In this document: positions 1 to 64,000 of the stretch, piece after piece
How the letters are laid out: the number at the start of each line of letters is the position of its first letter
Position numbering within the stretch: the stretch's first letter is position 1
From: Pseudomonas fluorescens
GTDB lineage: Bacteria > Pseudomonadota > Gammaproteobacteria > Pseudomonadales > Pseudomonadaceae
Direction of reading: 5' to 3'
Assembly: GCF_000730425.1 (NCBI RefSeq)
Contig: NZ_CP008896.1
Location: 5,704,001-5,768,000, forward strand
Length of the DNA stretch: 64,000 nucleotides
Program-made: the position numbers and the translations under genes
The notes under the pieces: model-generated
Told to the model about the DNA's origin: nothing
The model's database searches: none
Seen by the model: only the letters and a program-made list of their open reading frames with translations

Positions 1-546
1 GAACTCCCAGACGTCGGCGTAGGTGACGGGCTGCTGGATCTGGCTTTTGGTCCTTTCGATCAGCTTCACCAGCTGCGGGGCGGTGATTTCCTTGCGCAGC
101 AGCGCTTCGTTGCCGACGATCACCGATGTGACCACGTCGGGGTTGGCATTGGCCGAGGCAATCAGCAGGTCGACTTCCTTGGCATTGTCCACTGGGTTGC
201 TGTTGATCCAGGCACCGATCATCAACTTCAGGCCATGCTTGCGCGCCAGGTCGGGCAGGGCTTCGAGGCCGGTCATGGAGTAGGTGCGGATGCACTCAAA
301 GCGTGTGGCCAGCAGTGCCAGGTCGGCGTCCATGCGCTCGGGGCGCAGCTTGAACGGCTGGTCGAACGGCGATTGGTCCTTGTCGAATGGTGTGTAGGAC
401 GCGCATTGCAGCTTGTGACTGGCGCTGGCCACATCCGGCAGCACCACTGGCTGGCCAAGGCCGTACCAGTAGCCGCCGAGCGCAAAAAGGCCGAGCAGCA
501 AGGCAAATACATAAGGCAGGAAGGGGAAGCGGGCAGTCGCGGTCAT
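1..546 (-). CDS. GH17-family glucan enzyme, N-terminal part (cut by window edge)
   Basis: The gene reads leftward from an ATG at 546 and runs off the window after 182 codons with no stop. Residues 7-25 form one hydrophobic segment, so the protein is probably membrane-anchored or exported. The motif VIVGNEALLR resembles the acid/base glutamate region of glycoside hydrolase family 17 (VxxGNE), and the preceding text (YTPFDK, IRTYSMTGLEALPDLARKHG) fits the early beta strands of that barrel. Relatives in Pseudomonas are often labelled beta-1,3- or beta-1,6-glucan synthase/transferase and act on cyclic or periplasmic glucans. The exact reaction cannot be fixed from this fragment. Confidence 0.75.
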   Translation of the reverse strand, partial: MTATARFPFLPYVFALLLGLFALGGYWYGLGQPVVLPDVASASHKLQCASYTPFDKDQSPFDQPFKLRPERMDADLALLATRFECIRTYSMTGLEALPDLARKHGLKLMIGAWINSNPVDNAKEVDLLIASANANPDVVTSVIVGNEALLRKEITAPQLVKLIERTKSQIQQPVTYADVWEF

Positions 547-819
547 GGTCGGGCCGTGTAGGAGCAAAGGCGCGCATCTTACCTGCATTTGCCGGTTTTC
601 AGTGGGGCCGCATAATTTTGACATGCAAAGTTCGGGCGGATTTTTGACGGTGTTTCGTACGGTTCGTCCTGCTGGCAACTTGATGTCGTTTCTTGCTTAT
701 CCGAGGTCGCAGTCAGAGCAGGTCGCCGGGGGCGGCGGGTTGATGATCAAGCGGCACCAGAGAACAACAGGTTGACGTCGCTCGGCATCCGCCGGGCGCA
801 GCACTTTCGGGGATGCACT

Positions 820-1671
820 ATGAAGATGCGACGACTCTTGGGCGCAGCTGCCACCTTGGTAGTTGCGATGGGTTCCACACTGGCCAGCGCCGACAGCAAC
901 ACCCTGAGCATCGGCTATGTGGACGGCTGGTCGGACAGTGTCGCCACCACCCATGTGGCCGCTGAAGTGATCAGGCAAAAGCTCGGTTATGACGTGAAAC
1001 TGCAGGCGGTTGCCACCGGGATCATGTGGCAGGGCGTGGCCACCGGCAAACTCGATGCGATGCTTTCGGCCTGGCTGCCGGTGACCCACGGTGAGTACTG
1101 GACCAAGAACAAAGACAAGGTGGTCGACTACGGCCCCAACTTCAAGGATGCGAAGATCGGTTTGATCGTACCGGAGTACGTCAAGGCCAAGTCTATTGAG
1201 GACTTGAAGACCGACACCACCTTCAAGAACAAGATCGTTGGCATCGATGCCGGTTCCGGCGTGATGCTCAAGACTGACGAAGCCATCAAGCAATACGGCC
1301 TGGATTACAAGCTGCAAGCCAGTTCCGGGGCGGCGATGATCGCCGAACTGACCCGTGCCGAAGACAAGCAAGACTCCATCGCAGTGACCGGCTGGGTGCC
1401 ACACTGGATGTTCGCCAAGTGGAAGCTGCGCTTCCTTGACGATCCCAAAGGCATTTATGGCGCTGCCGAGACGGTTAACAGCATCGGCAGCAAGGGCCTG
1501 GAAAAGAAGGCCCCGGAAGTCGCGGCGTTCCTGAAGAAGTTCCAGTGGGCCTCCAAGGATGAAATCGGCGAAGTGATGCTGGCCATCCAGGAAGGTGCCA
1601 AGCCTGATGTGGCGGCCAAGGATTGGGTAGCCAAGCATCCTGAGCGCGTGGCCGAGTGGACTGCTCAGTAA
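820..1671 (+). CDS. glycine betaine/choline-type ABC transporter substrate-binding protein
   Basis: This 283-residue protein starts with a Sec signal peptide (MKMRRLLGAAATLVVAMG to about residue 23, cut after ASA). The mature part (LSIGYVDGWSDSVATTHVAAEV, GIMWQGVATGKLDAMLSAWLP, VTGWVPHWMFAKWKLRFLDD) matches the OpuAC family, whose tryptophans cage quaternary amines. I chose the ATG at 820 because an in-frame upstream extension would place charged sequence before the signal peptide; ATG 826 is also possible. No permease or ATPase gene is beside it, so it resembles the orphan binding proteins of pseudomonads (CaiX/BetX type) that share a core transporter encoded elsewhere. The ligand (carnitine, betaine or choline) is not resolved. 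Confidence 0.87.
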   Translation: MKMRRLLGAAATLVVAMGSTLASADSNTLSIGYVDGWSDSVATTHVAAEVIRQKLGYDVKLQAVATGIMWQGVATGKLDAMLSAWLPVTHGEYWTKNKDKVVDYGPNFKDAKIGLIVPEYVKAKSIEDLKTDTTFKNKIVGIDAGSGVMLKTDEAIKQYGLDYKLQASSGAAMIAELTRAEDKQDSIAVTGWVPHWMFAKWKLRFLDDPKGIYGAAETVNSIGSKGLEKKAPEVAAFLKKFQWASKDEIGEVMLAIQEGAKPDVAAKDWVAKHPERVAEWTAQ

Positions 1672-1702
1672 ACAGAACCCCCTCTAAATAAGGTGTTTCA
1701 GG

Positions 1703-1740
1703 GCCGTCCGGCATTCATGCCGGGCGGCTTTTGCGCTTTT
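1703..1740 (+). terminator. Rho-independent terminator after the betaine-binding protein gene
   Basis: A GC-rich stem (1703-1714 with 1717-1728, one non-Watson-Crick pair) is followed by a broken T-run ending at 1740. It lies 31 bp past the stop codon. Confidence 0.75.
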
Positions 1741-1806
1741 GTAGGAGTCCGGCTTGCCGGCGATAGCGATCTCAAGAACGCCATCGCCGGCAAGCCGGGC
1801 TCCTAC
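1741..1806. repeat. REP-type inverted pair (REPIN-like)
   Basis: Two inverted copies of a GTAGGAG-(C)CGGCTTGCCGGCGAT core face each other with about 16 bp between them. The core recurs at several other intergenic sites in this window. Confidence 0.85.
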
Positions 1807-1885
1807 AGGGCGCAAGCCGTGATGTGGTTCTAAGACTAAGGTCGTCTGGAACCTCTCCCGTAGCCGCATACAGTGGATATGTACC

Positions 1886-1921
1886 AATAATAAAAAAGCT
1901 GTGCTGCGAGGATAAAAACAA
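1886..1921 (+). promoter_or_regulatory. candidate Hfq/Crc A-rich (AANAANAA) sites before the DUF485/actP genes
   Basis: AATAATAA at 1886-1893 and AAAAACAA at 1914-1921 both fit the AANAANAA catabolite-repression motif, and the second overlaps the A of the start codon. The ribosome site GCGAGG lies between them. In Pseudomonas such sites let Hfq with Crc block translation when preferred carbon sources are present, which would suit an acetate uptake operon. The match is by eye only. Confidence 0.4.
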
Positions 1922-2232
1922 TGAACGACAGCATTTACCTCTCGATTCAAAACAGCCCGCGCTTCAAGGAGCTGGTAAGAAAAAGGGAAAGGTTCGCCTG
2001 GATTCTCTCGGCGATCATGCTTGGGCTGTACTCCGGATTCATCCTGTTGATTGCCTATGGACCCCAGGTCCTGGGGGCCAAGATCAGTCCTGAATCGTCC
2101 ATCACCTGGGGCATCCCGCTTGGGATCGGCCTGATTGTCTCGGCCTTTGTGCTCACAGGCATCTACGTGCGACGCGCCAACGGCGAATTCGACGACCTGA
2201 ACAATGCGATTCTCAAGGAGGCTGCGCAATGA
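1921..2232 (+). CDS. DUF485 inner-membrane protein (YjcH-like), acetate symporter partner
   Basis: This 103-residue protein has two predicted membrane segments (about 26-48 and 61-83), with the [11 protein letters not shown] start and [10 protein letters not shown] end seen in the DUF485 family. Its last codons overlap the next gene by four bases (ATGA), so the two are translationally coupled. In enterobacteria and pseudomonads DUF485 genes almost always precede the cation/acetate symporter. The protein is thought to accompany that transporter, but its role is not established. Confidence 0.9.
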
Positions 2233-3887
2233 TCCGTCGTCTATTGGCTGTATTCGGCGCTTCGCTTTTTGCTCCTGCCGTTTGGGCGGCGGACGCATTG
2301 ACCGGTGAAGTGCACAAGCAACCGTTGAACGTCGCAGCTATCGTGATGTTTGTAGCGTTTGTCGGCGCTACGTTGTGCATTACCTACTGGGCATCCAAAC
2401 GTAACAACTCGGCGGCCGACTATTATGCGGCTGGCGGCAAGATCACAGGCTTCCAGAACGGCCTGGCGATTGCGGGTGACTACATGTCGGCGGCGTCCTT
2501 CCTGGGGATTTCCGCTCTGGTGTTCACCTCTGGCTACGATGGCCTGATCTACTCGATCGGCTTCCTGGTGGGCTGGCCGATCATTCTGTTCCTGATCGCC
2601 GAGCGCTTGCGCAACCTGGGTAAATACACATTTGCCGACGTGGCGTCCTATCGCCTGGGGCAAACCCAGATCCGCAGCCTGTCGGCCTGCGGTTCGCTGG
2701 TGGTGGTGGCGTTCTACCTGATCGCGCAGATGGTCGGCGCGGGCAAGCTGATCCAGTTGCTGTTCGGCCTTGATTACCATGTAGCGGTGATCCTGGTGGG
2801 TATCCTGATGTGCCTCTATGTGTTGTTCGGCGGCATGCTGGCCACCACCTGGGTGCAGATCATCAAGGCAGTGCTGCTGCTGTCCGGTGCCTCGTTCATG
2901 GCGCTGATGGTGATGAAACACGTCAACTTCGACTTCAACATGCTGTTCTCCGAGGCGATCAAGGTTCACCCTAAAGGTGAGGCGATCATGAGCCCGGGTG
3001 GTCTGGTCAAGGATCCGATCTCGGCGTTCTCCCTCGGCCTGGCCCTGATGTTCGGTACCGCTGGCCTGCCACACATCCTGATGCGCTTCTTCACCGTGAG
3101 TGACGCTAAAGAAGCCCGCAAGAGCGTGCTGTATGCCACTGGCTTTATCGGCTACTTCTATATCCTGACCTTTATCATCGGCTTCGGCGCGATTCTGCTG
3201 GTCAGCACCAACCCGGCGTTCAAGGATGCAGCGGGCGCTCTGTTGGGCGGCAACAACATGGCGGCGGTGCACCTGGCCAATGCGGTGGGTGGCAGTATTT
3301 TCCTGGGTTTCATTTCGGCCGTGGCCTTCGCCACCATCCTCGCGGTGGTTGCCGGCTTGACCCTGGCTGGCGCTTCGGCGGTATCCCATGACCTGTATGC
3401 CAGCGTGATCAAGAAAGGCAAGGCCAACGAGAAGGATGAGATTCGCGTGTCGAAGATCACCACCATCGCCCTGGCAGTGCTGGCGATTGGCTTGGGTATC
3501 CTGTTCGAAAGCCAGAACATTGCGTTCATGGTCGGCCTGGCGTTCTCCATTGCGGCGAGCTGTAACTTCCCGGTGCTGCTGCTTTCCATGTACTGGAAAA
3601 ACCTCACCACCCGTGGCGCGATGATTGGCGGCTGGCTGGGCCTGGTCAGTGCGGTTGGCCTGATGATCCTCGGCCCGACCATCTGGGTCTCGATCCTGCA
3701 CCATGAAAAAGCGATCTTCCCTTATGAGTATCCAGCGCTGTTCTCGATGATCATTGCGTTCGTCGGTATCTGGTTCTTCTCCATCACCGACAAATCGGCG
3801 GCGGCGGTGAAAGAGCGTGCGCTGTACTTCCCGCAGTTTGTGCGTTCGCAAACTGGCCTGGGGGCGAGTGGGGCGGTTAATCACTAA
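2229..3887 (+). CDS. actP: cation/acetate symporter (sodium:solute symporter family)
   Basis: The 552-residue protein is hydrophobic throughout, with an N-terminal signal-like segment ([18 protein letters not shown]) and about 13 membrane spans. Family signatures include [33 protein letters not shown] and [13 protein letters not shown]. Length and sequence fit ActP, which imports acetate and short monocarboxylates driven by sodium or protons. It is encoded directly after and overlapping the DUF485 gene and is followed by a terminator, so the two genes form one unit. The source of regulation is not visible beyond the A-rich leader sites; in Pseudomonas this operon is usually under the CrbSR system. 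Confidence 0.93.
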
Positions 3888-3907
3888 GCTTGTTGCTCAA
3901 TAAGAAA

Positions 3908-3938
3908 TGCCCCGGTCCAAAGGCCGGGGTATTTTTTT
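3908..3938 (+). terminator. Rho-independent terminator after actP
   Basis: A CCCCGG/CCGGGG stem (3910-3915 and 3924-3929) is followed by a run of seven T. Confidence 0.88.
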
Positions 3939-3967
3939 GCCTGGAGTTCTGTGTTCCCTGGGCTATT

Positions 3968-4055
3968 GCTTTCGCGAGCAAGCCCGCTCCCACAGCTGAC
4001 CGCATTTCAAAGGATGTACACGATCAACTGTGGGAGCGGGCTTGCTCGCGAAAGC
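3968..4055. repeat. REP-type inverted pair (GCTTTCGCGAGCAAGCCC class)
   Basis: Two inverted copies of GTGGGAGCGGGCTTGCTCGCGAAAGC flank about 36 bp. The same class occurs at 38251-38338. Confidence 0.88.
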
Positions 4056-4071
4056 GTTATGTCAGACAGCA

Positions 4072-4105
4072 CAAACAAAAACGGCCTCCACTAAGGGAGG
4101 CCGTT
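4072..4105 (-). terminator. Rho-independent terminator for gltA
   Basis: A nine-base perfect stem (4081-4089 with 4096-4104) is followed, reading leftward, by TTTTGTTT. It lies 27 bp past the gltA stop. Confidence 0.88.
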
Positions 4106-4131
4106 CTCAATGCAACTAAGCAGTTGAATGC

Positions 4132-5421
4132 TTACTTGCGGTCTTCCAGCTTGGTAATGTCACGCGACTCGTAGCCGGTGTACAGCTGGCGCGGGCGGCC
4201 AATCTTGTACGGGCTGGAGAGCATTTCTTTCCAGTGGGAGATCCAGCCCACGGTCCGCGCCAGGGCGAAGATCACGGTGAACATGCTGGTTGGGATACCG
4301 ATCGCCTTGAGGATGATCCCCGAGTAGAAGTCGACGTTCGGGTACAGCGAGCGCTCGATGAAGTATGGGTCGGTCAGCGCGATCTCTTCCAGGCGCATAG
4401 CCAGTTCAAGTTGCGGATCGTTGTTGATGCCCAGTTCCTTCAACACTTCGTCGCAGGTCTGCTTCATGACGGTGGCGCGCGGGTCACGGTTCTTGTAGAC
4501 CCGGTGGCCGAAGCCCATCAGCTTGAACGGATCGTTCTTGTCCTTGGCCTTGGCGATGAACTTGTCGATGTTGGACACATCGCCGATTTCATCGAGCATG
4601 GTCAATACGGCTTCGTTCGCACCGCCGTGGGCAGGGCCCCAGAGTGCGGCGATACCGGCGGCGATACAGGCGAATGGATTGGCCCCCGAGGAGCCCGCCA
4701 GGCGCACGGTGGATGTCGAGGCGTTCTGTTCGTGGTCGGCATGGAGGATGAAGATCCGATCCATGGCCTTGGCCAGCACCGGGCTGATCGGTTTGATCTC
4801 GCACGGGGTGTTGAACATCATGTGCAGGAAGTTTTCCGCGTACGTCAGGTCGTTGCGCGGGTACATCATGGGCTGGCCCATGGAGTACTTGTAAACCATC
4901 GCCGCCAGGGTTGGCATCTTGGCAACCAGGCGGATCGCGGAGATTTCGCGATGCTGCGGGTTATTGATGTCCAGGGAGTCGTGATAGAAGGCCGACAGGG
5001 CGCCGACTACACCGCACATGACGGCCATCGGGTGGGCATCGCGACGGAAGCCGTTGAAAAAGGTCTTCAACTGCTCGTGAACCATGGTGTGGTTCTTCAC
5101 GGTGCTGACAAACTGGGCCTTTTGCGCAGGTGTTGGCAATTCGCCGTTCAGCAGCAGGTAGCAGGTTTCCAGATAGTCCGATTTCTCGGCCAGTTGTTCG
5201 ATCGGGTAGCCGCGATGTAGCAGAATGCCATTATCGCCATCGATATAGGTAATCTTCGACTCGCAAGAGGCGGTCGACATGAAGCCAGGGTCGAAAGTGA
5301 AACGGCCCGTGGCCGTCAGGCCCCGTACGTCGATAACATCGGGACCAACGGTGCCGGTTAAAATGGGCAGCTCGACGGGGGCTGCGCCCTCGATGATCAA
5401 CTGCGCTTTTTTGTCAGCCAT
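4132..5421 (-). CDS. gltA: citrate synthase (type II, hexameric class)
   Basis: This 429-residue protein condenses acetyl-CoA and oxaloacetate to citrate, the entry step of the TCA cycle. Visible signatures are the catalytic histidine motif [11 protein letters not shown], the [10 protein letters not shown] segment and [15 protein letters not shown]. Length and the N-terminal beta domain (about residues 1-60) are those of the NADH-sensitive Gram-negative type. An AGGAGG ribosome site precedes the ATG. It faces away from sdhC across a 364-bp shared promoter region, an arrangement conserved in pseudomonads. Confidence 0.97.
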
Positions 5422-5479
5422 GTGGCCTCCTATTTATGCTTCAAATCATCAGACAGACCCCCCACGCAGGGCCCGCACC

Positions 5480-5507
5480 ACTATATTGATATAAATCCAG
5501 ATGTCAA
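5480..5507 (-). promoter_or_regulatory. sigma-70-type promoter for gltA
   Basis: Reading leftward, TTGACA (5507-5502), a 16-base spacer and TATAGT (5485-5480) make a near-consensus promoter, giving a leader of about 50 bases before gltA. Confidence 0.7.
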
Positions 5508-5621
5508 TTTGCCTAAAGTCTTGCCCCAGAAGGCTTTAACCGTACTTTTTCCTCGAAATTACCTGCCGTTTACGCCTTTTATCCCGTCAGCGCAATCAGC
5601 TATTAGGGTGAGGAGCGCGCG

Positions 5622-5650
5622 TTGTCATTAGTAGCCTAACTGTCTATACT
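5622..5650 (+). promoter_or_regulatory. sigma-70-type promoter for the sdh-suc genes
   Basis: TTGTCA (5622-5627), exactly 17 bases, then TATACT (5645-5650). The predicted start near 5657 leaves a leader of about 130 bases before sdhC. The 114 bp between this and the gltA promoter hold nothing else I recognise. An A-run just before the sdhC start (5776-5782) might be an Hfq contact, which is speculative. Confidence 0.7.
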
Positions 5651-5785
5651 CGGCCACCGACCGCCAAGGGCTTTTGGGCTTGCTTTCATTGGGGGTCGCA
5701 CTCCCTGGGTGGTGCTTACCTGACCAGTGCACTCCCCAACAACTTTGCCCTGATTGTTAGGGGCTCTTCAGTGTGAAAAAAAGCC

Positions 5786-6160
5786 GTGAATAGCCAACGA
5801 CCTGTAAACCTAGACCTAAGGACCATCAAACTCCCCATCACCGGCGTTACGTCGTTCCTGCACCGTGTTTCCGGCATCATCCTGTTCCTGGGCTTGGGCA
5901 TCATGCTTTATGCATTGAGCAAATCCCTGGGTTCCGAGGAAGGATACGCCGAGGTGAAGGCATGCTTGACCAGCCCGCTGGCCAAGTTCGTAGCATGGGG
6001 CCTCCTGTCCGCTCTGCTGTATCACCTGGTAGCCGGTGTGCGCCACTTGATCATGGACATGGGCATCGGTGAGACGCTGGAAGGCGGCCGCCTGGGCTCG
6101 AAAATCATCATCGCCATTTCCGTGGTGCTGATCGTTCTGGCAGGAGTTTGGATATGGTAA
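5786..6160 (+). CDS. sdhC: succinate dehydrogenase cytochrome b556 subunit
   Basis: This 124-residue membrane subunit of complex II has three membrane spans. It carries the SdhC signature RPVNLDLRTIKLPITG with SFLHRVSG near the N-terminus and a haem-ligand region LYHLVAGVRHLIMD. The start is a GTG because the frame is closed by TGA four codons upstream, and no strong ribosome site is visible. The end overlaps sdhD. With SdhD it anchors SdhAB and binds haem b and ubiquinone. Confidence 0.95.
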   Translation: MNSQRPVNLDLRTIKLPITGVTSFLHRVSGIILFLGLGIMLYALSKSLGSEEGYAEVKACLTSPLAKFVAWGLLSALLYHLVAGVRHLIMDMGIGETLEGGRLGSKIIIAISVVLIVLAGVWIW

Positions 6161-6522
6161 CCAGCGTTACGAACCTTTCGCGTTCGGGCCTCTATGACTG
6201 GATGGCACAGCGTGTGTCTGCGGTCGTTCTCGCGGCTTATTTCATTTTCCTGATCGGGTACCTCGTTGCAAACCCTGGCATTGGCTACGCCCAATGGCAC
6301 GGTCTGTTCTCCCACAACGGGATGCGTATCTTCAGTCTGCTCGCCCTTGTGGCCCTGGGCGCTCACGCCTGGGTCGGCATGTGGACCATCGCGACCGACT
6401 ACCTGACGCCAATGGCGCTGGGCAAGTCCGCGACTGCAGTACGTTTCCTTTTCCAGGCAGTATGCGGCGTCGCGATGTTCGCTTACTTCGTCTGGGGTGT
6501 GCAGATTCTCTGGGGTATCTGA
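6154..6522 (+). CDS. sdhD: succinate dehydrogenase hydrophobic membrane anchor
   Basis: The 122-residue anchor has three membrane spans and the SdhD pattern SGLYDWMAQRVSAVVLA with a conserved LGAHAWVGMWTIATDYL helix. ATG 6154 is chosen over an in-frame TTG at 6148 because CAGGAG at 6141-6146 is spaced seven bases from it. The gene overlaps the end of sdhC by seven bases and sdhA follows three bases after its stop, so the subunits are made together. Confidence 0.95.
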   Translation: MVTSVTNLSRSGLYDWMAQRVSAVVLAAYFIFLIGYLVANPGIGYAQWHGLFSHNGMRIFSLLALVALGAHAWVGMWTIATDYLTPMALGKSATAVRFLFQAVCGVAMFAYFVWGVQILWGI

Positions 6523-6525
6523 TTC

Positions 6526-8298
6526 ATGGCTAACATTCCAACGATTTCTTTTGACGCCATCATTATTGGTGGTGGCGGCGCCGGCATGCGCGCTGCGCTG
6601 CAGCTGGCCCAGGGCGGCCACAAGACGGCGGTGATCACCAAGGTGTTCCCGACCCGTTCCCACACTGTATCGGCCCAGGGTGGCATCACCTGCGCGATCG
6701 CGTCTGCAGATCCGAACGATGACTGGCGCTGGCACATGTACGATACCGTCAAGGGTTCCGACTATATCGGCGACCAGGACGCTATCGAGTACATGTGTCA
6801 GGAAGGCCCGGCTGCGGTGTTCGAGCTGGACCACATGGGTCTGCCGTTCTCCCGTACCGAGCAGGGTCGTATCTACCAGCGTCCATTCGGCGGTCAGTCC
6901 AAGGATTACGGTAAGGGTGGCCAGGCTGCCCGTACCTGCGCGGCATCCGACCGTACTGGTCACGCACTGCTGCACACCCTCTATCAGGGCAACCTGAAAG
7001 CCGGCACCACGTTCCTGAACGAGTACTACGCAGTTGACCTGGTGAAAAACCAGGACGGCGCATTCGTCGGCGTGATCGCTATCTGCATCGAAACCGGTGA
7101 AACCACCTACATCCGCGCCAAGGCTACCGTTCTGGCGACTGGCGGTGCAGGTCGCATCTACGCTTCGACCACCAATGCCCTGATCAACACCGGCGACGGC
7201 GTTGGCATGGCGCTGCGTGCTGGCGTTCCGGTACAAGACATCGAAATGTGGCAGTTCCACCCGACCGGTATCGCCGGCGCCGGTGTACTGGTTACGGAAG
7301 GTTGCCGTGGTGAAGGCGGTTACCTGATCAACAAGCACGGCGAGCGTTTCATGGAGCGTTATGCTCCGAACGCGAAAGACCTTGCTGGTCGTGACGTTGT
7401 TGCCCGTTCGATGGTTAAAGAGATTATCGCCGGTAACGGCTGTGGCCCGAATGGCGACCACGTACTGTTGAAGCTCGATCACTTGGGCGAAGAAGTGCTG
7501 CACAGCCGTCTGCCAGGTATCTGCGAGCTGTCCAAGACTTTCGCACACGTTGACCCGGTGGTTGCTCCGGTGCCAGTGGTTCCAACCTGCCATTACATGA
7601 TGGGCGGCGTGCCGACCAACATCCATGGCCAGGCAATCACCCAGAACGCCGAAGGCGTGGACGAGATCATTCATGGTCTGTTCGCTGTGGGCGAAGTGGC
7701 TTGTGTATCGGTGCACGGTGCCAACCGTCTGGGTGGCAACTCGCTGCTCGACCTGGTGGTATTCGGCCGTGCTGCTGGCCTGCACCTGGAAAAGGCGCTG
7801 ACCGATGGCATCGAATACGATGACGCCACCGACGCCAACATCGAGGCTGCCCTGGCACGCCTGAACGCTCTGAACGAGCGCACTGATGGCGAAGACGTGG
7901 CTACCCTGCGTCGTGAGCTGCAAAGCTGCATGCAGAACTACTTCGGTGTGTTCCGTACCGGCGAATACATGCAGAAGGGTATCGCCCAGCTGGCTGATCT
8001 GCGCAAGCGTATCGCCAACGTCAAGATCAACGATAAGAGCCAGGCGTTCAACACCGCTCGTATCGAAGCCCTTGAGCTGCAGAACCTGCTGGAAGTGGCC
8101 GAAGCGACCGCAATCGCTGCCGAGGTTCGTAAAGAATCCCGTGGTGCCCACGCCCGTGAAGACTTTGAAGATCGCGATGACGAAAACTGGTTGTGCCACA
8201 CCCTGTACTTCCCGGGTGACAAGCGCGTAACCAAGCGTGCCGTGAACTTCTCGCCGAAGACGGTTCCGACGTTTGAACCGAAGATTCGGACTTACTAA
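6526..8298 (+). CDS. sdhA: succinate dehydrogenase flavoprotein subunit
   Basis: The 590-residue catalytic subunit oxidises succinate to fumarate. The FAD fold starts at residue 13 ([14 protein letters not shown]); His46 in [10 protein letters not shown] is the expected covalent FAD attachment site. Substrate-side motifs [21 protein letters not shown] and [18 protein letters not shown] are intact. Length is normal for the family. It sits between sdhD and sdhB with gaps of 3 and 11 bases. Confidence 0.98.
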
Positions 8299-8309
8299 GG
8301 GTGGCTGCC

Positions 8310-9014
8310 ATGTTGAAAGTCAGTGTTTATCGCTACAACCCTGATCAGGACGCCGCGCCGTTCATGCAGGAATTTACGGTCGATACCGGTGGTAAAGACC
8401 TGATGGTGCTGGATGTGCTGGCCCTGATCAAAGAGCAGGACGAAGGTTTCTCCTATCGTCGCTCTTGCCGTGAAGGTGTATGCGGTTCCGACGGCATGAA
8501 CATCAACGGCAAAAACGGCCTGGCGTGCATCACGCCGCTGTCCGCTGTGGTCAAAGGCAACAAGCTGATCGTTCGTCCACTGCCAGGTTTGCCGGTTATC
8601 CGTGACCTGGTCGTCGATATGAGCATCTTCTACAAGCAATACGAGAAGGTTAAGCCATTCCTGCAGAACGACACGCCGGCCCCGGCCATCGAGCGTCTGC
8701 AGTCCCCGGAAGAACGCGAGAAGCTCGACGGTCTGTACGAGTGCATCCTGTGCGCTTGCTGCTCGACCTCTTGCCCGTCCTTCTGGTGGAATCCGGACAA
8801 GTTCCTGGGTCCAGCTGCATTGCTGCAAGCCTATCGCTTCCTGGCAGACAGCCGTGACACCAAGACGTCCGAGCGTCTGGCTTCACTGGATGACCCGTTC
8901 AGCGTATTCCGCTGCCGCGGGATCATGAACTGCGTCAACGTATGTCCCAAAGGCCTGAACCCGACTAAGGCCATTGGTCACATCCGTAACATGCTGCTGC
9001 AGAGCGGCGTGTAA
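8310..9014 (+). CDS. sdhB: succinate dehydrogenase iron-sulfur subunit
   Basis: The 234-residue subunit passes electrons from FAD to quinone through three clusters. The 2Fe-2S ligands are in RRSCREGVCGSDGM and the following GLAC; the ferredoxin-like half carries CILCACCSTSCP and CRGIMNCVNVCPKG. I chose ATG 8310 over an in-frame GTG at 8301 because AAGGG sits eight bases before it. Confidence 0.97.
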   Translation: MLKVSVYRYNPDQDAAPFMQEFTVDTGGKDLMVLDVLALIKEQDEGFSYRRSCREGVCGSDGMNINGKNGLACITPLSAVVKGNKLIVRPLPGLPVIRDLVVDMSIFYKQYEKVKPFLQNDTPAPAIERLQSPEEREKLDGLYECILCACCSTSCPSFWWNPDKFLGPAALLQAYRFLADSRDTKTSERLASLDDPFSVFRCRGIMNCVNVCPKGLNPTKAIGHIRNMLLQSGV

Positions 9015-9055
9015 CTGACGTTGTAGTAAAAGCAGGACCGTTGTGCCCGTAAATG

Positions 9056-9085
9056 CTACGGCGCAGGCTTCAACCGGCGCCGTAG
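9056..9085 (+). other. stable hairpin between sdhB and sucA
   Basis: Perfect nine-base arms (9056-9064 and 9077-9085) are followed by only TTTTA, so it is more likely a weak attenuator or an mRNA end-stabiliser than a full terminator. A smaller stem (9153-9159 with 9164-9170) lies further on. The rest of the 262-bp gap shows nothing else. Confidence 0.6.
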
Positions 9086-9276
9086 TTTTAACTTGAGCAG
9101 CGACTTACAAAGCCGCAGCTCTTATTTTGAAGAAATGAGACAAGCAGGGGCATTCGGGTTGGTACCCGAACTATCAGCGTGATCCTAAGTGGCTTGTTTT
9201 GGTCGCTGCACTTGGCCTTTTGCAAGCAAACTCGGTGTTTTCGCCGGTGGTGTCCCCAAATCGAGGGTGACCAAGC

Positions 9277-12108
9277 ATGCAAGAAAGCGTGATGCAGCGC
9301 ATGTGGAACAGCGGCTATCTTTCAGGTGGTAACGCTGCCTATGTGGAAGAGCTTTATGAGCTCTACCTGCACGACCCTAACGCTGTGCCAGAAGAATGGC
9401 GCACCAAATTTCAGACGTTGTCTTCAGACGGCAACGCTGCCACCGATGTATCGCACGCAACAATTCGCGATCAGTTCGTGCTGCTGGCAAAGAACCAGCG
9501 CCGCGCCCAGCCGGTTTCCGCCGGGAGCGTGAGCAGTGAGCACGAGAAGAAGCAAGTTGAAGTACTGCGACTGATCCAGGCCTACCGTATGCGTGGCCAC
9601 CAGGCAGCCCAGCTTGATCCGCTGGGGCTGTGGCAGCGTCCTGCACCTGCAGACCTGTCGATCAATCACTACGGCTTGACCAATGCCGATCTTGATACGA
9701 CCTTCCGTGCCGGCGACCTGTTCATCGGCAAAGAGGAAGCGAGCCTACGCGAAATTCACGAAGCGTTGCAGCAGACATATTGCCGCACCATCGGCGCTGA
9801 GTTTACGCACATCACCGATTCCGAGCAGCGTCACTGGTTCCAGCATCGCCTGGAAGGCGTGCGTGGTCGTCCGGTGCTGTCGGCCGATGTACGCAGCCAC
9901 CTGCTTGAGCGTGTCACCGCTGCCGAGGGCCTGGAAAAATACCTGGGCACCAAATACCCGGGTACCAAGCGTTTCGGCCTGGAAGGCGGCGAGAGCCTGA
10001 TTCCGATGCTTGACGAACTGATCCAGCGTTCCGGTTCCTACGGTACCAAGGAAATCGTGATCGGCATGGCTCACCGTGGTCGCCTGAACGTGTTGGTCAA
10101 CACCTTCGGCAAGAACCCGCGCGAGCTGTTCGACGAGTTCGAAGGCAAGAAGAAGGTCGAGCTGGGTTCCGGTGACGTTAAGTACCACCAGGGCTTCTCG
10201 TCCAACGTGATGACCACCGGCGGTGAAGTCCACCTGGCCATGGCGTTCAACCCATCCCACCTGGAAATCGTTTCTCCGGTGGTCGAGGGTTCGGTACGTG
10301 CTCGCCAGGATCGCCGCAACGACTCCACCGGTGAGAAGGTGCTGCCGATTTCCATCCACGGTGACGCGGCATTCGCCGGTCAAGGCGTGGTCCTGGAAAC
10401 GTTCCAGATGTCGCAGACCCGCGGCTTCAAGACTGGCGGTACCGTTCATATCGTCATCAACAACCAGGTTGGTTTCACCATCAGCAACCCGCTGGACGCA
10501 CGCTCTACCGAGTACGCGACCGACGTTGCCAAGATGATCCAGGCGCCGATCCTCCATGTGAATGGTGATGACCCGGAAGCCGTATTGTTCGTGACCCAAC
10601 TGGCCATTGACTACCGCATGCAGTTCAAGCGTGACGTGGTCATCGACCTGGTTTGCTACCGCCGCCGCGGTCACAACGAAGCGGACGAGCCTAGCGGCAC
10701 CCAACCGTTGATGTACCAGCAGATCACCAAGCAGCGCACCACCCGTGAGCTGTACGCCGAAAGCCTGACCAAGGCCGGCGTGCTGGATGAGGCGCGTGTT
10801 CAGGCGAAAATCGACGAATACCGCAACGCGCTGGACAATGGTCTGCATGTAGTAAAAAGTCTGGTCAAAGAGCCGAACAAAGAGCTGTTCGTGGACTGGC
10901 GCCCGTACCTGGGCCATGCCTGGACTGCGCGTCACGACACTTCGTTCGACCTGAAGACCCTGCAGGAACTGTCTGCCAAGCTGCTGGAAATCCCGGAAGG
11001 CTTCGTGGTACAGCGCCAGGTTGCGAAGATCTACGAAGACCGTCAGAAGATGCAAGCCGGCGGCCTGCCGATCAACTGGGGCTATGCCGAAACCATGGCA
11101 TACGCGACCCTGGCGTTCGAAGGTCACCCGATCCGCATGACCGGCCAGGACATCGGCCGTGGTACGTTCTCGCACCGTCACGCGGTATTGCACAACCAGA
11201 AGGACGCGGGCACCTACATCCCGTTGCAGCACCTGTACGAAGGCCAGCCACGTTTCGACCTGTACGACTCGTTCCTGTCCGAAGAAGCCGTACTGGCGTT
11301 CGAATACGGTTACTCGACCACCACGCCAAACGCGCTGGTGATCTGGGAAGCCCAGTTCGGTGACTTCGCCAACGGCGCCCAGGTGGTTATCGACCAGTTC
11401 ATCACCAGCGGCGAGCACAAGTGGGGCCGTCTGTGCGGTCTGACGATGTTGCTGCCACACGGTTATGAAGGTCAGGGCCCGGAGCACTCCTCGGCCCGTC
11501 TGGAGCGTTACCTGCAATTGTGCGCCGAGCACAATATCCAGGTGTGCGTGCCGACTACCCCGGCCCAGATCTACCACTTGCTGCGTCGCCAGGTGATCCG
11601 CCCGCTGCGCAAGCCGCTGGTAGTGCTGACGCCGAAATCGCTGTTGCGTCACAAATTGGCCATCTCGACCCTGGAAGATCTGGCCGATGGTTCGTTCCAG
11701 ACCGTTATTCCGGAAATCGACACCCTGGACGCGGCCAAGGTCACTCGCCTGATCCTGTGCAGCGGCAAGGTTTACTACGACTTGCTGGAAAAACGTCGTG
11801 CCGAAGGCCGCGAAGATATCGCCATCGTGCGTATCGAGCAGCTTTACCCGTTCCCGGAAGACGACCTGATGGAGGCCATTGCGCCTTACACCAACCTCAC
11901 CCATGTGGTGTGGTGCCAGGAAGAACCGATGAACCAGGGCGCGTGGTACAGCAGCCAGCATCACCTGCGTCGTAGCATCGGCAACCACAACAAGGCCCTG
12001 GGCCTGGAGTACGCCGGTCGTGATGCTTCTGCTGCACCTGCTTGTGGTTATGCATCGATGCATGCCGAGCAGCAGGAAAAACTGCTGCAAGATGCTTTCA
12101 CTGTTTAA
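9277..12108 (+). CDS. sucA: 2-oxoglutarate dehydrogenase E1 component
   Basis: This 943-residue thiamine-diphosphate enzyme decarboxylates 2-oxoglutarate and passes the succinyl group to the lipoyl arm of SucB. It shows the N-terminal E2-binding stretch (MWNSGYLSGGNAAYVEELY), the thiamine-fold motif IGMAHRGRLNVL, and the C-terminal transketolase-like segment (GHPIRMTGQDIGRGTFSHRHAV). Length is that of the bacterial OdhA/SucA family. GAGGGTGA precedes the ATG. It is followed 44 bp later by sucB. Confidence 0.98.
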   Translation: MQESVMQRMWNSGYLSGGNAAYVEELYELYLHDPNAVPEEWRTKFQTLSSDGNAATDVSHATIRDQFVLLAKNQRRAQPVSAGSVSSEHEKKQVEVLRLIQAYRMRGHQAAQLDPLGLWQRPAPADLSINHYGLTNADLDTTFRAGDLFIGKEEASLREIHEALQQTYCRTIGAEFTHITDSEQRHWFQHRLEGVRGRPVLSADVRSHLLERVTAAEGLEKYLGTKYPGTKRFGLEGGESLIPMLDELIQRSGSYGTKEIVIGMAHRGRLNVLVNTFGKNPRELFDEFEGKKKVELGSGDVKYHQGFSSNVMTTGGEVHLAMAFNPSHLEIVSPVVEGSVRARQDRRNDSTGEKVLPISIHGDAAFAGQGVVLETFQMSQTRGFKTGGTVHIVINNQVGFTISNPLDARSTEYATDVAKMIQAPILHVNGDDPEAVLFVTQLAIDYRMQFKRDVVIDLVCYRRRGHNEADEPSGTQPLMYQQITKQRTTRELYAESLTKAGVLDEARVQAKIDEYRNALDNGLHVVKSLVKEPNKELFVDWRPYLGHAWTARHDTSFDLKTLQELSAKLLEIPEGFVVQRQVAKIYEDRQKMQAGGLPINWGYAETMAYATLAFEGHPIRMTGQDIGRGTFSHRHAVLHNQKDAGTYIPLQHLYEGQPRFDLYDSFLSEEAVLAFEYGYSTTTPNALVIWEAQFGDFANGAQVVIDQFITSGEHKWGRLCGLTMLLPHGYEGQGPEHSSARLERYLQLCAEHNIQVCVPTTPAQIYHLLRRQVIRPLRKPLVVLTPKSLLRHKLAISTLEDLADGSFQTVIPEIDTLDAAKVTRLILCSGKVYYDLLEKRRAEGREDIAIVRIEQLYPFPEDDLMEAIAPYTNLTHVVWCQEEPMNQGAWYSSQHHLRRSIGNHNKALGLEYAGRDASAAPACGYASMHAEQQEKLLQDAFTV

Positions 12109-12152
12109 CGCCTTCGCGCTGACTGAAACCGAATTTTAAGGACCCACAGATA

Positions 12153-13373
12153 ATGGCTATCGAAATCAAAGCCCCGTCATTCCCGGAATCGGTTGCCGAT
12201 GGCACCGTTGCCACCTGGCACAAGAAACCAGGCGAGGCCGTCAAGCGTGACGACCTGATCGTCGACATCGAGACCGACAAAGTCGTCCTGGAAGTGTTGG
12301 CTGAAGCCGACGGCGTTCTCGGCGCTATCGTTGCCGAAGAAGGTGCAACCGTCCTGTCCAACCAGGTGCTGGGCTCGATCGAAGAGGGCAGTGCTGCCGC
12401 CGCTGCTCCAGCGGCTGCCCCGGCAGCCGCACCTGCTGCCGCTGCCGCTCCGGCTGCTGGCGCTGAAGATCCAATCGCTGCCCCGGCTGCGCGTCAGCTG
12501 GCTGAAGAAAACGGCATCAACCTGGCTTCCATCAAAGGCACCGGCAAAGACGGCCGTGTAACCAAGGAAGACGTGGTTGCTGCTGTTGAAGCCAAGAAGA
12601 ACGCTCCGGCAGCCGCGCCTGCCAAGGCTGCTGCCCCGGCTGCCGCTGCGCCTGTGTTCGCCGCTGGCGACCGCACCGAGAAGCGCGTGCCGATGACCCG
12701 CGTTCGTGCCACCGTGGCCAAGCGCCTGGTTGAAGCACAGTCGAACATGGCGATGCTGACCACGTTCAACGAAGTCGACATGACTGAAGTCATGGCCCTG
12801 CGTTCGAAGTACAAGGATCTGTTCGAGAAGTCCCACAACGGCGTGCGCCTGGGCTTCATGTCGTTCTTCGTGAAAGCGGCCACCGAAGCACTGAAGCGCT
12901 TCCCGGCAGTCAACGCTTCCATCGACGGCGGCGACATTGTCTACCACGGTTATGCTGACGTCGGTGTTGCCGTCTCCAGCGACCGCGGCCTGGTGGTACC
13001 GGTCCTGCGTAACGCCGAGCTGATGAGCCTGGCTGAAATCGAAGGCGGTATCGCTGGCTTCGGCAAGAAAGCCCGTGACGGCAAGCTGACCATTGACGAG
13101 ATGACCGGCGGTACCTTCACGATCACCAACGGTGGTACTTTCGGTTCGATGATGTCGACCCCGATCGTCAACCCGCCGCAAGCTGCGATCCTGGGCATGC
13201 ACAACATTATCCAGCGTCCGATGGCTATCAACGGCCAGGTTGTGATTCGTCCGATGATGTACCTGGCACTGTCCTACGATCACCGCCTGATCGATGGTAA
13301 AGAAGCCGTGACTTTCCTGGTGACCATCAAGAACCTGCTGGAAGATCCAGCTCGTCTGCTGCTGGATATCTGA
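12153..13373 (+). CDS. sucB: dihydrolipoyl succinyltransferase (E2)
   Basis: The 406-residue core of the 2-oxoglutarate dehydrogenase complex. Domain order: lipoyl domain (about 1-78) with the modified lysine Lys43 in [11 protein letters not shown]; an Ala/Pro-rich linker (about 82-107); the E3-binding domain (about 108-147); a second Ala/Pro linker; and the catalytic domain with His377 and Asp381 in DHRLIDG. It transfers succinyl groups to CoA. Confidence 0.98.
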
Positions 13374-13385
13374 TAAAGCGGCCGA

Positions 13386-13433
13386 GAGCCGCAAGTTTCA
13401 AGCTGCAAGCAATTGCAGCCTGGCTTGCGGCTC
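13386..13433. repeat. intergenic inverted repeat between sucB and lpd
   Basis: Perfect ten-base arms GAGCCGCAAG (13386-13395) and CTTGCGGCTC (13424-13433) enclose alternating CAAGCTGCAAGC text, a form different from the REP elements elsewhere. It could form a hairpin in the sucB-lpd message. Confidence 0.65.
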
Positions 13434-13456
13434 GGGGCTTGAAGCTTTTTTGCTAA

Positions 13457-14908
<1,452 letters not shown>

Positions 14909-14953
14909 GCAAGATAATAAGAAACCACGGCGGTTGCCCGTCGTGAGCCTTGC

Positions 14954-14997
14954 GCGCAAGACTCACCGCGGAATATCCGCTGGACGCAGTCTTGCGC
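14954..14997 (+). other. long stem-loop between lpd and sucC
   Basis: Ten-base perfect arms GCGCAAGACT (14954-14963) and AGTCTTGCGC (14988-14997) enclose a smaller GCGGA/TCCGC stem. No T-run follows, so this is not a terminator; it could mark an mRNA processing or stability point between lpd and sucC. Confidence 0.55.
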
Positions 14998-15110
14998 AGC
15001 TTTGCCGGCCCTAGGGCGGCGAGGTTGGGCAAGCAGCAGTCACAGGTGGCGCGGCACTCATAATGAGCGCAGCGCCGAATGCGCAGTACCTAACGAAGAC
15101 GGTAAAAAGC

Positions 15111-16277
15111 ATGAATCTTCACGAGTATCAGGGTAAGCAGCTGTTCGCTGAATACGGCCTGCCAGTTTCCAAGGGTTATGCAGTAGACACCCCGGAAGCA
15201 GCAGCAGAAGCTTGCGACAAAATCGGCGGCACTGAGTGGGTTGTCAAAGCCCAGGTCCACGCTGGTGGTCGCGGTAAAGCGGGCGGCGTTAAGCTGGTTC
15301 GCAGTAAAGAAGACGCCAAGGCCTTCGCACAGCAATGGCTGGGCAAGCGTCTGGTGACTTACCAGACTGACGCCAATGGCCAGCCAGTCACCAAGATCCT
15401 GGTTGAATCGTGCACTGATATCGCTAAAGAGCTGTACCTGGGCGCTGTCGTTGACCGTTCGAGCCGTCGCATCGTGTTCATGGCTTCCACCGAAGGTGGC
15501 GTGGACATCGAGAAGATCGCTCACGAAACCCCAGAAAAAATTCTGAAGGCCACTATCGATCCACTGGTTGGCGCTCAGCCATTCCAGGGTCGCGAGCTGG
15601 CTTTCCAGCTGGGTCTGGAAGGCAAGCAGGTTGCCCAGTTCGCCAAGATCTTCGTAGGCCTGGCCAAGCTGTTCCAGGATCACGATCTGGCCCTGCTGGA
15701 AGTGAACCCGCTGGTGATCAAGGCTGATGGCGATCTGCATTGCCTCGACGCCAAGATCAACATCGACGCCAACGCCATGTACCGTCAGCCTAAGCTGAAG
15801 ACTTTCCACGATCCGTCGCAAGACGATCCGCGCGAAGCGCACGCTGCCAAGTTCGAACTGAACTACGTAGCCCTGGAAGGTAACATCGGTTGCATGGTCA
15901 ACGGTGCGGGCCTGGCCATGGGTACCATGGACATCGTCAACCTGCATGGCGGCAAACCAGCCAACTTCCTCGACGTAGGTGGTGGTGCTACCAAGGAACG
16001 CGTTACCGAAGCGTTCAAGATCATCCTGTCCGACTCCAACGTCGCTGCAGTACTGGTCAACATCTTCGGCGGCATCGTTCGTTGCGACATGATTGCCGAA
16101 GGCATCATCGGTGCAGTGAAAGAAGTCGGCGTGAAAATCCCGGTTGTTGTACGCCTTGAAGGTAACAACGCTGAACTGGGCGCTAAAGTACTGGCAGAAA
16201 GCGGTTTGAACATCATCGCTGCTACCAGCCTGACCGACGCTGCTCAACAAGTTGTCAAAGCTGCGGAGGGCAAATAA
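15111..16277 (+). CDS. sucC: succinyl-CoA synthetase beta subunit (ADP-forming)
   Basis: The 388-residue subunit begins [19 protein letters not shown], the standard SucC start, so I reject an in-frame extension to 15063. ATP-grasp fold in the N-terminal half ([20 protein letters not shown]), CoA-ligase domain in the C-terminal half ([21 protein letters not shown]). With SucD it makes ATP from succinyl-CoA. The stop codon overlaps the sucD start (TAATG). Confidence 0.97.
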
Positions 16278-17158
16278 TGAGCGTCCTGATCAATAAAGAC
16301 ACCAAAGTTATCTGCCAGGGTATTACCGGTTCGCAAGGTAGCTTCCACACCCAGCAAGCCATCGAATACGGCACCAAGATGGTTGGTGGCGTAACTCCGG
16401 GCAAAGGCGGTACCGAGCACCTGGGCCTGCCAGTGTTCAACACCGTGAAAGATGCTGTTGCTCAAACTGGCGCTACAGCCAGCGTGATCTACGTTCCAGC
16501 TCCTTTCTGCAAGGACTCCATCCTGGAAGCAGCATTCGGCGGCATCAAGCTGATCGTTTGCATCACCGAAGGCATTCCTACCCTGGACATGCTGGACGCT
16601 AAAGTTAAGTGCGACGAGCTGGGTGTTACCCTGATCGGCCCTAACTGCCCAGGCGTGATCACTCCAGGCGAATGCAAGATCGGCATCATGCCAGGTCACA
16701 TTCACTTGCCAGGCAAGGTCGGTATCGTTTCCCGTTCCGGCACCCTGACCTATGAAGCTGTGAAGCAGACCACTGACGCTGGTTTCGGTCAGTCGACTTG
16801 CGTTGGCATCGGCGGTGACCCGATCCCAGGCTCGAACTTCATCGACATCCTGAAGTTGTTCCAGGAAGACCCGAAGACTGAAGCGATCGTGATGATCGGT
16901 GAGATCGGCGGTTCGGCTGAAGAAGAAGCGGCTGCCTACATCAAGGCACACGTGACCAAGCCGGTTGTTTCCTACATCGCTGGTGTGACTGCCCCTGCGG
17001 GCAAGCGCATGGGCCATGCTGGTGCAATCATCTCTGGCGGCAAGGGCACTGCAGACGAGAAGTTTGCTGCCCTGGAAGACGCAGGCGTGAAAACCGTGCG
17101 TTCGCTGGCAGATATCGGCAAGGCTCTGTCCGAGCTGACGGGTTGGGCGATCAAGTAA
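16277..17158 (+). CDS. sucD: succinyl-CoA synthetase alpha subunit
   Basis: The 293-residue subunit has the CoA-binding Rossmann start ([15 protein letters not shown]) and the phosphorylated histidine His247 in [14 protein letters not shown]. It is translationally coupled to sucC by one shared base and closes the TCA block, being followed directly by a strong terminator. Confidence 0.98.
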
Positions 17159-17185
17159 GCCTCGCGCTTAACTGACGCTTCACCC

Positions 17186-17223
17186 CACAAAGGCCACCTT
17201 CGGGTGGCCTTTGTGCGTTTTTA
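17186..17223 (+). terminator. Rho-independent terminator of the sdh-suc cluster
   Basis: A 13-base perfect stem (17186-17198 and 17203-17215) with a TTCG tetraloop and a following T-run. Confidence 0.95.
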
Positions 17224-17237
17224 TCCAGCGTATTCTC

Positions 17238-17320
17238 TGTGGGAGCCGGCTTGCCGGCGATAGGGCCGTCAGCCTTTCGATGAATTCAAGGACGCCATCG
17301 CCGGCAAGCCGGCTCCTGTA
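17238..17320. repeat. REP-type inverted pair
   Basis: Inverted copies of GGAGCCGGCTTGCCGGCGAT separated by about 35 bp. Confidence 0.85.
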
Positions 17321-17352
17321 GGTGATTGCATTGCCACATTAAGTATGAAAAC

Positions 17353-17522
17353 GCGACATATAAATGTCGCTTATCGGACAGTCCGCCCTGCAACAGTGCG
17401 TTTGTCAGGCAAATTCGGTACTCTTGCCGCCTCTTTATGCGCCCGCATCTCAAAAGGACGCCGCGTGCTAGACCGGTCGGTCCCCATAAGGACCGGCAGC
17501 ATTTCCCTCATCCATAGGGAAT
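17353..17522 (+). other. structured leader region before brnQ
   Basis: Three possible stems precede brnQ: GCGACAT/ATGTCGC (17353-17370), GGTCC/GGACC with two alternative left arms (17473-17496), and TTCCCT/AGGGAA (17503-17521). The alternative pairing of the second stem is what a switching leader could use, but no known riboswitch class was recognised. The gap from sucD to brnQ is 405 bp and also holds a terminator and a REP pair. Confidence 0.35.
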
Positions 17523-17563
17523 CCCTCTCTAAATTCCGATTCAGTAGTGTGGTATTTCCTCAA

Positions 17564-18877
17564 ATGAAAGTGTTGAAAGGCCAGGATATCCTGGCGTTGG
17601 GTTTTATGACGTTTGCCCTGTTCGTGGGCGCCGGTAACATCATCTTCCCGCCTATCGTTGGTTTGCAGTCCGGGCCTCATGTCTGGATGGCGGCGCTGGG
17701 CTTCCTGATCACCGCAGTCGGCCTACCGGTGGTCACGGTCATCGCCCTGGCCAAGGTCGGCGGTGGCATGGATGCATTGAGCAGCCCCATCGGCAAGCTC
17801 GCCGGCGGCATCCTGGCTGCGGCGTGCTACCTGGCGGTCGGTCCGTTGTTTGCTACGCCACGTACCGCAACGGTGTCCTTTGAGGTCGGCCTGGCGCCAT
17901 TGACCGGCGAGAGCCCGCTGGCACTGTTCCTCTATAGCTCGGTGTACTTCCTGCTGGTGTTCTTCATCTCCCTCTACCCAGGGCGTCTGCTGGACACCGT
18001 TGGCCGTTTTCTCGCGCCGCTGAAGATCATTGCGCTGGCGGTACTGGGGATCGCGGCCTTTGCCCTGCCTGCCGGTGATATCGGCGTTGCAACGCCTGAA
18101 TACGTCGCTGCACCGTTCTCTCAGGGCTTTATCAATGGCTACCTGACCATGGATACCCTGGGCGCGCTGGTGTTTGGCATCGTGATCGTCAATGCCATTC
18201 GCTCCCGTGGCGTCGAATCGCCACAGCTGATCACCCGCTACGCGATCATTGCCGGGCTGATTGCCGGCGTAGGGCTGGCGCTGGTGTACGTCAGCCTGTT
18301 CCGCCTCGGTTCGGGCAGCCATGAGGTGGCTGCCGGTGCAGCCAACGGTGCAGCGGTATTGCACGCGTACGTACAACACACCTTCGGCTCCCTGGGCAGT
18401 GGTTTCCTCGCGGTGCTGATCTCCCTGGCGTGCCTGGTGACTGCGGTGGGCCTGACCTGTGCCTGCGCCGAGTACTTCAGCCGGGTGTTGCCGCTGTCCT
18501 ACAAGACCTTGGTAGTGATCCTGGCTGCGTTCTCGTTGCTGGTGTCCAACCTGGGCTTGACCAAGCTGATCGCCTTCTCGATCCCGGTGCTGACCGCCAT
18601 CTATCCACCGTGCATCGTTCTGGTGGCCCTGAGCTTCTGCAAGGACTTCTGGCATGAGCATGGCCGCATCCTCGGCCCGGTGATGCTGGTGTCATTCATC
18701 TTCGGCACCATCGACGCACTCAAGGGCGCAGGCTTGGCCGGCTGGATGCCGGCGCAAATGGCCAACCTGCCATTGAGCGAGCAAGGCCTGGCATGGCTGG
18801 TACCTTGTGTGATTACCCTGGTGGCTGCGTTCGTGGTTGACCGGATGTTGGGTAAACGCAGCGAAGCCATCGCCTAG
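17564..18877 (+). CDS. brnQ: branched-chain amino acid carrier, LIVCS family
   Basis: The 437-residue inner-membrane protein has about 12 spans and the family start [20 protein letters not shown] followed by GAGNIIFPP. Length equals that of the Pseudomonas BraB/BraZ carriers. It imports Leu, Ile and Val with sodium or protons. An in-frame extension upstream to 17345 is open, but it does not look like a membrane carrier and the homologous start is 17564. Confidence 0.93.
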
Positions 18878-18902
18878 GGCGTACCGTTACACGCTGACAT
18901 CG

Positions 18903-18938
18903 AAATGCCCCGTATCAATCGATCCGGGGCATTTTTTA
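18903..18938 (+). terminator. Rho-independent terminator after brnQ
   Basis: A ten-base perfect stem AAATGCCCCG (18903-18912) with CGGGGCATTT (18925-18934), running into a T-run. Confidence 0.9.
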
Positions 18939-19012
18939 TGGGGGAGGGGCAGTGTCTTTTTTCGTGGGCTAACGTCGAACGGGTACGCAATTCCAAAGCT
19001 GAAGTGCGGCTG

Positions 19013-19102
19013 GTGTAGGCGCTGGCTTGCCAGCGAGAGCGGTACATCAGTCGAGCTGATACTGACTGAAAGGACGCCATCGTCGACAAGCCGGCTCCTA
19101 CA
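19013..19102. repeat. REP-type inverted pair, partly decayed
   Basis: TGTAGGCGCTGGCTTGCCAGCGA and its inverted partner GTCGACAAGCCGGCTCCTACA, with mismatches between the arms. Confidence 0.75.
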
Positions 19103-19142
19103 GTTGACCGAGTCAACCATTCCCATCGTGTAAAGGACCTGC

Positions 19143-19883
19143 ATGTCGTTCATTGAAGCCAACCTGATTCACTTGCTTGCTGCGCTATGGTTTGTCATCT
19201 GCTGGGGCGGCTACACCCGCTACGCCAGCTGGAAAGCCCGGGACACTGCCTGCCTCGCCAGTGTGCTGCATTTGTATCGCGAAGACTGGATGCGCCGTAT
19301 GCTCCTGCGGGATAACCGTATCGCCGATGCCAGCGTGATCGGTAACCTGGAGCGCAACGCCTCGTTCTTCGCTTCCAGCACCCTGATCATCCTCGCCGGC
19401 ATCCTCACTGTGCTGGGCGCCTCGGAGCGCGCGGTATCGCTGCTGGCGGACATTCCCATGGTGCAGCAGGCGTCCCAGGGCATGTCGGAAATCAAGCTAC
19501 TGTGCCTGGCCCTGGTGTTTGTCTATGCCTTCTTTACCTTCAGCTGGTGCATGCGCCAGTACAACTTCGCGGCGATCCTGATTGGCTCGGCGCCGATGGT
19601 GGGTGAGCGCCACGTTTCCGAGCAGGAGCGCAAGGCATTCGCCGAGCGGGCGGCGCGGGTGATATCCATGGCCGCCAACCAGTTCAACTTCGGCCTGCGC
19701 TCTTATTACTTCGGCATGACCATGCTTGCCTGGTTTGTCAGCCCCTGGCTGTTCATGCTGATGAGCAGCGGGGTCGTGCTGGTGTTGTATCGTCGGGAAT
19801 TTCATTCGGATGTTCTGCAGGTCATGGTCTATACCCCGACAGAAGCCCCTTTGCTTGAGGCGAATAAAGAGACGGTTTCCTGA
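19143..19883 (+). CDS. DUF599 family inner-membrane protein
   Basis: The 246-residue protein has four likely membrane spans (about 5-24, 78-98, 117-140, 192-220) and the DUF599 pattern HLLAALWFVICWGGY, REDWMRRMLLRDNRIADA and SFFASSTLIILAG. AAAGGA precedes the ATG. The family has no known function. It is alone between two terminators and is not obviously in an operon. Confidence 0.85.
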   Translation: MSFIEANLIHLLAALWFVICWGGYTRYASWKARDTACLASVLHLYREDWMRRMLLRDNRIADASVIGNLERNASFFASSTLIILAGILTVLGASERAVSLLADIPMVQQASQGMSEIKLLCLALVFVYAFFTFSWCMRQYNFAAILIGSAPMVGERHVSEQERKAFAERAARVISMAANQFNFGLRSYYFGMTMLAWFVSPWLFMLMSSGVVLVLYRREFHSDVLQVMVYTPTEAPLLEANKETVS

Positions 19884-19960
19884 CTTCCTGACTGGATCGT
19901 TTATTGCCGCTGCTTAGTCTGACTTTGCGGTTTGGCTACTCAAAACACAGCGCATAAAGT

Positions 19961-19990
19961 AAAGCCCGCTATTAAGCGGGCTTTCTTTTG
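19961..19990. terminator. bidirectional Rho-independent terminator
   Basis: AAAGCCCGCT...AGCGGGCTTT, with T-runs on both strands, serves the DUF599 gene on the right-going strand and the small lipoprotein gene on the other. Confidence 0.85.
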
Positions 19991-20014
19991 CAATATGGTA
20001 TTTAAACCGCGGTA

Positions 20015-20266
20015 TCAGGAACCGGTTGCAGGTGTAGCTGGAGCAGCTTCTTTAGCGGCGGCTGCGTCAGATTCAGCTTGGGCTTTGGCGGCTTCAGCGT
20101 TTTCTTTTGCAGCGTCGTTCACTTTATCCTGAGCTTCGCTCATTTTTTCTTGAGCTTGTTCAGCATGCTGAGTGGCATCCTGAGCTTTGTCCTCGGATTT
20201 TTTATCGCAGGCGGCGAGGCCAAGGGTGGCAGCCAACATCAAGGAAACAGCGAAAGTCTTGCGCAT
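20015..20266 (-). CDS. small Ala/Lys-rich lipoprotein
   Basis: The 83-residue product has a lipoprotein signal (RKTFAVSLMLAATLGLAAC) with Cys18 as the lipidated residue. The mature part (DKKSEDKAQDATQHAEQAQ then Ala/Glu/Lys repeats) is predicted to be one long charged helix. I chose ATG 20266 because AAGGAG lies nine bases upstream; a longer frame to 20320 lacks a ribosome site. The function is unknown; it resembles small abundant envelope lipoproteins. Confidence 0.85.
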   Translation of the reverse strand: MRKTFAVSLMLAATLGLAACDKKSEDKAQDATQHAEQAQEKMSEAQDKVNDAAKENAEAAKAQAESDAAAAKEAAPATPATGS

Positions 20267-20424
20267 GGGGTGTTTCTCCTTATTGAAGATATCTACTGGC
20301 CTTTCGAGCATGGGGTGCATGCATTAGTTCCTTTAATCCCACAGATATATAAGCCGTTTCGCCAAGGAACTTTCTTCCGAGGTATTTATTCCGCCGGATC
20401 ACTACTAATAAGAGTCTTTATCCA

Positions 20425-20901
20425 ATGACCGATAGCCCCCTTTTAGAGCGTGCCGCACGTTTTGTCTCGGCCCTGCGCCACTGTCAGGTGCTGGGAATCG
20501 AAGTACATGATGCGAACGCCGAGGGCATGACCCTGTGCTTGCCCTACAGCTCGCAGATCGTCGGTGACCCGCAAACCGGGATCATCCATGGCGGCGCCCT
20601 GACCTCGCTGATGGACACGGCCTGCGGTATGGCTACCCTGTGCGTGCTGCCCGAGTTCGAGGTCTGCCCGACCCTGGATCTGCGCATTGACTACATGCAC
20701 CCGGCCGAACCGCACAAGACGGTGTTCGGCTTTGCCCAATGTTATCGGGTGACCACCGATGTGATTTTCACCCGCGGTTTTGCTTACCAGGACGATCCCC
20801 AGCAACCGATTGCCCATGTGGTGGGCACGTTCATGCGCATGGGCAAGCGCTTGAAGGGCACCAAGGGACTGGGCAGCAGTATCAAGGGAGAACAGGCATG
20901 A
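20425..20901 (+). CDS. PaaI-like hotdog thioesterase (first of a pair)
   Basis: The 158-residue protein has the hotdog-fold PaaI/DUF4442 pattern GIIHGGALTSLMDTACGMAT followed by LDLRIDYMHPAEP. Members hydrolyse acyl- or aryl-CoA thioesters; the substrate here is not evident. It overlaps the next gene by four bases (ATGA), which encodes a related hotdog protein, so the two may form a hetero-oligomer. Confidence 0.87.
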   Translation: MTDSPLLERAARFVSALRHCQVLGIEVHDANAEGMTLCLPYSSQIVGDPQTGIIHGGALTSLMDTACGMATLCVLPEFEVCPTLDLRIDYMHPAEPHKTVFGFAQCYRVTTDVIFTRGFAYQDDPQQPIAHVVGTFMRMGKRLKGTKGLGSSIKGEQA

Positions 20902-21362
20902 CCCATCAATTCAAGACCCGGATGCAGCAGGCCCATCAGCGCGGTGACTATAAGGCGTTGCTCGGGCTGATTCCCTATGCCCGGCTGATCGGGGTCGAAT
21001 GCACGCGCCTGGGGGATGAATTGCTGTTTCGCATGCCGGCCAACAAGGACAATATTGGTAACCCGATATTGCCGGCCATCCACGGCGGCGTGATCGCAGG
21101 CTTTATGGAGCTGTCGGCGGCCTTTCACCTTTGGGTGGCCACGGGCACTCCCGGGGTTGAAAAAGGCCTGCCGAAGATCGTCGATTTCTCCCTGGATTAC
21201 CTGCGGGCCGGGCAGTTTCGCGACACCTACGCCACCTGCCAGGTGTGGCGCCAGGGAAGGCGGGTGGCCAATGTGGCGATCACCGCCTGGCAGAGCACCC
21301 CGGCGGAGCCCATTGCCACCGCCCGGGCGCATTTCAAGATTCAGGAGCAGGAGCGCCCTTGA
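20898..21362 (+). CDS. PaaI-like hotdog thioesterase (second of a pair)
   Basis: The 154-residue hotdog protein carries AIHGGVIAGFMELSAAFHLW and FSLDYLRAG. It starts at ATG 20898 inside the end of the previous gene, with GGGAG nine bases before it. It is only distantly similar to its partner: the motif after HGG is V-I-A-G-F rather than A-L-T-S-L. The pairing suggests an old duplication with division of labour, perhaps CoA-ester removal or proofreading. Confidence 0.85.
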   Translation: MTHQFKTRMQQAHQRGDYKALLGLIPYARLIGVECTRLGDELLFRMPANKDNIGNPILPAIHGGVIAGFMELSAAFHLWVATGTPGVEKGLPKIVDFSLDYLRAGQFRDTYATCQVWRQGRRVANVAITAWQSTPAEPIATARAHFKIQEQERP

Positions 21363-21451
21363 AATCCTGGTCTTAGCCCCCAACTTTGATGACAACCCGC
21401 CGCCAACCCCTTCGGGAGCGGCCACTGCCATCCAATTGGAGTTTGATGACC

Positions 21452-23356
21452 ATGAGTGTGGAAACTCAAAAGGAAACCCTGGGCTTCCAGACCGAGGTGA
21501 AGCAACTGCTGCACCTCATGATCCATTCGCTGTATTCCAACAAGGAAATCTTCCTTCGCGAATTGATCTCGAACGCCTCTGACGCTGTCGACAAATTACG
21601 TTTCGAAGCCCTGTCCAAGCCTGAGTTGCTGGAAGGTGGCGCGGAACTGAAAATCCGTGTGAGCTTCGACAAGGACGCCAAGACCGTCACTCTCGAAGAC
21701 AACGGTATCGGCATGAGCCGTGAGGACGCGATCACCCACCTGGGGACCATCGCTAAGTCCGGTACTGCCGACTTCATGAAGAACCTCTCGGGCGACCAGA
21801 AGAAAGATTCGCACCTGATCGGCCAATTCGGCGTGGGCTTCTACTCGGCCTTTATCGTTGCCGACAAAGTTGAGGTTTTCAGCCGCCGCGCCGGCCTCGA
21901 CGCCAGCGAAGGCGTGCACTGGTCCTCCAAAGGCGAGGGCGAATTTGAAATCGCCACCGTCGACAAAGCTGACCGTGGCACCCGCATCGTGCTGCACCTC
22001 AAGTCCGGTGAAGACGAATTCGCCGATGGCTGGCGCCTGCGCAACATCATCAAGAAGTACTCCGACCATATCGCGCTGCCAATCGAACTGCCGAAGGAAC
22101 AAGCGGCGGCCGAAGGCGAGGAGGCTCCAGCCCAGGAATGGGAAGTGGTCAACCGCGCCAGCGCCTTGTGGACCCGTCCTCGCACTGAAGTGAAGGACGA
22201 GGAATACCAGGAGTTCTACAAGCACATTGCCCATGACTACGAAAACCCGCTGAGCTGGAGCCACAACAAGGTTGAAGGCAAGCTGGAATACAGTTCGCTG
22301 CTGTACGTTCCGGCCCGTGCGCCGTTCGACCTGTATCAGCGCGAAGCGCCGAAGGGCTTGAAGCTGTATGTGCAGCGCGTATTCGTGATGGATCAGGCGG
22401 AATCCTTCCTGCCGCTGTACCTGCGCTTTATCAAGGGCGTGGTCGACTCCAATGACCTGTCGCTGAACGTGTCGCGGGAAATCCTGCAGAAAGACCCGAT
22501 CATCGACTCGATGAAAACGGCGCTGACCAAGCGTGTGCTCGACATGCTGGAAAAGCTGGCGAAGAACGAGCCTGAGCAATACAAGGGCTTCTGGAAAAAT
22601 TTCGGTCAGGTCATGAAAGAAGGCCCGGCCGAAGATTTTGCCAACAAGGAAAAAATCGCCGGCCTGCTGCGTTTTGCCTCGACTCAAGGCGAAGACGGCG
22701 AGCAGGTTGTGTCGCTGGCCGAGTACCTGGCGCGCGCCAAGGAAGGCCAGGACAAGATCTACTATCTGACTGGCGAAACCTACGCCCAGGTCAAGAACAG
22801 CCCGCATCTGGAAGTCTTTCGCAAGAAAGGCATCGAAGTGCTGCTGCTCACCGACCGGATTGACGAGTGGCTGATGAGCTATCTCAGCGAGTTCGACGGC
22901 AAATCCTTCGTTGATGTGGCTCGTGGGGACTTGGACCTGGGTAACCTGGACTCCGAAGAAGAGAAGAAAGAGGCCGAAGAAGTCGCCAAGGCCAAGGAAG
23001 GCCTGGTTGAGCGCATCAAGGCTGCTCTGGGCGATGCTGTCAGTGAAGTGCGGGTTTCCCACCGTCTGACCGACTCCCCGGCGATCCTGGCCATCGGCGA
23101 GCAGGACCTGGGCATGCAGATGCGCCAGATCCTCGAGGCCAGCGGTCAGAAGGTGCCGGATTCCAAGCCGATCTTCGAGTTCAACCCGGCTCACCCGCTG
23201 ATCGAGAAGCTCGATGGCGAGCAGAGCGAAGAGCGCTTTGGCGACCTGTCGCACATCCTCTTCGACCAGGCCGCCCTTGCCGCAGGGGACAGCCTGAAAG
23301 ACCCGGCTGCCTACGTGCGCCGACTGAACAAGTTGTTGGTTGAACTGTCGGTTTAA
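21452..23356 (+). CDS. htpG: molecular chaperone HtpG (Hsp90 family)
   Basis: The 634-residue cytosolic ATP-driven chaperone. N-terminal GHKL ATPase motifs are intact: [27 protein letters not shown] and [15 protein letters not shown]. The middle domain (about 230-490) and C-terminal dimer domain are of normal length. The start [18 protein letters not shown] is the usual one; an ATG two codons earlier (21446) is also possible. Confidence 0.97.
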
Positions 23357-23370
23357 CAACGTTGCAAGAA

Positions 23371-23399
23371 AACCCCGCTTCGGCGGGGTTTTTCGTTTT
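23371..23399 (+). terminator. Rho-independent terminator after htpG
   Basis: An eight-base perfect stem with TTCG loop (AACCCCGC / GCGGGGTT) followed by TTTCGTTTT. Confidence 0.93.
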
Positions 23400-23408
23400 G
23401 GCTCCACT

Positions 23409-23430
23409 GTAGGAGCGAGCTCGCTCCTAC
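23409..23430. repeat. 22-bp perfect palindrome, REP-core-like
   Basis: GTAGGAGCGAGC and its exact complement meet with no spacer. It has the GTAGGAG end of the REP elements but collapsed into one palindrome. Confidence 0.65.
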
Positions 23431-23467
23431 AAGGAACCGCGTTAATCCATCTCTACTGGAGTAAATG

Positions 23468-24196
23468 ATGAGCCAAGTCACCGTGCGTTCCGTGGTCTAT
23501 CAGATTGATGGTCAGTCTTATGAAAGCCGCCTGGCCTTCGATGCCAGTCACAAGGGCCCTCTGCCGGGACTGCTGATGGCGCCGAACTGGATGGGCGTCA
23601 GTGCAGGCGCCGAAGAGATCGCCAAGGCCGTGGCTGGCAAGGGCTATGTGGTGTTGATTGCCGACGTGTACGGGCAAAAGGTGCGCCCGTCCAATGGCGA
23701 TGAAGCCGGGGCGGCGATGATGCCGCTGAAGAACGACCGTGGGCTACTGAACAAGCGCATGCAGGCAGCCTTTGAACAACTGCAAGGCCAGGCCGATGCG
23801 GCTGTCGACATTTCGAAGCTGGCGACCTTTGGTTTCTGCTTTGGTGGTTGCTGTTCACTGGAGCTGGCACGTACCGGTGCGCCGCTGAAGGCTGCAGTGT
23901 CGTTCCATGGCACCCTCGACACACCAAACCCGGCGGACGCGAAGAGCATCAAGGGTTCGGTATTGGTGCTGCATGGCGCTTCTGACCCGTTTGTGCCCAA
24001 GGAACAGTTGCCTGCCTTTGAAGACGAGATGAACGCGGCCGGGGTGGATTGGCAATTGCTGAGCTACGGTGGCGCGGTGCATTCGTTCACTGATCCCCAT
24101 GCCAATATGCCGGGCAAGATGATGTACGACGCCAGGACCGCTGGGCGGGCGTTCCAGGCCATGCATAACTTGTTGGATGAAGTGTTCAAGGGCTGA
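23468..24196 (+). CDS. dienelactone hydrolase family protein
   Basis: The 242-residue alpha/beta hydrolase has the cysteine nucleophile motif GFCFGGCC (Cys124), the acid loop HGASDPFVP and the histidine loop AVHSFTDPHA, so the Cys-Asp-His triad is complete. ATG 23468 is preferred over 23465 because GGAG then lies six bases upstream. No catechol-pathway neighbours are present, so a role in chlorocatechol breakdown is unlikely; the substrate is unknown. Confidence 0.9.
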   Translation: MSQVTVRSVVYQIDGQSYESRLAFDASHKGPLPGLLMAPNWMGVSAGAEEIAKAVAGKGYVVLIADVYGQKVRPSNGDEAGAAMMPLKNDRGLLNKRMQAAFEQLQGQADAAVDISKLATFGFCFGGCCSLELARTGAPLKAAVSFHGTLDTPNPADAKSIKGSVLVLHGASDPFVPKEQLPAFEDEMNAAGVDWQLLSYGGAVHSFTDPHANMPGKMMYDARTAGRAFQAMHNLLDEVFKG

Positions 24197-24220
24197 TTTT
24201 TCCAGCGTCTGTCAGGGCCC

Positions 24221-24279
24221 CATCGCGGGCAAGCCCGCTCCCGACACCGTAAATGTGGGAGCGGGCTTGCCTGCGATAG
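24221..24279. repeat. REP-type inverted pair
   Basis: CATCGCGGGCAAGCCCGCTCCC and GGGAGCGGGCTTGCCTGCGAT face each other across about 13 bp. Confidence 0.85.
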
Positions 24280-25146
24280 CTATCTCAAAGGCAACTCAAT
24301 TCTCCCGCTTTCCCCCGGCACCGTCGGCCAGTCCCCGGCGGCCCAGCGCTGGCGAGCCTGTTCGATCAATGCTGGATCACTGGCGACAAAGTTCCAGTTG
24401 ATCCGCCGTGGCCCATCCAGCGGCGCGCCACCGAAAATCACCAGGTGGCATTCGGTCTCGGCAAACAGCGCCATGCTCTGGCCCGCCGGCAATACCACCA
24501 GGCTATGGGGCTCCACAGGCTCGCCGTCCAACTGCGCGTCGCCGCCCAGCACGTAGACCGCCCGCTCCACATGCTCATCAGGAATCAGCAGGGTGGTGGC
24601 GGTTTGCATATGGACCTCGGCATACAACGTCGGCGAGAGCACCGGCACCGGCGACTCCAGGCAAAAGCCACTGCCGGCAATCAGGCGGATCTTCACGCCG
24701 AGGTTGTCACTGACCGGCAAGCTCGCAGCAGGGTGATGGCTGTAGTGCGCCGGACCTTGCTCCTGTGCCTTGGGCGAGGCCAGCCATACCTGCAGGCCAT
24801 GCAGGTTGAAACCCTTGGCCTTGAGCGCGTCGGGCGTGCGTTCGACGTGGGCAATCGCGCTGCCGGCGGTCATCCAACTGACGTCTCCGGCCTGTACCAC
24901 CTGATCGGAGCCGAGGCTGTCCTTATGCAGGAGTTCGCCTTCAAACAGGTAGGTCAGTGTCGACAAGCCAATATGCGGATGCTGGCGGACATTCATGCCG
25001 CTGCCGGGGGCATAACGGGTCTGGAGCATATGGTCGAAAAACACGAAGGGCCCGACGCTACGGCACTCGCGCGAGGGCAGTGGGCGCAGGATCGGCTGGC
25101 CTTCGACATCTTCGGTGCGTGGGTGAATCACGGTCATGGTGGTCAT
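24280..25146 (-). CDS. pirin family cupin protein
   Basis: The 288-residue bicupin. The N-terminal cupin carries pirin metal-ligand text: FVFFDHMLQ, HPHIGLSTLTYLFEGELLHKDSLG. ATG 25146 is chosen for AGGGA six bases before it. Bacterial pirins include quercetin 2,3-dioxygenase-like enzymes and regulators of pyruvate use; neither can be chosen here. The gene is 64 bp downstream of the OsmC gene on the same strand. Confidence 0.9.
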   Translation of the reverse strand: MTTMTVIHPRTEDVEGQPILRPLPSRECRSVGPFVFFDHMLQTRYAPGSGMNVRQHPHIGLSTLTYLFEGELLHKDSLGSDQVVQAGDVSWMTAGSAIAHVERTPDALKAKGFNLHGLQVWLASPKAQEQGPAHYSHHPAASLPVSDNLGVKIRLIAGSGFCLESPVPVLSPTLYAEVHMQTATTLLIPDEHVERAVYVLGGDAQLDGEPVEPHSLVVLPAGQSMALFAETECHLVIFGGAPLDGPRRINWNFVASDPALIEQARQRWAAGDWPTVPGESGRIELPLR

Positions 25147-25210
25147 GGAGCATCCCTGTCTGAGCGGGTTCGTAGGGCTTGAGCATAACCCGCCAGGCAG
25201 GGGATCGGGG

Positions 25211-25627
25211 TTATTGGCTGAAGGCACCTTCCGAAAGGCGTGTCTCGATGCTGATCTCGGCGGTGGTCATCAGCTTGTGTACGGGGCACTTGTCGGCCAC
25301 ACGATGCAGTTCATCACGCTGGGCATCCGTGAGCACGCCCTTGAGGGTCAGCTTGACGTTGAGCTTGTATTTGCCCTTTTGTTCCTCGGTGCTGTCGTGA
25401 GCCACTTCCACGGTCACGCCGGTCAGGGGGATGTCCTTTTTCTGTGCGTACAACTTGACGGTCAGTGCCTTGCACGAGGCCAGCGCGGCGTCGAAGTAAT
25501 CGTGAGGGGAAGGCGCCGAGTCATCGCCACCCAGGCTCTTGGGCAGGTCGGTAAACAGCTCATGGTTATTGATGTTGACGCTATGGCGAAAGTTTTCGGT
25601 GTTCAGCGTATTGACGATAACGGGCAT
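25211..25627 (-). CDS. OsmC family protein
   Basis: The 138-residue protein has the two conserved cysteines of the OsmC/Ohr fold, in ALASCKALTVKLYA and VADKCPVHKL. Members reduce organic or fatty-acid hydroperoxides, or simply share the fold (YhfA group). GAGG lies six bases before ATG 25627. It is likely co-transcribed with the pirin gene. Confidence 0.9.
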   Translation of the reverse strand: MPVIVNTLNTENFRHSVNINNHELFTDLPKSLGGDDSAPSPHDYFDAALASCKALTVKLYAQKKDIPLTGVTVEVAHDSTEEQKGKYKLNVKLTLKGVLTDAQRDELHRVADKCPVHKLMTTAEISIETRLSEGAFSQ

Positions 25628-25766
25628 GGCAAGCCTCACAAGGTGGCGGGATGAAGGTCATGCAGTTATAGAGCATGCTGGCACCGCAGTGTTCCCGTTT
25701 TTTATCAGATGAACCCCGATGGGCCGTCGCAGGTCTACCTGACTTATCCCCTGTTGAGGTTTTATC

Positions 25767-26771
25767 GTGCCCTGGACCCGCCTGAGTCTTACCCTGTTGC
25801 TCGCCGCCAGCAGCTTTGCCGTACAGGCCCGTGACTACACCTACAGCGACGCGCACCTGCATTATGTCGACTTCTTCCAGGAGACGGCGGGCATGGACAA
25901 GTTGCTCAAGGCCATGGCCGACAATCGCGTCGAACATGTGATGATTTCTGGCGTCCCGGTGGCGAAAAAATGGCACGAAGATGAACCCAAGCGCCCGCGC
26001 TACTACGCCGGTGATGACGCCGATGCCTATTGGTACAGCGCCACTGATGTGATCGTCGCGGCAGCGGTCAACAAACTGACCCCCGAGCAGCGCCAGCATT
26101 TCCATCCGTTCCTCAGCGGCTTCAACCCCAACGACAAGAATTCAGAGGCCCATATCCAGCGCATGCTCGACCTCAATCCGGGCCTGTGGCAGGGCATCGG
26201 TGAAGTGTTCACTCGCCACGATGACCTGACGGCGCTGACCTCCGGTGACACGCCGCGGGCCAATAACGAGGCCATGACGCGGATCTATCACCTGGCTGCC
26301 GAGAATGACCTGCCGGTGCTGGTGCATTCCAATATCACCTCCAAGCGCGAGCGCAACCCCCTGTATCTGGCTGAGATCGAAGAACCGCTGCGCAATCATC
26401 CTCACACCCGCTTTATCTGGGCCCACGCCGGCACCAGCTTGGAAATCCACCGGCACCAGACGCAGCTGGACTTTTTGTTGCCGACCCTGAGTCGCATGCT
26501 GGAAGCGTATCCCAACCTGTATATCGACCTGTCCTGGAGCGTGCTCACCCCCTACTTGCTGGACGAGGCGGGAAAGCCCCGGCCCGAATGGCTGAAGCTG
26601 GTGGAGCGCTTTCCCGAGCGCTTTATGCTGGGGTCTGATGTCGTAGGGCGGTTCAATAAGATCGGTAAGGAAATGCGCAGCTTCAATCCCTTCCTCGATG
26701 CGTTGCCTGAAGATGTTGCGCGAAAAGTCGCACGTGACAATTTCCTCGCGATCTTGCCCAAGACGCGCTGA
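25767..26771 (+). CDS. exported amidohydrolase-family protein
   Basis: The 334-residue protein starts at GTG with GAGG nine bases upstream and has a signal peptide (PWTRLSLTLLLAASSFAVQA). The mature part shows metal-binding text YSDAHLHYVDFF (HxH), LVHSNI, WAHAGTS and SDVVGRFNK, as in the amidohydrolase-2 TIM barrel. A periplasmic location is unusual for this family. The substrate is unknown. It is not part of the decarboxylase cluster at 57 kb, though both are in the same superfamily. Confidence 0.83.
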   Translation: MPWTRLSLTLLLAASSFAVQARDYTYSDAHLHYVDFFQETAGMDKLLKAMADNRVEHVMISGVPVAKKWHEDEPKRPRYYAGDDADAYWYSATDVIVAAAVNKLTPEQRQHFHPFLSGFNPNDKNSEAHIQRMLDLNPGLWQGIGEVFTRHDDLTALTSGDTPRANNEAMTRIYHLAAENDLPVLVHSNITSKRERNPLYLAEIEEPLRNHPHTRFIWAHAGTSLEIHRHQTQLDFLLPTLSRMLEAYPNLYIDLSWSVLTPYLLDEAGKPRPEWLKLVERFPERFMLGSDVVGRFNKIGKEMRSFNPFLDALPEDVARKVARDNFLAILPKTR

Positions 26772-26778
26772 TTGGGTT

Positions 26779-26807
26779 TGTCATCGTCCCGTCACACCGG
26801 TGTCATA
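26779..26807 (+). promoter_or_regulatory. probable Pho box (three 11-bp-spaced repeats)
   Basis: TGTCATC (26779), CGTCACA (26790) and TGTCATA (26801) repeat at exactly 11-bp steps, the spacing of PhoB half-sites (seven-base half-site plus four). CATAAG at 26805-26810 could be the -10. This lies in the 67-bp gap before the DUF3859 gene and suggests induction under phosphate limitation. Confidence 0.6.
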
Positions 26808-26838
26808 AGCTCCCGCCATCTCACTCAAGGAGCCCACT

Positions 26839-27303
26839 ATGCACCTCACCCGTTTAAGCGCCCTGGCGGCATTGATGATGATCAGCGGCTTTGCCTGCGC
26901 CGAAGTCCGTATCGAAGGCCCGGTAGAGTTCGGCGTGTTTGAAGGCCCGAAAGCCGAGCTGCAGTCGGGCGAGCGTGTGTTGCGGCGCAGCAACGAACAG
27001 ATCCAGACCACCACCGTGGTGCCGGCCAAGCTGGGGACCAAGTTCGGCCTGCGTTACCAGTTGCTGGGCAAGGTCGCCGAAGATACGCCGTTGACCTTGC
27101 TCTACTTCACCCCAGGCATCCGGACGGCTGATGGCCAGCGGCATGACAAACTTGAAGTGACCCAGAAACTGGTGCCCGGTGCACCTCAGGACGTGATGGC
27201 CTACGAGTTCACCGAAAGCTACGAAGTGGTACCGGGCGAATGGCGATTCATGGTGTTTCAGGGGGATCGCCTGCTGACGCAGAAGAGCTTTACTGTGCGC
27301 TGA
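26839..27303 (+). CDS. exported DUF3859 protein
   Basis: The 154-residue protein has a signal peptide (HLTRLSALAALMMISGFACA) and a beta-rich mature part (VRIEGPVEFGVFEG, TKFGLRYQLLG, GEWRFMVFQGDRLL) typical of DUF3859. AAGGAG precedes the ATG. No function is known for the family. The likely Pho box upstream is the only clue to regulation. Confidence 0.83.
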   Translation: MHLTRLSALAALMMISGFACAEVRIEGPVEFGVFEGPKAELQSGERVLRRSNEQIQTTTVVPAKLGTKFGLRYQLLGKVAEDTPLTLLYFTPGIRTADGQRHDKLEVTQKLVPGAPQDVMAYEFTESYEVVPGEWRFMVFQGDRLLTQKSFTVR

Positions 27304-27378
27304 ATCGCTACAGTCATGGGGTCGGTAGATAAAGGCGTTTTGATATCGCGTTTTCGTCTTACGCAAAAAGTCGAAGAC

Positions 27379-27386
27379 GCCGATAC
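27379..27386 (+). promoter_or_regulatory. candidate sigma-28 (FliA) -10 element
   Basis: GCCGATAC fits the FliA -10 consensus GCCGATAA in seven of eight positions and lies 57 bp before a chemoreceptor gene, where FliA promoters are expected. The -35 side is poor. Confidence 0.4.
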
Positions 27387-27431
27387 CTTTCAAGAGCAAC
27401 CCGCTGCAGGTGGATGCAGCGCTCTTGAAAG
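27387..27431 (+). other. 5'-leader hairpin touching the chemoreceptor ribosome site
   Basis: CTTTCAAGAGC (27387-27397) pairs with GCTCTTGAAAG (27421-27431), and an inner CGCTGCA/TGCAGCG stem stacks inside. The right arm includes part of the AAAGGA ribosome site (27428-27433) of the next gene, so folding could limit its translation. Confidence 0.55.
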
Positions 27432-27442
27432 GAATCTGAGCA

Positions 27443-29068
27443 ATGAGTATCCGAAGTCTCAATATCGCTCCCCGTGCAGGCCTGGGTTTTGGATTGTTGG
27501 CGTTGATGGTGTTTGTGCTGGGCGGGTTCGCCTTGATGCAAATGGCCAATATGCGCGAGCAGTCGGACCAGGTGGAAACCAACTGGCTGCCCAGCGTGAT
27601 GGCCGTCGGCGAAATGAATCAGGACCTGCTGCGGGTACGGGCCTTGACCTTGCGTCTGTTGGTCAACCGCGATCCACAGGCGGTGGCGCAGAATGAACAG
27701 AAAATCCTTGATATCAAAAAGCAGTTGCACAACGCGCAGTCGCTGTACGACGCCCTGATTGTCTTGCCCCAGGAGCGGGTGCTGTTCGACCGTTTCAAGG
27801 TCGAGGAGCAGCAATACCTGCAACGCCAGGAGCAGGTCATGGCGTTCTCCCGGCAGAACCAGGTGGAAGAGGCGATCAAGGTGGTCAATGGTGAGATGAA
27901 TCACCTGGCCGATGCCTTGGCCGGCACCCTGGGCGAGTTGGTCACCCTCAACAAGGTCAGCGCCAACCAGGCGGCCATGCTTGCCCAGCAAGTGTTCAGT
28001 CAATCCCGGATCTGGGTGATCGGCATGATCGGCGTGACCGCGCTGATCACCATCGGCCTGGCGGTGCTGTTGACCCGCAGCATCGTGCTGCCGCTGGCGC
28101 AGTCGGTGAGGGTCGCCCAGGGGGTGGCCAGTGGCGACTTGACCGGTGAGATTGCCGTCAGCGGCAAGGACGAGCCAGCACGCCTGCAGCAGGCGCTCAA
28201 GAGCATGCAGGAAAACCTGCGTGAAACAATCCGGCGCATTTCCGACTCATCCAACCAGCTGGCTTCCGCTTCCGAGGAGCTCAGTTGTGTCACCGAAGAC
28301 GCCACCCGTGGCCTGCACCAGCAAAGCCAGGAAATCGAACAGGCCGCCACGGCAGTCAATCAGATGACTGTTGCGGTGGAGGAAGTGGCCAGTAATGCCG
28401 TGGCCACTTCCCAGGCTTCGCGCGAATCCGATCGAATTGCCCAACAAGGGCGCGAGCAGGTGCATCAGACGGTACTGTCGATTGAGTCACTGGCCGACGA
28501 CGTGACCGCCAATGCCACCCAGGTCGAGGACCTGGCGCAGAAGGTGTACGGCATCAGCAAGGTATTGGATGTGATCCGTGCGATTGCCGAGCAGACCAAT
28601 CTATTGGCGCTGAATGCCGCAATCGAGGCGGCGCGGGCCGGCGAGGCCGGGCGGGGTTTTGCGGTGGTCGCCGATGAGGTGCGGGCACTGGCCCACCGTA
28701 CCCAGCAATCGACCCGGGAGATCGAGCAGATGATCGGCGGGATTCAGCAGGGTACCGATCAGGCGGTCAGTTCCATGCAACAGAGCAACGGCCGGGCGCG
28801 TGCGACCCTGGACATTGCCAAGTCAGCGGGCACCGCGCTGGAGGAGATTGCTTCGGCGTTCACCCTGATCAACGAGCGCAACCTGGTGATCGCCAGCGCT
28901 TCGGAACAGCAGGCGGCGGTGGCGCGGGAGGTGGATCGCAACTTGATGAATATTCGCGACCTGGCGATGCAGACATCGGCGGGAGCCAATCAGACCAGCG
29001 CCGCGAGCCAGGAGCTGTCGCGGTTGGCGGTGGATCTGAACACCATGGTGGCGCGGTTTTCGGTGTAG
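27443..29068 (+). CDS. methyl-accepting chemotaxis protein, four-helix-bundle type
   Basis: The 541-residue receptor. Membrane span about 12-34, a periplasmic helical sensor of about 150 residues (4HB_MCP type), second span about 189-211, HAMP, then the signalling hairpin with tip [19 protein letters not shown]. It controls the CheA/CheW kinase in response to an unknown ligand. A possible FliA promoter and a leader hairpin precede it. Confidence 0.93.
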
Positions 29069-29090
29069 GGCTTTAAACCGGGTTGAGCCC

Positions 29091-29164
29091 ATCGCAGGCA
29101 AGCCAGCTCCCACATTGATCGTATTCCAACGCGGTCAAATGTGGGAGCTGGCTTGCCTGCGATG
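29091..29164. repeat. REP-type inverted pair
   Basis: ATCGCAGGCAAGCCAGCTCCCAC and its inverted copy across about 28 bp. Confidence 0.87.
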
Positions 29165-29195
29165 AAGGCGACACGGTCTAGCGTTAACCCCGCCC

Positions 29196-29231
29196 AATAA
29201 AAAACGCCCCGAACCAGTCGGGGCGTTTTCA
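29196..29231 (-). terminator. Rho-independent terminator for fabB
   Basis: AAAACGCCCCGA and TCGGGGCGTTTT form the stem, with TTTTTTATT on the leftward strand. It lies 21 bp past the fabB stop. Confidence 0.9.
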
Positions 29232-29251
29232 CATGCACAACCTGCGGGGTA

Positions 29252-30472
29252 TTACTTACCCTGCCAGCGTTTCAGCACCAAGGTGGCGTTGGTGCCACCA
29301 AAGCCAAAGCTGTTGCTCATGACCGTGTTGATGGTGGCATCTTCACGGGTCTTGGTCAGGATCGGCATATCAGCAACAGCAGGGTCCAGCTCTTCGATGT
29401 TGGCCGAACCCGCCATGAAGTTGCCTTCCATCATCAGCAGGCAGTAGATCGCCTCGTGAACGCCTGCGGCGCCCAGGGAGTGACCCGACAAGCTCTTGGT
29501 AGAGCTGATGGCCGGGGCCTTGTCGCCGAATACCGCGCGTACGCCTTCCATTTCCTTGGAATCGCCCACCGGAGTGGAGGTGCCGTGGGTGTTCAGGTAG
29601 TCGATTGGCGTATCAACGGTGGCCATGGCCATCTGCATGCAGCGGATGGCACCTTCGCCGCTTGGCGCGACCATGTCGTAGCCGTCGGACGTCGCGCCGT
29701 AGCCGACGATTTCCGCGTAGATCTTCGCACCACGGGCCAGGGCGTGCTCCAGTTCCTCGACTACTACCATGCCGCCACCGCCGGCGATGACGAAACCGTC
29801 ACGCTTGGCGTCGTAGGCACGAGAGGCTTTTTCCGGGGTTTCGTTGTACTGGGTGGACAGTGCGCCCATGGCGTCGAACAGGAACGATTGGCTCCAATGT
29901 TCTTCTTCACCGCCACCGGCGAAGACGATGTCTTGCTTGCCCAACTGAATCTGCTCGACCGCAGTACCAATGCAGTGGGCACTGGTGGCGCAGGCAGAGG
30001 AGATCGAGTAGTTCACGCCCTTGATCTGGAACGGAGTGGCCAGGCACGCGGAAACGGTGCTGCCCATGGTCCGCGTGACGCGGTACGGGCCAACGCGCTT
30101 GACGCCTTTCTCGCGCAGGATGTCCAGCGCTTCCATCTGGTTCAAGGTCGACGCGCCGCCGGAACCGGCGATCAGGCCGGTGCGCACGTTGGACACCTGG
30201 TCTTCGCTCAGGCCTGAGTCGGCGATTGCGTCTTTCATGGCCAGGTAGGCATAAGCAGCTGCGTGGCCAACGAAGCGATAGATCTTGCGATCGATCAGTT
30301 CTTCGAGGGGGAGGTCGATGGAGCCGGAAACCTGGCTACGCAGACCCATTTCGGCATATTCCGGGTTGAAGCGGATGCCAGGGCGACTTGCACGCAGGTT
30401 AGCGGAGACGGTCTCTTTGTCATTGCCCAGGCACGAAACGATGCCCAGACCAGTGATAACGACGCGGCGCAT
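29252..30472 (-). CDS. fabB: 3-oxoacyl-ACP synthase I
   Basis: The 406-residue condensing enzyme. The catalytic triad is Cys161 ([10 protein letters not shown]), His296 (NTHGTSTP) and His331 ([10 protein letters not shown]). FabB elongates the cis-3-decenoyl chain made by FabA and so commits carbon to unsaturated fatty acids. It follows fabA by 11 bp on the same strand, the standard fabAB operon of gamma-proteobacteria. Confidence 0.98.
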
Positions 30473-30483
30473 GCGGATAACCC

Positions 30484-30999
30484 TTAAAAGTTGTCAGTGG
30501 AAGTGAACACGCCGACGCGAAGGCCTTCGGCGGTGTAGATCTCGCGACCGTCGACGCTCACCGAACCATCGGCGATGGCCAGGTTCAGCTTGCCCTTGAG
30601 GACGCGCTTGATCTGAATGTTGTAGGTGACTTTCTTGGCGGTCGGCAGGACCTGGCCAAAGAACTTCACTTCGCCCGAACCCAGGGCGCGACCGCGGCCA
30701 GGCAAGCCTTGCCAACCGAGGAAGAAACCGACCAGTTGCCACATGGCATCAAGGCCCAGGCAGCCCGGCATGACCGGGTCACCTTCGAAATGGCAGGCGA
30801 AGAACCAGAGGTCCGGGGTGATATCCAGCTCGGCGACCAATTCACCTTTGCCGTACTTGCCACCCTCTTCGCTGATATGGGTGATGCGATCCACCATCAG
30901 CATGTTCGGGGCGGGCAGTTGCGCGTTACCTGGGCCGAACAGCTCACCGCGACTGCAGCGCAGCAGGTCTTCCCGGGTAAAGGCGTTTTGTTTGGTCAT
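30484..30999 (-). CDS. fabA: 3-hydroxydecanoyl-ACP dehydratase/isomerase
   Basis: The 171-residue hotdog enzyme dehydrates 3-hydroxydecanoyl-ACP and isomerises the product to the cis-3 form. Catalytic His70 and Asp84 are in place ([20 protein letters not shown]). It is the first gene of fabAB. A palindromic candidate operator lies about 130 bp upstream. Confidence 0.98.
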
Positions 31000-31131
31000 G
31001 CGAGCTCCTCAATAATCCCATGCGGCAGGGCCGGGCAAATCTTCCCGACCGACTGAAGCGTGCTTGCCTCATGTCGGCAGCCTACAGGTAGACTATTGCG
31101 TTGTAGTGAAAGTCACAGCATCAAGGACATG

Positions 31132-31149
31132 AATGTACACTTGTGCACT
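31132..31149 (-). promoter_or_regulatory. candidate FabR/DesT-type operator upstream of fabA
   Basis: The 18-base imperfect palindrome AATGTACACTTGTGCACT agrees with the published E. coli FabR site (AGCGTACACGTGTTCGCT) at 13 positions by my hand alignment. In Pseudomonas the TetR-type DesT controls fabAB according to unsaturated acyl-CoA. Assignment is inference. Confidence 0.4.
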
Positions 31150-31247
31150 GAAATTTTAAACCGGACTCTTTTACAGGCCCGCTCGGGTGCCTAAGACTGC
31201 CGCACTTTCGTCTTTCACGCCAGTCGCAGTTGGCTGATGGTGCCCAT

Positions 31248-33149
31248 CTAATGCACCCAGCGCTGTAGGATTTTTTGCAAATCCGTGCGTTTGAACGGCT
31301 TGGCCAGGTAATCGTTCATTCCAGCGGTCAGGCATGCCTCGCGATCGCCCTGTAGTGCATTGGCCGTCAGGGCAATGATCGGCAGGTCAGCGCAGCCAGG
31401 CAGTTGGCGGATCTGGCGGGTGGCTTCATAGCCGTCGATCACCGGCAGCCGGCAATCCATCAGGATCGCCGTGAAAATCAGGCTTTCGGCACTGCGAATC
31501 GCTTCGGCGCCATCGGTGGCAATGCTCACCTCAAACCCCAGGCTGCGCAGCATGGCTTCGACCACGGTGCGGTTGACCGGGTTGTCCTCCACCAGCAACA
31601 CATTGCGGCCTTCACCGGCACTGGCTTTGTGCTGGGTGGGGGCGGCGATCTGCGGCAGGCTCTGTTGGTAGATCGCCAGGGGGATTTCCAGGGTGAATAC
31701 CGACCCCAGCCCTTCCTCGCTCTGGGCGCGCAAAGTGCCGCCCATGCGTTCGGCCAGGGTGCGGGCAATCGGCAGGCCCAGGCCGGTGCCGCCGTAACGC
31801 CTGGAGATCGAGCTGTCAGCCTGCTGAAAGGCATCGAACATCAGTTCCAGGCGTTCGGCCGTGATGCCAATCCCGGTGTCGCGTACGGTGCAGGTGAACC
31901 AGAGCAATTCATGGTCCAGGGCTTGCCAGTTGGGCTCGACGCTGACCGTACCCTGCTCGGTGAATTTCAGCGCATTGCCGATCAGGTTCACCAGGATCTG
32001 GCGGATCCGCGTCGGGTCTCCCTGGACACGCAACGCGTCCATTCCCGGCGGGATCGGCAACTCCAGGACCAGCCCGCGTTGTATGGCGCTGTGCTGGAAG
32101 GCCTGGGCGCAGCTGTTGATCAGGTCCACCAGGTTGAACGGAATATGTTCAAGCTCCAGGGCCGAGCGTTCGATACGCGAGAAGTCGAGGATATCGTTGA
32201 TGACTTTGAGCAGGTGTTCGGTGGATTCCGAGGCCAGTGCGGCGTATTCGGTCTGCTCATCGGTCATGGACGTGGTTTCGAGCAGTTGCAGCATGCCCAG
32301 TACACCATTCATCGGTGTGCGCAGTTCGTGGCTCATCATCGCCAGGAAGTCAGACTTGGCGCTGTTGGCGCGCTCGGCCTCTTCCCGCGTCTGGATCAAT
32401 TGGGCCATTGCCTGCTGCTGTTCGCGGCTGGCGTGGTGCAAGCCTTCGGCAAGGTTGTTGATATGCCGTGACAGGTCGCCCAGTTCGGAGTCGTCGACAA
32501 TCGGCAGTGGGGTCTTGTAGTCACCCTGCTGGATTGCCTTGACCGCATGGCCCATGGCGCTGATCGGTTGCGACAGGCTGGCGGCCAGGCGCCGCGCCAG
32601 CAGGAAGGTAAAGAGCAAGGCAAACAGCGCGAGAATCGCGGCCTTGAACAGGATCTCCTGTTGGCGCTGGCTGAAGGCGTCATTGGACATGCCGACGATC
32701 ACCCGCCCCAGATAGTCGGCCCGGGGTGCCTTGGGCTGGGCAGTACTGTCCTGGAAAAAGTCGTTGCCCAACTGGATATGCTGCAGGCGTATCGGTGCCT
32801 GGAAGATCTTTACCGACAGCGAGCGGTCATGCTTTTCCGACGGCTGCTCGACATACACCAGAATATTTTCCGCGCTGTCCTGGATTTCCAGGAAGCGTAC
32901 ATGGGGCGTGGCCAGGGTCGCCCGCAGCAGGCTGTCGAGCACGTCGTTGTTGCCGGAGATCACCCCGTACTCGGTGGCCGGGGCCAGTTGGTTGGCGATC
33001 AGTTGACCGGTGTGGTCCAGTTCCTGGCGCAGATCCTGGATCCGCACGAAGGTAAAGAAGCTGATCAGCAGCAACGTCAGTAACAGGGCCGGGCCCAGGG
33101 TGATGATCTGGGTGCGGGTGTTGATGTCCCAGCGGCGACGCAAGGTCAT
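31248..33149 (-). CDS. hybrid sensor histidine kinase/response regulator
   Basis: The 633-residue inner-membrane kinase. Span 1 about 17-37, periplasmic sensor to about 165, span 2 about 166-186, HAMP to about 240, HisKA with His274 (MMSHELRTPMNG), HATPase (NALKF, DTGIGI, GGTGLGLPI), and a C-terminal receiver with Asp565 (ILMDCRLPVIDG) and Lys617. There is no Hpt domain, so a separate phosphotransfer protein is needed. It overlaps the preceding periplasmic binding protein gene by four bases (ATGA), suggesting that protein feeds the sensor. Confidence 0.93.
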   Translation of the reverse strand: MTLRRRWDINTRTQIITLGPALLLTLLLISFFTFVRIQDLRQELDHTGQLIANQLAPATEYGVISGNNDVLDSLLRATLATPHVRFLEIQDSAENILVYVEQPSEKHDRSLSVKIFQAPIRLQHIQLGNDFFQDSTAQPKAPRADYLGRVIVGMSNDAFSQRQQEILFKAAILALFALLFTFLLARRLAASLSQPISAMGHAVKAIQQGDYKTPLPIVDDSELGDLSRHINNLAEGLHHASREQQQAMAQLIQTREEAERANSAKSDFLAMMSHELRTPMNGVLGMLQLLETTSMTDEQTEYAALASESTEHLLKVINDILDFSRIERSALELEHIPFNLVDLINSCAQAFQHSAIQRGLVLELPIPPGMDALRVQGDPTRIRQILVNLIGNALKFTEQGTVSVEPNWQALDHELLWFTCTVRDTGIGITAERLELMFDAFQQADSSISRRYGGTGLGLPIARTLAERMGGTLRAQSEEGLGSVFTLEIPLAIYQQSLPQIAAPTQHKASAGEGRNVLLVEDNPVNRTVVEAMLRSLGFEVSIATDGAEAIRSAESLIFTAILMDCRLPVIDGYEATRQIRQLPGCADLPIIALTANALQGDREACLTAGMNDYLAKPFKRTDLQKILQRWVH

Positions 33150-34078
33150 GGGTGTTTCTCCCCTTCGGCCAATCGGGTCGCGACAGCGGTCTCGTCCACC
33201 TGTTCGATCCCCAGCGAGCGCGCCACTTGCGGGTTGCCCACGACTTTGAAGTATTCCGGGTACAACGTGCGCGGCCAACTGGCCGGCGGGCGATCGAGCA
33301 GGCGGCCAAGCACATCCAGCCAGTCGGCCTGGTCACTGTAGGTACTTGCCAGGCTGCCGGCCCGTACGAAGCCGGCGTTGGGCCCGATCAGCGGCAATTG
33401 CCTGGCGTAGCTGCTCAACAGCAGGTTTTTCACGGTCTTGGGGTTGTACAGCTGGGGGTCATCCAACCCCAGCAACACGTCGCTGTTTTTAAACAAGCTG
33501 AGCAATGGGCGACTGTCGTTAATGTTGCTCCAGTGCTGGGCGACGATTTCCAGGCCCAGGGCCGCGGCATGCTCGCGCAGTTCCGGTAGCAGGAATTCGC
33601 TGGCGCTGGCGTACAGCACGCCAATGCGCTGGGCCTGGGGCAGGATATTGGCGATCAGGCGCAGTTGCCGGTCCAGCGGAGGGTCGCTCCACAGCAGGCT
33701 GATCCTGCCGGGCACATGGTTGCCCAGGCGTTCGCGGGCTTGCAGGCGGCTGATGCGCAGCACCAGCGTGGCCGGGCCCTGGGGCTCTTGCAGGCGCCAG
33801 TCGAGACTGGGCAGGTCCAGCAGGATCAGACGGGTACTGCTCGGCAGTTGGCCGGGCACGGGCATGGCTTCCAGCGCCTTGAAGGTGACGCTATCGGCGG
33901 GACGTTGCTCGCGCAGGGCCTGGACGAAGGCCTGCACGCCCGGGCCATCCTCGGCGGCAGTTAGCAGGATTTCGGCGCTCCAGGCGGGCAGGGGCAGTGC
34001 CAGGCTGGCGAGCAGCAGGCAACCGCGCCAGAACCTGGCACTGAAGAGGGCGGTCATCCTTGACTGGGCAGGGTTCAT
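33146..34078 (-). CDS. periplasmic ABC-type substrate-binding protein (TrpX-like)
   Basis: The 310-residue product has a signal peptide ending in ALPLPAWSA and a mature two-lobe fold similar to the PF04392 family (ISLLWSDPPLDRQLRLIANIL, GVLYASASEFLLPELREHAA, LLGLDDPQLYNPKTVKNLLL). No ABC permease is nearby. The gene starts one base after the stop of the TonB receptor gene and overlaps the hybrid kinase gene, so I infer it carries ligand information from receptor to kinase rather than serving uptake. An in-frame ATG at 34057 is possible but has no room for a ribosome site. Confidence 0.8.
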   Translation of the reverse strand: MNPAQSRMTALFSARFWRGCLLLASLALPLPAWSAEILLTAAEDGPGVQAFVQALREQRPADSVTFKALEAMPVPGQLPSSTRLILLDLPSLDWRLQEPQGPATLVLRISRLQARERLGNHVPGRISLLWSDPPLDRQLRLIANILPQAQRIGVLYASASEFLLPELREHAAALGLEIVAQHWSNINDSRPLLSLFKNSDVLLGLDDPQLYNPKTVKNLLLSSYARQLPLIGPNAGFVRAGSLASTYSDQADWLDVLGRLLDRPPASWPRTLYPEYFKVVGNPQVARSLGIEQVDETAVATRLAEGEKHP

Positions 34079-34079
34079 G

Positions 34080-36200
34080 TCAGAACTCTAACTCCGCACT
34101 GAAGTAGAGCACATGGCGCTGGTCGTAGTTATTGTCGATCTGGGTGGTGGGCTGGCTGTCGAGGCGTTGTTGCAGCATGCCGGCCAACTCCAGATTGGCC
34201 TTGCCCAGGGCGATGCGCTTGGCGACTCGCATGTCGACCCGTTCAAAGCGATATTGGTTGAGTGCATCGTTGCCATAGTAGAACAGCGCGCTGGACCAGC
34301 CTTGCCCCCATTCGCGCATCCAGCCGGCCGAGCCGCTGTTGCGCGCGGTCTGTTGCCGGTCCAGCTCGTTGCTGGCGTCGGCATCCACATAAGCATAGGT
34401 CAGGCGCAGGCGGTCGGCGTTGTTCAGGTGCCAGTCCAACTGGGTCTCGGTACCGGTAAACCGCGAACTGTTGCTGTTGCTGGCGATGTACTGGTTGTTG
34501 CGCAATGGCTCGCTGATCATGCCGGTGATTTCGTCATAGAACAGCTTGATGTCGAGGTTTAGCCCGATATCGGCGAAAAAGCCGTTGTAGCCCAGTTCCC
34601 TGGAGCGCATCAGCTCCTTGTCGAGATCACCTGGGCCGCGGGTCTTGACGAAATACTGGCCGGAGTTCTGCCCGTAGGTGGGGGAACTGAGGTTGGTGAC
34701 CCGGTAACTCCAGTTCACATTGTTCTCGAACATGTCCGGCGAGCGGATGGCTTCGGAATACACCGCCCGCAGCCCGTGACGCGGATTGATCAGATAGTTG
34801 ACCGCAACCCTGGGTGTGAGCGAATTGCCACTCAGGTCGGTGTTTTCGTACATCGCCCCGCCCTGCAGCAGCCAGTGTTCGCTGGCGCGCCATTCCAGAT
34901 GGCCGAACAGGCGCCAGGTGGTGTCATCCAGCCGGCCATTGAAGTAGGTGTCGGAGTCGGCGCGGTCGTAGCGGTAATTCATACCGCTGACCAGGCGCAG
35001 GCTGTCGGACAGGCTCAGGGTGTCCTGCACTTCCAGGTCGTAGCGGCTTTCCTTGGTGCTTTGGTCGATGTTGCCGCAGACACTCTCTTTGCCGCCGCTG
35101 TTCCATTGTTTCAGGACTTCTTCAGCCAGTGCCTGTTCTGCGGCGGAGCCTTGTGGAGGGCTGCCGTTTTCATAGTCCTGCATGTGCCGCGCCAACTTTT
35201 CAGCGTAGTTGGGGTTCATTTGCCACAGTTGGGTCAATTGCGGGCTGAACGAGACCTTGGCGTCACAGGCTTTCCAGATCTGCCGACGATCCCATTGCTG
35301 AGCCGAACCCTGGATATACAGGCTGTGGTCGGGATTGAAATCGAAGTTCCAGCGCAGGGAGGCGGCGTAGTCCTTGGCGGTGACGTCTGAATCGGTTCCA
35401 CCATCGGTAATCCCGGCAAATACCGGCTTGTAGGTATAAGGCCGCTGGTTGGTGCCTTCCTTGGCGTTCAGCTGCCAGTCGATGCTCTGCTGCTGGTTGA
35501 GCGTCTGGCTGACCGCCAGGCTGAAGCGGCTCAGGCGCCGGCTATCGCGGTAATCGGCGCCCACCCGGTCGCTGTCAAAACCATCATCCTGTTGCCCGGA
35601 CAGCGACAGTCGCAGGTTGCCGGTATCCCAGCCCAGGCCATGGCTGGCATACCAATCGTTGATGCCGCGCTCGCCCCGGGTCATTTTCATCCGCGTGCCC
35701 TGGCTGTTGGCCGGCGAGCGGGTAAGGATATTGACCACTGCCATCAGCGCGTTGGCGCCGTAGCTGACCGTATTGGGGCCACGGAACACTTCGATCCGCT
35801 CGATATCCTCCATGGCTACCGGAATATCGCTCCAATCCACGGTGGCCAGGCCTGCGCGGTACACCGAGCGACCGTCGATCAGCACCTGCATGCGCCGCGC
35901 TTCGCTGGCGTTGGTGCCGTGATAGTTGACGGCGGCCTGGTTGCCTGAGGTGTAGCCCACCATCATCCCCGGTACCAGGCGCAGTAACTCGGCGATATCC
36001 CGCGCACCGCTGGCCTTGATCAATTCGCTGTCGATCACCGTCATGCTGCCAGGCACGGCGGCGGCCGACTGCTTGAGACGGGTCGCTGTGAGGACCTGAG
36101 GCAGCGGCTGGTTGTCGAGGAACAGATCGTCGGCCAGCAACGGCGTACTGACCAACAGCGCCAGAAACAGAGATGAACGAGGAGGAGGGCCCAAATACAC
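34080..36200 (-). CDS. TonB-dependent outer-membrane receptor
   Basis: The 706-residue receptor has a signal peptide (to about residue 23, SLFLALLVSTPLLA), a plug domain (SMTVIDSELIKASGARDIAEL to about 150; IERIEVFRGPNTVSYGANAL) and a beta barrel ending in the aromatic LEF. The start is a GTG at 36200 with AAGG seven bases upstream; no in-frame ATG fits the signal peptide. It belongs to the colicin-I-receptor-like group. The ligand is unknown; no Fur box was noticed. Confidence 0.88.
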   Translation of the reverse strand: MYLGPPPRSSLFLALLVSTPLLADDLFLDNQPLPQVLTATRLKQSAAAVPGSMTVIDSELIKASGARDIAELLRLVPGMMVGYTSGNQAAVNYHGTNASEARRMQVLIDGRSVYRAGLATVDWSDIPVAMEDIERIEVFRGPNTVSYGANALMAVVNILTRSPANSQGTRMKMTRGERGINDWYASHGLGWDTGNLRLSLSGQQDDGFDSDRVGADYRDSRRLSRFSLAVSQTLNQQQSIDWQLNAKEGTNQRPYTYKPVFAGITDGGTDSDVTAKDYAASLRWNFDFNPDHSLYIQGSAQQWDRRQIWKACDAKVSFSPQLTQLWQMNPNYAEKLARHMQDYENGSPPQGSAAEQALAEEVLKQWNSGGKESVCGNIDQSTKESRYDLEVQDTLSLSDSLRLVSGMNYRYDRADSDTYFNGRLDDTTWRLFGHLEWRASEHWLLQGGAMYENTDLSGNSLTPRVAVNYLINPRHGLRAVYSEAIRSPDMFENNVNWSYRVTNLSSPTYGQNSGQYFVKTRGPGDLDKELMRSRELGYNGFFADIGLNLDIKLFYDEITGMISEPLRNNQYIASNSNSSRFTGTETQLDWHLNNADRLRLTYAYVDADASNELDRQQTARNSGSAGWMREWGQGWSSALFYYGNDALNQYRFERVDMRVAKRIALGKANLELAGMLQQRLDSQPTTQIDNNYDQRHVLYFSAELEF

Positions 36201-36352
36201 GGCACGGCCTTGATAATTACGGATAGCCGCCCATGTTAACTGAGGCTGGGGCTTTTGCCAGTCGGCACCCTCGCAATTACTGTGGTCTATTCGGCCATTT
36301 TCCGACAATCGCGGGAAATGACAGAAGGGCTGGCCGCCGTCAGGCCGGCCCG

Positions 36353-36358
36353 TATAAT
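36353..36358 (+). promoter_or_regulatory. consensus -10 hexamer before gpsA
   Basis: TATAAT lies 38 bp before the gpsA start. The -35 side is weak. Confidence 0.4.
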
Positions 36359-36395
36359 GCCGCCATCGCCACTGGTATGGATTAACGGATTGCAT

Positions 36396-37421
36396 ATGAC
36401 TGAACAGCGCCCAATTGCGGTCCTGGGAGGCGGAAGTTTTGGTACCGCCGTGGCTAATCTGCTGGCTGAAAACGGTCATCAGGTGCGTCAGTGGATGCGC
36501 GATCCCGAACAGGCCGAGGCCATCCGGGTCAACCGCGAAAATCCTCGCTACCTCAAGGGCATCAAGGTTCATGCGGCGGTCGCGCCGGTCACGGACCTGC
36601 AGGCCACCCTGGATGACTGCGACCTGTGCTTTGTCGCGTTGCCTTCCAGCGCCCTGCGTTCGGTGCTGGCGCCCCATGCCGAGCGGTTGGCGGGCAAGAT
36701 GCTGGTCAGCCTGACCAAAGGCATCGAGGCCCAGACCTTCAAGCTGATGAGCGAAATTCTCGAAGAAATCGCGCCCCAAGCCCGGATCGGCGTGCTTTCC
36801 GGGCCGAACCTGGCGCGGGAAGTGGCCGAGCACGCCTTGACCGCGACCGTGGTTGCCAGTGAAGACGAGTCCTTGTGCGAGCACGTGCAAGCGGTACTGC
36901 ATGGCCGGACCTTTCGCGTCTACGCCAGTGCCGACCGCTTTGGCGTGGAACTGGGCGGCGCGCTGAAAAACGTCTACGCCATCATCGCTGGCATGGCGGT
37001 GGCCCTGGGCATGGGGGAAAACACCAAGAGCATGTTGATCACCCGCGCGCTGGCGGAAATGACCCGCTTTGCTGTCAACCAGGGGGCCAACCCCATGACG
37101 TTCCTCGGCCTGGCCGGGGTGGGCGACCTGATCGTCACCTGTTCGTCACCGAAAAGCCGCAACTACCAGGTGGGCTTTGCCCTGGGCCAGGGTCTGAGCC
37201 TGGAGGAGGCCGTGACGCGCCTGGGTGAAGTGGCCGAAGGGGTCAATACCCTTAAAGTGCTGAAGGCCAAGGCCCAGGAAACCGGGGTCTATATGCCGTT
37301 GGTCGCCGGCCTGCATGCGATCCTGTTTGAAGGGCGCACCTTGAACCAGGTCATCGAGTTGCTGATGCGTGCCGAGCCCAAGACCGATGTCGATTTTATT
37401 TCCACCAGTGGTTTCAACTGA
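36396..37421 (+). CDS. gpsA: NAD(P)-dependent glycerol-3-phosphate dehydrogenase
   Basis: The 341-residue cytosolic enzyme makes sn-glycerol-3-phosphate from dihydroxyacetone phosphate for phospholipids. The nucleotide fold is at [15 protein letters not shown] (residues 9-23); the catalytic lysine lies in [19 protein letters not shown] is conserved. An in-frame extension to 36255 is rejected because [16 protein letters not shown] is the normal start. It is followed 10 bp later by the DUF4389 gene and then sixA. Confidence 0.97.
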
Positions 37422-37431
37422 GGAACGCGCG

Positions 37432-37779
37432 ATGAACGATCCGAAAACAGCACCCAAGTATGAATCCATTGTCCTGCGCATCCTGTGGATGCTGGTGTTT
37501 GCCCTGGTATGGCAAGTGGCGCAGTTCATCCTCGGGGCGTTGGTGGTGGTGCAGTTGATCTACCGCCTGATCTACGGTGCACCGAACCTGGGCCTGATGA
37601 ACTTTGGCGACAGCCTCAGCCAGTTCCTCGCGCAGATTGGCCGTTTTGGCAGTTTCCACAGCGAGCAGAAGCCCTGGCCCTTCGCCGATTGGCCCACCCC
37701 GCGCGCGCCGGAGGGCGAGGCCGCCCACAGCGTGCCGCCAGCCCCGCACCCGGTGCGCGATGAAGAGCCCAAGCTATGA
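37432..37779 (+). CDS. DUF4389 membrane protein
   Basis: The 115-residue protein has one long hydrophobic region (about 13-42, LRILWMLVFALVWQVAQFILGAL) and the DUF4389 text YRLIYGAPNLGLMNFGDSLSQFL. The Pro-rich tail is probably disordered. GAGGA precedes the ATG. It overlaps sixA by four bases. Function unknown; the position between gpsA and sixA recurs in pseudomonads. Confidence 0.85.
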   Translation: MNDPKTAPKYESIVLRILWMLVFALVWQVAQFILGALVVVQLIYRLIYGAPNLGLMNFGDSLSQFLAQIGRFGSFHSEQKPWPFADWPTPRAPEGEAAHSVPPAPHPVRDEEPKL

Positions 37780-38225
37780 AGCTGTGGGTGTTGCGCCACG
37801 GTGAAGCCGAGTCCCATGCGCCCAGTGATGCCCAGCGCAACCTGACCGAGCGCGGCCGCGAAGAAGTGCTGCACAGCGCCGCACACCTGATCGGCCAGCC
37901 TATCAGCGCGATCATCGCCAGCCCTTACGTGCGGGCGCAACAGACGGCACAGTTGGTGAGCGAGGCATTGGGGTTCGTGCCAGAGGTCCGCACCGTGCCG
38001 TGGCTGACGCCGGACGGCAACCCCCTGCACGTGCTGGAAAAACTCGACACCGATGACAATGTGCTGCTGGTCAGCCATCAACCCCTGGTGGGTAACCTGA
38101 TCAGTTTTCTGCAGCACGGGCACCAGCGCCAGCCGCAACCCATGCACACCGCCAGCCTGGCAGAGCTGGAAGGGGACTTTCCGCTGGCGGGTCTGATGAG
38201 CCTCAATAGCATCAAAAATCCCTGA
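37776..38225 (+). CDS. sixA: phosphohistidine phosphatase SixA
   Basis: The 149-residue histidine phosphatase has the RHGEAE catalytic motif (His8) at its N-terminus and the second histidine in LLVSHQPLVGNL. SixA removes phosphate from histidines of phosphorelay or phosphotransferase proteins. Its start overlaps the end of the DUF4389 gene. Confidence 0.92.
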   Translation: MKLWVLRHGEAESHAPSDAQRNLTERGREEVLHSAAHLIGQPISAIIASPYVRAQQTAQLVSEALGFVPEVRTVPWLTPDGNPLHVLEKLDTDDNVLLVSHQPLVGNLISFLQHGHQRQPQPMHTASLAELEGDFPLAGLMSLNSIKNP

Positions 38226-38250
38226 TTTTTCAGGCACAACACAATCAACG

Positions 38251-38338
38251 GTGGGAGCGGGCTTGCTCGCGAATACGGTGTATCAGTCAATGAATATATT
38301 GGCTGACACTGCGCATTCGCGAGCAAGCCCGCTCCCAC
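38251..38338. repeat. REP-type inverted pair
   Basis: GTGGGAGCGGGCTTGCTCGCGAAT and its inverted copy across about 40 bp; same class as 3968-4055. Confidence 0.88.
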
Positions 38339-38395
38339 ACTTATTCGTGTTGTGTCAGCAAGGAACTTGCAGTGCTCCTTTGTGCATGGAATAGT

Positions 38396-38417
38396 CAACC
38401 AAGCAAGTGCTTGGTTG
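38396..38417 (+). promoter_or_regulatory. perfect 22-bp palindromic operator before the acyl-CoA ligase gene
   Basis: CAACCAAGCA - AG - TGCTTGGTTG has perfect ten-base arms and lies 31 bp before the ATG. Form and place suit a TetR-type repressor, as is common for acyl-CoA synthetase operons. No regulator gene is adjacent. Confidence 0.6.
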
Positions 38418-38447
38418 GCTACCGTCGAAACACACAGGAGCGCCCCC

Positions 38448-40115
38448 ATGTCTGTCGCTTTTCGTTTGCCGCTGCAGGTCTTCTTTGAACGTGAGGCGCG
38501 CCACCCGCGCCAGCACTTCCTGGTCCAGCCCATGGGCGGCGGCGAGGTGCAGACCCTTACCTGGGGCGAGGTCGGTCACCAGGCCCGCTGCGCTGCCCGA
38601 TGGCTGCGCGCGCGGGAGCTGCCCCAGGGCTCGCACATTGCCCTGATCTCGAAAAACTGCGCGCACTGGATCATCGCCGACCTGGCGATCTGGATGGCCG
38701 GGCATGTTTCGGTCCCGCTGTATCCCAACCTCACCGCCGACACCGTGGCCCATGTGCTGGAGCACTCCGAGGCAGCGCTGGTGTTTATCGGCAAACTCGA
38801 CGACTGGCCGGCCATGGCCCCGGGCATCAAGGCTGGGCTATCGACGATCAGCCTGCCGCTATGCCCCGAGGGCGAGTTCGATTTCACCTGGGCCGATCTG
38901 CAAGCCTGCCCGTCGATCCAGGATGACCCCGCGCCGGCGCTCACGGACTTGGCCACCATCATCTACACCTCAGGTACCACCGGCTTGCCCAAAGGTGTGA
39001 TGCACACCTTCGGCGGCCTGGGGTTTGCGGCGACCCGTGGCACCGAGCTGTTCGGCTTGGGCGAGGGCGATCGCCTGCTGTCCTACCTGCCACTGTGCCA
39101 TGTGGCCGAGCGCATGTTTGTCGAGCTGGCCTCGATCTACACCGGGCAAACGGTGTTTTTTGCTGAAAGCCTCGATACCTTCCTCACCGACCTGCAGCGC
39201 GCCCGGCCCACGGCCTTGTTCGGCGTGCCGCGGATCTGGACCAAGTTCCAGATGGGGGTGTACGGCAAAATCCCGGAAAAACGCCTCGAGCTGTTGCTGC
39301 GCCTGCCATTCATCGGCAAGCGTGTTGGCCGCAAGGTCCTCGCGGGGCTCGGGCTGGACGCGGTGCGGGTGGCCCTGTCTGGTGCTGCGCCGGTGCCCGA
39401 GGCGCTACTGCGCTGGTACCTGCGCCTGGGCCTGGATGTGCTGGAGGTGTATGGCATGACTGAAAGTTGTGGCTACTCCCATGTCTGTCGTCCCGGCCAG
39501 CAGAAAATCGGCTGGATTGGCCTGCCATGTCCAGACGTGGAGGTGCGCATCGATCCGGCTGGCGAAGTCCAGGTGCGCAGCGGCGCGACCATGCTCGGTT
39601 ACTTCAAGGACCCGCAGAAGACCGCCGAGACCCTCACCGAAGACGGCTTCCTGCGTACCGGTGACAAGGGCGAGCAGGATGCCGAAGGCCGCTTGCGCCT
39701 GACCGGGCGCCTCAAGGAAATCTTCAAGACCAGCAAGGGCAAGTACGTCGCCCCGGCGCCCATCGAAAACCGCCTGGCGGTACACGGGCGCATCGAACAG
39801 GTATGCGTGGTCGGCGATGGCCTCAGCGCGCCGATGGGCTTGTGCGTGCTGTCTGCGGTGGGCTTGCAGGAGGCTGCGGGCGAGGCCCGGCAATCATTGC
39901 ACGGCAGCCTGGAACGCCTGCTGGAAGAGGTCAACCAGGTGCTGGATAAACATGAGCGCTTGCGCCAACTGGTGGTAGTGAAAGACAGTTGGGCCGTGGA
40001 AAACGGCTTTCTGACACCGACCCTGAAGATCAAGCGCAATGTCATCGAGTCAACCTACGGCCCACAGCTCCAGGCCTGGAGCGCGCGCTCCGAGGTGGTG
40101 TTGTGGCAGGATTGA
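38448..40115 (+). CDS. AMP-dependent acyl-CoA ligase
   Basis: The 555-residue adenylating enzyme has the P-loop-like motif IIYTSGTTGLPKGV, the adenine motif YGMTESCG and the hinge RTGDKG...GRLKEIFKTSKGKYVAP with the C-terminal catalytic lysine region. It resembles long-chain fatty acyl-CoA synthetases. CAGGAG precedes ATG 38448. It is followed by a hotdog thioesterase 30 bp later and two alpha/beta hydrolases, so activation and hydrolysis of the same acyl group may be balanced here. Confidence 0.92.
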   Translation: MSVAFRLPLQVFFEREARHPRQHFLVQPMGGGEVQTLTWGEVGHQARCAARWLRARELPQGSHIALISKNCAHWIIADLAIWMAGHVSVPLYPNLTADTVAHVLEHSEAALVFIGKLDDWPAMAPGIKAGLSTISLPLCPEGEFDFTWADLQACPSIQDDPAPALTDLATIIYTSGTTGLPKGVMHTFGGLGFAATRGTELFGLGEGDRLLSYLPLCHVAERMFVELASIYTGQTVFFAESLDTFLTDLQRARPTALFGVPRIWTKFQMGVYGKIPEKRLELLLRLPFIGKRVGRKVLAGLGLDAVRVALSGAAPVPEALLRWYLRLGLDVLEVYGMTESCGYSHVCRPGQQKIGWIGLPCPDVEVRIDPAGEVQVRSGATMLGYFKDPQKTAETLTEDGFLRTGDKGEQDAEGRLRLTGRLKEIFKTSKGKYVAPAPIENRLAVHGRIEQVCVVGDGLSAPMGLCVLSAVGLQEAAGEARQSLHGSLERLLEEVNQVLDKHERLRQLVVVKDSWAVENGFLTPTLKIKRNVIESTYGPQLQAWSARSEVVLWQD

Positions 40116-40145
40116 GCATTCAATAAAACCAAGAAGGACACTGCA

Positions 40146-40589
40146 ATGAGCCTGTGGCGCACCGTTCCCGACATCGAGCAAATCAATGCCAGACAGAAAA
40201 ACACCATTGGTGAAGTGCTGGATATTCGCTTTGAGGGCTTCGACGACGAGTCCCTGACCGCCAGCATGGTGGTCGACCATCGCACCCATCAACCTTATGG
40301 GCTGCTGCACGGCGGCGCCTCAGTGGTACTGGCTGAGACGGTGGGCTCCGTGGCCAGCTACTTGTGCATCGACCCCAGCAAGTTCTATTGCGTGGGCCTG
40401 GAAATCAACGCCAACCACTTGCGCGGTGTGCGTTCCGGGCGGGTGACGGCGGTGGCCCGGGCAATCCATATCGGGCGCACCACCCATGTCTGGGACATCC
40501 GCCTGACCAGCGACGAGGGCAAGGCCAGTTGTGTATCGCGCCTGACCATGGCCGTGGTGCCCTTGGGCGAAAACCCGCCGGCGCGATAG
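40146..40589 (+). CDS. hotdog-fold thioesterase
   Basis: The 147-residue protein matches the YbdB/PaaI thioesterase pattern: PYGLLHGGASVVLAETVGSVAS with the catalytic Glu, and LEINANHLRGVRSG. It probably hydrolyses the acyl- or aryl-CoA made by the ligase just upstream. AAGGACA precedes the ATG. Confidence 0.92.
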   Translation: MSLWRTVPDIEQINARQKNTIGEVLDIRFEGFDDESLTASMVVDHRTHQPYGLLHGGASVVLAETVGSVASYLCIDPSKFYCVGLEINANHLRGVRSGRVTAVARAIHIGRTTHVWDIRLTSDEGKASCVSRLTMAVVPLGENPPAR

Positions 40590-40686
40590 GCGTGGCGTGA
40601 GTGTCATCATTCCTGGCAGTTACAGTCATTGCTGTAACGGCCGGGCATGGGGACAATCCCTTCCTGTTTTGAATGATGAGCTGGCT

Positions 40687-41490
40687 ATGTCGCAACATGT
40701 GTTTTTCACTCATGCCAATGGCTTCCCTTCGGCGACCTACGGCAAGTTATTCGATGCCCTGGCGCCGGAGTACACGGTGGCGCATCTGTCGCAGCACGGC
40801 CACGACCCACGGTTTCCGGTGGATGACAATTGGCAGAACCTGGTGGATGAACTGATCCACCACCTGGAGCAGCAGCCGCAGCCCGTGTGGGGCGTCGGCC
40901 ACTCACTGGGCGGGGTGTTGCATTTACACGCGGCCCTGCGTTGCCCGCAGTTGTATCGCGGGGTGGTGATGCTCGACTCGCCGGTGCTGACCCTTGCCGA
41001 CCGCTGGGTGATCCGTGCGGCCAAGCGCTTTGGCCTGATCGACCGCCTGACCCCCGCCGGCCGCACCCTGGGCCGGCGCGAAGAATTTTCCGACCTGGAC
41101 GCCGCCCGCCAGTACTTTTCCGGCAAGACGCTGTTTCGCGGGTTTGACCCGGAATGTCTGGAGGCGTACCTGCAACATGGTTTGCAGCAGGTCGGTGATC
41201 GCCTGCGCCTGCGGTTCGATCCGGCCACTGAAATCAGCATCTACCGGGGCGTGCCGCACACCAGCCCCGGCCAGACCCGCCAATTGAAAGTGCCACTGGC
41301 GGTGGTGCGCGGTCGGCAGAGCCGGGTAGTGATGCGCCATCATGCCAGTGGCGTCGCGCGCCTGCCCATGGGCGAGATGCTGACCATGCCCGGCGGCCAC
41401 ATGTTTCCCCTTGAGCGCCCGCAGGACACGGCGGCCCTGATCAAGAACCTGTTTACCCGCTGGGAAGCCCGTGAGCGCAGTTGCGCATGA
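40687..41490 (+). CDS. alpha/beta hydrolase (first of a pair)
   Basis: The 267-residue hydrolase has the nucleophile elbow GVGHSLGGVL and the late histidine in MPGGHMFPLERP. The 97 bp before it show no terminator. It overlaps the next hydrolase gene by four bases (ATGA). Substrate unknown; esterase or lipase-like activity on acyl groups is plausible from context. Confidence 0.88.
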   Translation: MSQHVFFTHANGFPSATYGKLFDALAPEYTVAHLSQHGHDPRFPVDDNWQNLVDELIHHLEQQPQPVWGVGHSLGGVLHLHAALRCPQLYRGVVMLDSPVLTLADRWVIRAAKRFGLIDRLTPAGRTLGRREEFSDLDAARQYFSGKTLFRGFDPECLEAYLQHGLQQVGDRLRLRFDPATEISIYRGVPHTSPGQTRQLKVPLAVVRGRQSRVVMRHHASGVARLPMGEMLTMPGGHMFPLERPQDTAALIKNLFTRWEARERSCA

Positions 41491-42341
41491 CCATGCCTGT
41501 CGAAGAAGTGCGTCTGAGCTTGCCGCATATCGAGCTGGCGGCCCACCTGTTCGGGCCGGAAGACGGCCTGCCGGTGATTGCCCTGCATGGCTGGCTGGAT
41601 AACGCCAACAGCTTCGCGCGCCTGGCACCCAAGCTGCAGGGCTTGCGCATTGTTGCCCTGGACATGGCCGGTCACGGCCACTCGGCCCACCGCCCGGCTG
41701 GCGCAGGTTATGCGGTATGGGACTACGTGTTTGATGTGTTGCAAGTGGCCGAACAACTTGGCTGGAAACGTTTTGCATTACTTGGCCATTCCCTTGGTGC
41801 GATTGTCTCCACCGTGCTGGCCGGGGCCTTGCCGGAGCGTGTGACGCACCTGGGGTTGATCGACGGCGTGATCCCGCCGACCGCCACCGGCGAGAATGCC
41901 GCCGAGCGCCTGGGCATGGCCTTGCAGGCGCAAATCAGCCTGCAAGACAAGCGCAAGCCGGTGTACGGCACCCTCGACCGAGCGGTGGAAGCGCGGATGA
42001 AAGGCGTGGTGGCGGTCAGTCGTGAAGCGGCGCAGCTCCTGGCCCAGCGCGGCTTGATGCCGGTGCCGGGTGGCTACACCTGGCGCAGCGACAGTCGGCT
42101 GACCCTGGCTTCGCCGATGCGCCTGACGGAAGAGCAGGCCATGGCTTTCGTGCGCCGAGTGGCATGCCCTACACAGTTGGTGGTCGCGCAAGAGGGCATG
42201 TTGGCCAAGCATCCCGAGCTGCTTTCGCAGCTTCCTTTCACTGTAACCACCCTTGCAGGTGGCCATCATTTGCACCTGAATGACGAGTCGGGAGCGGCTC
42301 TTGTTGCAGACTGTTTCAATCGGTTCTTCACCGCGCCTTGA
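41487..42341 (+). CDS. alpha/beta hydrolase (second of a pair)
   Basis: The 284-residue hydrolase has the oxyanion segment ALHGWLDNANSF, the nucleophile elbow LLGHSLGAIVS and the terminal LAGGHHLHLND. The ATGA overlap sets the start at 41487; ATG 41493 and TTG 41481 are alternatives. It is only moderately like its neighbour, so the pair is not a fresh duplication. Confidence 0.9.
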   Translation: MTMPVEEVRLSLPHIELAAHLFGPEDGLPVIALHGWLDNANSFARLAPKLQGLRIVALDMAGHGHSAHRPAGAGYAVWDYVFDVLQVAEQLGWKRFALLGHSLGAIVSTVLAGALPERVTHLGLIDGVIPPTATGENAAERLGMALQAQISLQDKRKPVYGTLDRAVEARMKGVVAVSREAAQLLAQRGLMPVPGGYTWRSDSRLTLASPMRLTEEQAMAFVRRVACPTQLVVAQEGMLAKHPELLSQLPFTVTTLAGGHHLHLNDESGAALVADCFNRFFTAP

Positions 42342-42390
42342 CTTGGCGGGGGCAACTGTCGAGGCTGGGCGGATTGAAAGGGAGTCAACC

Positions 42391-42447
42391 ATGAACAATC
42401 CGAATACCGCGAAGGCATCCACCGGCCAAGGCGCACCGATCCGATGA
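42391..42447 (+). CDS. 18-codon ORF coupled to the DUF4892 gene
   Basis: ATG 42391 has a strong ribosome site (AAAGGGAG, six bases away), and the frame (MNNPNTAKASTGQGAPIR) ends at a TGA that overlaps the ATG of the next gene (ATGA). The next gene has no ribosome site of its own at the usual distance. I infer that this peptide exists to bring ribosomes to the downstream start. Whether the peptide itself does anything is unknown. Confidence 0.5.
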   Translation: MNNPNTAKASTGQGAPIR

Positions 42448-43262
42448 GCAGTGCCAAGGGAGTTATCCGTGTGCTTGGGCTGTGCTGCATCAGCCCGTTG
42501 GTTTTTGCTGCTGATCTGCCGGGAAGCCAGGACCTGCCCAGCGTGGCCCGTCAGGTGGATGCGCAGATTGTCGACTACCGTCCCGCCGAAGAAAAAGAAC
42601 GCATCTACCCCATGGGCGCGATCCGCAAGATCAGCGGCCAGTTGCGCTACGAAGGCCAGGCCACGGCGCGTGGCCAAGTGACCGCCATCACCTATGAACT
42701 GCCCGCCGAGCACACTTCCAGCGCAGCCTTCAAGGCTACCCGCGAGGCGTTGCAAGAGCAGGGCGCGCAGTTGCTGTTCTGGTGCCAGGCCCGTGATTGC
42801 GGCGAAAGCAGTCTCTGGGCCAACGAAGTACTGGGCAACGCCAAGCTGGTCGGCGCCGATGGTCAGCAGGAGTTCCTGTTGTTGCGCCTGGCCGCTCCCC
42901 AGGACAACTCCCTGGTGGCGCTGTACGGCATCACCCGTGGCAATCGCCGGGCTTACCTGCATGTCGAGCAAATGGACGCCAGCGCACCACTGGGGCAATT
43001 GCTGCCGACTTCGGCCACGCTGCTGCGCGAATTGAAAAGCACCGGCGACCTGGATTTCCCCTTGTTGGGCGCTGAGCCTGACACAACGTGGTTGACCCTG
43101 ATTTCCCGTGGGTTGAACCTCGATACCACCTTGCGGGTCAGTTTGAGCGGACCCAACGCTGAAGCCTGGCGCCAGGGCCTGATCGACAAGGGCGTGCGTG
43201 CGGCGCGTTTGGAAACCGTCACTGGCGAGGCCAAGGGCCTGCACCTGCAAGTGATCCGCTGA
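42444..43262 (+). CDS. exported DUF4892 protein
   Basis: The 272-residue protein has a signal peptide (to about residue 22, GLCCISPLVFA) and the DUF4892 text DYRPAEEKERIYPMGAIRKISGQLRYEG and FWCQARDCGESSLWANEVLG with a cysteine pair. Larger relatives end in an OmpA domain; this one does not. It is probably periplasmic. Function unknown. Confidence 0.87.
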   Translation: MSSAKGVIRVLGLCCISPLVFAADLPGSQDLPSVARQVDAQIVDYRPAEEKERIYPMGAIRKISGQLRYEGQATARGQVTAITYELPAEHTSSAAFKATREALQEQGAQLLFWCQARDCGESSLWANEVLGNAKLVGADGQQEFLLLRLAAPQDNSLVALYGITRGNRRAYLHVEQMDASAPLGQLLPTSATLLRELKSTGDLDFPLLGAEPDTTWLTLISRGLNLDTTLRVSLSGPNAEAWRQGLIDKGVRAARLETVTGEAKGLHLQVIR

Positions 43263-43335
43263 TCGTTTCTGGGCGAACGGACCCGCGCCGTTCGCCTACG
43301 CTCTCCCTCAACAAGACTTCTTTTCGAGAAACCAC

Positions 43336-44397
43336 ATGCTTAACAATGATCGCCTGCTGGTGCAGATCCTGCTCCTGGTGCTGTTTGGTGCCAGTTTCTG
43401 GGTGATGGCGCCATTCTGGTCGGCGCTGTTCTGGGGCGCGGTGCTGGCGTTTGCCAGTTGGCCACTGATGCGCCTGTTGACCCGCGCCCTGGGTGGCCGC
43501 GAGTCCCTGGCGGCGGGAATCCTGACCTTGGGCTGGATGTTACTGGTGGCGGTGCCGCTGGTGTGGCTGGGCTTCAACCTGGCCGACCATGTGCGCGACG
43601 CCGTGACGCTGATCAAGGATATCCAGGTCGATGGCCTGCCCGAAGCGCCGGACTGGCTGGGTTCCATCCCGTTCGTGGGGGAGCGGCTGGTAGGCATGTG
43701 GGACAGTATCGACCAGCAGGGCGCGGCCTTGATGGTCACGCTAAAACCTTACCTGGGGCAGGTCGGCAACTGGTTGCTGGCCCGTAGTGCACAGATCGGC
43801 GGCGGCATCCTGGAACTGACCCTGAGCCTGGTGTTTGTGTTCTTTTTTTACCGCGACGGGCCGCGCCTGGCGATGTTCGTCCACCGCTTGCTGGAGCGCT
43901 TGATCGGTGAGCGTGCCGGGTACTACATCGACCTGGTGGCCGGTACCGTACAGCGGGTGGTCAACGGTGTGATTGGCACCGCCGCGGCCCAGGCACTGTT
44001 GGCACTGATTGGCTTCTTGATCGCCGGCGTGCCCGGGGCGCTGGTGCTGGGGATCGTTACCTTCCTGCTGAGCCTGATCCCCATGGGGCCGCCGCTGGTC
44101 TGGATCCCGGCCACAGCCTGGCTGGTCTGGAAGGGCGATTACACCTACGCGGTGTTTCTTGGTGTCTGGGGCACATTCATCATCAGCGGTGTGGACAACG
44201 TACTTAAACCCTACCTGATCAGCCGCGGCGGCAACCTGCCGCTGGTGATCGTGTTGCTGGGGGTGTTTGGCGGGTTGATTGCGTTTGGCTTTATCGGCTT
44301 GTTTATCGGGCCGACGTTGCTGGCAGTGGCGTATAGCCTGTTAACCGATTGGAGTGCGAGCCAGGCGCAGGTTCGCCGCGAAGACAGGACAGGCTAA
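43336..44397 (+). CDS. AI-2E family transporter (PerM/TqsA-like)
   Basis: The 353-residue inner-membrane protein has about eight spans in the PerM/AI-2E arrangement, with LVFVFFFYRDGPRLAMFVHRLLERL in the middle and the late IPMGPPLVWIPATAWLVW and LIGFLIAG motifs. The family name comes from a member linked to autoinducer-2 export, but many members are ion or unknown transporters. It is followed by a REP pair. Confidence 0.9.
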   Translation: MLNNDRLLVQILLLVLFGASFWVMAPFWSALFWGAVLAFASWPLMRLLTRALGGRESLAAGILTLGWMLLVAVPLVWLGFNLADHVRDAVTLIKDIQVDGLPEAPDWLGSIPFVGERLVGMWDSIDQQGAALMVTLKPYLGQVGNWLLARSAQIGGGILELTLSLVFVFFFYRDGPRLAMFVHRLLERLIGERAGYYIDLVAGTVQRVVNGVIGTAAAQALLALIGFLIAGVPGALVLGIVTFLLSLIPMGPPLVWIPATAWLVWKGDYTYAVFLGVWGTFIISGVDNVLKPYLISRGGNLPLVIVLLGVFGGLIAFGFIGLFIGPTLLAVAYSLLTDWSASQAQVRREDRTG

Positions 44398-44406
44398 TTC
44401 GTTGTT

Positions 44407-44470
44407 GTAGGAGCCGGCTTTGAGCTTGCGGTGAACTTGAAGTCGCTATCGCCGGCAAGCCGGCTCCTAC
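44407..44470. repeat. REP-type pair with one decayed arm
   Basis: The right arm (GCCGGCAAGCCGGCTCCTAC) is intact. The left arm keeps GTAGGAGCCGGCTT and then departs. Confidence 0.75.
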
Positions 44471-44476
44471 AAGGGG

Positions 44477-45012
44477 CTAATCCCTGGGCAGCCACATTTT
44501 CGCCGTTAACCCAGCACCTGCTGATTCCTCCAGATGTAATTGGCCGCCCAACCGCTTCACCGCCTCCTTGGCAATGGTCATTCCCAACCCCACGCCACCA
44601 GAGTTGCGGTTGCGCGAGCCTTCAAGGCGAAAAAACGGCTCGAACACCGCCTCACGCTGTTCGGCTGCAATCCCCGGCCCATGGCCGATCACCCGGATCA
44701 CTAATGCCTGGGTGCTGTCCCGCAGTTCAAGGCGCGCCGTGCCGGCGTAGCGCAGGGCGTTGTCGATCAAGTTGTTCAGGCACGAACGCAAGGCCATGGG
44801 CTGCACTTGCAACGGAGCACTTTGGCCCAGGCACTCAGCAATTCGCGGATCGGTACATCATCGTCGACGATCAGTGCGCGGGTGTTCCAGCGCTTGTCCT
44901 CGGAGGCGAGTTCATGGGGCAGGGCGAAAGGGGGAGGTATGGTGCGATCATCTGCCTGGTTGGCCGCCAGGCCCTGGGGCGGCGGCGGGGTCATTGCGTT
45001 GAGCATAGGCAC
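44477..45012 (-). pseudogene. decayed two-component sensor kinase
   Basis: The left part (44477-about 44833) encodes a good histidine-kinase ATPase end: ALRSCLNNLIDNALRYAG (N-box), VIGHGPGIA, GGVGLGMTIAKEAVKRLGG. It has no start. The preceding stretch is in another frame (MLNAMTPPPPQGLAANQ...DDDVPIRELLS), and the two join sensibly near 44833 only with a frameshift (RELL then AECLGQSAPLQVQP). No membrane spans and no phosphorylated-histidine box remain, and no response regulator is adjacent. This is the wreck of a kinase gene. Confidence 0.7.
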
Positions 45013-45205
45013 TGTGTGGGCGCGCAGGAGACGTTACGCCCGGAGCATGTTGCAGGCGTGTCGCAAATGTATCGGCTTTGAAATATTAGCCCGTTCTCCC
45101 CGTTAAATAAGCGCTTGCCGAGGATTTACCGATCATCGGATCCCGCAAAGCTGCTGCTTGCGCTACAATCCGCGCCGATTTCGACTTGCCTGAGAGCCCA
45201 TTCCA

Positions 45206-45904
45206 ATGTCCGTCTGCCAGACTCCTATCATCGTCGCCCTGGATTACCCCACCCGTGACGCCGCACTGAAGCTGGCTGACCAGTTGGACCCCAAGCTCTG
45301 CCGGGTCAAGGTCGGCAAGGAATTGTTCACCAGCTGTGCCGCAGAAATCGTCGGCACCCTGCGTGACAAAGGCTTCGAGGTGTTCCTCGACCTGAAATTC
45401 CATGACATCCCCAATACCACGGCGATGGCGGTCAAGGCTGCAGCCGAGATGGGCGTATGGATGGTCAATGTCCACTGTTCCGGCGGCCTGCGCATGATGG
45501 CTGCGTGCCGTGAGGTGTTGGAGCAACGCAGCGGTCCCAAGCCGTTGCTGATCGGTGTGACCGTGCTGACCAGCATGGAGCGCGAAGACCTGGCCGGCAT
45601 TGGCCTGGATATCGAGCCCCAGGAGCAGGTGCTGCGTCTGGCGGCCCTGGCGCAGAAGGCTGGTCTCGATGGCCTGGTCTGCTCGGCGCTGGAAGCCCAG
45701 GCATTGAAGACCGCCCATCCGGCGCTGCAATTGGTGACTCCGGGGATTCGTCCGGCAGGCAGCGCCCAGGACGACCAGCGCCGTATCCTCACGCCGCGCC
45801 AGGCGCTGGATGCGGGTTCTGATTACCTGGTGATTGGTCGCCCGATCAGCCAGGCGGCCGATCCGGCCAAGGCCTTGGCGGCGGTAGTCGCCGAAATCGC
45901 CTGA
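45206..45904 (+). CDS. pyrF: orotidine 5'-phosphate decarboxylase
   Basis: The 232-residue TIM-barrel enzyme catalyses the last step to UMP. The catalytic chain Asp62-Lys64-Asp67 is in [22 protein letters not shown] and YLVIGRPI bind phosphate. It stands alone, and TACAAT at 45164-45169 may be its -10. Confidence 0.98.
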
Positions 45905-45921
45905 TGCCCTTGCGCTAACCC

Positions 45922-46008
45922 TGTAGGCGCTGGCTTGCCGGCGATAGCATCACCTCGCGATGCCTGTAGAACCGAGGTGTCTGTATCGCAGGCAAGCCAG
46001 CTCCTACA
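45922..46008. repeat. REP-type inverted pair
   Basis: TGTAGGCGCTGGCTTGCCGGCGAT and ATCGCAGGCAAGCCAGCTCCTACA across about 40 bp. It is the last clear REP element in the window. Confidence 0.85.
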
Positions 46009-46023
46009 TTGGTTTGTGCTGTG

Positions 46024-47031
46024 TCAGTTGACCTTCAGCACCAACTTGCCGAAGTTCTCGCCGTTGAACAGCTTCATCAGCGTCTCCGGGAACGTTTCCA
46101 GGCCTTCGACAATATCTTCCTTGCTCTTGAGCTTGCCCTGGGCCATCCAGCCGGCCATTTCCTGCCCGGCGGCGGCAAAATTCGCCGCATGATCCATCAC
46201 CACAAACCCTTCCATGCGCGCCCGATTGACCAGCAGTGACAAGTAGTTGGCCGGGCCCTTCACGGCTTCCTTGTTGTTGTACTGACTGATAGCCCCGCAA
46301 ATCACCACCCGCGCCTTCAACGCCAGGCGGCTAAGTACGGCGTCGAGGATGTCGCCGCCCACGTTATCGAAATAGACGTCCACGCCGGTCGGGCATTCGC
46401 GCTTGAGAGCGGCCGGCACGTCTTCGTTCTTGTAGTCAATGGCCGCATCGAACCCCAGCTCGTCTACCAGAAACTTGCACTTGTCGGCGCCGCCGGCAAT
46501 TCCTACCACGCGGCAACCCTTGATCTTGGCAATCTGCCCGGCAATGCTGCCCACCGCACCGGCGGCGCCGGAAATCACCACGGTATCGCCGGCCTTGGGC
46601 GCGCCGGTGTCGAGCAGCGCGAAGTAGGCGGTCATGCCGGTCATGCCCAGCGCAGACAGATAACGCGGTAGCGGCGCCAGTTTCGGGTCGACCTTGTAGA
46701 ACCCGCGCGGCTCGCCGAGGAAGTAGTCCTGCACGCCCAGGGCACCATTGACGTAATCGCCTACGGCGAATTTCGGGTTGCTTGAGGCGATGACTTGGCC
46801 TACGCCCAATGCACGCATGACTTCACCGATACCCACCGGCGGGATGTAGGACTTGCCTTCATTCATCCAGCCACGCATGGCCGGGTCGAGGGACAGGTAT
46901 TCGTTGCGCACCAGCACCTGGCCGTCCGCCAGGTTGCCCACTGGTACTTGCTGATAGGTAAAGGTGTCCCGCGTGGCCGCACCGACCGGGCGTTTGGCAA
47001 GCAGGAATTGGCGGTTGGAATGGGCACTCAT
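46024..47031 (-). CDS. NADP-dependent oxidoreductase, CurA-like MDR family
   Basis: The 335-residue zinc-free medium-chain reductase has SGAAGAVGSIAGQIAKIKGC (nucleotide fold), DYVNGALGVQDYF and FDNVGGDILDAVL. It is closest to the double-bond reductases (CurA, leukotriene B4 dehydrogenase-like) that reduce enones with NADPH. An in-frame extension to 47166 is open but MSAHSNRQFLLAKRP is the usual start. Confidence 0.9.
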   Translation of the reverse strand: MSAHSNRQFLLAKRPVGAATRDTFTYQQVPVGNLADGQVLVRNEYLSLDPAMRGWMNEGKSYIPPVGIGEVMRALGVGQVIASSNPKFAVGDYVNGALGVQDYFLGEPRGFYKVDPKLAPLPRYLSALGMTGMTAYFALLDTGAPKAGDTVVISGAAGAVGSIAGQIAKIKGCRVVGIAGGADKCKFLVDELGFDAAIDYKNEDVPAALKRECPTGVDVYFDNVGGDILDAVLSRLALKARVVICGAISQYNNKEAVKGPANYLSLLVNRARMEGFVVMDHAANFAAAGQEMAGWMAQGKLKSKEDIVEGLETFPETLMKLFNGENFGKLVLKVN

Positions 47032-47256
47032 GGCAAGGACTCTGGGTAAATGAGCCTCAAGTGATAGACCCTCCAGGCGACTGGGGCAAGCTTGGCCGAT
47101 CACTGCGAATGCCCGTCGATAGGTTGGCTTGATAGTGGGCATGGCAGCCTTATCACTGCCACGCATGGGTGTCCAACCGGCCCTCTGATAGTGCTGACGC
47201 GCGACGCCGGGCCCTGGCTATGCTGGGCCCACGGGCATTCATCCAAGGATATAAGC

Positions 47257-48018
47257 ATGAGCATGACGTTTTCCGGCCAGGTCGCCCTGGTCACCGGTGC
47301 CGCCAACGGTATTGGCCGCGCTACGGCACTGGCATTCGCCGGTGAAGGCTTGAAGGTAGTGGTCGCCGACCTCGATGTGACGGGCGGTGAGGGCACGGTC
47401 GCGTTGATCCGCGAGGCAGGCGGCGAAGCTGTGTTCGTGGGCTGTAACGTGACCCTGGAGGCGGACGTACAACAACTGATGCAGCAGGTGTTGAAGCACT
47501 ATGGTCGCCTGGACTATGCGTTCAACAATGCTGGCATCGAGATTGAACAGGGCAAGCTGGCCGACGGTACCCTGGATGAGTTCGACGCCATCATGGGTGT
47601 CAACGTCAAGGGCGTGTGGTTGTGCATGAAGTATCAGTTGCCGTTGCTGTTGGCCCAGGGCGGTGGGGCGATCGTCAATACGGCGTCGGTAGCCGGGCTG
47701 GGAGCCGCGCCGAAGATGAGTATTTATGCAGCGTCCAAGCATGCGGTGATTGGCCTGACCAAATCGGCGGCCATCGAGTACGCGAAAAAGAAAATCCGCG
47801 TCAACGCGGTGTGCCCGGCGGTGATCGATACGGACATGTTCCGCCGGGCCTATGAAGCGGACCCGCGCAAGGCTGAGTTTGCCGCTGCCATGCATCCGGT
47901 CGGGCGCATTGGCACGGTCGCGGAAATCGCCAGCGCGGTGCTGTATTTGTGCAGCGATGGTGCAGCATTCACCACTGGTCATGCATTGGCCGTGGATGGT
48001 GGTGCGACGGCTATCTAG
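47257..48018 (+). CDS. short-chain dehydrogenase/reductase
   Basis: The 253-residue classical SDR has the TGAANGIGRA cofactor motif, NNAG, the catalytic serine in NTASVAG and YAASKHA. DLDVTGGEG after beta-2 (ending in Asp) suggests NAD rather than NADP. AAGGA precedes ATG 47257; ATG 47263 is an alternative. Substrate unknown. Confidence 0.92.
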   Translation: MSMTFSGQVALVTGAANGIGRATALAFAGEGLKVVVADLDVTGGEGTVALIREAGGEAVFVGCNVTLEADVQQLMQQVLKHYGRLDYAFNNAGIEIEQGKLADGTLDEFDAIMGVNVKGVWLCMKYQLPLLLAQGGGAIVNTASVAGLGAAPKMSIYAASKHAVIGLTKSAAIEYAKKKIRVNAVCPAVIDTDMFRRAYEADPRKAEFAAAMHPVGRIGTVAEIASAVLYLCSDGAAFTTGHALAVDGGATAI

Positions 48019-48179
48019 GACCTGCTGCCGTCATTGCTGAGAAAGTGATTTCAAGCGCTGTGGGGCATTTCCGTAGGTGGCAAGATGCCCTGGATCATTG
48101 TGTTTCAATAGGTAAATAATTCAATAAAATCAATTATTTAATAAATTTATGATCGAGGTGATCCTGGCCTTCTGTGCTT

Positions 48180-48208
48180 AACTGTTTTGAGTTAAATGCC
48201 AAACAGTT
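48180..48208 (+). promoter_or_regulatory. inverted repeat at the MocR gene start
   Basis: AACTGTTT (48180-48187) and AAACAGTT (48201-48208) are perfect eight-base arms 13 bases apart, ending 14 bp before the ATG and next to the ribosome site. A second repeat AAATAATT/AATTATTT (48114-48139) lies in an AT-rich stretch. An autoregulatory operator is plausible. Confidence 0.45.
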
Positions 48209-48222
48209 GAAGGGGGTGGCTC

Positions 48223-49647
48223 ATGGATTTAGGGATCAATCGACAAGCCCTTGTACCGGTGGTTCAGCAAATTGTCAGCGCGATTGCCGCATGGATTCGG
48301 GAGAGTGGGGTCAGCCCGGGAACGCGCTTGCCTTCCATTCGGCAACTGGCCCATGACAACCTGCTCAGTCAATCGAGTGTGGTCGAGGCCCTGGAGCGCA
48401 TGGTGGCCGAAGGGCTGTTAGCCTCAAGGGCGGGCTCGGGTTTTGTGATCGCTGTCCAGCCTGTGGCCGGCAGCCTATTGGCTGAGTGCCAGTGGTACGA
48501 AGGCGCGGAGCGCAAATGGGGAGACTTTACCGACAACCAGTTGGGAGAGTTGAAGCTGGGGTGCGGTTGGCTGCCTGATACCTGGCGTGAAAGTGATGAC
48601 ATCAGCTACGCAATCCGCGAAATCAGCCGCACGGATACCGCTGGGGTCTTCAACTACAGCACGCCCTTGGGGTTGCCGGCGCTGCGTGAGCAATTGCACA
48701 AGCGCCTCATGCAGATCCAGGTGGCCAGCAGTGCCGAGCGGATCCTCACCACCCACGGGGCCAGCCATGCCCAGGATCTGCTGATCCGGAGCTTGCTCAA
48801 GGCCGGCGATACGGTGGTGGTTGAAACCCCTGGCTACGGCAACCTTTATCGTCAGTTGACCTTCCACGGCGTCACGTTGCTGGAGGTCCCGAGGACCCGC
48901 AGCGGCCCGGATATTCAAGCGCTGGAAACGCTGCTGGCCAGCCACCGGCCCAAGTGCCTGTTCATCAACAGCCTCTACCACAACCCGACGGGTAGCAGTC
49001 TCTCGCGGGAGGTGGCCGAACGGCTGTTGCATTTGGCTCGCACCCGAGACTTCCTGATTGTCGAGGAGGATGTCTACGGCGACCTGCAACACGCCTCTTG
49101 TGTCCGTCTGGCGGCGTTGGCCCATGATGACCGGGTGATCTATATCTCGAGCTTTTCCAAGACTCTGAGCAGTGCCCTGCGGGTGGGCTATCTCACCGCC
49201 AGCACGGCACTCGTCAGCCAGGTGCTCAAGCTCAAGATCTTGACCGGGATGGGGACCTCACGCTTTGCCGAAGCGATGGTGGCCTGCCTGCTGGCCAACG
49301 GCACCTACCGTAAATGGGTACAACGTCTGCGCCGACGGTTGGGTACGGAGATGGCGAAGACCTTGCAGGTGCTGGAGGACGAGGAGTGGGAGGTGTTTAC
49401 GGTACCTGCAGGTGGCATGTTTGTTTGGGCGCGCCCGCGGACAGGGGATGGTTCAAGGCTGCACGCAAGAGCCCGACAGCTTGGGGTCTTGCTGTCTTCA
49501 GGGGAGCTGTTCAGCCCGACTGGCGAGCACGCCGACTGGCTACGGATCAATGTGGCGTATGCCTGCGATTATCGGGCCCTGGCGTTGTTCAAGGCCATGG
49601 GGCCTGCAGGATCGACCTCCACCATTCTGAAAACGACGGGTGTGTAG
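48223..49647 (+). CDS. MocR-type regulator (GntR + aminotransferase fold)
   Basis: The 474-residue protein joins a winged-helix GntR domain (about 10-75: AIAAWIRESGVSPGTRLPSIRQLA) to a PLP-dependent type-I aminotransferase domain (about 110-465). The Schiff-base lysine is in YISSFSKTLSSALRVGYL and PLP contacts in YHNPTGSSLS. MocR proteins sense amino acids or vitamins and usually regulate a divergent neighbour. Here no gene is divergent, so the target may be itself, the SDR upstream or the chemoreceptor downstream. Confidence 0.92.
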   Translation: MDLGINRQALVPVVQQIVSAIAAWIRESGVSPGTRLPSIRQLAHDNLLSQSSVVEALERMVAEGLLASRAGSGFVIAVQPVAGSLLAECQWYEGAERKWGDFTDNQLGELKLGCGWLPDTWRESDDISYAIREISRTDTAGVFNYSTPLGLPALREQLHKRLMQIQVASSAERILTTHGASHAQDLLIRSLLKAGDTVVVETPGYGNLYRQLTFHGVTLLEVPRTRSGPDIQALETLLASHRPKCLFINSLYHNPTGSSLSREVAERLLHLARTRDFLIVEEDVYGDLQHASCVRLAALAHDDRVIYISSFSKTLSSALRVGYLTASTALVSQVLKLKILTGMGTSRFAEAMVACLLANGTYRKWVQRLRRRLGTEMAKTLQVLEDEEWEVFTVPAGGMFVWARPRTGDGSRLHARARQLGVLLSSGELFSPTGEHADWLRINVAYACDYRALALFKAMGPAGSTSTILKTTGV

Positions 49648-49761
49648 CTTTTTGCCATTATTGTGGCGCCAACGTCTTGTGTCACGGGGCCTGGGGTTGC
49701 GAATCTCGTTGCATGGGAACCCGGCTTGCTGGCATTCGCCACGCCACGAGGACTTTGCGCA

Positions 49762-51702
49762 ATGATTTGGGCCGTGCAACGACGATTTGCCAACCTTGGG
49801 CTGGCCAGGAAGCTGGCGTTGGGGTTTGCCTTGGTATTGCTGTTGACCGCCTTGGTAGCGGCGATTGGCGTGTGGTCCCTGCAAACCGTTGGCCAGCGTT
49901 TTGCGGGGCTCAAGGGCACGTCCTCGCTCAATGAGGGGCTGCTGAACGTGCGCTTGATCGAGCAGGCGTATGCATTGCGCACCGATGCCAAATCGGTAGA
50001 GGCCCTGCATGAACGGGTGGATAGCCTGGTGGCCGAAGCCCTGGCGCTCAATATGACCGAGGTCGAGCAGGCGCTGAATGCCTATCGCAAGGCGTTTGAT
50101 GAGTTTGTCGAGCTCACCCAGGCCAAGGACCTGGCGCTGGAAATGGCCAGTTGGTCGGTGTCCAGTGTCGCCAATAACCTTGATGTATTGCAGGCCGGCC
50201 TGGCCGACGACGGGGTTTATGGCCTCAAGGAAAGCCAGGGTAAGGAGGGGGCTGAATTTGTCGAGCAGGCCGGGCAGGTGGGGCAGGTCTCCCGGCTGAT
50301 GTTGCAGGCCATGAACGAAGCGCGGGTACGCCTCGACCAGAGCCGCAAGGGCGATGAGGACAGTACCGGGCAAGGCCGCATCGAACAGGCTGACCAGGCA
50401 CTGGCCCAGGCCGAACAACTGAAGACCCAGGTCAAGGATCCAGGCTATCAGACCGTGCTCAATGAAGTGGTCGGGCATATCGGCGCCTTCAGCGACAAGC
50501 TCACCGAATACACCGGCCTGCTGGCCCAGGAGAAGATTGTCTACCAGCAGTTGCATGAGCGGGCGGCGCAGGTGGTGTCGCAGGTTAACCAGGCCTATGC
50601 CGCGCAGGACCGGTCGATGCAGGTGCAGTTGGCCAAGAGCAGCCTGTTGATCATTGTTTCCTCGGCCCTGGCCTTGTTGGTCGGGGTGATTGCCGCGTGG
50701 CTGATTACCCGCTTGATCGTCATGCCGTTGCGCAGTGTGATTGCAGTGGCCCGGCAGATAGCCGCCGGCGATCTGCGTGGGCGGATGGACGTGAGTCGAC
50801 AGGACGAAATGGGCCAATTGATGCAGGCGATGCAGCAGATGGGCAGCGGGCTGGGTAGCATGGTCAGCGGACTGCAGGCGGGGATAGAGCAATTGGCCAG
50901 CTCGGCCCAGTCGTTATCCAGCGTGACCGAGCAGACCAATATCGAAGTCAGCAGGCAGAAAGAAGAAACCGAGCAGGTCGCCACCGCCATGAATCAGATG
51001 GCGGCTACGGTGCATGACGTGGCGCGCAATGCCGAACAAGCAGCACACGCGGCGCAGACTGCCGATAGTAAGGTCGACAGCGGCCAGCAGGTGGTGCGCC
51101 AGAGCTTGCAGCGTATCGAACTGCTGGCCAGTTCGGCGACATCCGCCAGTACCAGCATCGAGAGCCTGAGCGCCGAAATCCAGAACATCGGCAGTGTGTT
51201 GGAAGTGATCAAAAGCGTTGCCGAGCAGACCAATCTGTTAGCGCTCAACGCGGCCATCGAAGCCGCACGGGCCGGCGAGCAAGGGCGCGGCTTTGCCGTG
51301 GTGGCCGATGAAGTGCGCGCCCTGGCCAGGCGCACCCAGCGATCGACGGAGGAAATCGAGCGCTTGGTCAGCACCCTGCATAGTGCTGCGCACTCTTCAG
51401 TGCGGGATATCCAGCACAGTGGTGAGTTAGTGAAGCTGGCGGTCAGTGATGCCCTGGAAACCGAAAGTGCCTTGGGCAGCATCGCTGAGGCTGTCTCGCT
51501 GATCCAGCAGATGAACCAACAGATTGCGGCGGCGGCCGAGGAGCAGAGCTCAGTGGCCGAGGAGATCAACCGTAGCGTCACCGGCATTCGTGCGAGCGCC
51601 GATCAATCGGCGCTCAGCATGCAGGGTAACGCCGCGTCGAGTATCGAGTTGGCGCAACTGGGCGCGCAGCTCAAGGGGATGGTGGGGCATTTTCGCCTGT
51701 GA
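49762..51702 (+). CDS. methyl-accepting chemotaxis protein with HBM-type sensor
   Basis: The 646-residue receptor. Spans at about 19-40 and 293-315 enclose a helical periplasmic domain of about 250 residues, the size of the helical bimodular (HBM) sensors such as McpS, which bind TCA acids. HAMP and the signalling tip [20 protein letters not shown] follow. I take ATG 49762 (GAGG upstream) since the longer frame to 49663 is not hydrophobic. The ligand is not determined. Confidence 0.9.
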
Positions 51703-51798
51703 CCAACAGGTAGCGCCTACAGCCCGCCTGACGTGGCAGTGTTGGCAGATACATCGTCATCGCCCGCGAGCCGGCGATGACGGATTGGTATGAGGCGG

Positions 51799-52569
51799 TC
51801 AATCGTAAATGACTTTCTTTTTCCATTCGGCATCGGCGTCATCGGCTTTCAAGCCTTCGGTCAGTTCATTGACCTCTTCTGCGGTTTGCTGGCTATTGGT
51901 CAGCACCATGGAGTTGGCGCGTGCCAATTGTTTCTCCAGCAGTTGCAAGTGCTGGCTGTAGGTTGCTGGCTCCGGCTGCTTGCGCAGGTACTGAACGCCG
52001 CGTTCAAACGCCAGGCGCGCCTGGCCGGGTTGGGACTGCTGTAAAGCGTGCTGGCCCAGGTTGTTGAAGAACTCGATGTGCAGCAACACCAACAGGTGAC
52101 GGATTTCGCGGATCCAGTGCTTGGCCTCATTGGTGGGCAAAAAGCCGTCCTGAGCCGCGCGGGTGACCTGACCGTGCAGGGCTTCCAACAAAAAGCGCAC
52201 ATCCTTGGCCTTGGCTTCGGTCTGGATCGGCCCCGGGGGATTGTTCACCGGGATCGATTCGCCCTGGCCCACCAGCGCTTCGAGCTCGGCAATACGTGCC
52301 TTGATGGTTGCACTGGATTTATTGAGGTGGAGCATGCGTTGGTTGACGTTCAGTTCCAGGCGGGTTAGCAGCAGCTTGAGCTGTGGCGTCATCAGCTGGC
52401 CGGGGAACGTCTCGGTGATCTCGCCACAGCGGCGCAGTCGATCATTGAGCTCAATCTGGGCCCGGGCTTTTTCCAGTTTGTTGTTTTCCACCACGTGGTT
52501 CATGTAGCCAATGGCGATCAGTATTACAATCCCGGCTATTACCAGCAGGGTGATCATGAGTGGTGTCAC
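51799..52569 (-). CDS. membrane-anchored helical protein of unknown function
   Basis: The 256-residue product has one N-terminal span (about 5-22, ITLLVIAGIVILIAIGY) and then a mostly helical, charged body with probable coiled coil at 25-105. The start is a GTG at 52569 with AGAGG eight bases away; ATG 52557 is an alternative. I do not recognise a family. Similar hypothetical proteins next to tRNA genes are known in pseudomonads, but no role is known. Confidence 0.7.
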   Translation of the reverse strand: MTPLMITLLVIAGIVILIAIGYMNHVVENNKLEKARAQIELNDRLRRCGEITETFPGQLMTPQLKLLLTRLELNVNQRMLHLNKSSATIKARIAELEALVGQGESIPVNNPPGPIQTEAKAKDVRFLLEALHGQVTRAAQDGFLPTNEAKHWIREIRHLLVLLHIEFFNNLGQHALQQSQPGQARLAFERGVQYLRKQPEPATYSQHLQLLEKQLARANSMVLTNSQQTAEEVNELTEGLKADDADAEWKKKVIYD

Positions 52570-52837
52570 CGGTGTGACCTCTTTATGGGATGTGCGTTGA
52601 AGTGTAGTGATTGGCGCATGCGGCGGATAGGACTCTTCGACGAGATGAGTCAGTGCTTTCGCCTATATAATAGAGGCGTCACCTGAGTAGATGCACATTG
52701 CCATCATTTGCGGGCCGGAACTATAACGTCTTGTCGGGCGCCAGAATATAGGCGCCAAAGCCTGGACGCAGAGAAACCCGCGCAGGGCCTCTAAAGCGCT
52801 GCGAAGTCATTGATTTAAATAAATTTATCCTTGGGGG

Positions 52838-52866
52838 TTGACGACCTTTCAATCCATCCATAGAAT
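52838..52866 (+). promoter_or_regulatory. strong stable-RNA promoter of the tRNA operon
   Basis: TTGACG (52838-52843), exactly 17 bases, TAGAAT (52861-52866), then a GC-only discriminator GCGCGCC. An AT-rich tract (52811-52827) sits where an UP element would be. The GC discriminator is typical of promoters shut down by ppGpp. The rest of the 359-bp gap (52570-52928) holds a short GGCGCC/GGCGCC hairpin (52737-52756) and a lone TATAAT at 52666, with no gene. Confidence 0.8.
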
Positions 52867-52928
52867 GCGCGCCACTTACAGCGTAAAGCACACAGCGAAA
52901 CGCGGTAGGGAGTGAATGTTGTACGTGT

Positions 52929-53004
52929 GTCCCCTTCGTCTAGTGGCCTAGGACACCGCCCTTTCACGGCGGTAACAGGGGTTCGAGTCCCCTAGGGGAC
53001 GCCA
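52929..53004 (+). tRNA. tRNA-Glu (TTC), copy 1
   Basis: 76 bases. GTCCCCT/AGGGGAC acceptor stem, anticodon loop CTTTCAC (TTC), GGTTCGAGTCC T-arm and encoded CCA. Confidence 0.98.
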
Positions 53005-53006
53005 TT

Positions 53007-53082
<76 letters not shown>

Positions 53083-53186
53083 TTTTTAAACAGTGTGGCT
53101 TTCGGGCGGCACTGAGTGAAACCAGGACCAAGTCTTCGGATAAGGGTCTGGGCACTGGAATACACACCATGTGTTTCAGTTAGCGT

Positions 53187-53262
53187 GTCCCCTTCGTCTA
53201 GTGGCCTAGGACACCGCCCTTTCACGGCGGTAACAGGGGTTCGAGTCCCCTAGGGGACGCCA
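53187..53262 (+). tRNA. tRNA-Glu (TTC), copy 2
   Basis: Identical to copy 1, after a 104-bp spacer with no feature I recognise. Confidence 0.98.
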
Positions 53263-53265
53263 TTT

Positions 53266-53341
<76 letters not shown>

Positions 53342-53350
53342 TATTCAATA

Positions 53351-53385
53351 AAAACGCCGCTCAGTGATGAGCGGCGTTTTTGTTT
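53351..53385 (+). terminator. Rho-independent terminator of the tRNA operon
   Basis: AAAACGCCGCTCA and TGAGCGGCGTTTT form a 13-base perfect stem followed by TGTTTG. The 232 bp after it hold no gene or motif I recognise. Confidence 0.93.
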
Positions 53386-53617
53386 GTCTGCGATTTGTGG
53401 CTGGCGGGTCGAGACGCTTGTTCAGCCTTTCGGCAATGGTTTGATATCACCCATGCGCTTTCGCCCGGATAAGCCTCTGCCTTATGGGAGGCCGCGTCTC
53501 ACTGGTGAGTATTCTCATGTAGCTGGTCGGGAGGGGATTATGGCCGGCCGTATGTGTGGCCACTTTGTTGTGGCGGCCTGCGGGCCTATCAAGTCATCAC
53601 AGCCAATGGGAAGTATC

Positions 53618-54232
53618 ATGAAAAATGTTAGCGAATTGATCGAAAGCCGAATTTCAGCTAATGCGTTCGATGCCAGTCGTGCGCTTTCGGATGAGCAAAT
53701 CGAAAAGCTGGTTCGTCTAGCCACGTTGGCACCTTCATCATTCAATGCGCAAAACTGGAAAGTAATTGCCGTGCGCACGCCGGAGGCCAAGCAGCGCCTG
53801 AAAAAAGTTGCTTATGACCAGCCAAAAATCGCCGATGCCTCTGTCACTTTTATCATTTGCGGGACGTTGGCCCCCCATGAAGGCTTGCCAGAAGCCCTGC
53901 TGCCATCTCTTGAGAAAGGCATTATCGAACGCACGGTCTTCGATACCTGGGTTGCAATGGCCAATGGCATGTACGAAGGCAATGAAGTGTTCCAGCGAGA
54001 TGAGGCCATTCGCTCGGCATCACTGTGTGCAATGACCTTGATGCTGGCTGCACAGGGGCAAGGATTGGCTTCGGGCCCGATGATTGGCTTTGATTCGGCC
54101 GGGGTTTCCCGTGAATTCCAACTGACCTCTTCTGAGGTGCCTGTGATGTTGGTGGCTGTCGGATATGCGCTGGCGCAAAACTGGCCACAAAAACCGCGCA
54201 AGGCACTCAAGCAGGTGCTGACGCTCGTTTAA
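53618..54232 (+). CDS. nitroreductase-family flavoprotein
   Basis: The 204-residue FMN protein has the nitroreductase text LATLAPSSFNAQNWKVIAV near the N-terminus and GLASGPMIGFD late. Members reduce nitroaromatics, quinones or enones with NAD(P)H. The open frame extends far upstream, but ATG 53618 (GGGAAG upstream) begins the fold. Its stop overlaps by three bases the stop of the convergent LysR gene. Confidence 0.88.
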   Translation: MKNVSELIESRISANAFDASRALSDEQIEKLVRLATLAPSSFNAQNWKVIAVRTPEAKQRLKKVAYDQPKIADASVTFIICGTLAPHEGLPEALLPSLEKGIIERTVFDTWVAMANGMYEGNEVFQRDEAIRSASLCAMTLMLAAQGQGLASGPMIGFDSAGVSREFQLTSSEVPVMLVAVGYALAQNWPQKPRKALKQVLTLV

Positions 54233-55170
54233 CAGCTGATACGCTCACGGGTTGTTGACTCCGCCTGTGGGCGTGTGACAAGTGATACGAGGGCCGAAGG
54301 GCGCCAATGCTGCAAATACTCCTGACAGAAGTCCAGATAGACGCGCACCAGACGAGAAGGATGGCGGTGTGATTGATAGAGCAAATGCACGGGGGTCTCC
54401 GGCATTGGGTAGTTGTCCAGCACTGCCCGCAGGCGGCCTTCTTCAATGGCCTGGACTGCCAGAAAGGGAGGGAGCTCGGTAATGCAGTCGCCATTCAGTG
54501 CGCAGTTGCGCAGGTGCAGGTAGTTATTTGTCGTAACGATGGCAGTAGGTTCGAGGGTCTGGTTACCCAGGGTCCACAGGCTGCGCGTATTGGAATCCTT
54601 TGACCAGGTTGCACAGGGGAACCTGAGCAGGTCGTCCGGTGTATGAGGCTCACCCAGTCGCTCAAGCAGCGTCGGGCTGGCAACGAGCTTATGTCGGAAG
54701 TTAATCATGTGGCGTGCGATCAAAGTGTCTTGTTCGATGGCGCCGACGCGAAGCGCGACATCAATACCTTCGGCAATAAGGTCCGTGCGCTGCTCTGTAA
54801 AGTAAACCGCAAGTTCTATTTGCGGATAACGCCGTTGAAAGTCGCACAGCAATTGCCCCCAGGGCTCGAATGCGACCGGAAGTGCCACTCTCAAGCGGCC
54901 CCTGAGTGCATCCTGGTCACTGATCAAGGCCGACTTTCCTTGTGCGAAGGCTTCTATGCCGCGGCTCGCATACTCATAGAGCTTTTCTCCGGCCAGGGTC
55001 AACTTGGTGCCTCGCATGGAGCGATGCAATAGCTGCACATTCAACTCATGTTCCAGCTCGCGAATACGCCGACTCAAGGTTTGCAGTGGAATGTCCATAT
55101 GGAGGGCGGCAGCTGACAGGCTTCCCATCTGGGAGACAGCCACGAACATTTGTATCGCGTTGAGATCCAT
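54229..55170 (-). CDS. LysR-family regulator (paralog 1)
   Basis: The 313-residue regulator has an N-terminal winged helix (MDLNAIQMFVAVSQMGSLSAAALHMDIPLQTLSRRIRELE) and a LysR effector domain (about 90-300; GRLRVALPVAFEPWGQLL). AGAGGTGA precedes ATG 55170. It clearly resembles two other LysR genes in this window (55295 and 63004) but is the most diverged of the three. The target is unknown; the nitroreductase gene convergent to it is less likely than the cluster at 56-63 kb. Confidence 0.9.
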   Translation of the reverse strand: MDLNAIQMFVAVSQMGSLSAAALHMDIPLQTLSRRIRELEHELNVQLLHRSMRGTKLTLAGEKLYEYASRGIEAFAQGKSALISDQDALRGRLRVALPVAFEPWGQLLCDFQRRYPQIELAVYFTEQRTDLIAEGIDVALRVGAIEQDTLIARHMINFRHKLVASPTLLERLGEPHTPDDLLRFPCATWSKDSNTRSLWTLGNQTLEPTAIVTTNNYLHLRNCALNGDCITELPPFLAVQAIEEGRLRAVLDNYPMPETPVHLLYQSHRHPSRLVRVYLDFCQEYLQHWRPSALVSLVTRPQAESTTRERISC

Positions 55171-55294
55171 CGTCACCTCTTTTGTAGTTATCTGAGGTCT
55201 TGACCATGGCAGTGGGTGATCGTTGCATGGTGCTGGCTGAAAAACATCAACACTTTCAGGCTTTCCACTGTGCCCTGGCTTGGGAAACAAGTGG

Positions 55295-56161
55295 CTACAT
55301 AAGGCGTTTTATATGCTGTTGGGCAAAGTCCAGATAAGTTCGCACAAGACTGGACGGGTGCCGGTGCGACGGGTAGAGCAGGTTGATCTCCATTTCCGGG
55401 AGTGGATGTTTCTCCAGGAGCGTGACCAATTGATTGTTCCCTATCGCCTCTAGGGCCATGAACGGCGGCAGCTCGGTGACCAGGTCCCCGGCCAATGCCC
55501 GGGTGCGTAAATGAGCGTAATCGTTGGTCGCTATTATGGGGTCGGGTTTGAAGGTCTCCTCGCCCAGATGCCACGTGGTGGAAGCCTCCTGGCTCCAGAC
55601 TCCACAGGGATAGTTGCGTAAGTGCGCGACTTTGTTCGGTACACCTAAACGTGCCAGCAGGGTGGGAGATGCGACCAGAAGGTGGCGGTAGGTCAGCATG
55701 CGTCTAGCCACCATTGAATCGTGAGTAATAGGTCCGATCCGCATGACGACATCAATGCCATCCTCGATCAAGTCAATACGCCTGTCGCTCGTATAGACCT
55801 GTAGCTGTATGTCCGGATAGTGCCGCTGAAACGCCGACAGCACCTCCCACCACGGTTCGAATGAAGGGGGGAGCGAAAGCCGTAAACGCCCTCTGAGCTG
55901 CGTCTGGTCGCTGATCAGGGCGCGCTCGCCATCGACCAGCATTTCAAGTCCTCGGCTGGCATGTTCATACAGGCGTGTACCTGCGTCAGTGAGGCGCGTG
56001 CCGTGTACCGAGCGTTCCAGCAGTTGCACTTGCAGCACGCGCTCCAGTTCTCTGATTCGCCGGCTGAGTGTCGCGAGCGGAATTTCCAGGCGCTCGGCGG
56101 CGGCCGTGAAACTGCCACATTTGGCAGTGGCGACAAACATCCGTATGGCATTAAGGTCCAT
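55295..56161 (-). CDS. LysR-family regulator (paralog 2)
   Basis: The 288-residue regulator starts MDLNAIRMFVATAKCGSFTA and carries SRRIRELERVLQVQLLERS and GRLRLSLPPSFEPWWEVLS. It is strongly similar to paralog 3 at 63004, including YPDIQLQV, PCGVWSQ, TNDYAHL and ELPPFMALE. It is transcribed in the same direction as paralog 1 and the NTF2-like gene upstream, away from the decarboxylase operon. Confidence 0.92.
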   Translation of the reverse strand: MDLNAIRMFVATAKCGSFTAAAERLEIPLATLSRRIRELERVLQVQLLERSVHGTRLTDAGTRLYEHASRGLEMLVDGERALISDQTQLRGRLRLSLPPSFEPWWEVLSAFQRHYPDIQLQVYTSDRRIDLIEDGIDVVMRIGPITHDSMVARRMLTYRHLLVASPTLLARLGVPNKVAHLRNYPCGVWSQEASTTWHLGEETFKPDPIIATNDYAHLRTRALAGDLVTELPPFMALEAIGNNQLVTLLEKHPLPEMEINLLYPSHRHPSSLVRTYLDFAQQHIKRLM

Positions 56162-56325
56162 GGCGCTACTTCTATTCTCTGAGTGCAGTCTCGACCGTAA
56201 AGACGTTGTTTGCTGTGGGCACAGCTAAGGGCTGTGCCAGGAGGGCAGTTAAAAAGGGGGGATTTTCAAACGGGGTGTGATGGTCAAGTCATACCCCGGT
56301 ATCGCGCTTGGGTGTTATGTACTAA

Positions 56326-56856
56326 TCAACCTTCGCCCTGTACGGGATCAGTGTTGAATGTATACAAGACAATCTTCCAGCCCTGGCTGGTTTTATTGAG
56401 GATGAACACTTCGCGGTTCAGGTCAATGACGGGCTTGTCGTTCTCCATCACGGTTGCTCCTTTGTGGTGATGTGTGCGGATGACCGCGGCATCGCCATAC
56501 AGATTAATTGCGTCGTAGGCGAACACTGTTTTGAATTTGGCTATTTTAAATAATGCATCATAGCCTTCGGTCTTTTGCTGGACGGTCGTGTAAGTACGCT
56601 TGTTATTCCACTCTGCAACGCTATCGGCCGCAAACAGACTAACTATTTTCTTGGTATTACCTTCGTTGAGTGCCTGTTCATATTGGCGCACGACGTTATA
56701 GGCTTCTTGTTGCACGCTCTTTATTTTGGGATCGCTGGAGAAGGGCGGCGCACCATTGTCTTCTGCTGCTGTCGCACTGGCGGCAGCAAAGAGGCTAAGG
56801 ACGCCGGTCATGGCCAGTGTAAGGAGCGGTGTACGAATCAGGCTTGTTGTTTTCAT
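56326..56856 (-). CDS. exported NTF2-like (SnoaL/DUF4440) protein 1
   Basis: The 176-residue product has a signal peptide (to about residue 33, LAMTGVLSLFAAASATA) and a mature NTF2-like fold (YEQALNEGNTKKIVSLFAADSVAEW, YDAINLYGDAAVIRTHHH, GWKIVLYTFN). AGAGGG is five bases before ATG 56856. NTF2-like proteins include isomerases, cyclases and binding proteins. It faces away from the decarboxylase operon, and that operon holds a second exported NTF2-like gene. The coding sequence is visibly AT-richer than the rest of the window. Confidence 0.85.
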   Translation of the reverse strand: MKTTSLIRTPLLTLAMTGVLSLFAAASATAAEDNGAPPFSSDPKIKSVQQEAYNVVRQYEQALNEGNTKKIVSLFAADSVAEWNNKRTYTTVQQKTEGYDALFKIAKFKTVFAYDAINLYGDAAVIRTHHHKGATVMENDKPVIDLNREVFILNKTSQGWKIVLYTFNTDPVQGEG

Positions 56857-57145
56857 GTTTCCCTCTGTTTGTCTCTCGTGCGATCTATGTCGTGAAAAAG
56901 TAATGTACGCCTTTGACCTGTTGCGCACGGGCCTGCTCAATACACTACTTGTTGCCGGCGACAGTCAGGATTTGCTGTGTCGCTGGTTGCGGTATCCTGC
57001 CTTACTTCTATCTTTTGATGAACTGTCAGGAATGATAGGGAGCCATCTATAAATGAGAGGCTGTTGTTTTCATGATGCCGAGGGTTTTCGGTATTAAGGT
57101 TGTTCGTCACGTTGAGGTTGTGTCGTCGTCATAACCTCCCATAGG

Positions 57146-57162
57146 TGAGAGTCGATATCTCA
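57146..57162 (+). promoter_or_regulatory. candidate LysR box in the divergent control region
   Basis: TGAGA-N7-TCTCA is a 17-base dyad of the size LysR proteins bind, 150 bp before the decarboxylase gene, within the 455-bp divergent gap (56857-57311). A looser AACCTC...GAGGGGTT repeat surrounds it. No clear -35/-10 pair was seen, and nothing else was recognised in the gap. Confidence 0.4.
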
Positions 57163-57311
57163 TTTTGAGGGGTTAACACTGGTTGTTGATTGCTGGATAT
57201 TGATTTCAACGCTGTTAGGCAAGCCACTATTAGCGTCGCCGATGTTCTAGGGGCGATAGAGGGTTGTTCTGCGCCGTGAGTACATGCGGTTTCTCATACA
57301 GGGGTGAAGTG

Positions 57312-58304
57312 ATGAACGGTAAAATAGTTCTAGAAGAACATGTAAGTTCCGAACTGAATAACAGTGTGTGGGATTCAGCGGGAGAGACGGCGAGAAACGG
57401 TAAGGCTTATATGGACGACGTTGAGTGGCGCTTGCTCGACAGCGATCGTCGAGTAGAAGAGATGGAGCAGAACGGCATAGATATTTCCATCATTTCTCTG
57501 ACGTCTCCCGGCGCCCAGGGCATTCTCGATACTAAAAAAGCCGTCGACTTTGCCCGACAGACCAATGACTACATTCGCGAACGCTTTGTGGATAAACATC
57601 CTTCGCGTTTAAAAGCGTTTGCCACTGTTGCGCTTCAGTCACCTGCTGACGCTGCGGACGAACTAGAGCGGGCAGTCAATGACTTGGGATTTGTCGGGGC
57701 ATTGATCAACGGCTACACCAATATTGGGAATGCCGACAGCGCCCAGTACTTGGATGAGTCGCCGGTCTGGGAGTTCTGGGAGCGTGTCGCGGCATTGAAT
57801 GTTCCTGTCTACCTGCACCCGCGAGAGCCATTGCCCAGCCAACGCCGCATTTATGATGGTTATCCGTCTCTCGTTGGTTCAGCCTGGGGGTTTGCCCATG
57901 AAACGGCTACCCATGCGATTCGCTTGATGCTCAGTGGGCTTTTCGATAAGTACCCTAATCTCACTATTATTCTGGGGCATTTGGGGGAAGGTTTACCGCT
58001 GATGCTGCCACGGTTGCAGCATCGCTTGAACATGCAGCGTGAAGGCGTGGGACTTGGCAGTGCCAAACAGACAGTCGGGCATTACTTGTCTAACAATTTT
58101 TATTTGACCACCGCCGGGCACTTTCACACCAAAGGCTTGTTGGACTCTATCAGTGAAGTGGGCGTAGACCGGATGCTGTTTTCCGCAGATTACCCCTATG
58201 AAAGCATGAAGACTGCCAGCACTTGGTTTGATAATGCGCTGATCAGCGATAACGACCGGATCAAGATCGGTCGTGAGAATGCGCTCAGATTGTTTGCGCT
58301 GTAA
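57312..58304 (+). CDS. gamma-resorcylate-decarboxylase-like amidohydrolase
   Basis: The 330-residue protein is close in length and motif order to 2,6-dihydroxybenzoate decarboxylase and 6-methylsalicylate/orsellinate-type decarboxylases. Metal and catalytic residues line up: Glu8 and His10 (KIVLEEH), DSAG (21-24), His169 (YLHPREPLP), His223 (LGHLGEGLP) and Asp293 (FSADYPYE). It should be a cytosolic metal-dependent non-oxidative decarboxylase of a phenolic acid, possibly reversible. GGGTGAAG lies before ATG 57312. First gene of a five-gene operon. Confidence 0.85.
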   Translation: MNGKIVLEEHVSSELNNSVWDSAGETARNGKAYMDDVEWRLLDSDRRVEEMEQNGIDISIISLTSPGAQGILDTKKAVDFARQTNDYIRERFVDKHPSRLKAFATVALQSPADAADELERAVNDLGFVGALINGYTNIGNADSAQYLDESPVWEFWERVAALNVPVYLHPREPLPSQRRIYDGYPSLVGSAWGFAHETATHAIRLMLSGLFDKYPNLTIILGHLGEGLPLMLPRLQHRLNMQREGVGLGSAKQTVGHYLSNNFYLTTAGHFHTKGLLDSISEVGVDRMLFSADYPYESMKTASTWFDNALISDNDRIKIGRENALRLFAL

Positions 58305-58364
58305 GAAATCATAAGTTTTGATACAGGCAGGGATACATCTCGGCCTGGCGGCGGAGGTGTTTTC

Positions 58365-58886
58365 GTGTTGAACGTATTAGCTTTTAAAAACATTCGTTTC
58401 TGGGTATTAGTGATTGGACTGGGGGGCGGCCTGGTGCCGCTGGCCAATGCGGATTCGCCCAGTGGTGACGGCCGTGCGGAAATAAATGGTGCACAACACT
58501 CGATCACGTTGCTGATCAATCAGTTTGTTGACGGCTGGAACAGGCATGACGCGAAAAAACTCAGTGAGCTTTTTGCCGAAGATGGCGACTTTATCGGTAT
58601 TACGGGAAGTAAATGGGATAACCCGCAGAAGATCTATCAAGTACACAGTGAGTTATTCAAAGGGCGCTATGACAAAAGTGTCTATGCCGTCAGCGGCGTG
58701 CCGGAAATAAATCTTGTCAGCACGAATGTTGCAATTGTGCACTGGCGCTGGAGCATAAAAGATGTTCGAGATACCAAGGGGCAAGTGATGCCGCCCTATG
58801 AGGGGATATTTACTTGGGTCTTGGTAAAAAACAATTCCGGTTGGAAAGTACGCTCGGCGCAAAATAATACGATTACCCAGTCCTAA
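58365..58886 (+). CDS. exported NTF2-like (SgcJ/EcaC-type) protein 2
   Basis: The 173-residue protein starts at GTG with GGAGG seven bases upstream. It has a membrane-type signal (about 12-29) and a mature NTF2-like fold (QFVDGWNRHDAKKLSELFAEDGDFIGITG, VAIVHWRWSI). It is only weakly similar to the NTF2-like protein at 56326. It sits 60 bp after the decarboxylase gene and 21 bp before the GMC gene. Function unknown; a binding or isomerase role on the pathway compound is possible. Confidence 0.85.
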   Translation: MLNVLAFKNIRFWVLVIGLGGGLVPLANADSPSGDGRAEINGAQHSITLLINQFVDGWNRHDAKKLSELFAEDGDFIGITGSKWDNPQKIYQVHSELFKGRYDKSVYAVSGVPEINLVSTNVAIVHWRWSIKDVRDTKGQVMPPYEGIFTWVLVKNNSGWKVRSAQNNTITQS

Positions 58887-58907
58887 TAACAGCACGGGAG
58901 AACTAAC

Positions 58908-60419
58908 ATGAGCACTACTCTTGGCACGCCAAATGTAATTATCGTTGGCGGTGGTTCGGCGGGTGCAGTACTTGCCCGTCGGTTGAGTGAAAACAGTCAG
59001 CGCCAGGTCGTCCTGCTGGAAGCCGGGCATAGCTACGCCCCTGGCCGCTATCCCGAGATCATCGCCAAAAGCGATATCGTCGGTGCCAACGGCAACCCTG
59101 AATTCGAGTGGGGTTACAAGACTCAGCCCGGCTACATCGACCATCCTATTGGTGCAGTGCGCGGCAAGGTGCTGGGTGGCAGTTCGGGAGTCAACGGCGC
59201 CGTGGCGCTTCGTGCCCGCGAGGCTGATTTCCAGCGCTGGAACCTGCCAGGCTGGAGCTTCGAGCAAATGCTGCCCTGGTTCAAAAAGCTGGAAACACAC
59301 AGCGGCGGTGAGAGTGCCTTGCATGGTCATGACGGGCCGCTACCTGTGCATCAACTCAAGCGCTCAGATGTCAGCCCCATGCAACGCGCTTTTATTGACG
59401 CGACAGTGGCCAATGGCTTCAACGTTATCGATGACTTTGACGGGCCGCAGGCCGACGGGGTCGGCGCCTACTCGATGAACGTGGTCGACGGCGTGCGCGT
59501 CAATACGGGCATGGCCTATCTGACTGATCAGGTTCGCGCGCGCCGCAATCTGCATATCCGTCCGGACAGCCTGGTGGATAAGGTTTTGTTCACTGGCAAG
59601 CAGGCCACGGGGGTGCAACTGGCCAACGGCGAAAAACTGTTGGCCGATGAAGTTATCCTGTGTGCCGGTACCTACGGCAGCGCCGCGATCCTGTTGCGCT
59701 CAGGCATCGGTCCGGCAACTGATCTGCAGAACCTGCAGATTCCGTTGGTGGCGGATCTACCGGTGGGCCAGCATCTGGTGGATCACCCGTTCTACTACAA
59801 TGCGTATGCCGCCAAGCCCGATCAGATCGGCGGCCAATCCCCGGCGATAGGCGCCAAGCTCTGGACTGGCAGCAGCACGGCCCGTGCCGGTGAGCTGGAT
59901 TTGCATATCACCGCTACCCATCTGTTCCCGCATGACTCAAGCCCGACCAAGGTCGGTTTTGTACTTGCTGTGGCGCTCACTCGTCCTCTGTCCACCGGCA
60001 AGGTGACGCTGGCCAGCCGCGACCCCTCGGTCGCCCCGAACATCGACCTCAACTTTCTTGCCCAGGAACACGACCGCCAGCGCCTGCTGGAAGGGATTCG
60101 CCTGTCACGCAAGATCGGCGCGACTGCGCCACTCAACCGTCTCGTGCATTCAGAACTCAATCCGGGTGCAGGTGCCGATTCCGATGAGGCGCTGCTGGCC
60201 AGTGTCCGCGCGAGTCTCGATACCTATCATCACCCCACCTCCACTGCACCCATGGGGCGCGAAGGCGATCCGCAAGCTGTCGTCGATCTGCAAGGCCGGG
60301 TCCTGGGCCTGCAAGGCCTGCGGGTGGTGGATGCGTCGATTTTCCCTGATGTGCCCTCTGTCGCGATCAATATCACAGTGATTGCCACTGCCGAAAAAAT
60401 CGCCCACCACTACCGCTGA
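58908..60419 (+). CDS. GMC-family FAD alcohol oxidase/dehydrogenase
   Basis: The 503-residue flavoprotein has the FAD motif VIIVGGGSAGAVLARRLSE (about 10-28), the GMC signature GKVLGGSSGVNGAVA (about 87-101), and the catalytic His442 (YHHPTSTAPMG) with Asn488 (SVAINITV) typical of alcohol-oxidising members. No signal peptide. It probably oxidises a benzylic or other primary alcohol to the aldehyde. With oxygen as acceptor this would give peroxide, which fits the catalase gene two genes on. Base use is GC-rich, unlike the two genes before it. Confidence 0.92.
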   Translation: MSTTLGTPNVIIVGGGSAGAVLARRLSENSQRQVVLLEAGHSYAPGRYPEIIAKSDIVGANGNPEFEWGYKTQPGYIDHPIGAVRGKVLGGSSGVNGAVALRAREADFQRWNLPGWSFEQMLPWFKKLETHSGGESALHGHDGPLPVHQLKRSDVSPMQRAFIDATVANGFNVIDDFDGPQADGVGAYSMNVVDGVRVNTGMAYLTDQVRARRNLHIRPDSLVDKVLFTGKQATGVQLANGEKLLADEVILCAGTYGSAAILLRSGIGPATDLQNLQIPLVADLPVGQHLVDHPFYYNAYAAKPDQIGGQSPAIGAKLWTGSSTARAGELDLHITATHLFPHDSSPTKVGFVLAVALTRPLSTGKVTLASRDPSVAPNIDLNFLAQEHDRQRLLEGIRLSRKIGATAPLNRLVHSELNPGAGADSDEALLASVRASLDTYHHPTSTAPMGREGDPQAVVDLQGRVLGLQGLRVVDASIFPDVPSVAINITVIATAEKIAHHYR

Positions 60420-60432
60420 GTGAGTTCACAAA

Positions 60433-61887
60433 ATGAGTCCAACCACTGCGTTGAACTGGATTGATGGTCAATGGCTTGATTCCGGTGATTACAAAGAATC
60501 CTTCGATCCAGCCACCTCCACTGTCATTGGCCGCTATGCCAATGGCGGGTTGGATGAAGCACAGAAAGGCATTGAAGCGGCGCGCCGGGCGTTTGTTCAA
60601 ACCCCCTGGAAAGACGACCGTCACCTGCGTGCCCAGGTCCTGTTAGAGCTGGCGGACGCGTTTGAGCGTAACGCGCAAGCGTTGATCGAAATCCTGGCGC
60701 TGGAGAATGGCAAGATCAAGCCAGAAGCGCAGTTTGAAGTGAGCATGGTGCCTTCCAAGTTGCGTTACTACGCAGCGCTCGCCAGGGCCGAATACGGGCG
60801 GGCTGGTGAGCCCAGGCCGGGCAAGATTTCCCTGGTTATCCGCCAGGCTGTGGGGGTGGCGGGCATCATCGCCCCGTGGAATTCACCGGTGGTGCTGATG
60901 ATCCGTTCGCTGGCACCGGCCCTGGCGGCAGGCTGCACGGTGGTGATCAAAATGCCTGGGCAGACCGCCCAGACCAACACACTGGTTTCGCAGATCATGT
61001 CGCAAGCGGTCTCGCTGCCCCAAGGCGTCATCAACCTGTTCAGTGAGCTTGGACCACAAGGGTCCAAGCATCTGGTGGAGTCGCCCGACGTACCGGTGAT
61101 CAGCTTTACGGGCAGCACCGGTACCGGTCGGAGTATTTCGGCCGTCGGCGCACAGCACCTCAAGCGCTTTGGCCTGGAGCTGGGTGGGAAGACACCTATG
61201 GTGGTTTTTGCCGATGCTGACCTCGATGCGGCCGTGCCGACATTGGAAAAGGCCCTGACGGTTTTCGCAGGACAGTTCTGCATGACCGGTTCGCGCCTGC
61301 TGGTACAACGCGAGATTGCGCCGGTCTTGATCGAGCGTCTGGCGGCGCGGCTCAAGGCGGTCCGGGTCGGCCCGGCAGCAGACCCAGCCAGTGAAATGGG
61401 ACCCCTGATCGACAAGGCCAATGTACAGCGCGTGAACCAGGCGGTCGAAGAGGCCATTGCTGGCGGGGCGCAGGTCATTGTGCGCGGTGGCCCGATCACG
61501 ACGGGAACGTTGGCCCAGGGGGCGTTTTACCGCCCGACGCTGCTGCAAGTGAACAATGCGGATATGCCCATCGTGCAACATGAAACCTTTGGTCCGGTGC
61601 TGACTGTGCAAATCTTCGACACTGAAGCCCAGGCTCTCGAACTGGCCAACAACAGCGAATACGGTCTGGCCGCGAGCATCTGGACCCGGGATATCGACCG
61701 CTCCCTGCGGGTGGCGCGCGAGCTTGAGGCCGGGACGGTATGGGTCAATGATTGGGCGGTGGTGTACGACGAGTTCGAAGAGGGAGGATTCAAACAATCG
61801 GGCCAAGGGCGTCTCAACGGGATGGCGGCCATGGACGACTTTGTCGAATACAAACACATTGCGCTCAACCCCGGTCCACGCCAGTGA
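60433..61887 (+). CDS. aldehyde dehydrogenase
   Basis: The 484-residue enzyme has Asn150 (PWNSP), Glu249 (LELGGKTP) and the nucleophile Cys283 (GQFCMTGSR). The usual coenzyme motif K-P-x-E is replaced by KMPGQT (173-178); the lost Glu, which normally binds the NAD ribose, suggests NADP use. It starts 13 bp after the GMC gene and likely oxidises the aldehyde that enzyme makes. Confidence 0.95.
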   Translation: MSPTTALNWIDGQWLDSGDYKESFDPATSTVIGRYANGGLDEAQKGIEAARRAFVQTPWKDDRHLRAQVLLELADAFERNAQALIEILALENGKIKPEAQFEVSMVPSKLRYYAALARAEYGRAGEPRPGKISLVIRQAVGVAGIIAPWNSPVVLMIRSLAPALAAGCTVVIKMPGQTAQTNTLVSQIMSQAVSLPQGVINLFSELGPQGSKHLVESPDVPVISFTGSTGTGRSISAVGAQHLKRFGLELGGKTPMVVFADADLDAAVPTLEKALTVFAGQFCMTGSRLLVQREIAPVLIERLAARLKAVRVGPAADPASEMGPLIDKANVQRVNQAVEEAIAGGAQVIVRGGPITTGTLAQGAFYRPTLLQVNNADMPIVQHETFGPVLTVQIFDTEAQALELANNSEYGLAASIWTRDIDRSLRVARELEAGTVWVNDWAVVYDEFEEGGFKQSGQGRLNGMAAMDDFVEYKHIALNPGPRQ

Positions 61888-61905
61888 CTGTGCGGGGATA
61901 GGGGC

Positions 61906-62961
61906 ATGGGAGGCTTGAGACCACTGGCCGCGGTGCTGCTGGGCGCGATGATTGCCGCCTCTGCGCCAGTGGTTGCAGGCCAGGATAAGTGGCAGGTCCA
62001 AAGGAGCGTGCCGATGTCACAGAGTCAGTTGTATGACGCCTTGCTTGACGCTCTCTACGCTACGTTTGGCAACCACCCCGGGTTTCGGATAGCACATGCC
62101 AGGGGCGTTTTGGTCAACGGTACATTTGTTGCGTCAAAAGCTGCACAAGGCCTGAGCCGGGCGGCTCACTTGCAGGGGAATATAGTACCCATCCTGGTGC
62201 GGTTCTCGAACTTCAGTGGTGTGCCGTCAACCCGTGACGGGGATCCCGATGCGAGTCCCCATGGCATGGCCATTCGGTTTGAACTGCCGGGGGGGCTGTC
62301 CACGGATATTGTCGCGCACTCTTACGATGGCTTCCCCGTGGCTACCCCTGAAGCCTTTCTGGTGTTTCTGCAGGGCATTGCTGCCAGTGTCGCCACGCCT
62401 GCCAACCCGGCACCGCTTCAGGCGTTCCTGGCGGATCATCCCAGAGCGCAGGCCTTTCTGGAGGCTGCCAAACCGGCACCACGCAGCTACAGTTCGAGCG
62501 AGTATTTTGGGGTCAATAGCCTGGTGTTTGTCGACGCGCAAGGGGGGCGTCATGTTGGCCGTTATCGCATCGAGCCCCAACTGAAGGAACCGCCGCTCGG
62601 CAGTGCGCAATTGGCCGCGATGCCTGACGATTATCTGCAACGGGCAATGGCTGGGCGCTTGGCTGTGGGGCCGGTGAATCTGCGTCTGATGCTACAACTG
62701 GCCGAGCCCGGTGATGCGATTGGCGATGGTTCCATCCCCTGGCCGCGCCAAGGGGCGCAGGCCCACGCTGAAGTCGAGCTGGGCATATTGACGTTGCGCG
62801 CCCTGGTCCCGTCATCCCAGCAAGCGACAGCCCAACAAACCGTGGCCTTTGATCCGGGAGGCCTGGTCGATGGAATAGAAACCAGCACCGACCCGATGAT
62901 TGCCGCGCGTCATGAGATCTATCGACGAGCTGCTTTGCGTCGGCGTCAGCCCGGGTCTTGA
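61906..62961 (+). CDS. exported catalase-like haem protein (SrpA type)
   Basis: The 351-residue protein has a signal peptide (to about residue 25, VLLGAMIAASAPVVAG). It is the short catalase-related type: catalytic His64 (IAHARGVLVNG), RFSNFSG, HGMAIRF, and the haem tyrosine Tyr339 in RHEIYRR. It should remove peroxide or act as a peroxidase in the periplasm. Last gene of the operon, converging on the LysR gene at 63004. Confidence 0.9.
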   Translation: MGGLRPLAAVLLGAMIAASAPVVAGQDKWQVQRSVPMSQSQLYDALLDALYATFGNHPGFRIAHARGVLVNGTFVASKAAQGLSRAAHLQGNIVPILVRFSNFSGVPSTRDGDPDASPHGMAIRFELPGGLSTDIVAHSYDGFPVATPEAFLVFLQGIAASVATPANPAPLQAFLADHPRAQAFLEAAKPAPRSYSSSEYFGVNSLVFVDAQGGRHVGRYRIEPQLKEPPLGSAQLAAMPDDYLQRAMAGRLAVGPVNLRLMLQLAEPGDAIGDGSIPWPRQGAQAHAEVELGILTLRALVPSSQQATAQQTVAFDPGGLVDGIETSTDPMIAARHEIYRRAALRRRQPGS

Positions 62962-63003
62962 TGCCGACGAGAGACAGCACCCCGCCCTTGAGAAGGGAAT
63001 GAG

Positions 63004-63906
63004 TTATGCGTGAGTCAGCAACGTTGACTGGGTATTGAGCTGGGCGGGGTGTTTTATGTGCTGCCGGGCAAAATCCAGAAAAGCCTGCACGATGGGGGAG
63101 GTCGTCGGGTGTGAAGGGTAATGCAGGGTGATCTCCAGTTCTGGGAGTGGGTGTTCCTTCAGCAAGGCGACCAACTGATTGTTTTTGATGTGCTCCATTG
63201 CCATGAACGGGGGCAGTTCGGTCAGCACGCCACCTGCCAGGGCGCGGCTGCATAAATGGGCGTAGTCGTTGGTGAGTATTGTCGGGTCAGGTTTGAATAC
63301 TTCCTTTCCCAGGCGCCAACTGGCTGTCGAACCTTGGCTCCAGACGCCACAAGGGAACTTGTGCAGGTCGGTGATCTCGGCAGGCTCGCCCAGACGCTGG
63401 AGCAATGCGGGGGCTGCCACCAGCACGTGGTGGTAGGTGAACACCCGTTGATTGGCCAGGGAGTGCTGAGTACACCGGCCTATGCGAATGATCACATCAA
63501 CGCCATCTTCGGCCAGGCGGTCGGACCTGTCGCTAGCCTGGACCTGCAGCATAATGTCTGGATAACGCTGCTGGAACCTTGAGAGCACTTCCCACCAGGG
63601 CTTGAGCGAAGACGGCAGTGAAAGCCGCAGGAGTCCCTTGAGCCTGGCTTGCTCGTTTTGCAAGGCGCGTTCACCACGGGTCAGTATGTCCAGGCCCCGG
63701 CTGGCGTGCTGGTACAAGCGCATGCCGGCGTCGGTGAGGTAGGTACCGTGCACCGAACGTTGCAGCAGTTGTACGTTGAGCTCCCGCTCCAGGTCCCGGA
63801 CCCGGCGGCTGATGGTAGCAAGCGGGATACCCAGGTGTTCGGCAGCAGCAGTCATGCTGCCCGATTGCGCGATGGCCGCGAACATCCGTAGAGCATTCAG
63901 ATCCAT
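63004..63906 (-). CDS. LysR-family regulator (paralog 3)
   Basis: The 300-residue regulator starts at ATG 63906 (MDLNALRMFAAIAQSGSMTA) and is strongly similar to paralog 2 across the helix-turn-helix and effector domain, with shared upstream bases (TAGAAGT before each start). It lies at the far end of the operon. Its tail (PAQLNTQSTLLTHA) is about a dozen residues longer than that of paralog 2. The 94 bp after it to the window edge hold no gene. Confidence 0.92.
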   Translation of the reverse strand: MDLNALRMFAAIAQSGSMTAAAEHLGIPLATISRRVRDLERELNVQLLQRSVHGTYLTDAGMRLYQHASRGLDILTRGERALQNEQARLKGLLRLSLPSSLKPWWEVLSRFQQRYPDIMLQVQASDRSDRLAEDGVDVIIRIGRCTQHSLANQRVFTYHHVLVAAPALLQRLGEPAEITDLHKFPCGVWSQGSTASWRLGKEVFKPDPTILTNDYAHLCSRALAGGVLTELPPFMAMEHIKNNQLVALLKEHPLPELEITLHYPSHPTTSPIVQAFLDFARQHIKHPAQLNTQSTLLTHA

Positions 63907-64000
63907 GTTGCAACTTCTATGGTTTTTGAGCCATAGGCGCAAAGACTCAGTGGGGTTGTCAGGGCGATGGCATCTGCCAGGCCCTCGAGCAGTAACCGCT

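Follow-up and report, generated by a model that had tools for sequence, protein, structure and literature searches.

Organization of the locus

The stretch of DNA analysed here, 64,000 nucleotides of the Pseudomonas fluorescens genome (hereafter referred to as the window), contains five + strand open reading frames at 57312-62961, hereafter referred to as A to E, which form the operon A-B-C-D-E. The ORF coordinates confirmed the five genes and the intergenic gaps of 60, 21, 13 and 18 bp given in a preliminary description of the window. Gene A (57312..58304, +; 330 aa) encodes a metal-dependent decarboxylase-like protein of the Amidohydro_2 family. It is followed by an NTF2/SnoaL-like protein of the SgcJ/EcaC subfamily TIGR02246 (B, 58365..58886, +; GTG start; Pfam DUF4440/SnoaL), a GMC flavoprotein with both the N and C domains of its family (C, 58908..60419, +; 503 aa), an aldehyde dehydrogenase (D, 60433..61887, +; 484 aa; Aldedh) and a catalase-like haem protein (E, 61906..62961, +; Catalase), for which the best solved relative is 3e4w. 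The listed ORF of A opens at 57264, and a Shine-Dalgarno-like stretch precedes the ATG at 57312. The N-termini of B and E resemble Sec signal peptides, as judged by eye, and C bears no export signal in this operon. As previously noted for the enzymes, the catalytic residues are present, with motifs found in A, C, D and E.

The operon consists of two fused modules. The GC content of A (0.515) and B (0.479) differs from that of C-E (0.606-0.613), which is consistent with a separate origin for A-B and suggests that the A-B/C-D-E fusion may be recent and loose. The genes around the operon include three LysR genes, a nitroreductase and a divergent gene for a second NTF2-like protein (56326..56940, −), the Pfam scores of which are slightly below the curated cut-offs and which retains its place next to the operon in P. 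brenneri and P. gessardii. The LysR gene at 55295..56161 (−) is a candidate for control of the operon; those at 54229..55290 (−) and at 63004..63942 (−; convergent, downstream of the operon) also encode putative regulators. The source genome is a single contig of 6.06 Mb, and past the downstream end of the window lie an old yellow enzyme, NTF2-like genes, a quinone-reductase-like gene and a gene identified by eye as TetR-like. Upstream of A, there is a promoter-like site, TTAACA-17-GATATT (57173..57201, +), the two hexamers of which are conserved in P. brenneri and P. gessardii; such sites were not enriched (three found, versus a shuffle mean of 4.0), and this conservation across species is the sole support for it.

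The active site of A

Protein A scored 134.9 bits against Amidohydro_2 (PF04909; gathering score 26.4), and its nearest named relatives are those of P. brenneri and P. gessardii (93-94% identity). Its best solved relatives are gamma-resorcylate decarboxylases (gamma-RSD; 2dvt, 3s4t/4qro, TsdA), with which it has its overall fold in common. The metal-site residues of gamma-RSD, which we take to be E8, H10 and H164, are retained in A, on the basis of the alignment by which alone the active-site positions were compared. The carboxylate residues of gamma-RSD, reported as H218, R229 and D287 (PMC6305744), are also retained, whereas the ring and hydroxyl contacts listed in the same source (F23, N234 and F290; PMC6305744) are all replaced (F23>E25, N234>L239, F290>Y296). 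The position of H179 in gamma-RSD is occupied by Y184. Thus, the decarboxylase-like assignment in the preliminary description holds for the nearest structures, but the three substrate contacts have not been kept.

These three replacements are near-constant among the best 120 of 1803 relatives of A. When a Pantoea protein was added to these sequences, glutamate occupied position 23 in 119 of the 121 aligned rows, the exceptions being the Pantoea protein itself (Thr) and one gap. Two other decarboxylases are further from A: LigW (5-carboxyvanillate decarboxylase; 31% identity), the Met256 position of which is a leucine in A, and iso-orotate decarboxylase (IDCase), a distant relative with 22-23% identity. 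In the one annotated tsdA locus used for comparison, a flavin-dependent hydroxylase pair, an intradiol dioxygenase and a maleylacetate reductase adjoin tsdA, and no such resorcinol-pathway neighbours were recognised around A. Given the replaced contact residues, and as no tsdA-type context was recognised, gamma-resorcylate would be an unlikely substrate for A. The gamma-resorcylate pathway was rejected for the operon on the same residues and gene context (one tsdA locus), and 2,6-dihydroxybenzoate, one of the acids previously put forward for assay, is not supported as a leading substrate.

The oxidising pair and proteins B and E

Both GMC Pfam domains of C scored above their cut-offs, and the protein contains HHPTSTAPMG and a C-terminal asparagine; we take the histidine of the former and this asparagine to be the GMC catalytic motifs. 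Its closest solved relatives are a protein named as a choline dehydrogenase and pyridoxine 4-oxidase-type proteins, and it remained under the NCBIfam cut-offs for PRK02106 (389.8/605 bits), betA (337.1/732.1) and TIGR03970 (353.1/387.45), models relating to choline dehydrogenase and MftG. D reached the Aldedh Pfam score and contains the catalytic Glu and Cys motifs LELGGK and GQFC; it fell below the cut-off of each of the 25 named NCBIfam models listed, of 43 in all (BADH, SSADH, HpaE, StyD etc.).

In the three species with all five genes, C starts right before the FAD-binding motif, although, in two of them, translation could begin six codons earlier. According to our own scoring rule, a Tat-like signal is present in 94 of the best 120 of 2304 relatives of C. 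The other 26 include 14 with the FAD motif no more than 25 residues from the start and 12 without, and some of these 12 (three Serratia-like and three Burkholderia rows) resemble near misses or proteins with late starts. The presence of a Tat signal therefore appears to be variable in the C family, and its absence from the window operon would not be unique. In relatives in which a Tat-like C accompanies A and D proteins of cytosolic appearance, intermediates would need to cross the membrane.

B scored 57.1 bits against the SgcJ/EcaC NTF2-like model TIGR02246 (cut-off 33.95). The best solved match to E was 3e4w, which we take to be MAP_2744c (163.7 bits), with the distal His and the RxxxY motif kept; E differs from this catalase-like protein in its N-terminal signal-like extension and in sharing its operon with GMC and ALDH genes. 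It is not a true HPII catalase (33.7 bits, against an NCBIfam equivalog cut-off of 1102). E is probably a haem peroxidase-like, catalase-like protein of the 3e4w kind, its nearest solved relative not being a true catalase. The signal-like N-terminus is found in the window and in several relatives, and is not clear in L043, L056 and L086. As E looks exported and C has no export signal here, the removal by E of peroxide generated by C, the role initially proposed, appears doubtful in the window strain. Where the C of relatives bears a Tat signal, C and E could be in one compartment.

Distribution of the operon and its modules

The five-gene order, sought in other genomes, was found complete in P. 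brenneri (L007). In P. gessardii, it is divided between two contigs: A-B-C runs to a contig end inside C (L008, L045) and the remainder of C is followed by D and E on the other contig (L046). A is rare in the genus sample, with relatives in 5 of 398 genomes (E≤1e-60), two of which were only 43% identical; in these two genomes (G207, G330), the relatives of C are no more than 41% identical and no D was detected at E≤1e-100. At E≤1e-90, a phylum-wide search yielded 7/349, of which the six other than the window had 47-51% identity, and a search in the family of G594 yielded 0/341 at E≤1e-110, with no positive control in the same search.

Twelve relatives of A had at least 59% identity (L007-L018). 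C was present in the locus in eight of these 12 cases, D in eight, and C and/or D in nine; in this count, the L008 contig ends inside C, and the 36% GMC fragment of L016 was left out. In total, 10 of the 12 genomes hold a C relative. A rough yardstick is provided by the Pseudomonas genomes, 9 of 249 of which, including that of the window, have a C relative at E≤1e-80, the A-bearing genomes themselves coming from several phyla. A, C and D are grouped together, in varying orders, in Pseudomonas, Burkholderia, Chryseobacterium and Rhodococcus, without E beside them in L009, L011, L012 (C-D-A), L013, L014 (C-A-D-P450) and L018 (D-A-C); in Chryseobacterium, a P450 gene adjoins the trio. In L017 and in the plasmid record L052, D-A occurs in a stretch lacking C, and a C-D pair was found elsewhere in the genomes of L010 and L017. 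In the genomes of L015 and L016, which have A, neither C (E≤1e-60) nor D (E≤1e-100) was detected. The distance matrices of A, C and D correlate over eight loci, as expected for co-inheritance, to which host ancestry may partly contribute. The recurrence of the five genes in two species and the association of A, C and D in distant bacteria make chance a poor account of the operon. Bacterial counterparts exist, given the presence of A, C and D together in several genera and phyla; the earlier statement that none was known for this gene set is not supported for the trio.

C-D-E was also found without A in the stretch, in L037 (G057), L038 (G098), L040 (G045), L041 (G048), L043 (G177), L056 (Burkholderia stagnalis), L085 (Pseudomonas sp. 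5P_3.1_Bac2) and L086 (Nocardia; E only 32% identical). A search for A at E≤1e-30 gave 0/8 in C-bearing genomes or records, including G057, G098, G045, G048, G177 and the L056 plasmid record, with no control in the same search; the same query did detect A in G000 and G142 in a separate search. A is present elsewhere in the genomes of L085 and L086 (L010 and L017, respectively). The occurrence of C-D-E where A was not found implies that the chemistry of C-D does not need A. In L037 and L085 (Pfam), and in L040 (by eye), D and E are separated by an old yellow enzyme. Among the plasmid stretches, L052 carries D-A and L056 carries C-D-E; the others have A or C without the trio. The records L056 and L057 carry no annotation, and their genes were mapped here.

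Proposed pathway and alternatives

As A, C and D recur together, they probably act in a joint pathway, and the sequence alcohol to aldehyde to acid, plus decarboxylation, already proposed in the preliminary description, remains the natural reading of these three proteins. We give roughly even weight to the proposal that the operon is a LysR-controlled route for removing a one-carbon group from a ring via C, D and A. In such a route, C would convert a primary alcohol (ring-CH2OH) into an aldehyde, which D would oxidise further to the acid, and A would remove CO2 from this acid, expected to bear a metal-binding hydroxyl or carbonyl group ortho to the carboxylate. The P450 of Chryseobacterium could generate the alcohol by acting on a methyl group, and E (haem peroxidase-like) and B (NTF2-like) would act outside the cytoplasm or be accessory. 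We infer the order of the steps from family chemistry; the aromatic or heteroaromatic nature of the substrate, control by LysR and the compartments are putative. The C-D-E clusters of at least five Pseudomonas genomes in which the searches revealed no A, and the presence of A without C or D at the thresholds used in L015 and L016, speak against this reading, as does the membrane crossing that it would require in relatives with a Tat-like C. In the thymine route, a methyl group is oxidised stepwise by an enzyme type other than C or D. The logic of the thymine-to-uracil route, with iso-orotate decarboxylase at its end, is nonetheless similar to that proposed here, and a decarboxylase of the superfamily of A is reported to end a thymidine salvage pathway (PMC6305744).

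A more specific version, which we advance tentatively and as somewhat less probable, is that A represents an uncharacterised ortho-acid decarboxylase clade with a new recognition set (E25, R28 and N29, together with L239/Y296), which, with C-D, makes up a mobile “oxidise, then decarboxylate” cassette stripping hydroxymethyl or methyl groups from rings in Pseudomonadota, Bacteroidota and Actinomycetota. If correct, the proposal would define the genes of an unnamed route of ring carbon removal, present in at least three phyla, together with an active-site signature and a decarboxylase clade of altered specificity. The enzyme families of the operon are all known. No description of their combination or of the A clade was found in the titles and starts of abstracts among the matches listed from the open-access literature, which is weak evidence of absence. 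Decarboxylases with the fold of A have also been studied as carboxylation catalysts (PMC6305744), and a naturally occurring clade in which the pocket differs is therefore of practical interest.

The distribution of C-D-E also bears on an alternative in which this part is a module, under LysR control, for detoxifying reactive alcohols, aldehydes or electrophiles together with the neighbouring old yellow enzyme, quinone reductase and NTF2-like proteins, and A was added for another phenolic acid, the two functions merely sharing a promoter. The genomes with C-D-E in which A was not found (G057, G098, G045, G048, G177), the D-old yellow enzyme-E arrangement of L037, L040 and L085, the lower GC of A and B, and the nitroreductase, quinone-reductase-like, old yellow enzyme and NTF2-like neighbours of the window operon would all be consistent with this explanation. 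We nevertheless consider it unlikely, albeit worth serious attention, as A is joined to C and D in several orders and in several phyla, which is hard to explain without a shared pathway. It is appreciably less probable still that A is a plain gamma-resorcylate or dihydroxybenzoate decarboxylase and that the operon supplies the ordinary catabolism of phenols, such as a conversion of gentisyl alcohol to hydroquinone. Its best solved relatives point in this direction, as does a cluster of the hydroquinone-cleavage type at about 1.63 Mb in the genome, encoding a PnpD_N protein (the large subunit of a hydroquinone dioxygenase), an ALDH, an Fe-ADH taken as a maleylacetate reductase and an intradiol dioxygenase; this PnpCD-type cluster is the reason for which hydroquinone could be a product of A. 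However, the gamma-RSD contacts F23, N234 and F290 are E, L and Y in A, with the glutamate all but invariant in the aligned rows, the genes adjoining the annotated tsdA were not recognised around A, and PnpD_N is no fixed partner of A. The source genome has a single PF04444 dioxygenase (E≤0.001). PnpD_N was found in two of the three five-gene genomes (G000 and G142, not G361), in one of eight other A-bearing genomes and in 19 of 249 genomes of the genus sample, and was not found in the L052 record (plasmid only). It is also present in G177 and G207, which lack an A of this clade. A general hydroquinone/hydroxyquinol link was dropped, given this patchy distribution and the presence of PnpD_N without an A of this clade.

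The fungal patulin cluster reportedly pairs PatG, a decarboxylase, with PatE, a GMC enzyme, and the operon has this pairing of an amidohydrolase decarboxylase and a GMC protein in common with it. The corresponding explanation, a biosynthetic set resembling the patulin or terreic acid pathways, or A acting as a carboxylase, appears very improbable. C resembles patulin synthase (8bxl) only remotely (165.8 bits; row 20 among the solved relatives of C), and other GMC enzymes are closer. Inspection by eye of the window from 30 to 64 kb and about 17 kb beyond, and of the A-C-D loci, revealed no recognisable polyketide synthase. For the carboxylase variant, decarboxylation is the direction favoured in cells. 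The parallel drawn in the preliminary description is thus weak for this operon. In the wider family, a polyketide-synthase-type ORF (KS, KR, carrier, thioesterase) and an MFS transporter lie near the C-D-E of G177 (L043; C only 50% identical), and a 46-47% identical C relative lies near an NRPS gene on a Serratia plasmid, making a link to natural products possible there.

Surroundings of the operon and of related clusters

The left boundary of the lower-GC region containing the operon (genes A to E; window 57312–62961) is marked by two tRNA-Glu/tRNA-Gly pairs in tandem (window 52929–53341), and the operon is flanked by a nitroreductase-family gene (window 53639–54229). A nitroreductase-family gene with 60% identity to that of the window also lies close to the cluster of C (GMC flavoprotein), D (aldehyde dehydrogenase) and A (decarboxylase-like amidohydrolase) in Burkholderia singularis (L012, 31–645). 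Elsewhere in the host genome, at about 1.63 Mb and away from the operon, there is a hydroquinone/hydroxyquinol-type cluster (L072, 8063–13328), the members of which are a PnpD_N protein, an ALDH, an Fe-ADH, an intradiol dioxygenase and a Rieske protein.

In two Chryseobacterium species, the C-A-D trio is followed by a P450 gene (L013, 12536–13645; L014, 12511–13653). The A relative of Segniliparus rugosus is immediately preceded by a short GMC-like ORF of 170 aa (L016, 9286–9798; 36% identity), possibly a decayed C. The relative in a Klebsiella pneumoniae record (L053, 9001–9999; 59% identity), which has the Glu/Leu/Tyr signature of A (E25/L239/Y296), is solitary and adjoins a LysR gene.

Among the clusters of C, D and E (catalase-like haem protein) with no A beside them, two of the LysR-C-D-E type are each adjoined by a second GMC gene, with about 50% identity to C (L037, 10720–12411; L041, 11421–12980). 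Close to the C-D-E cluster of genome G177 lie a polyketide-synthase-type ORF (L043, 15–3725) and an MFS transporter (L043, 4990–6228).
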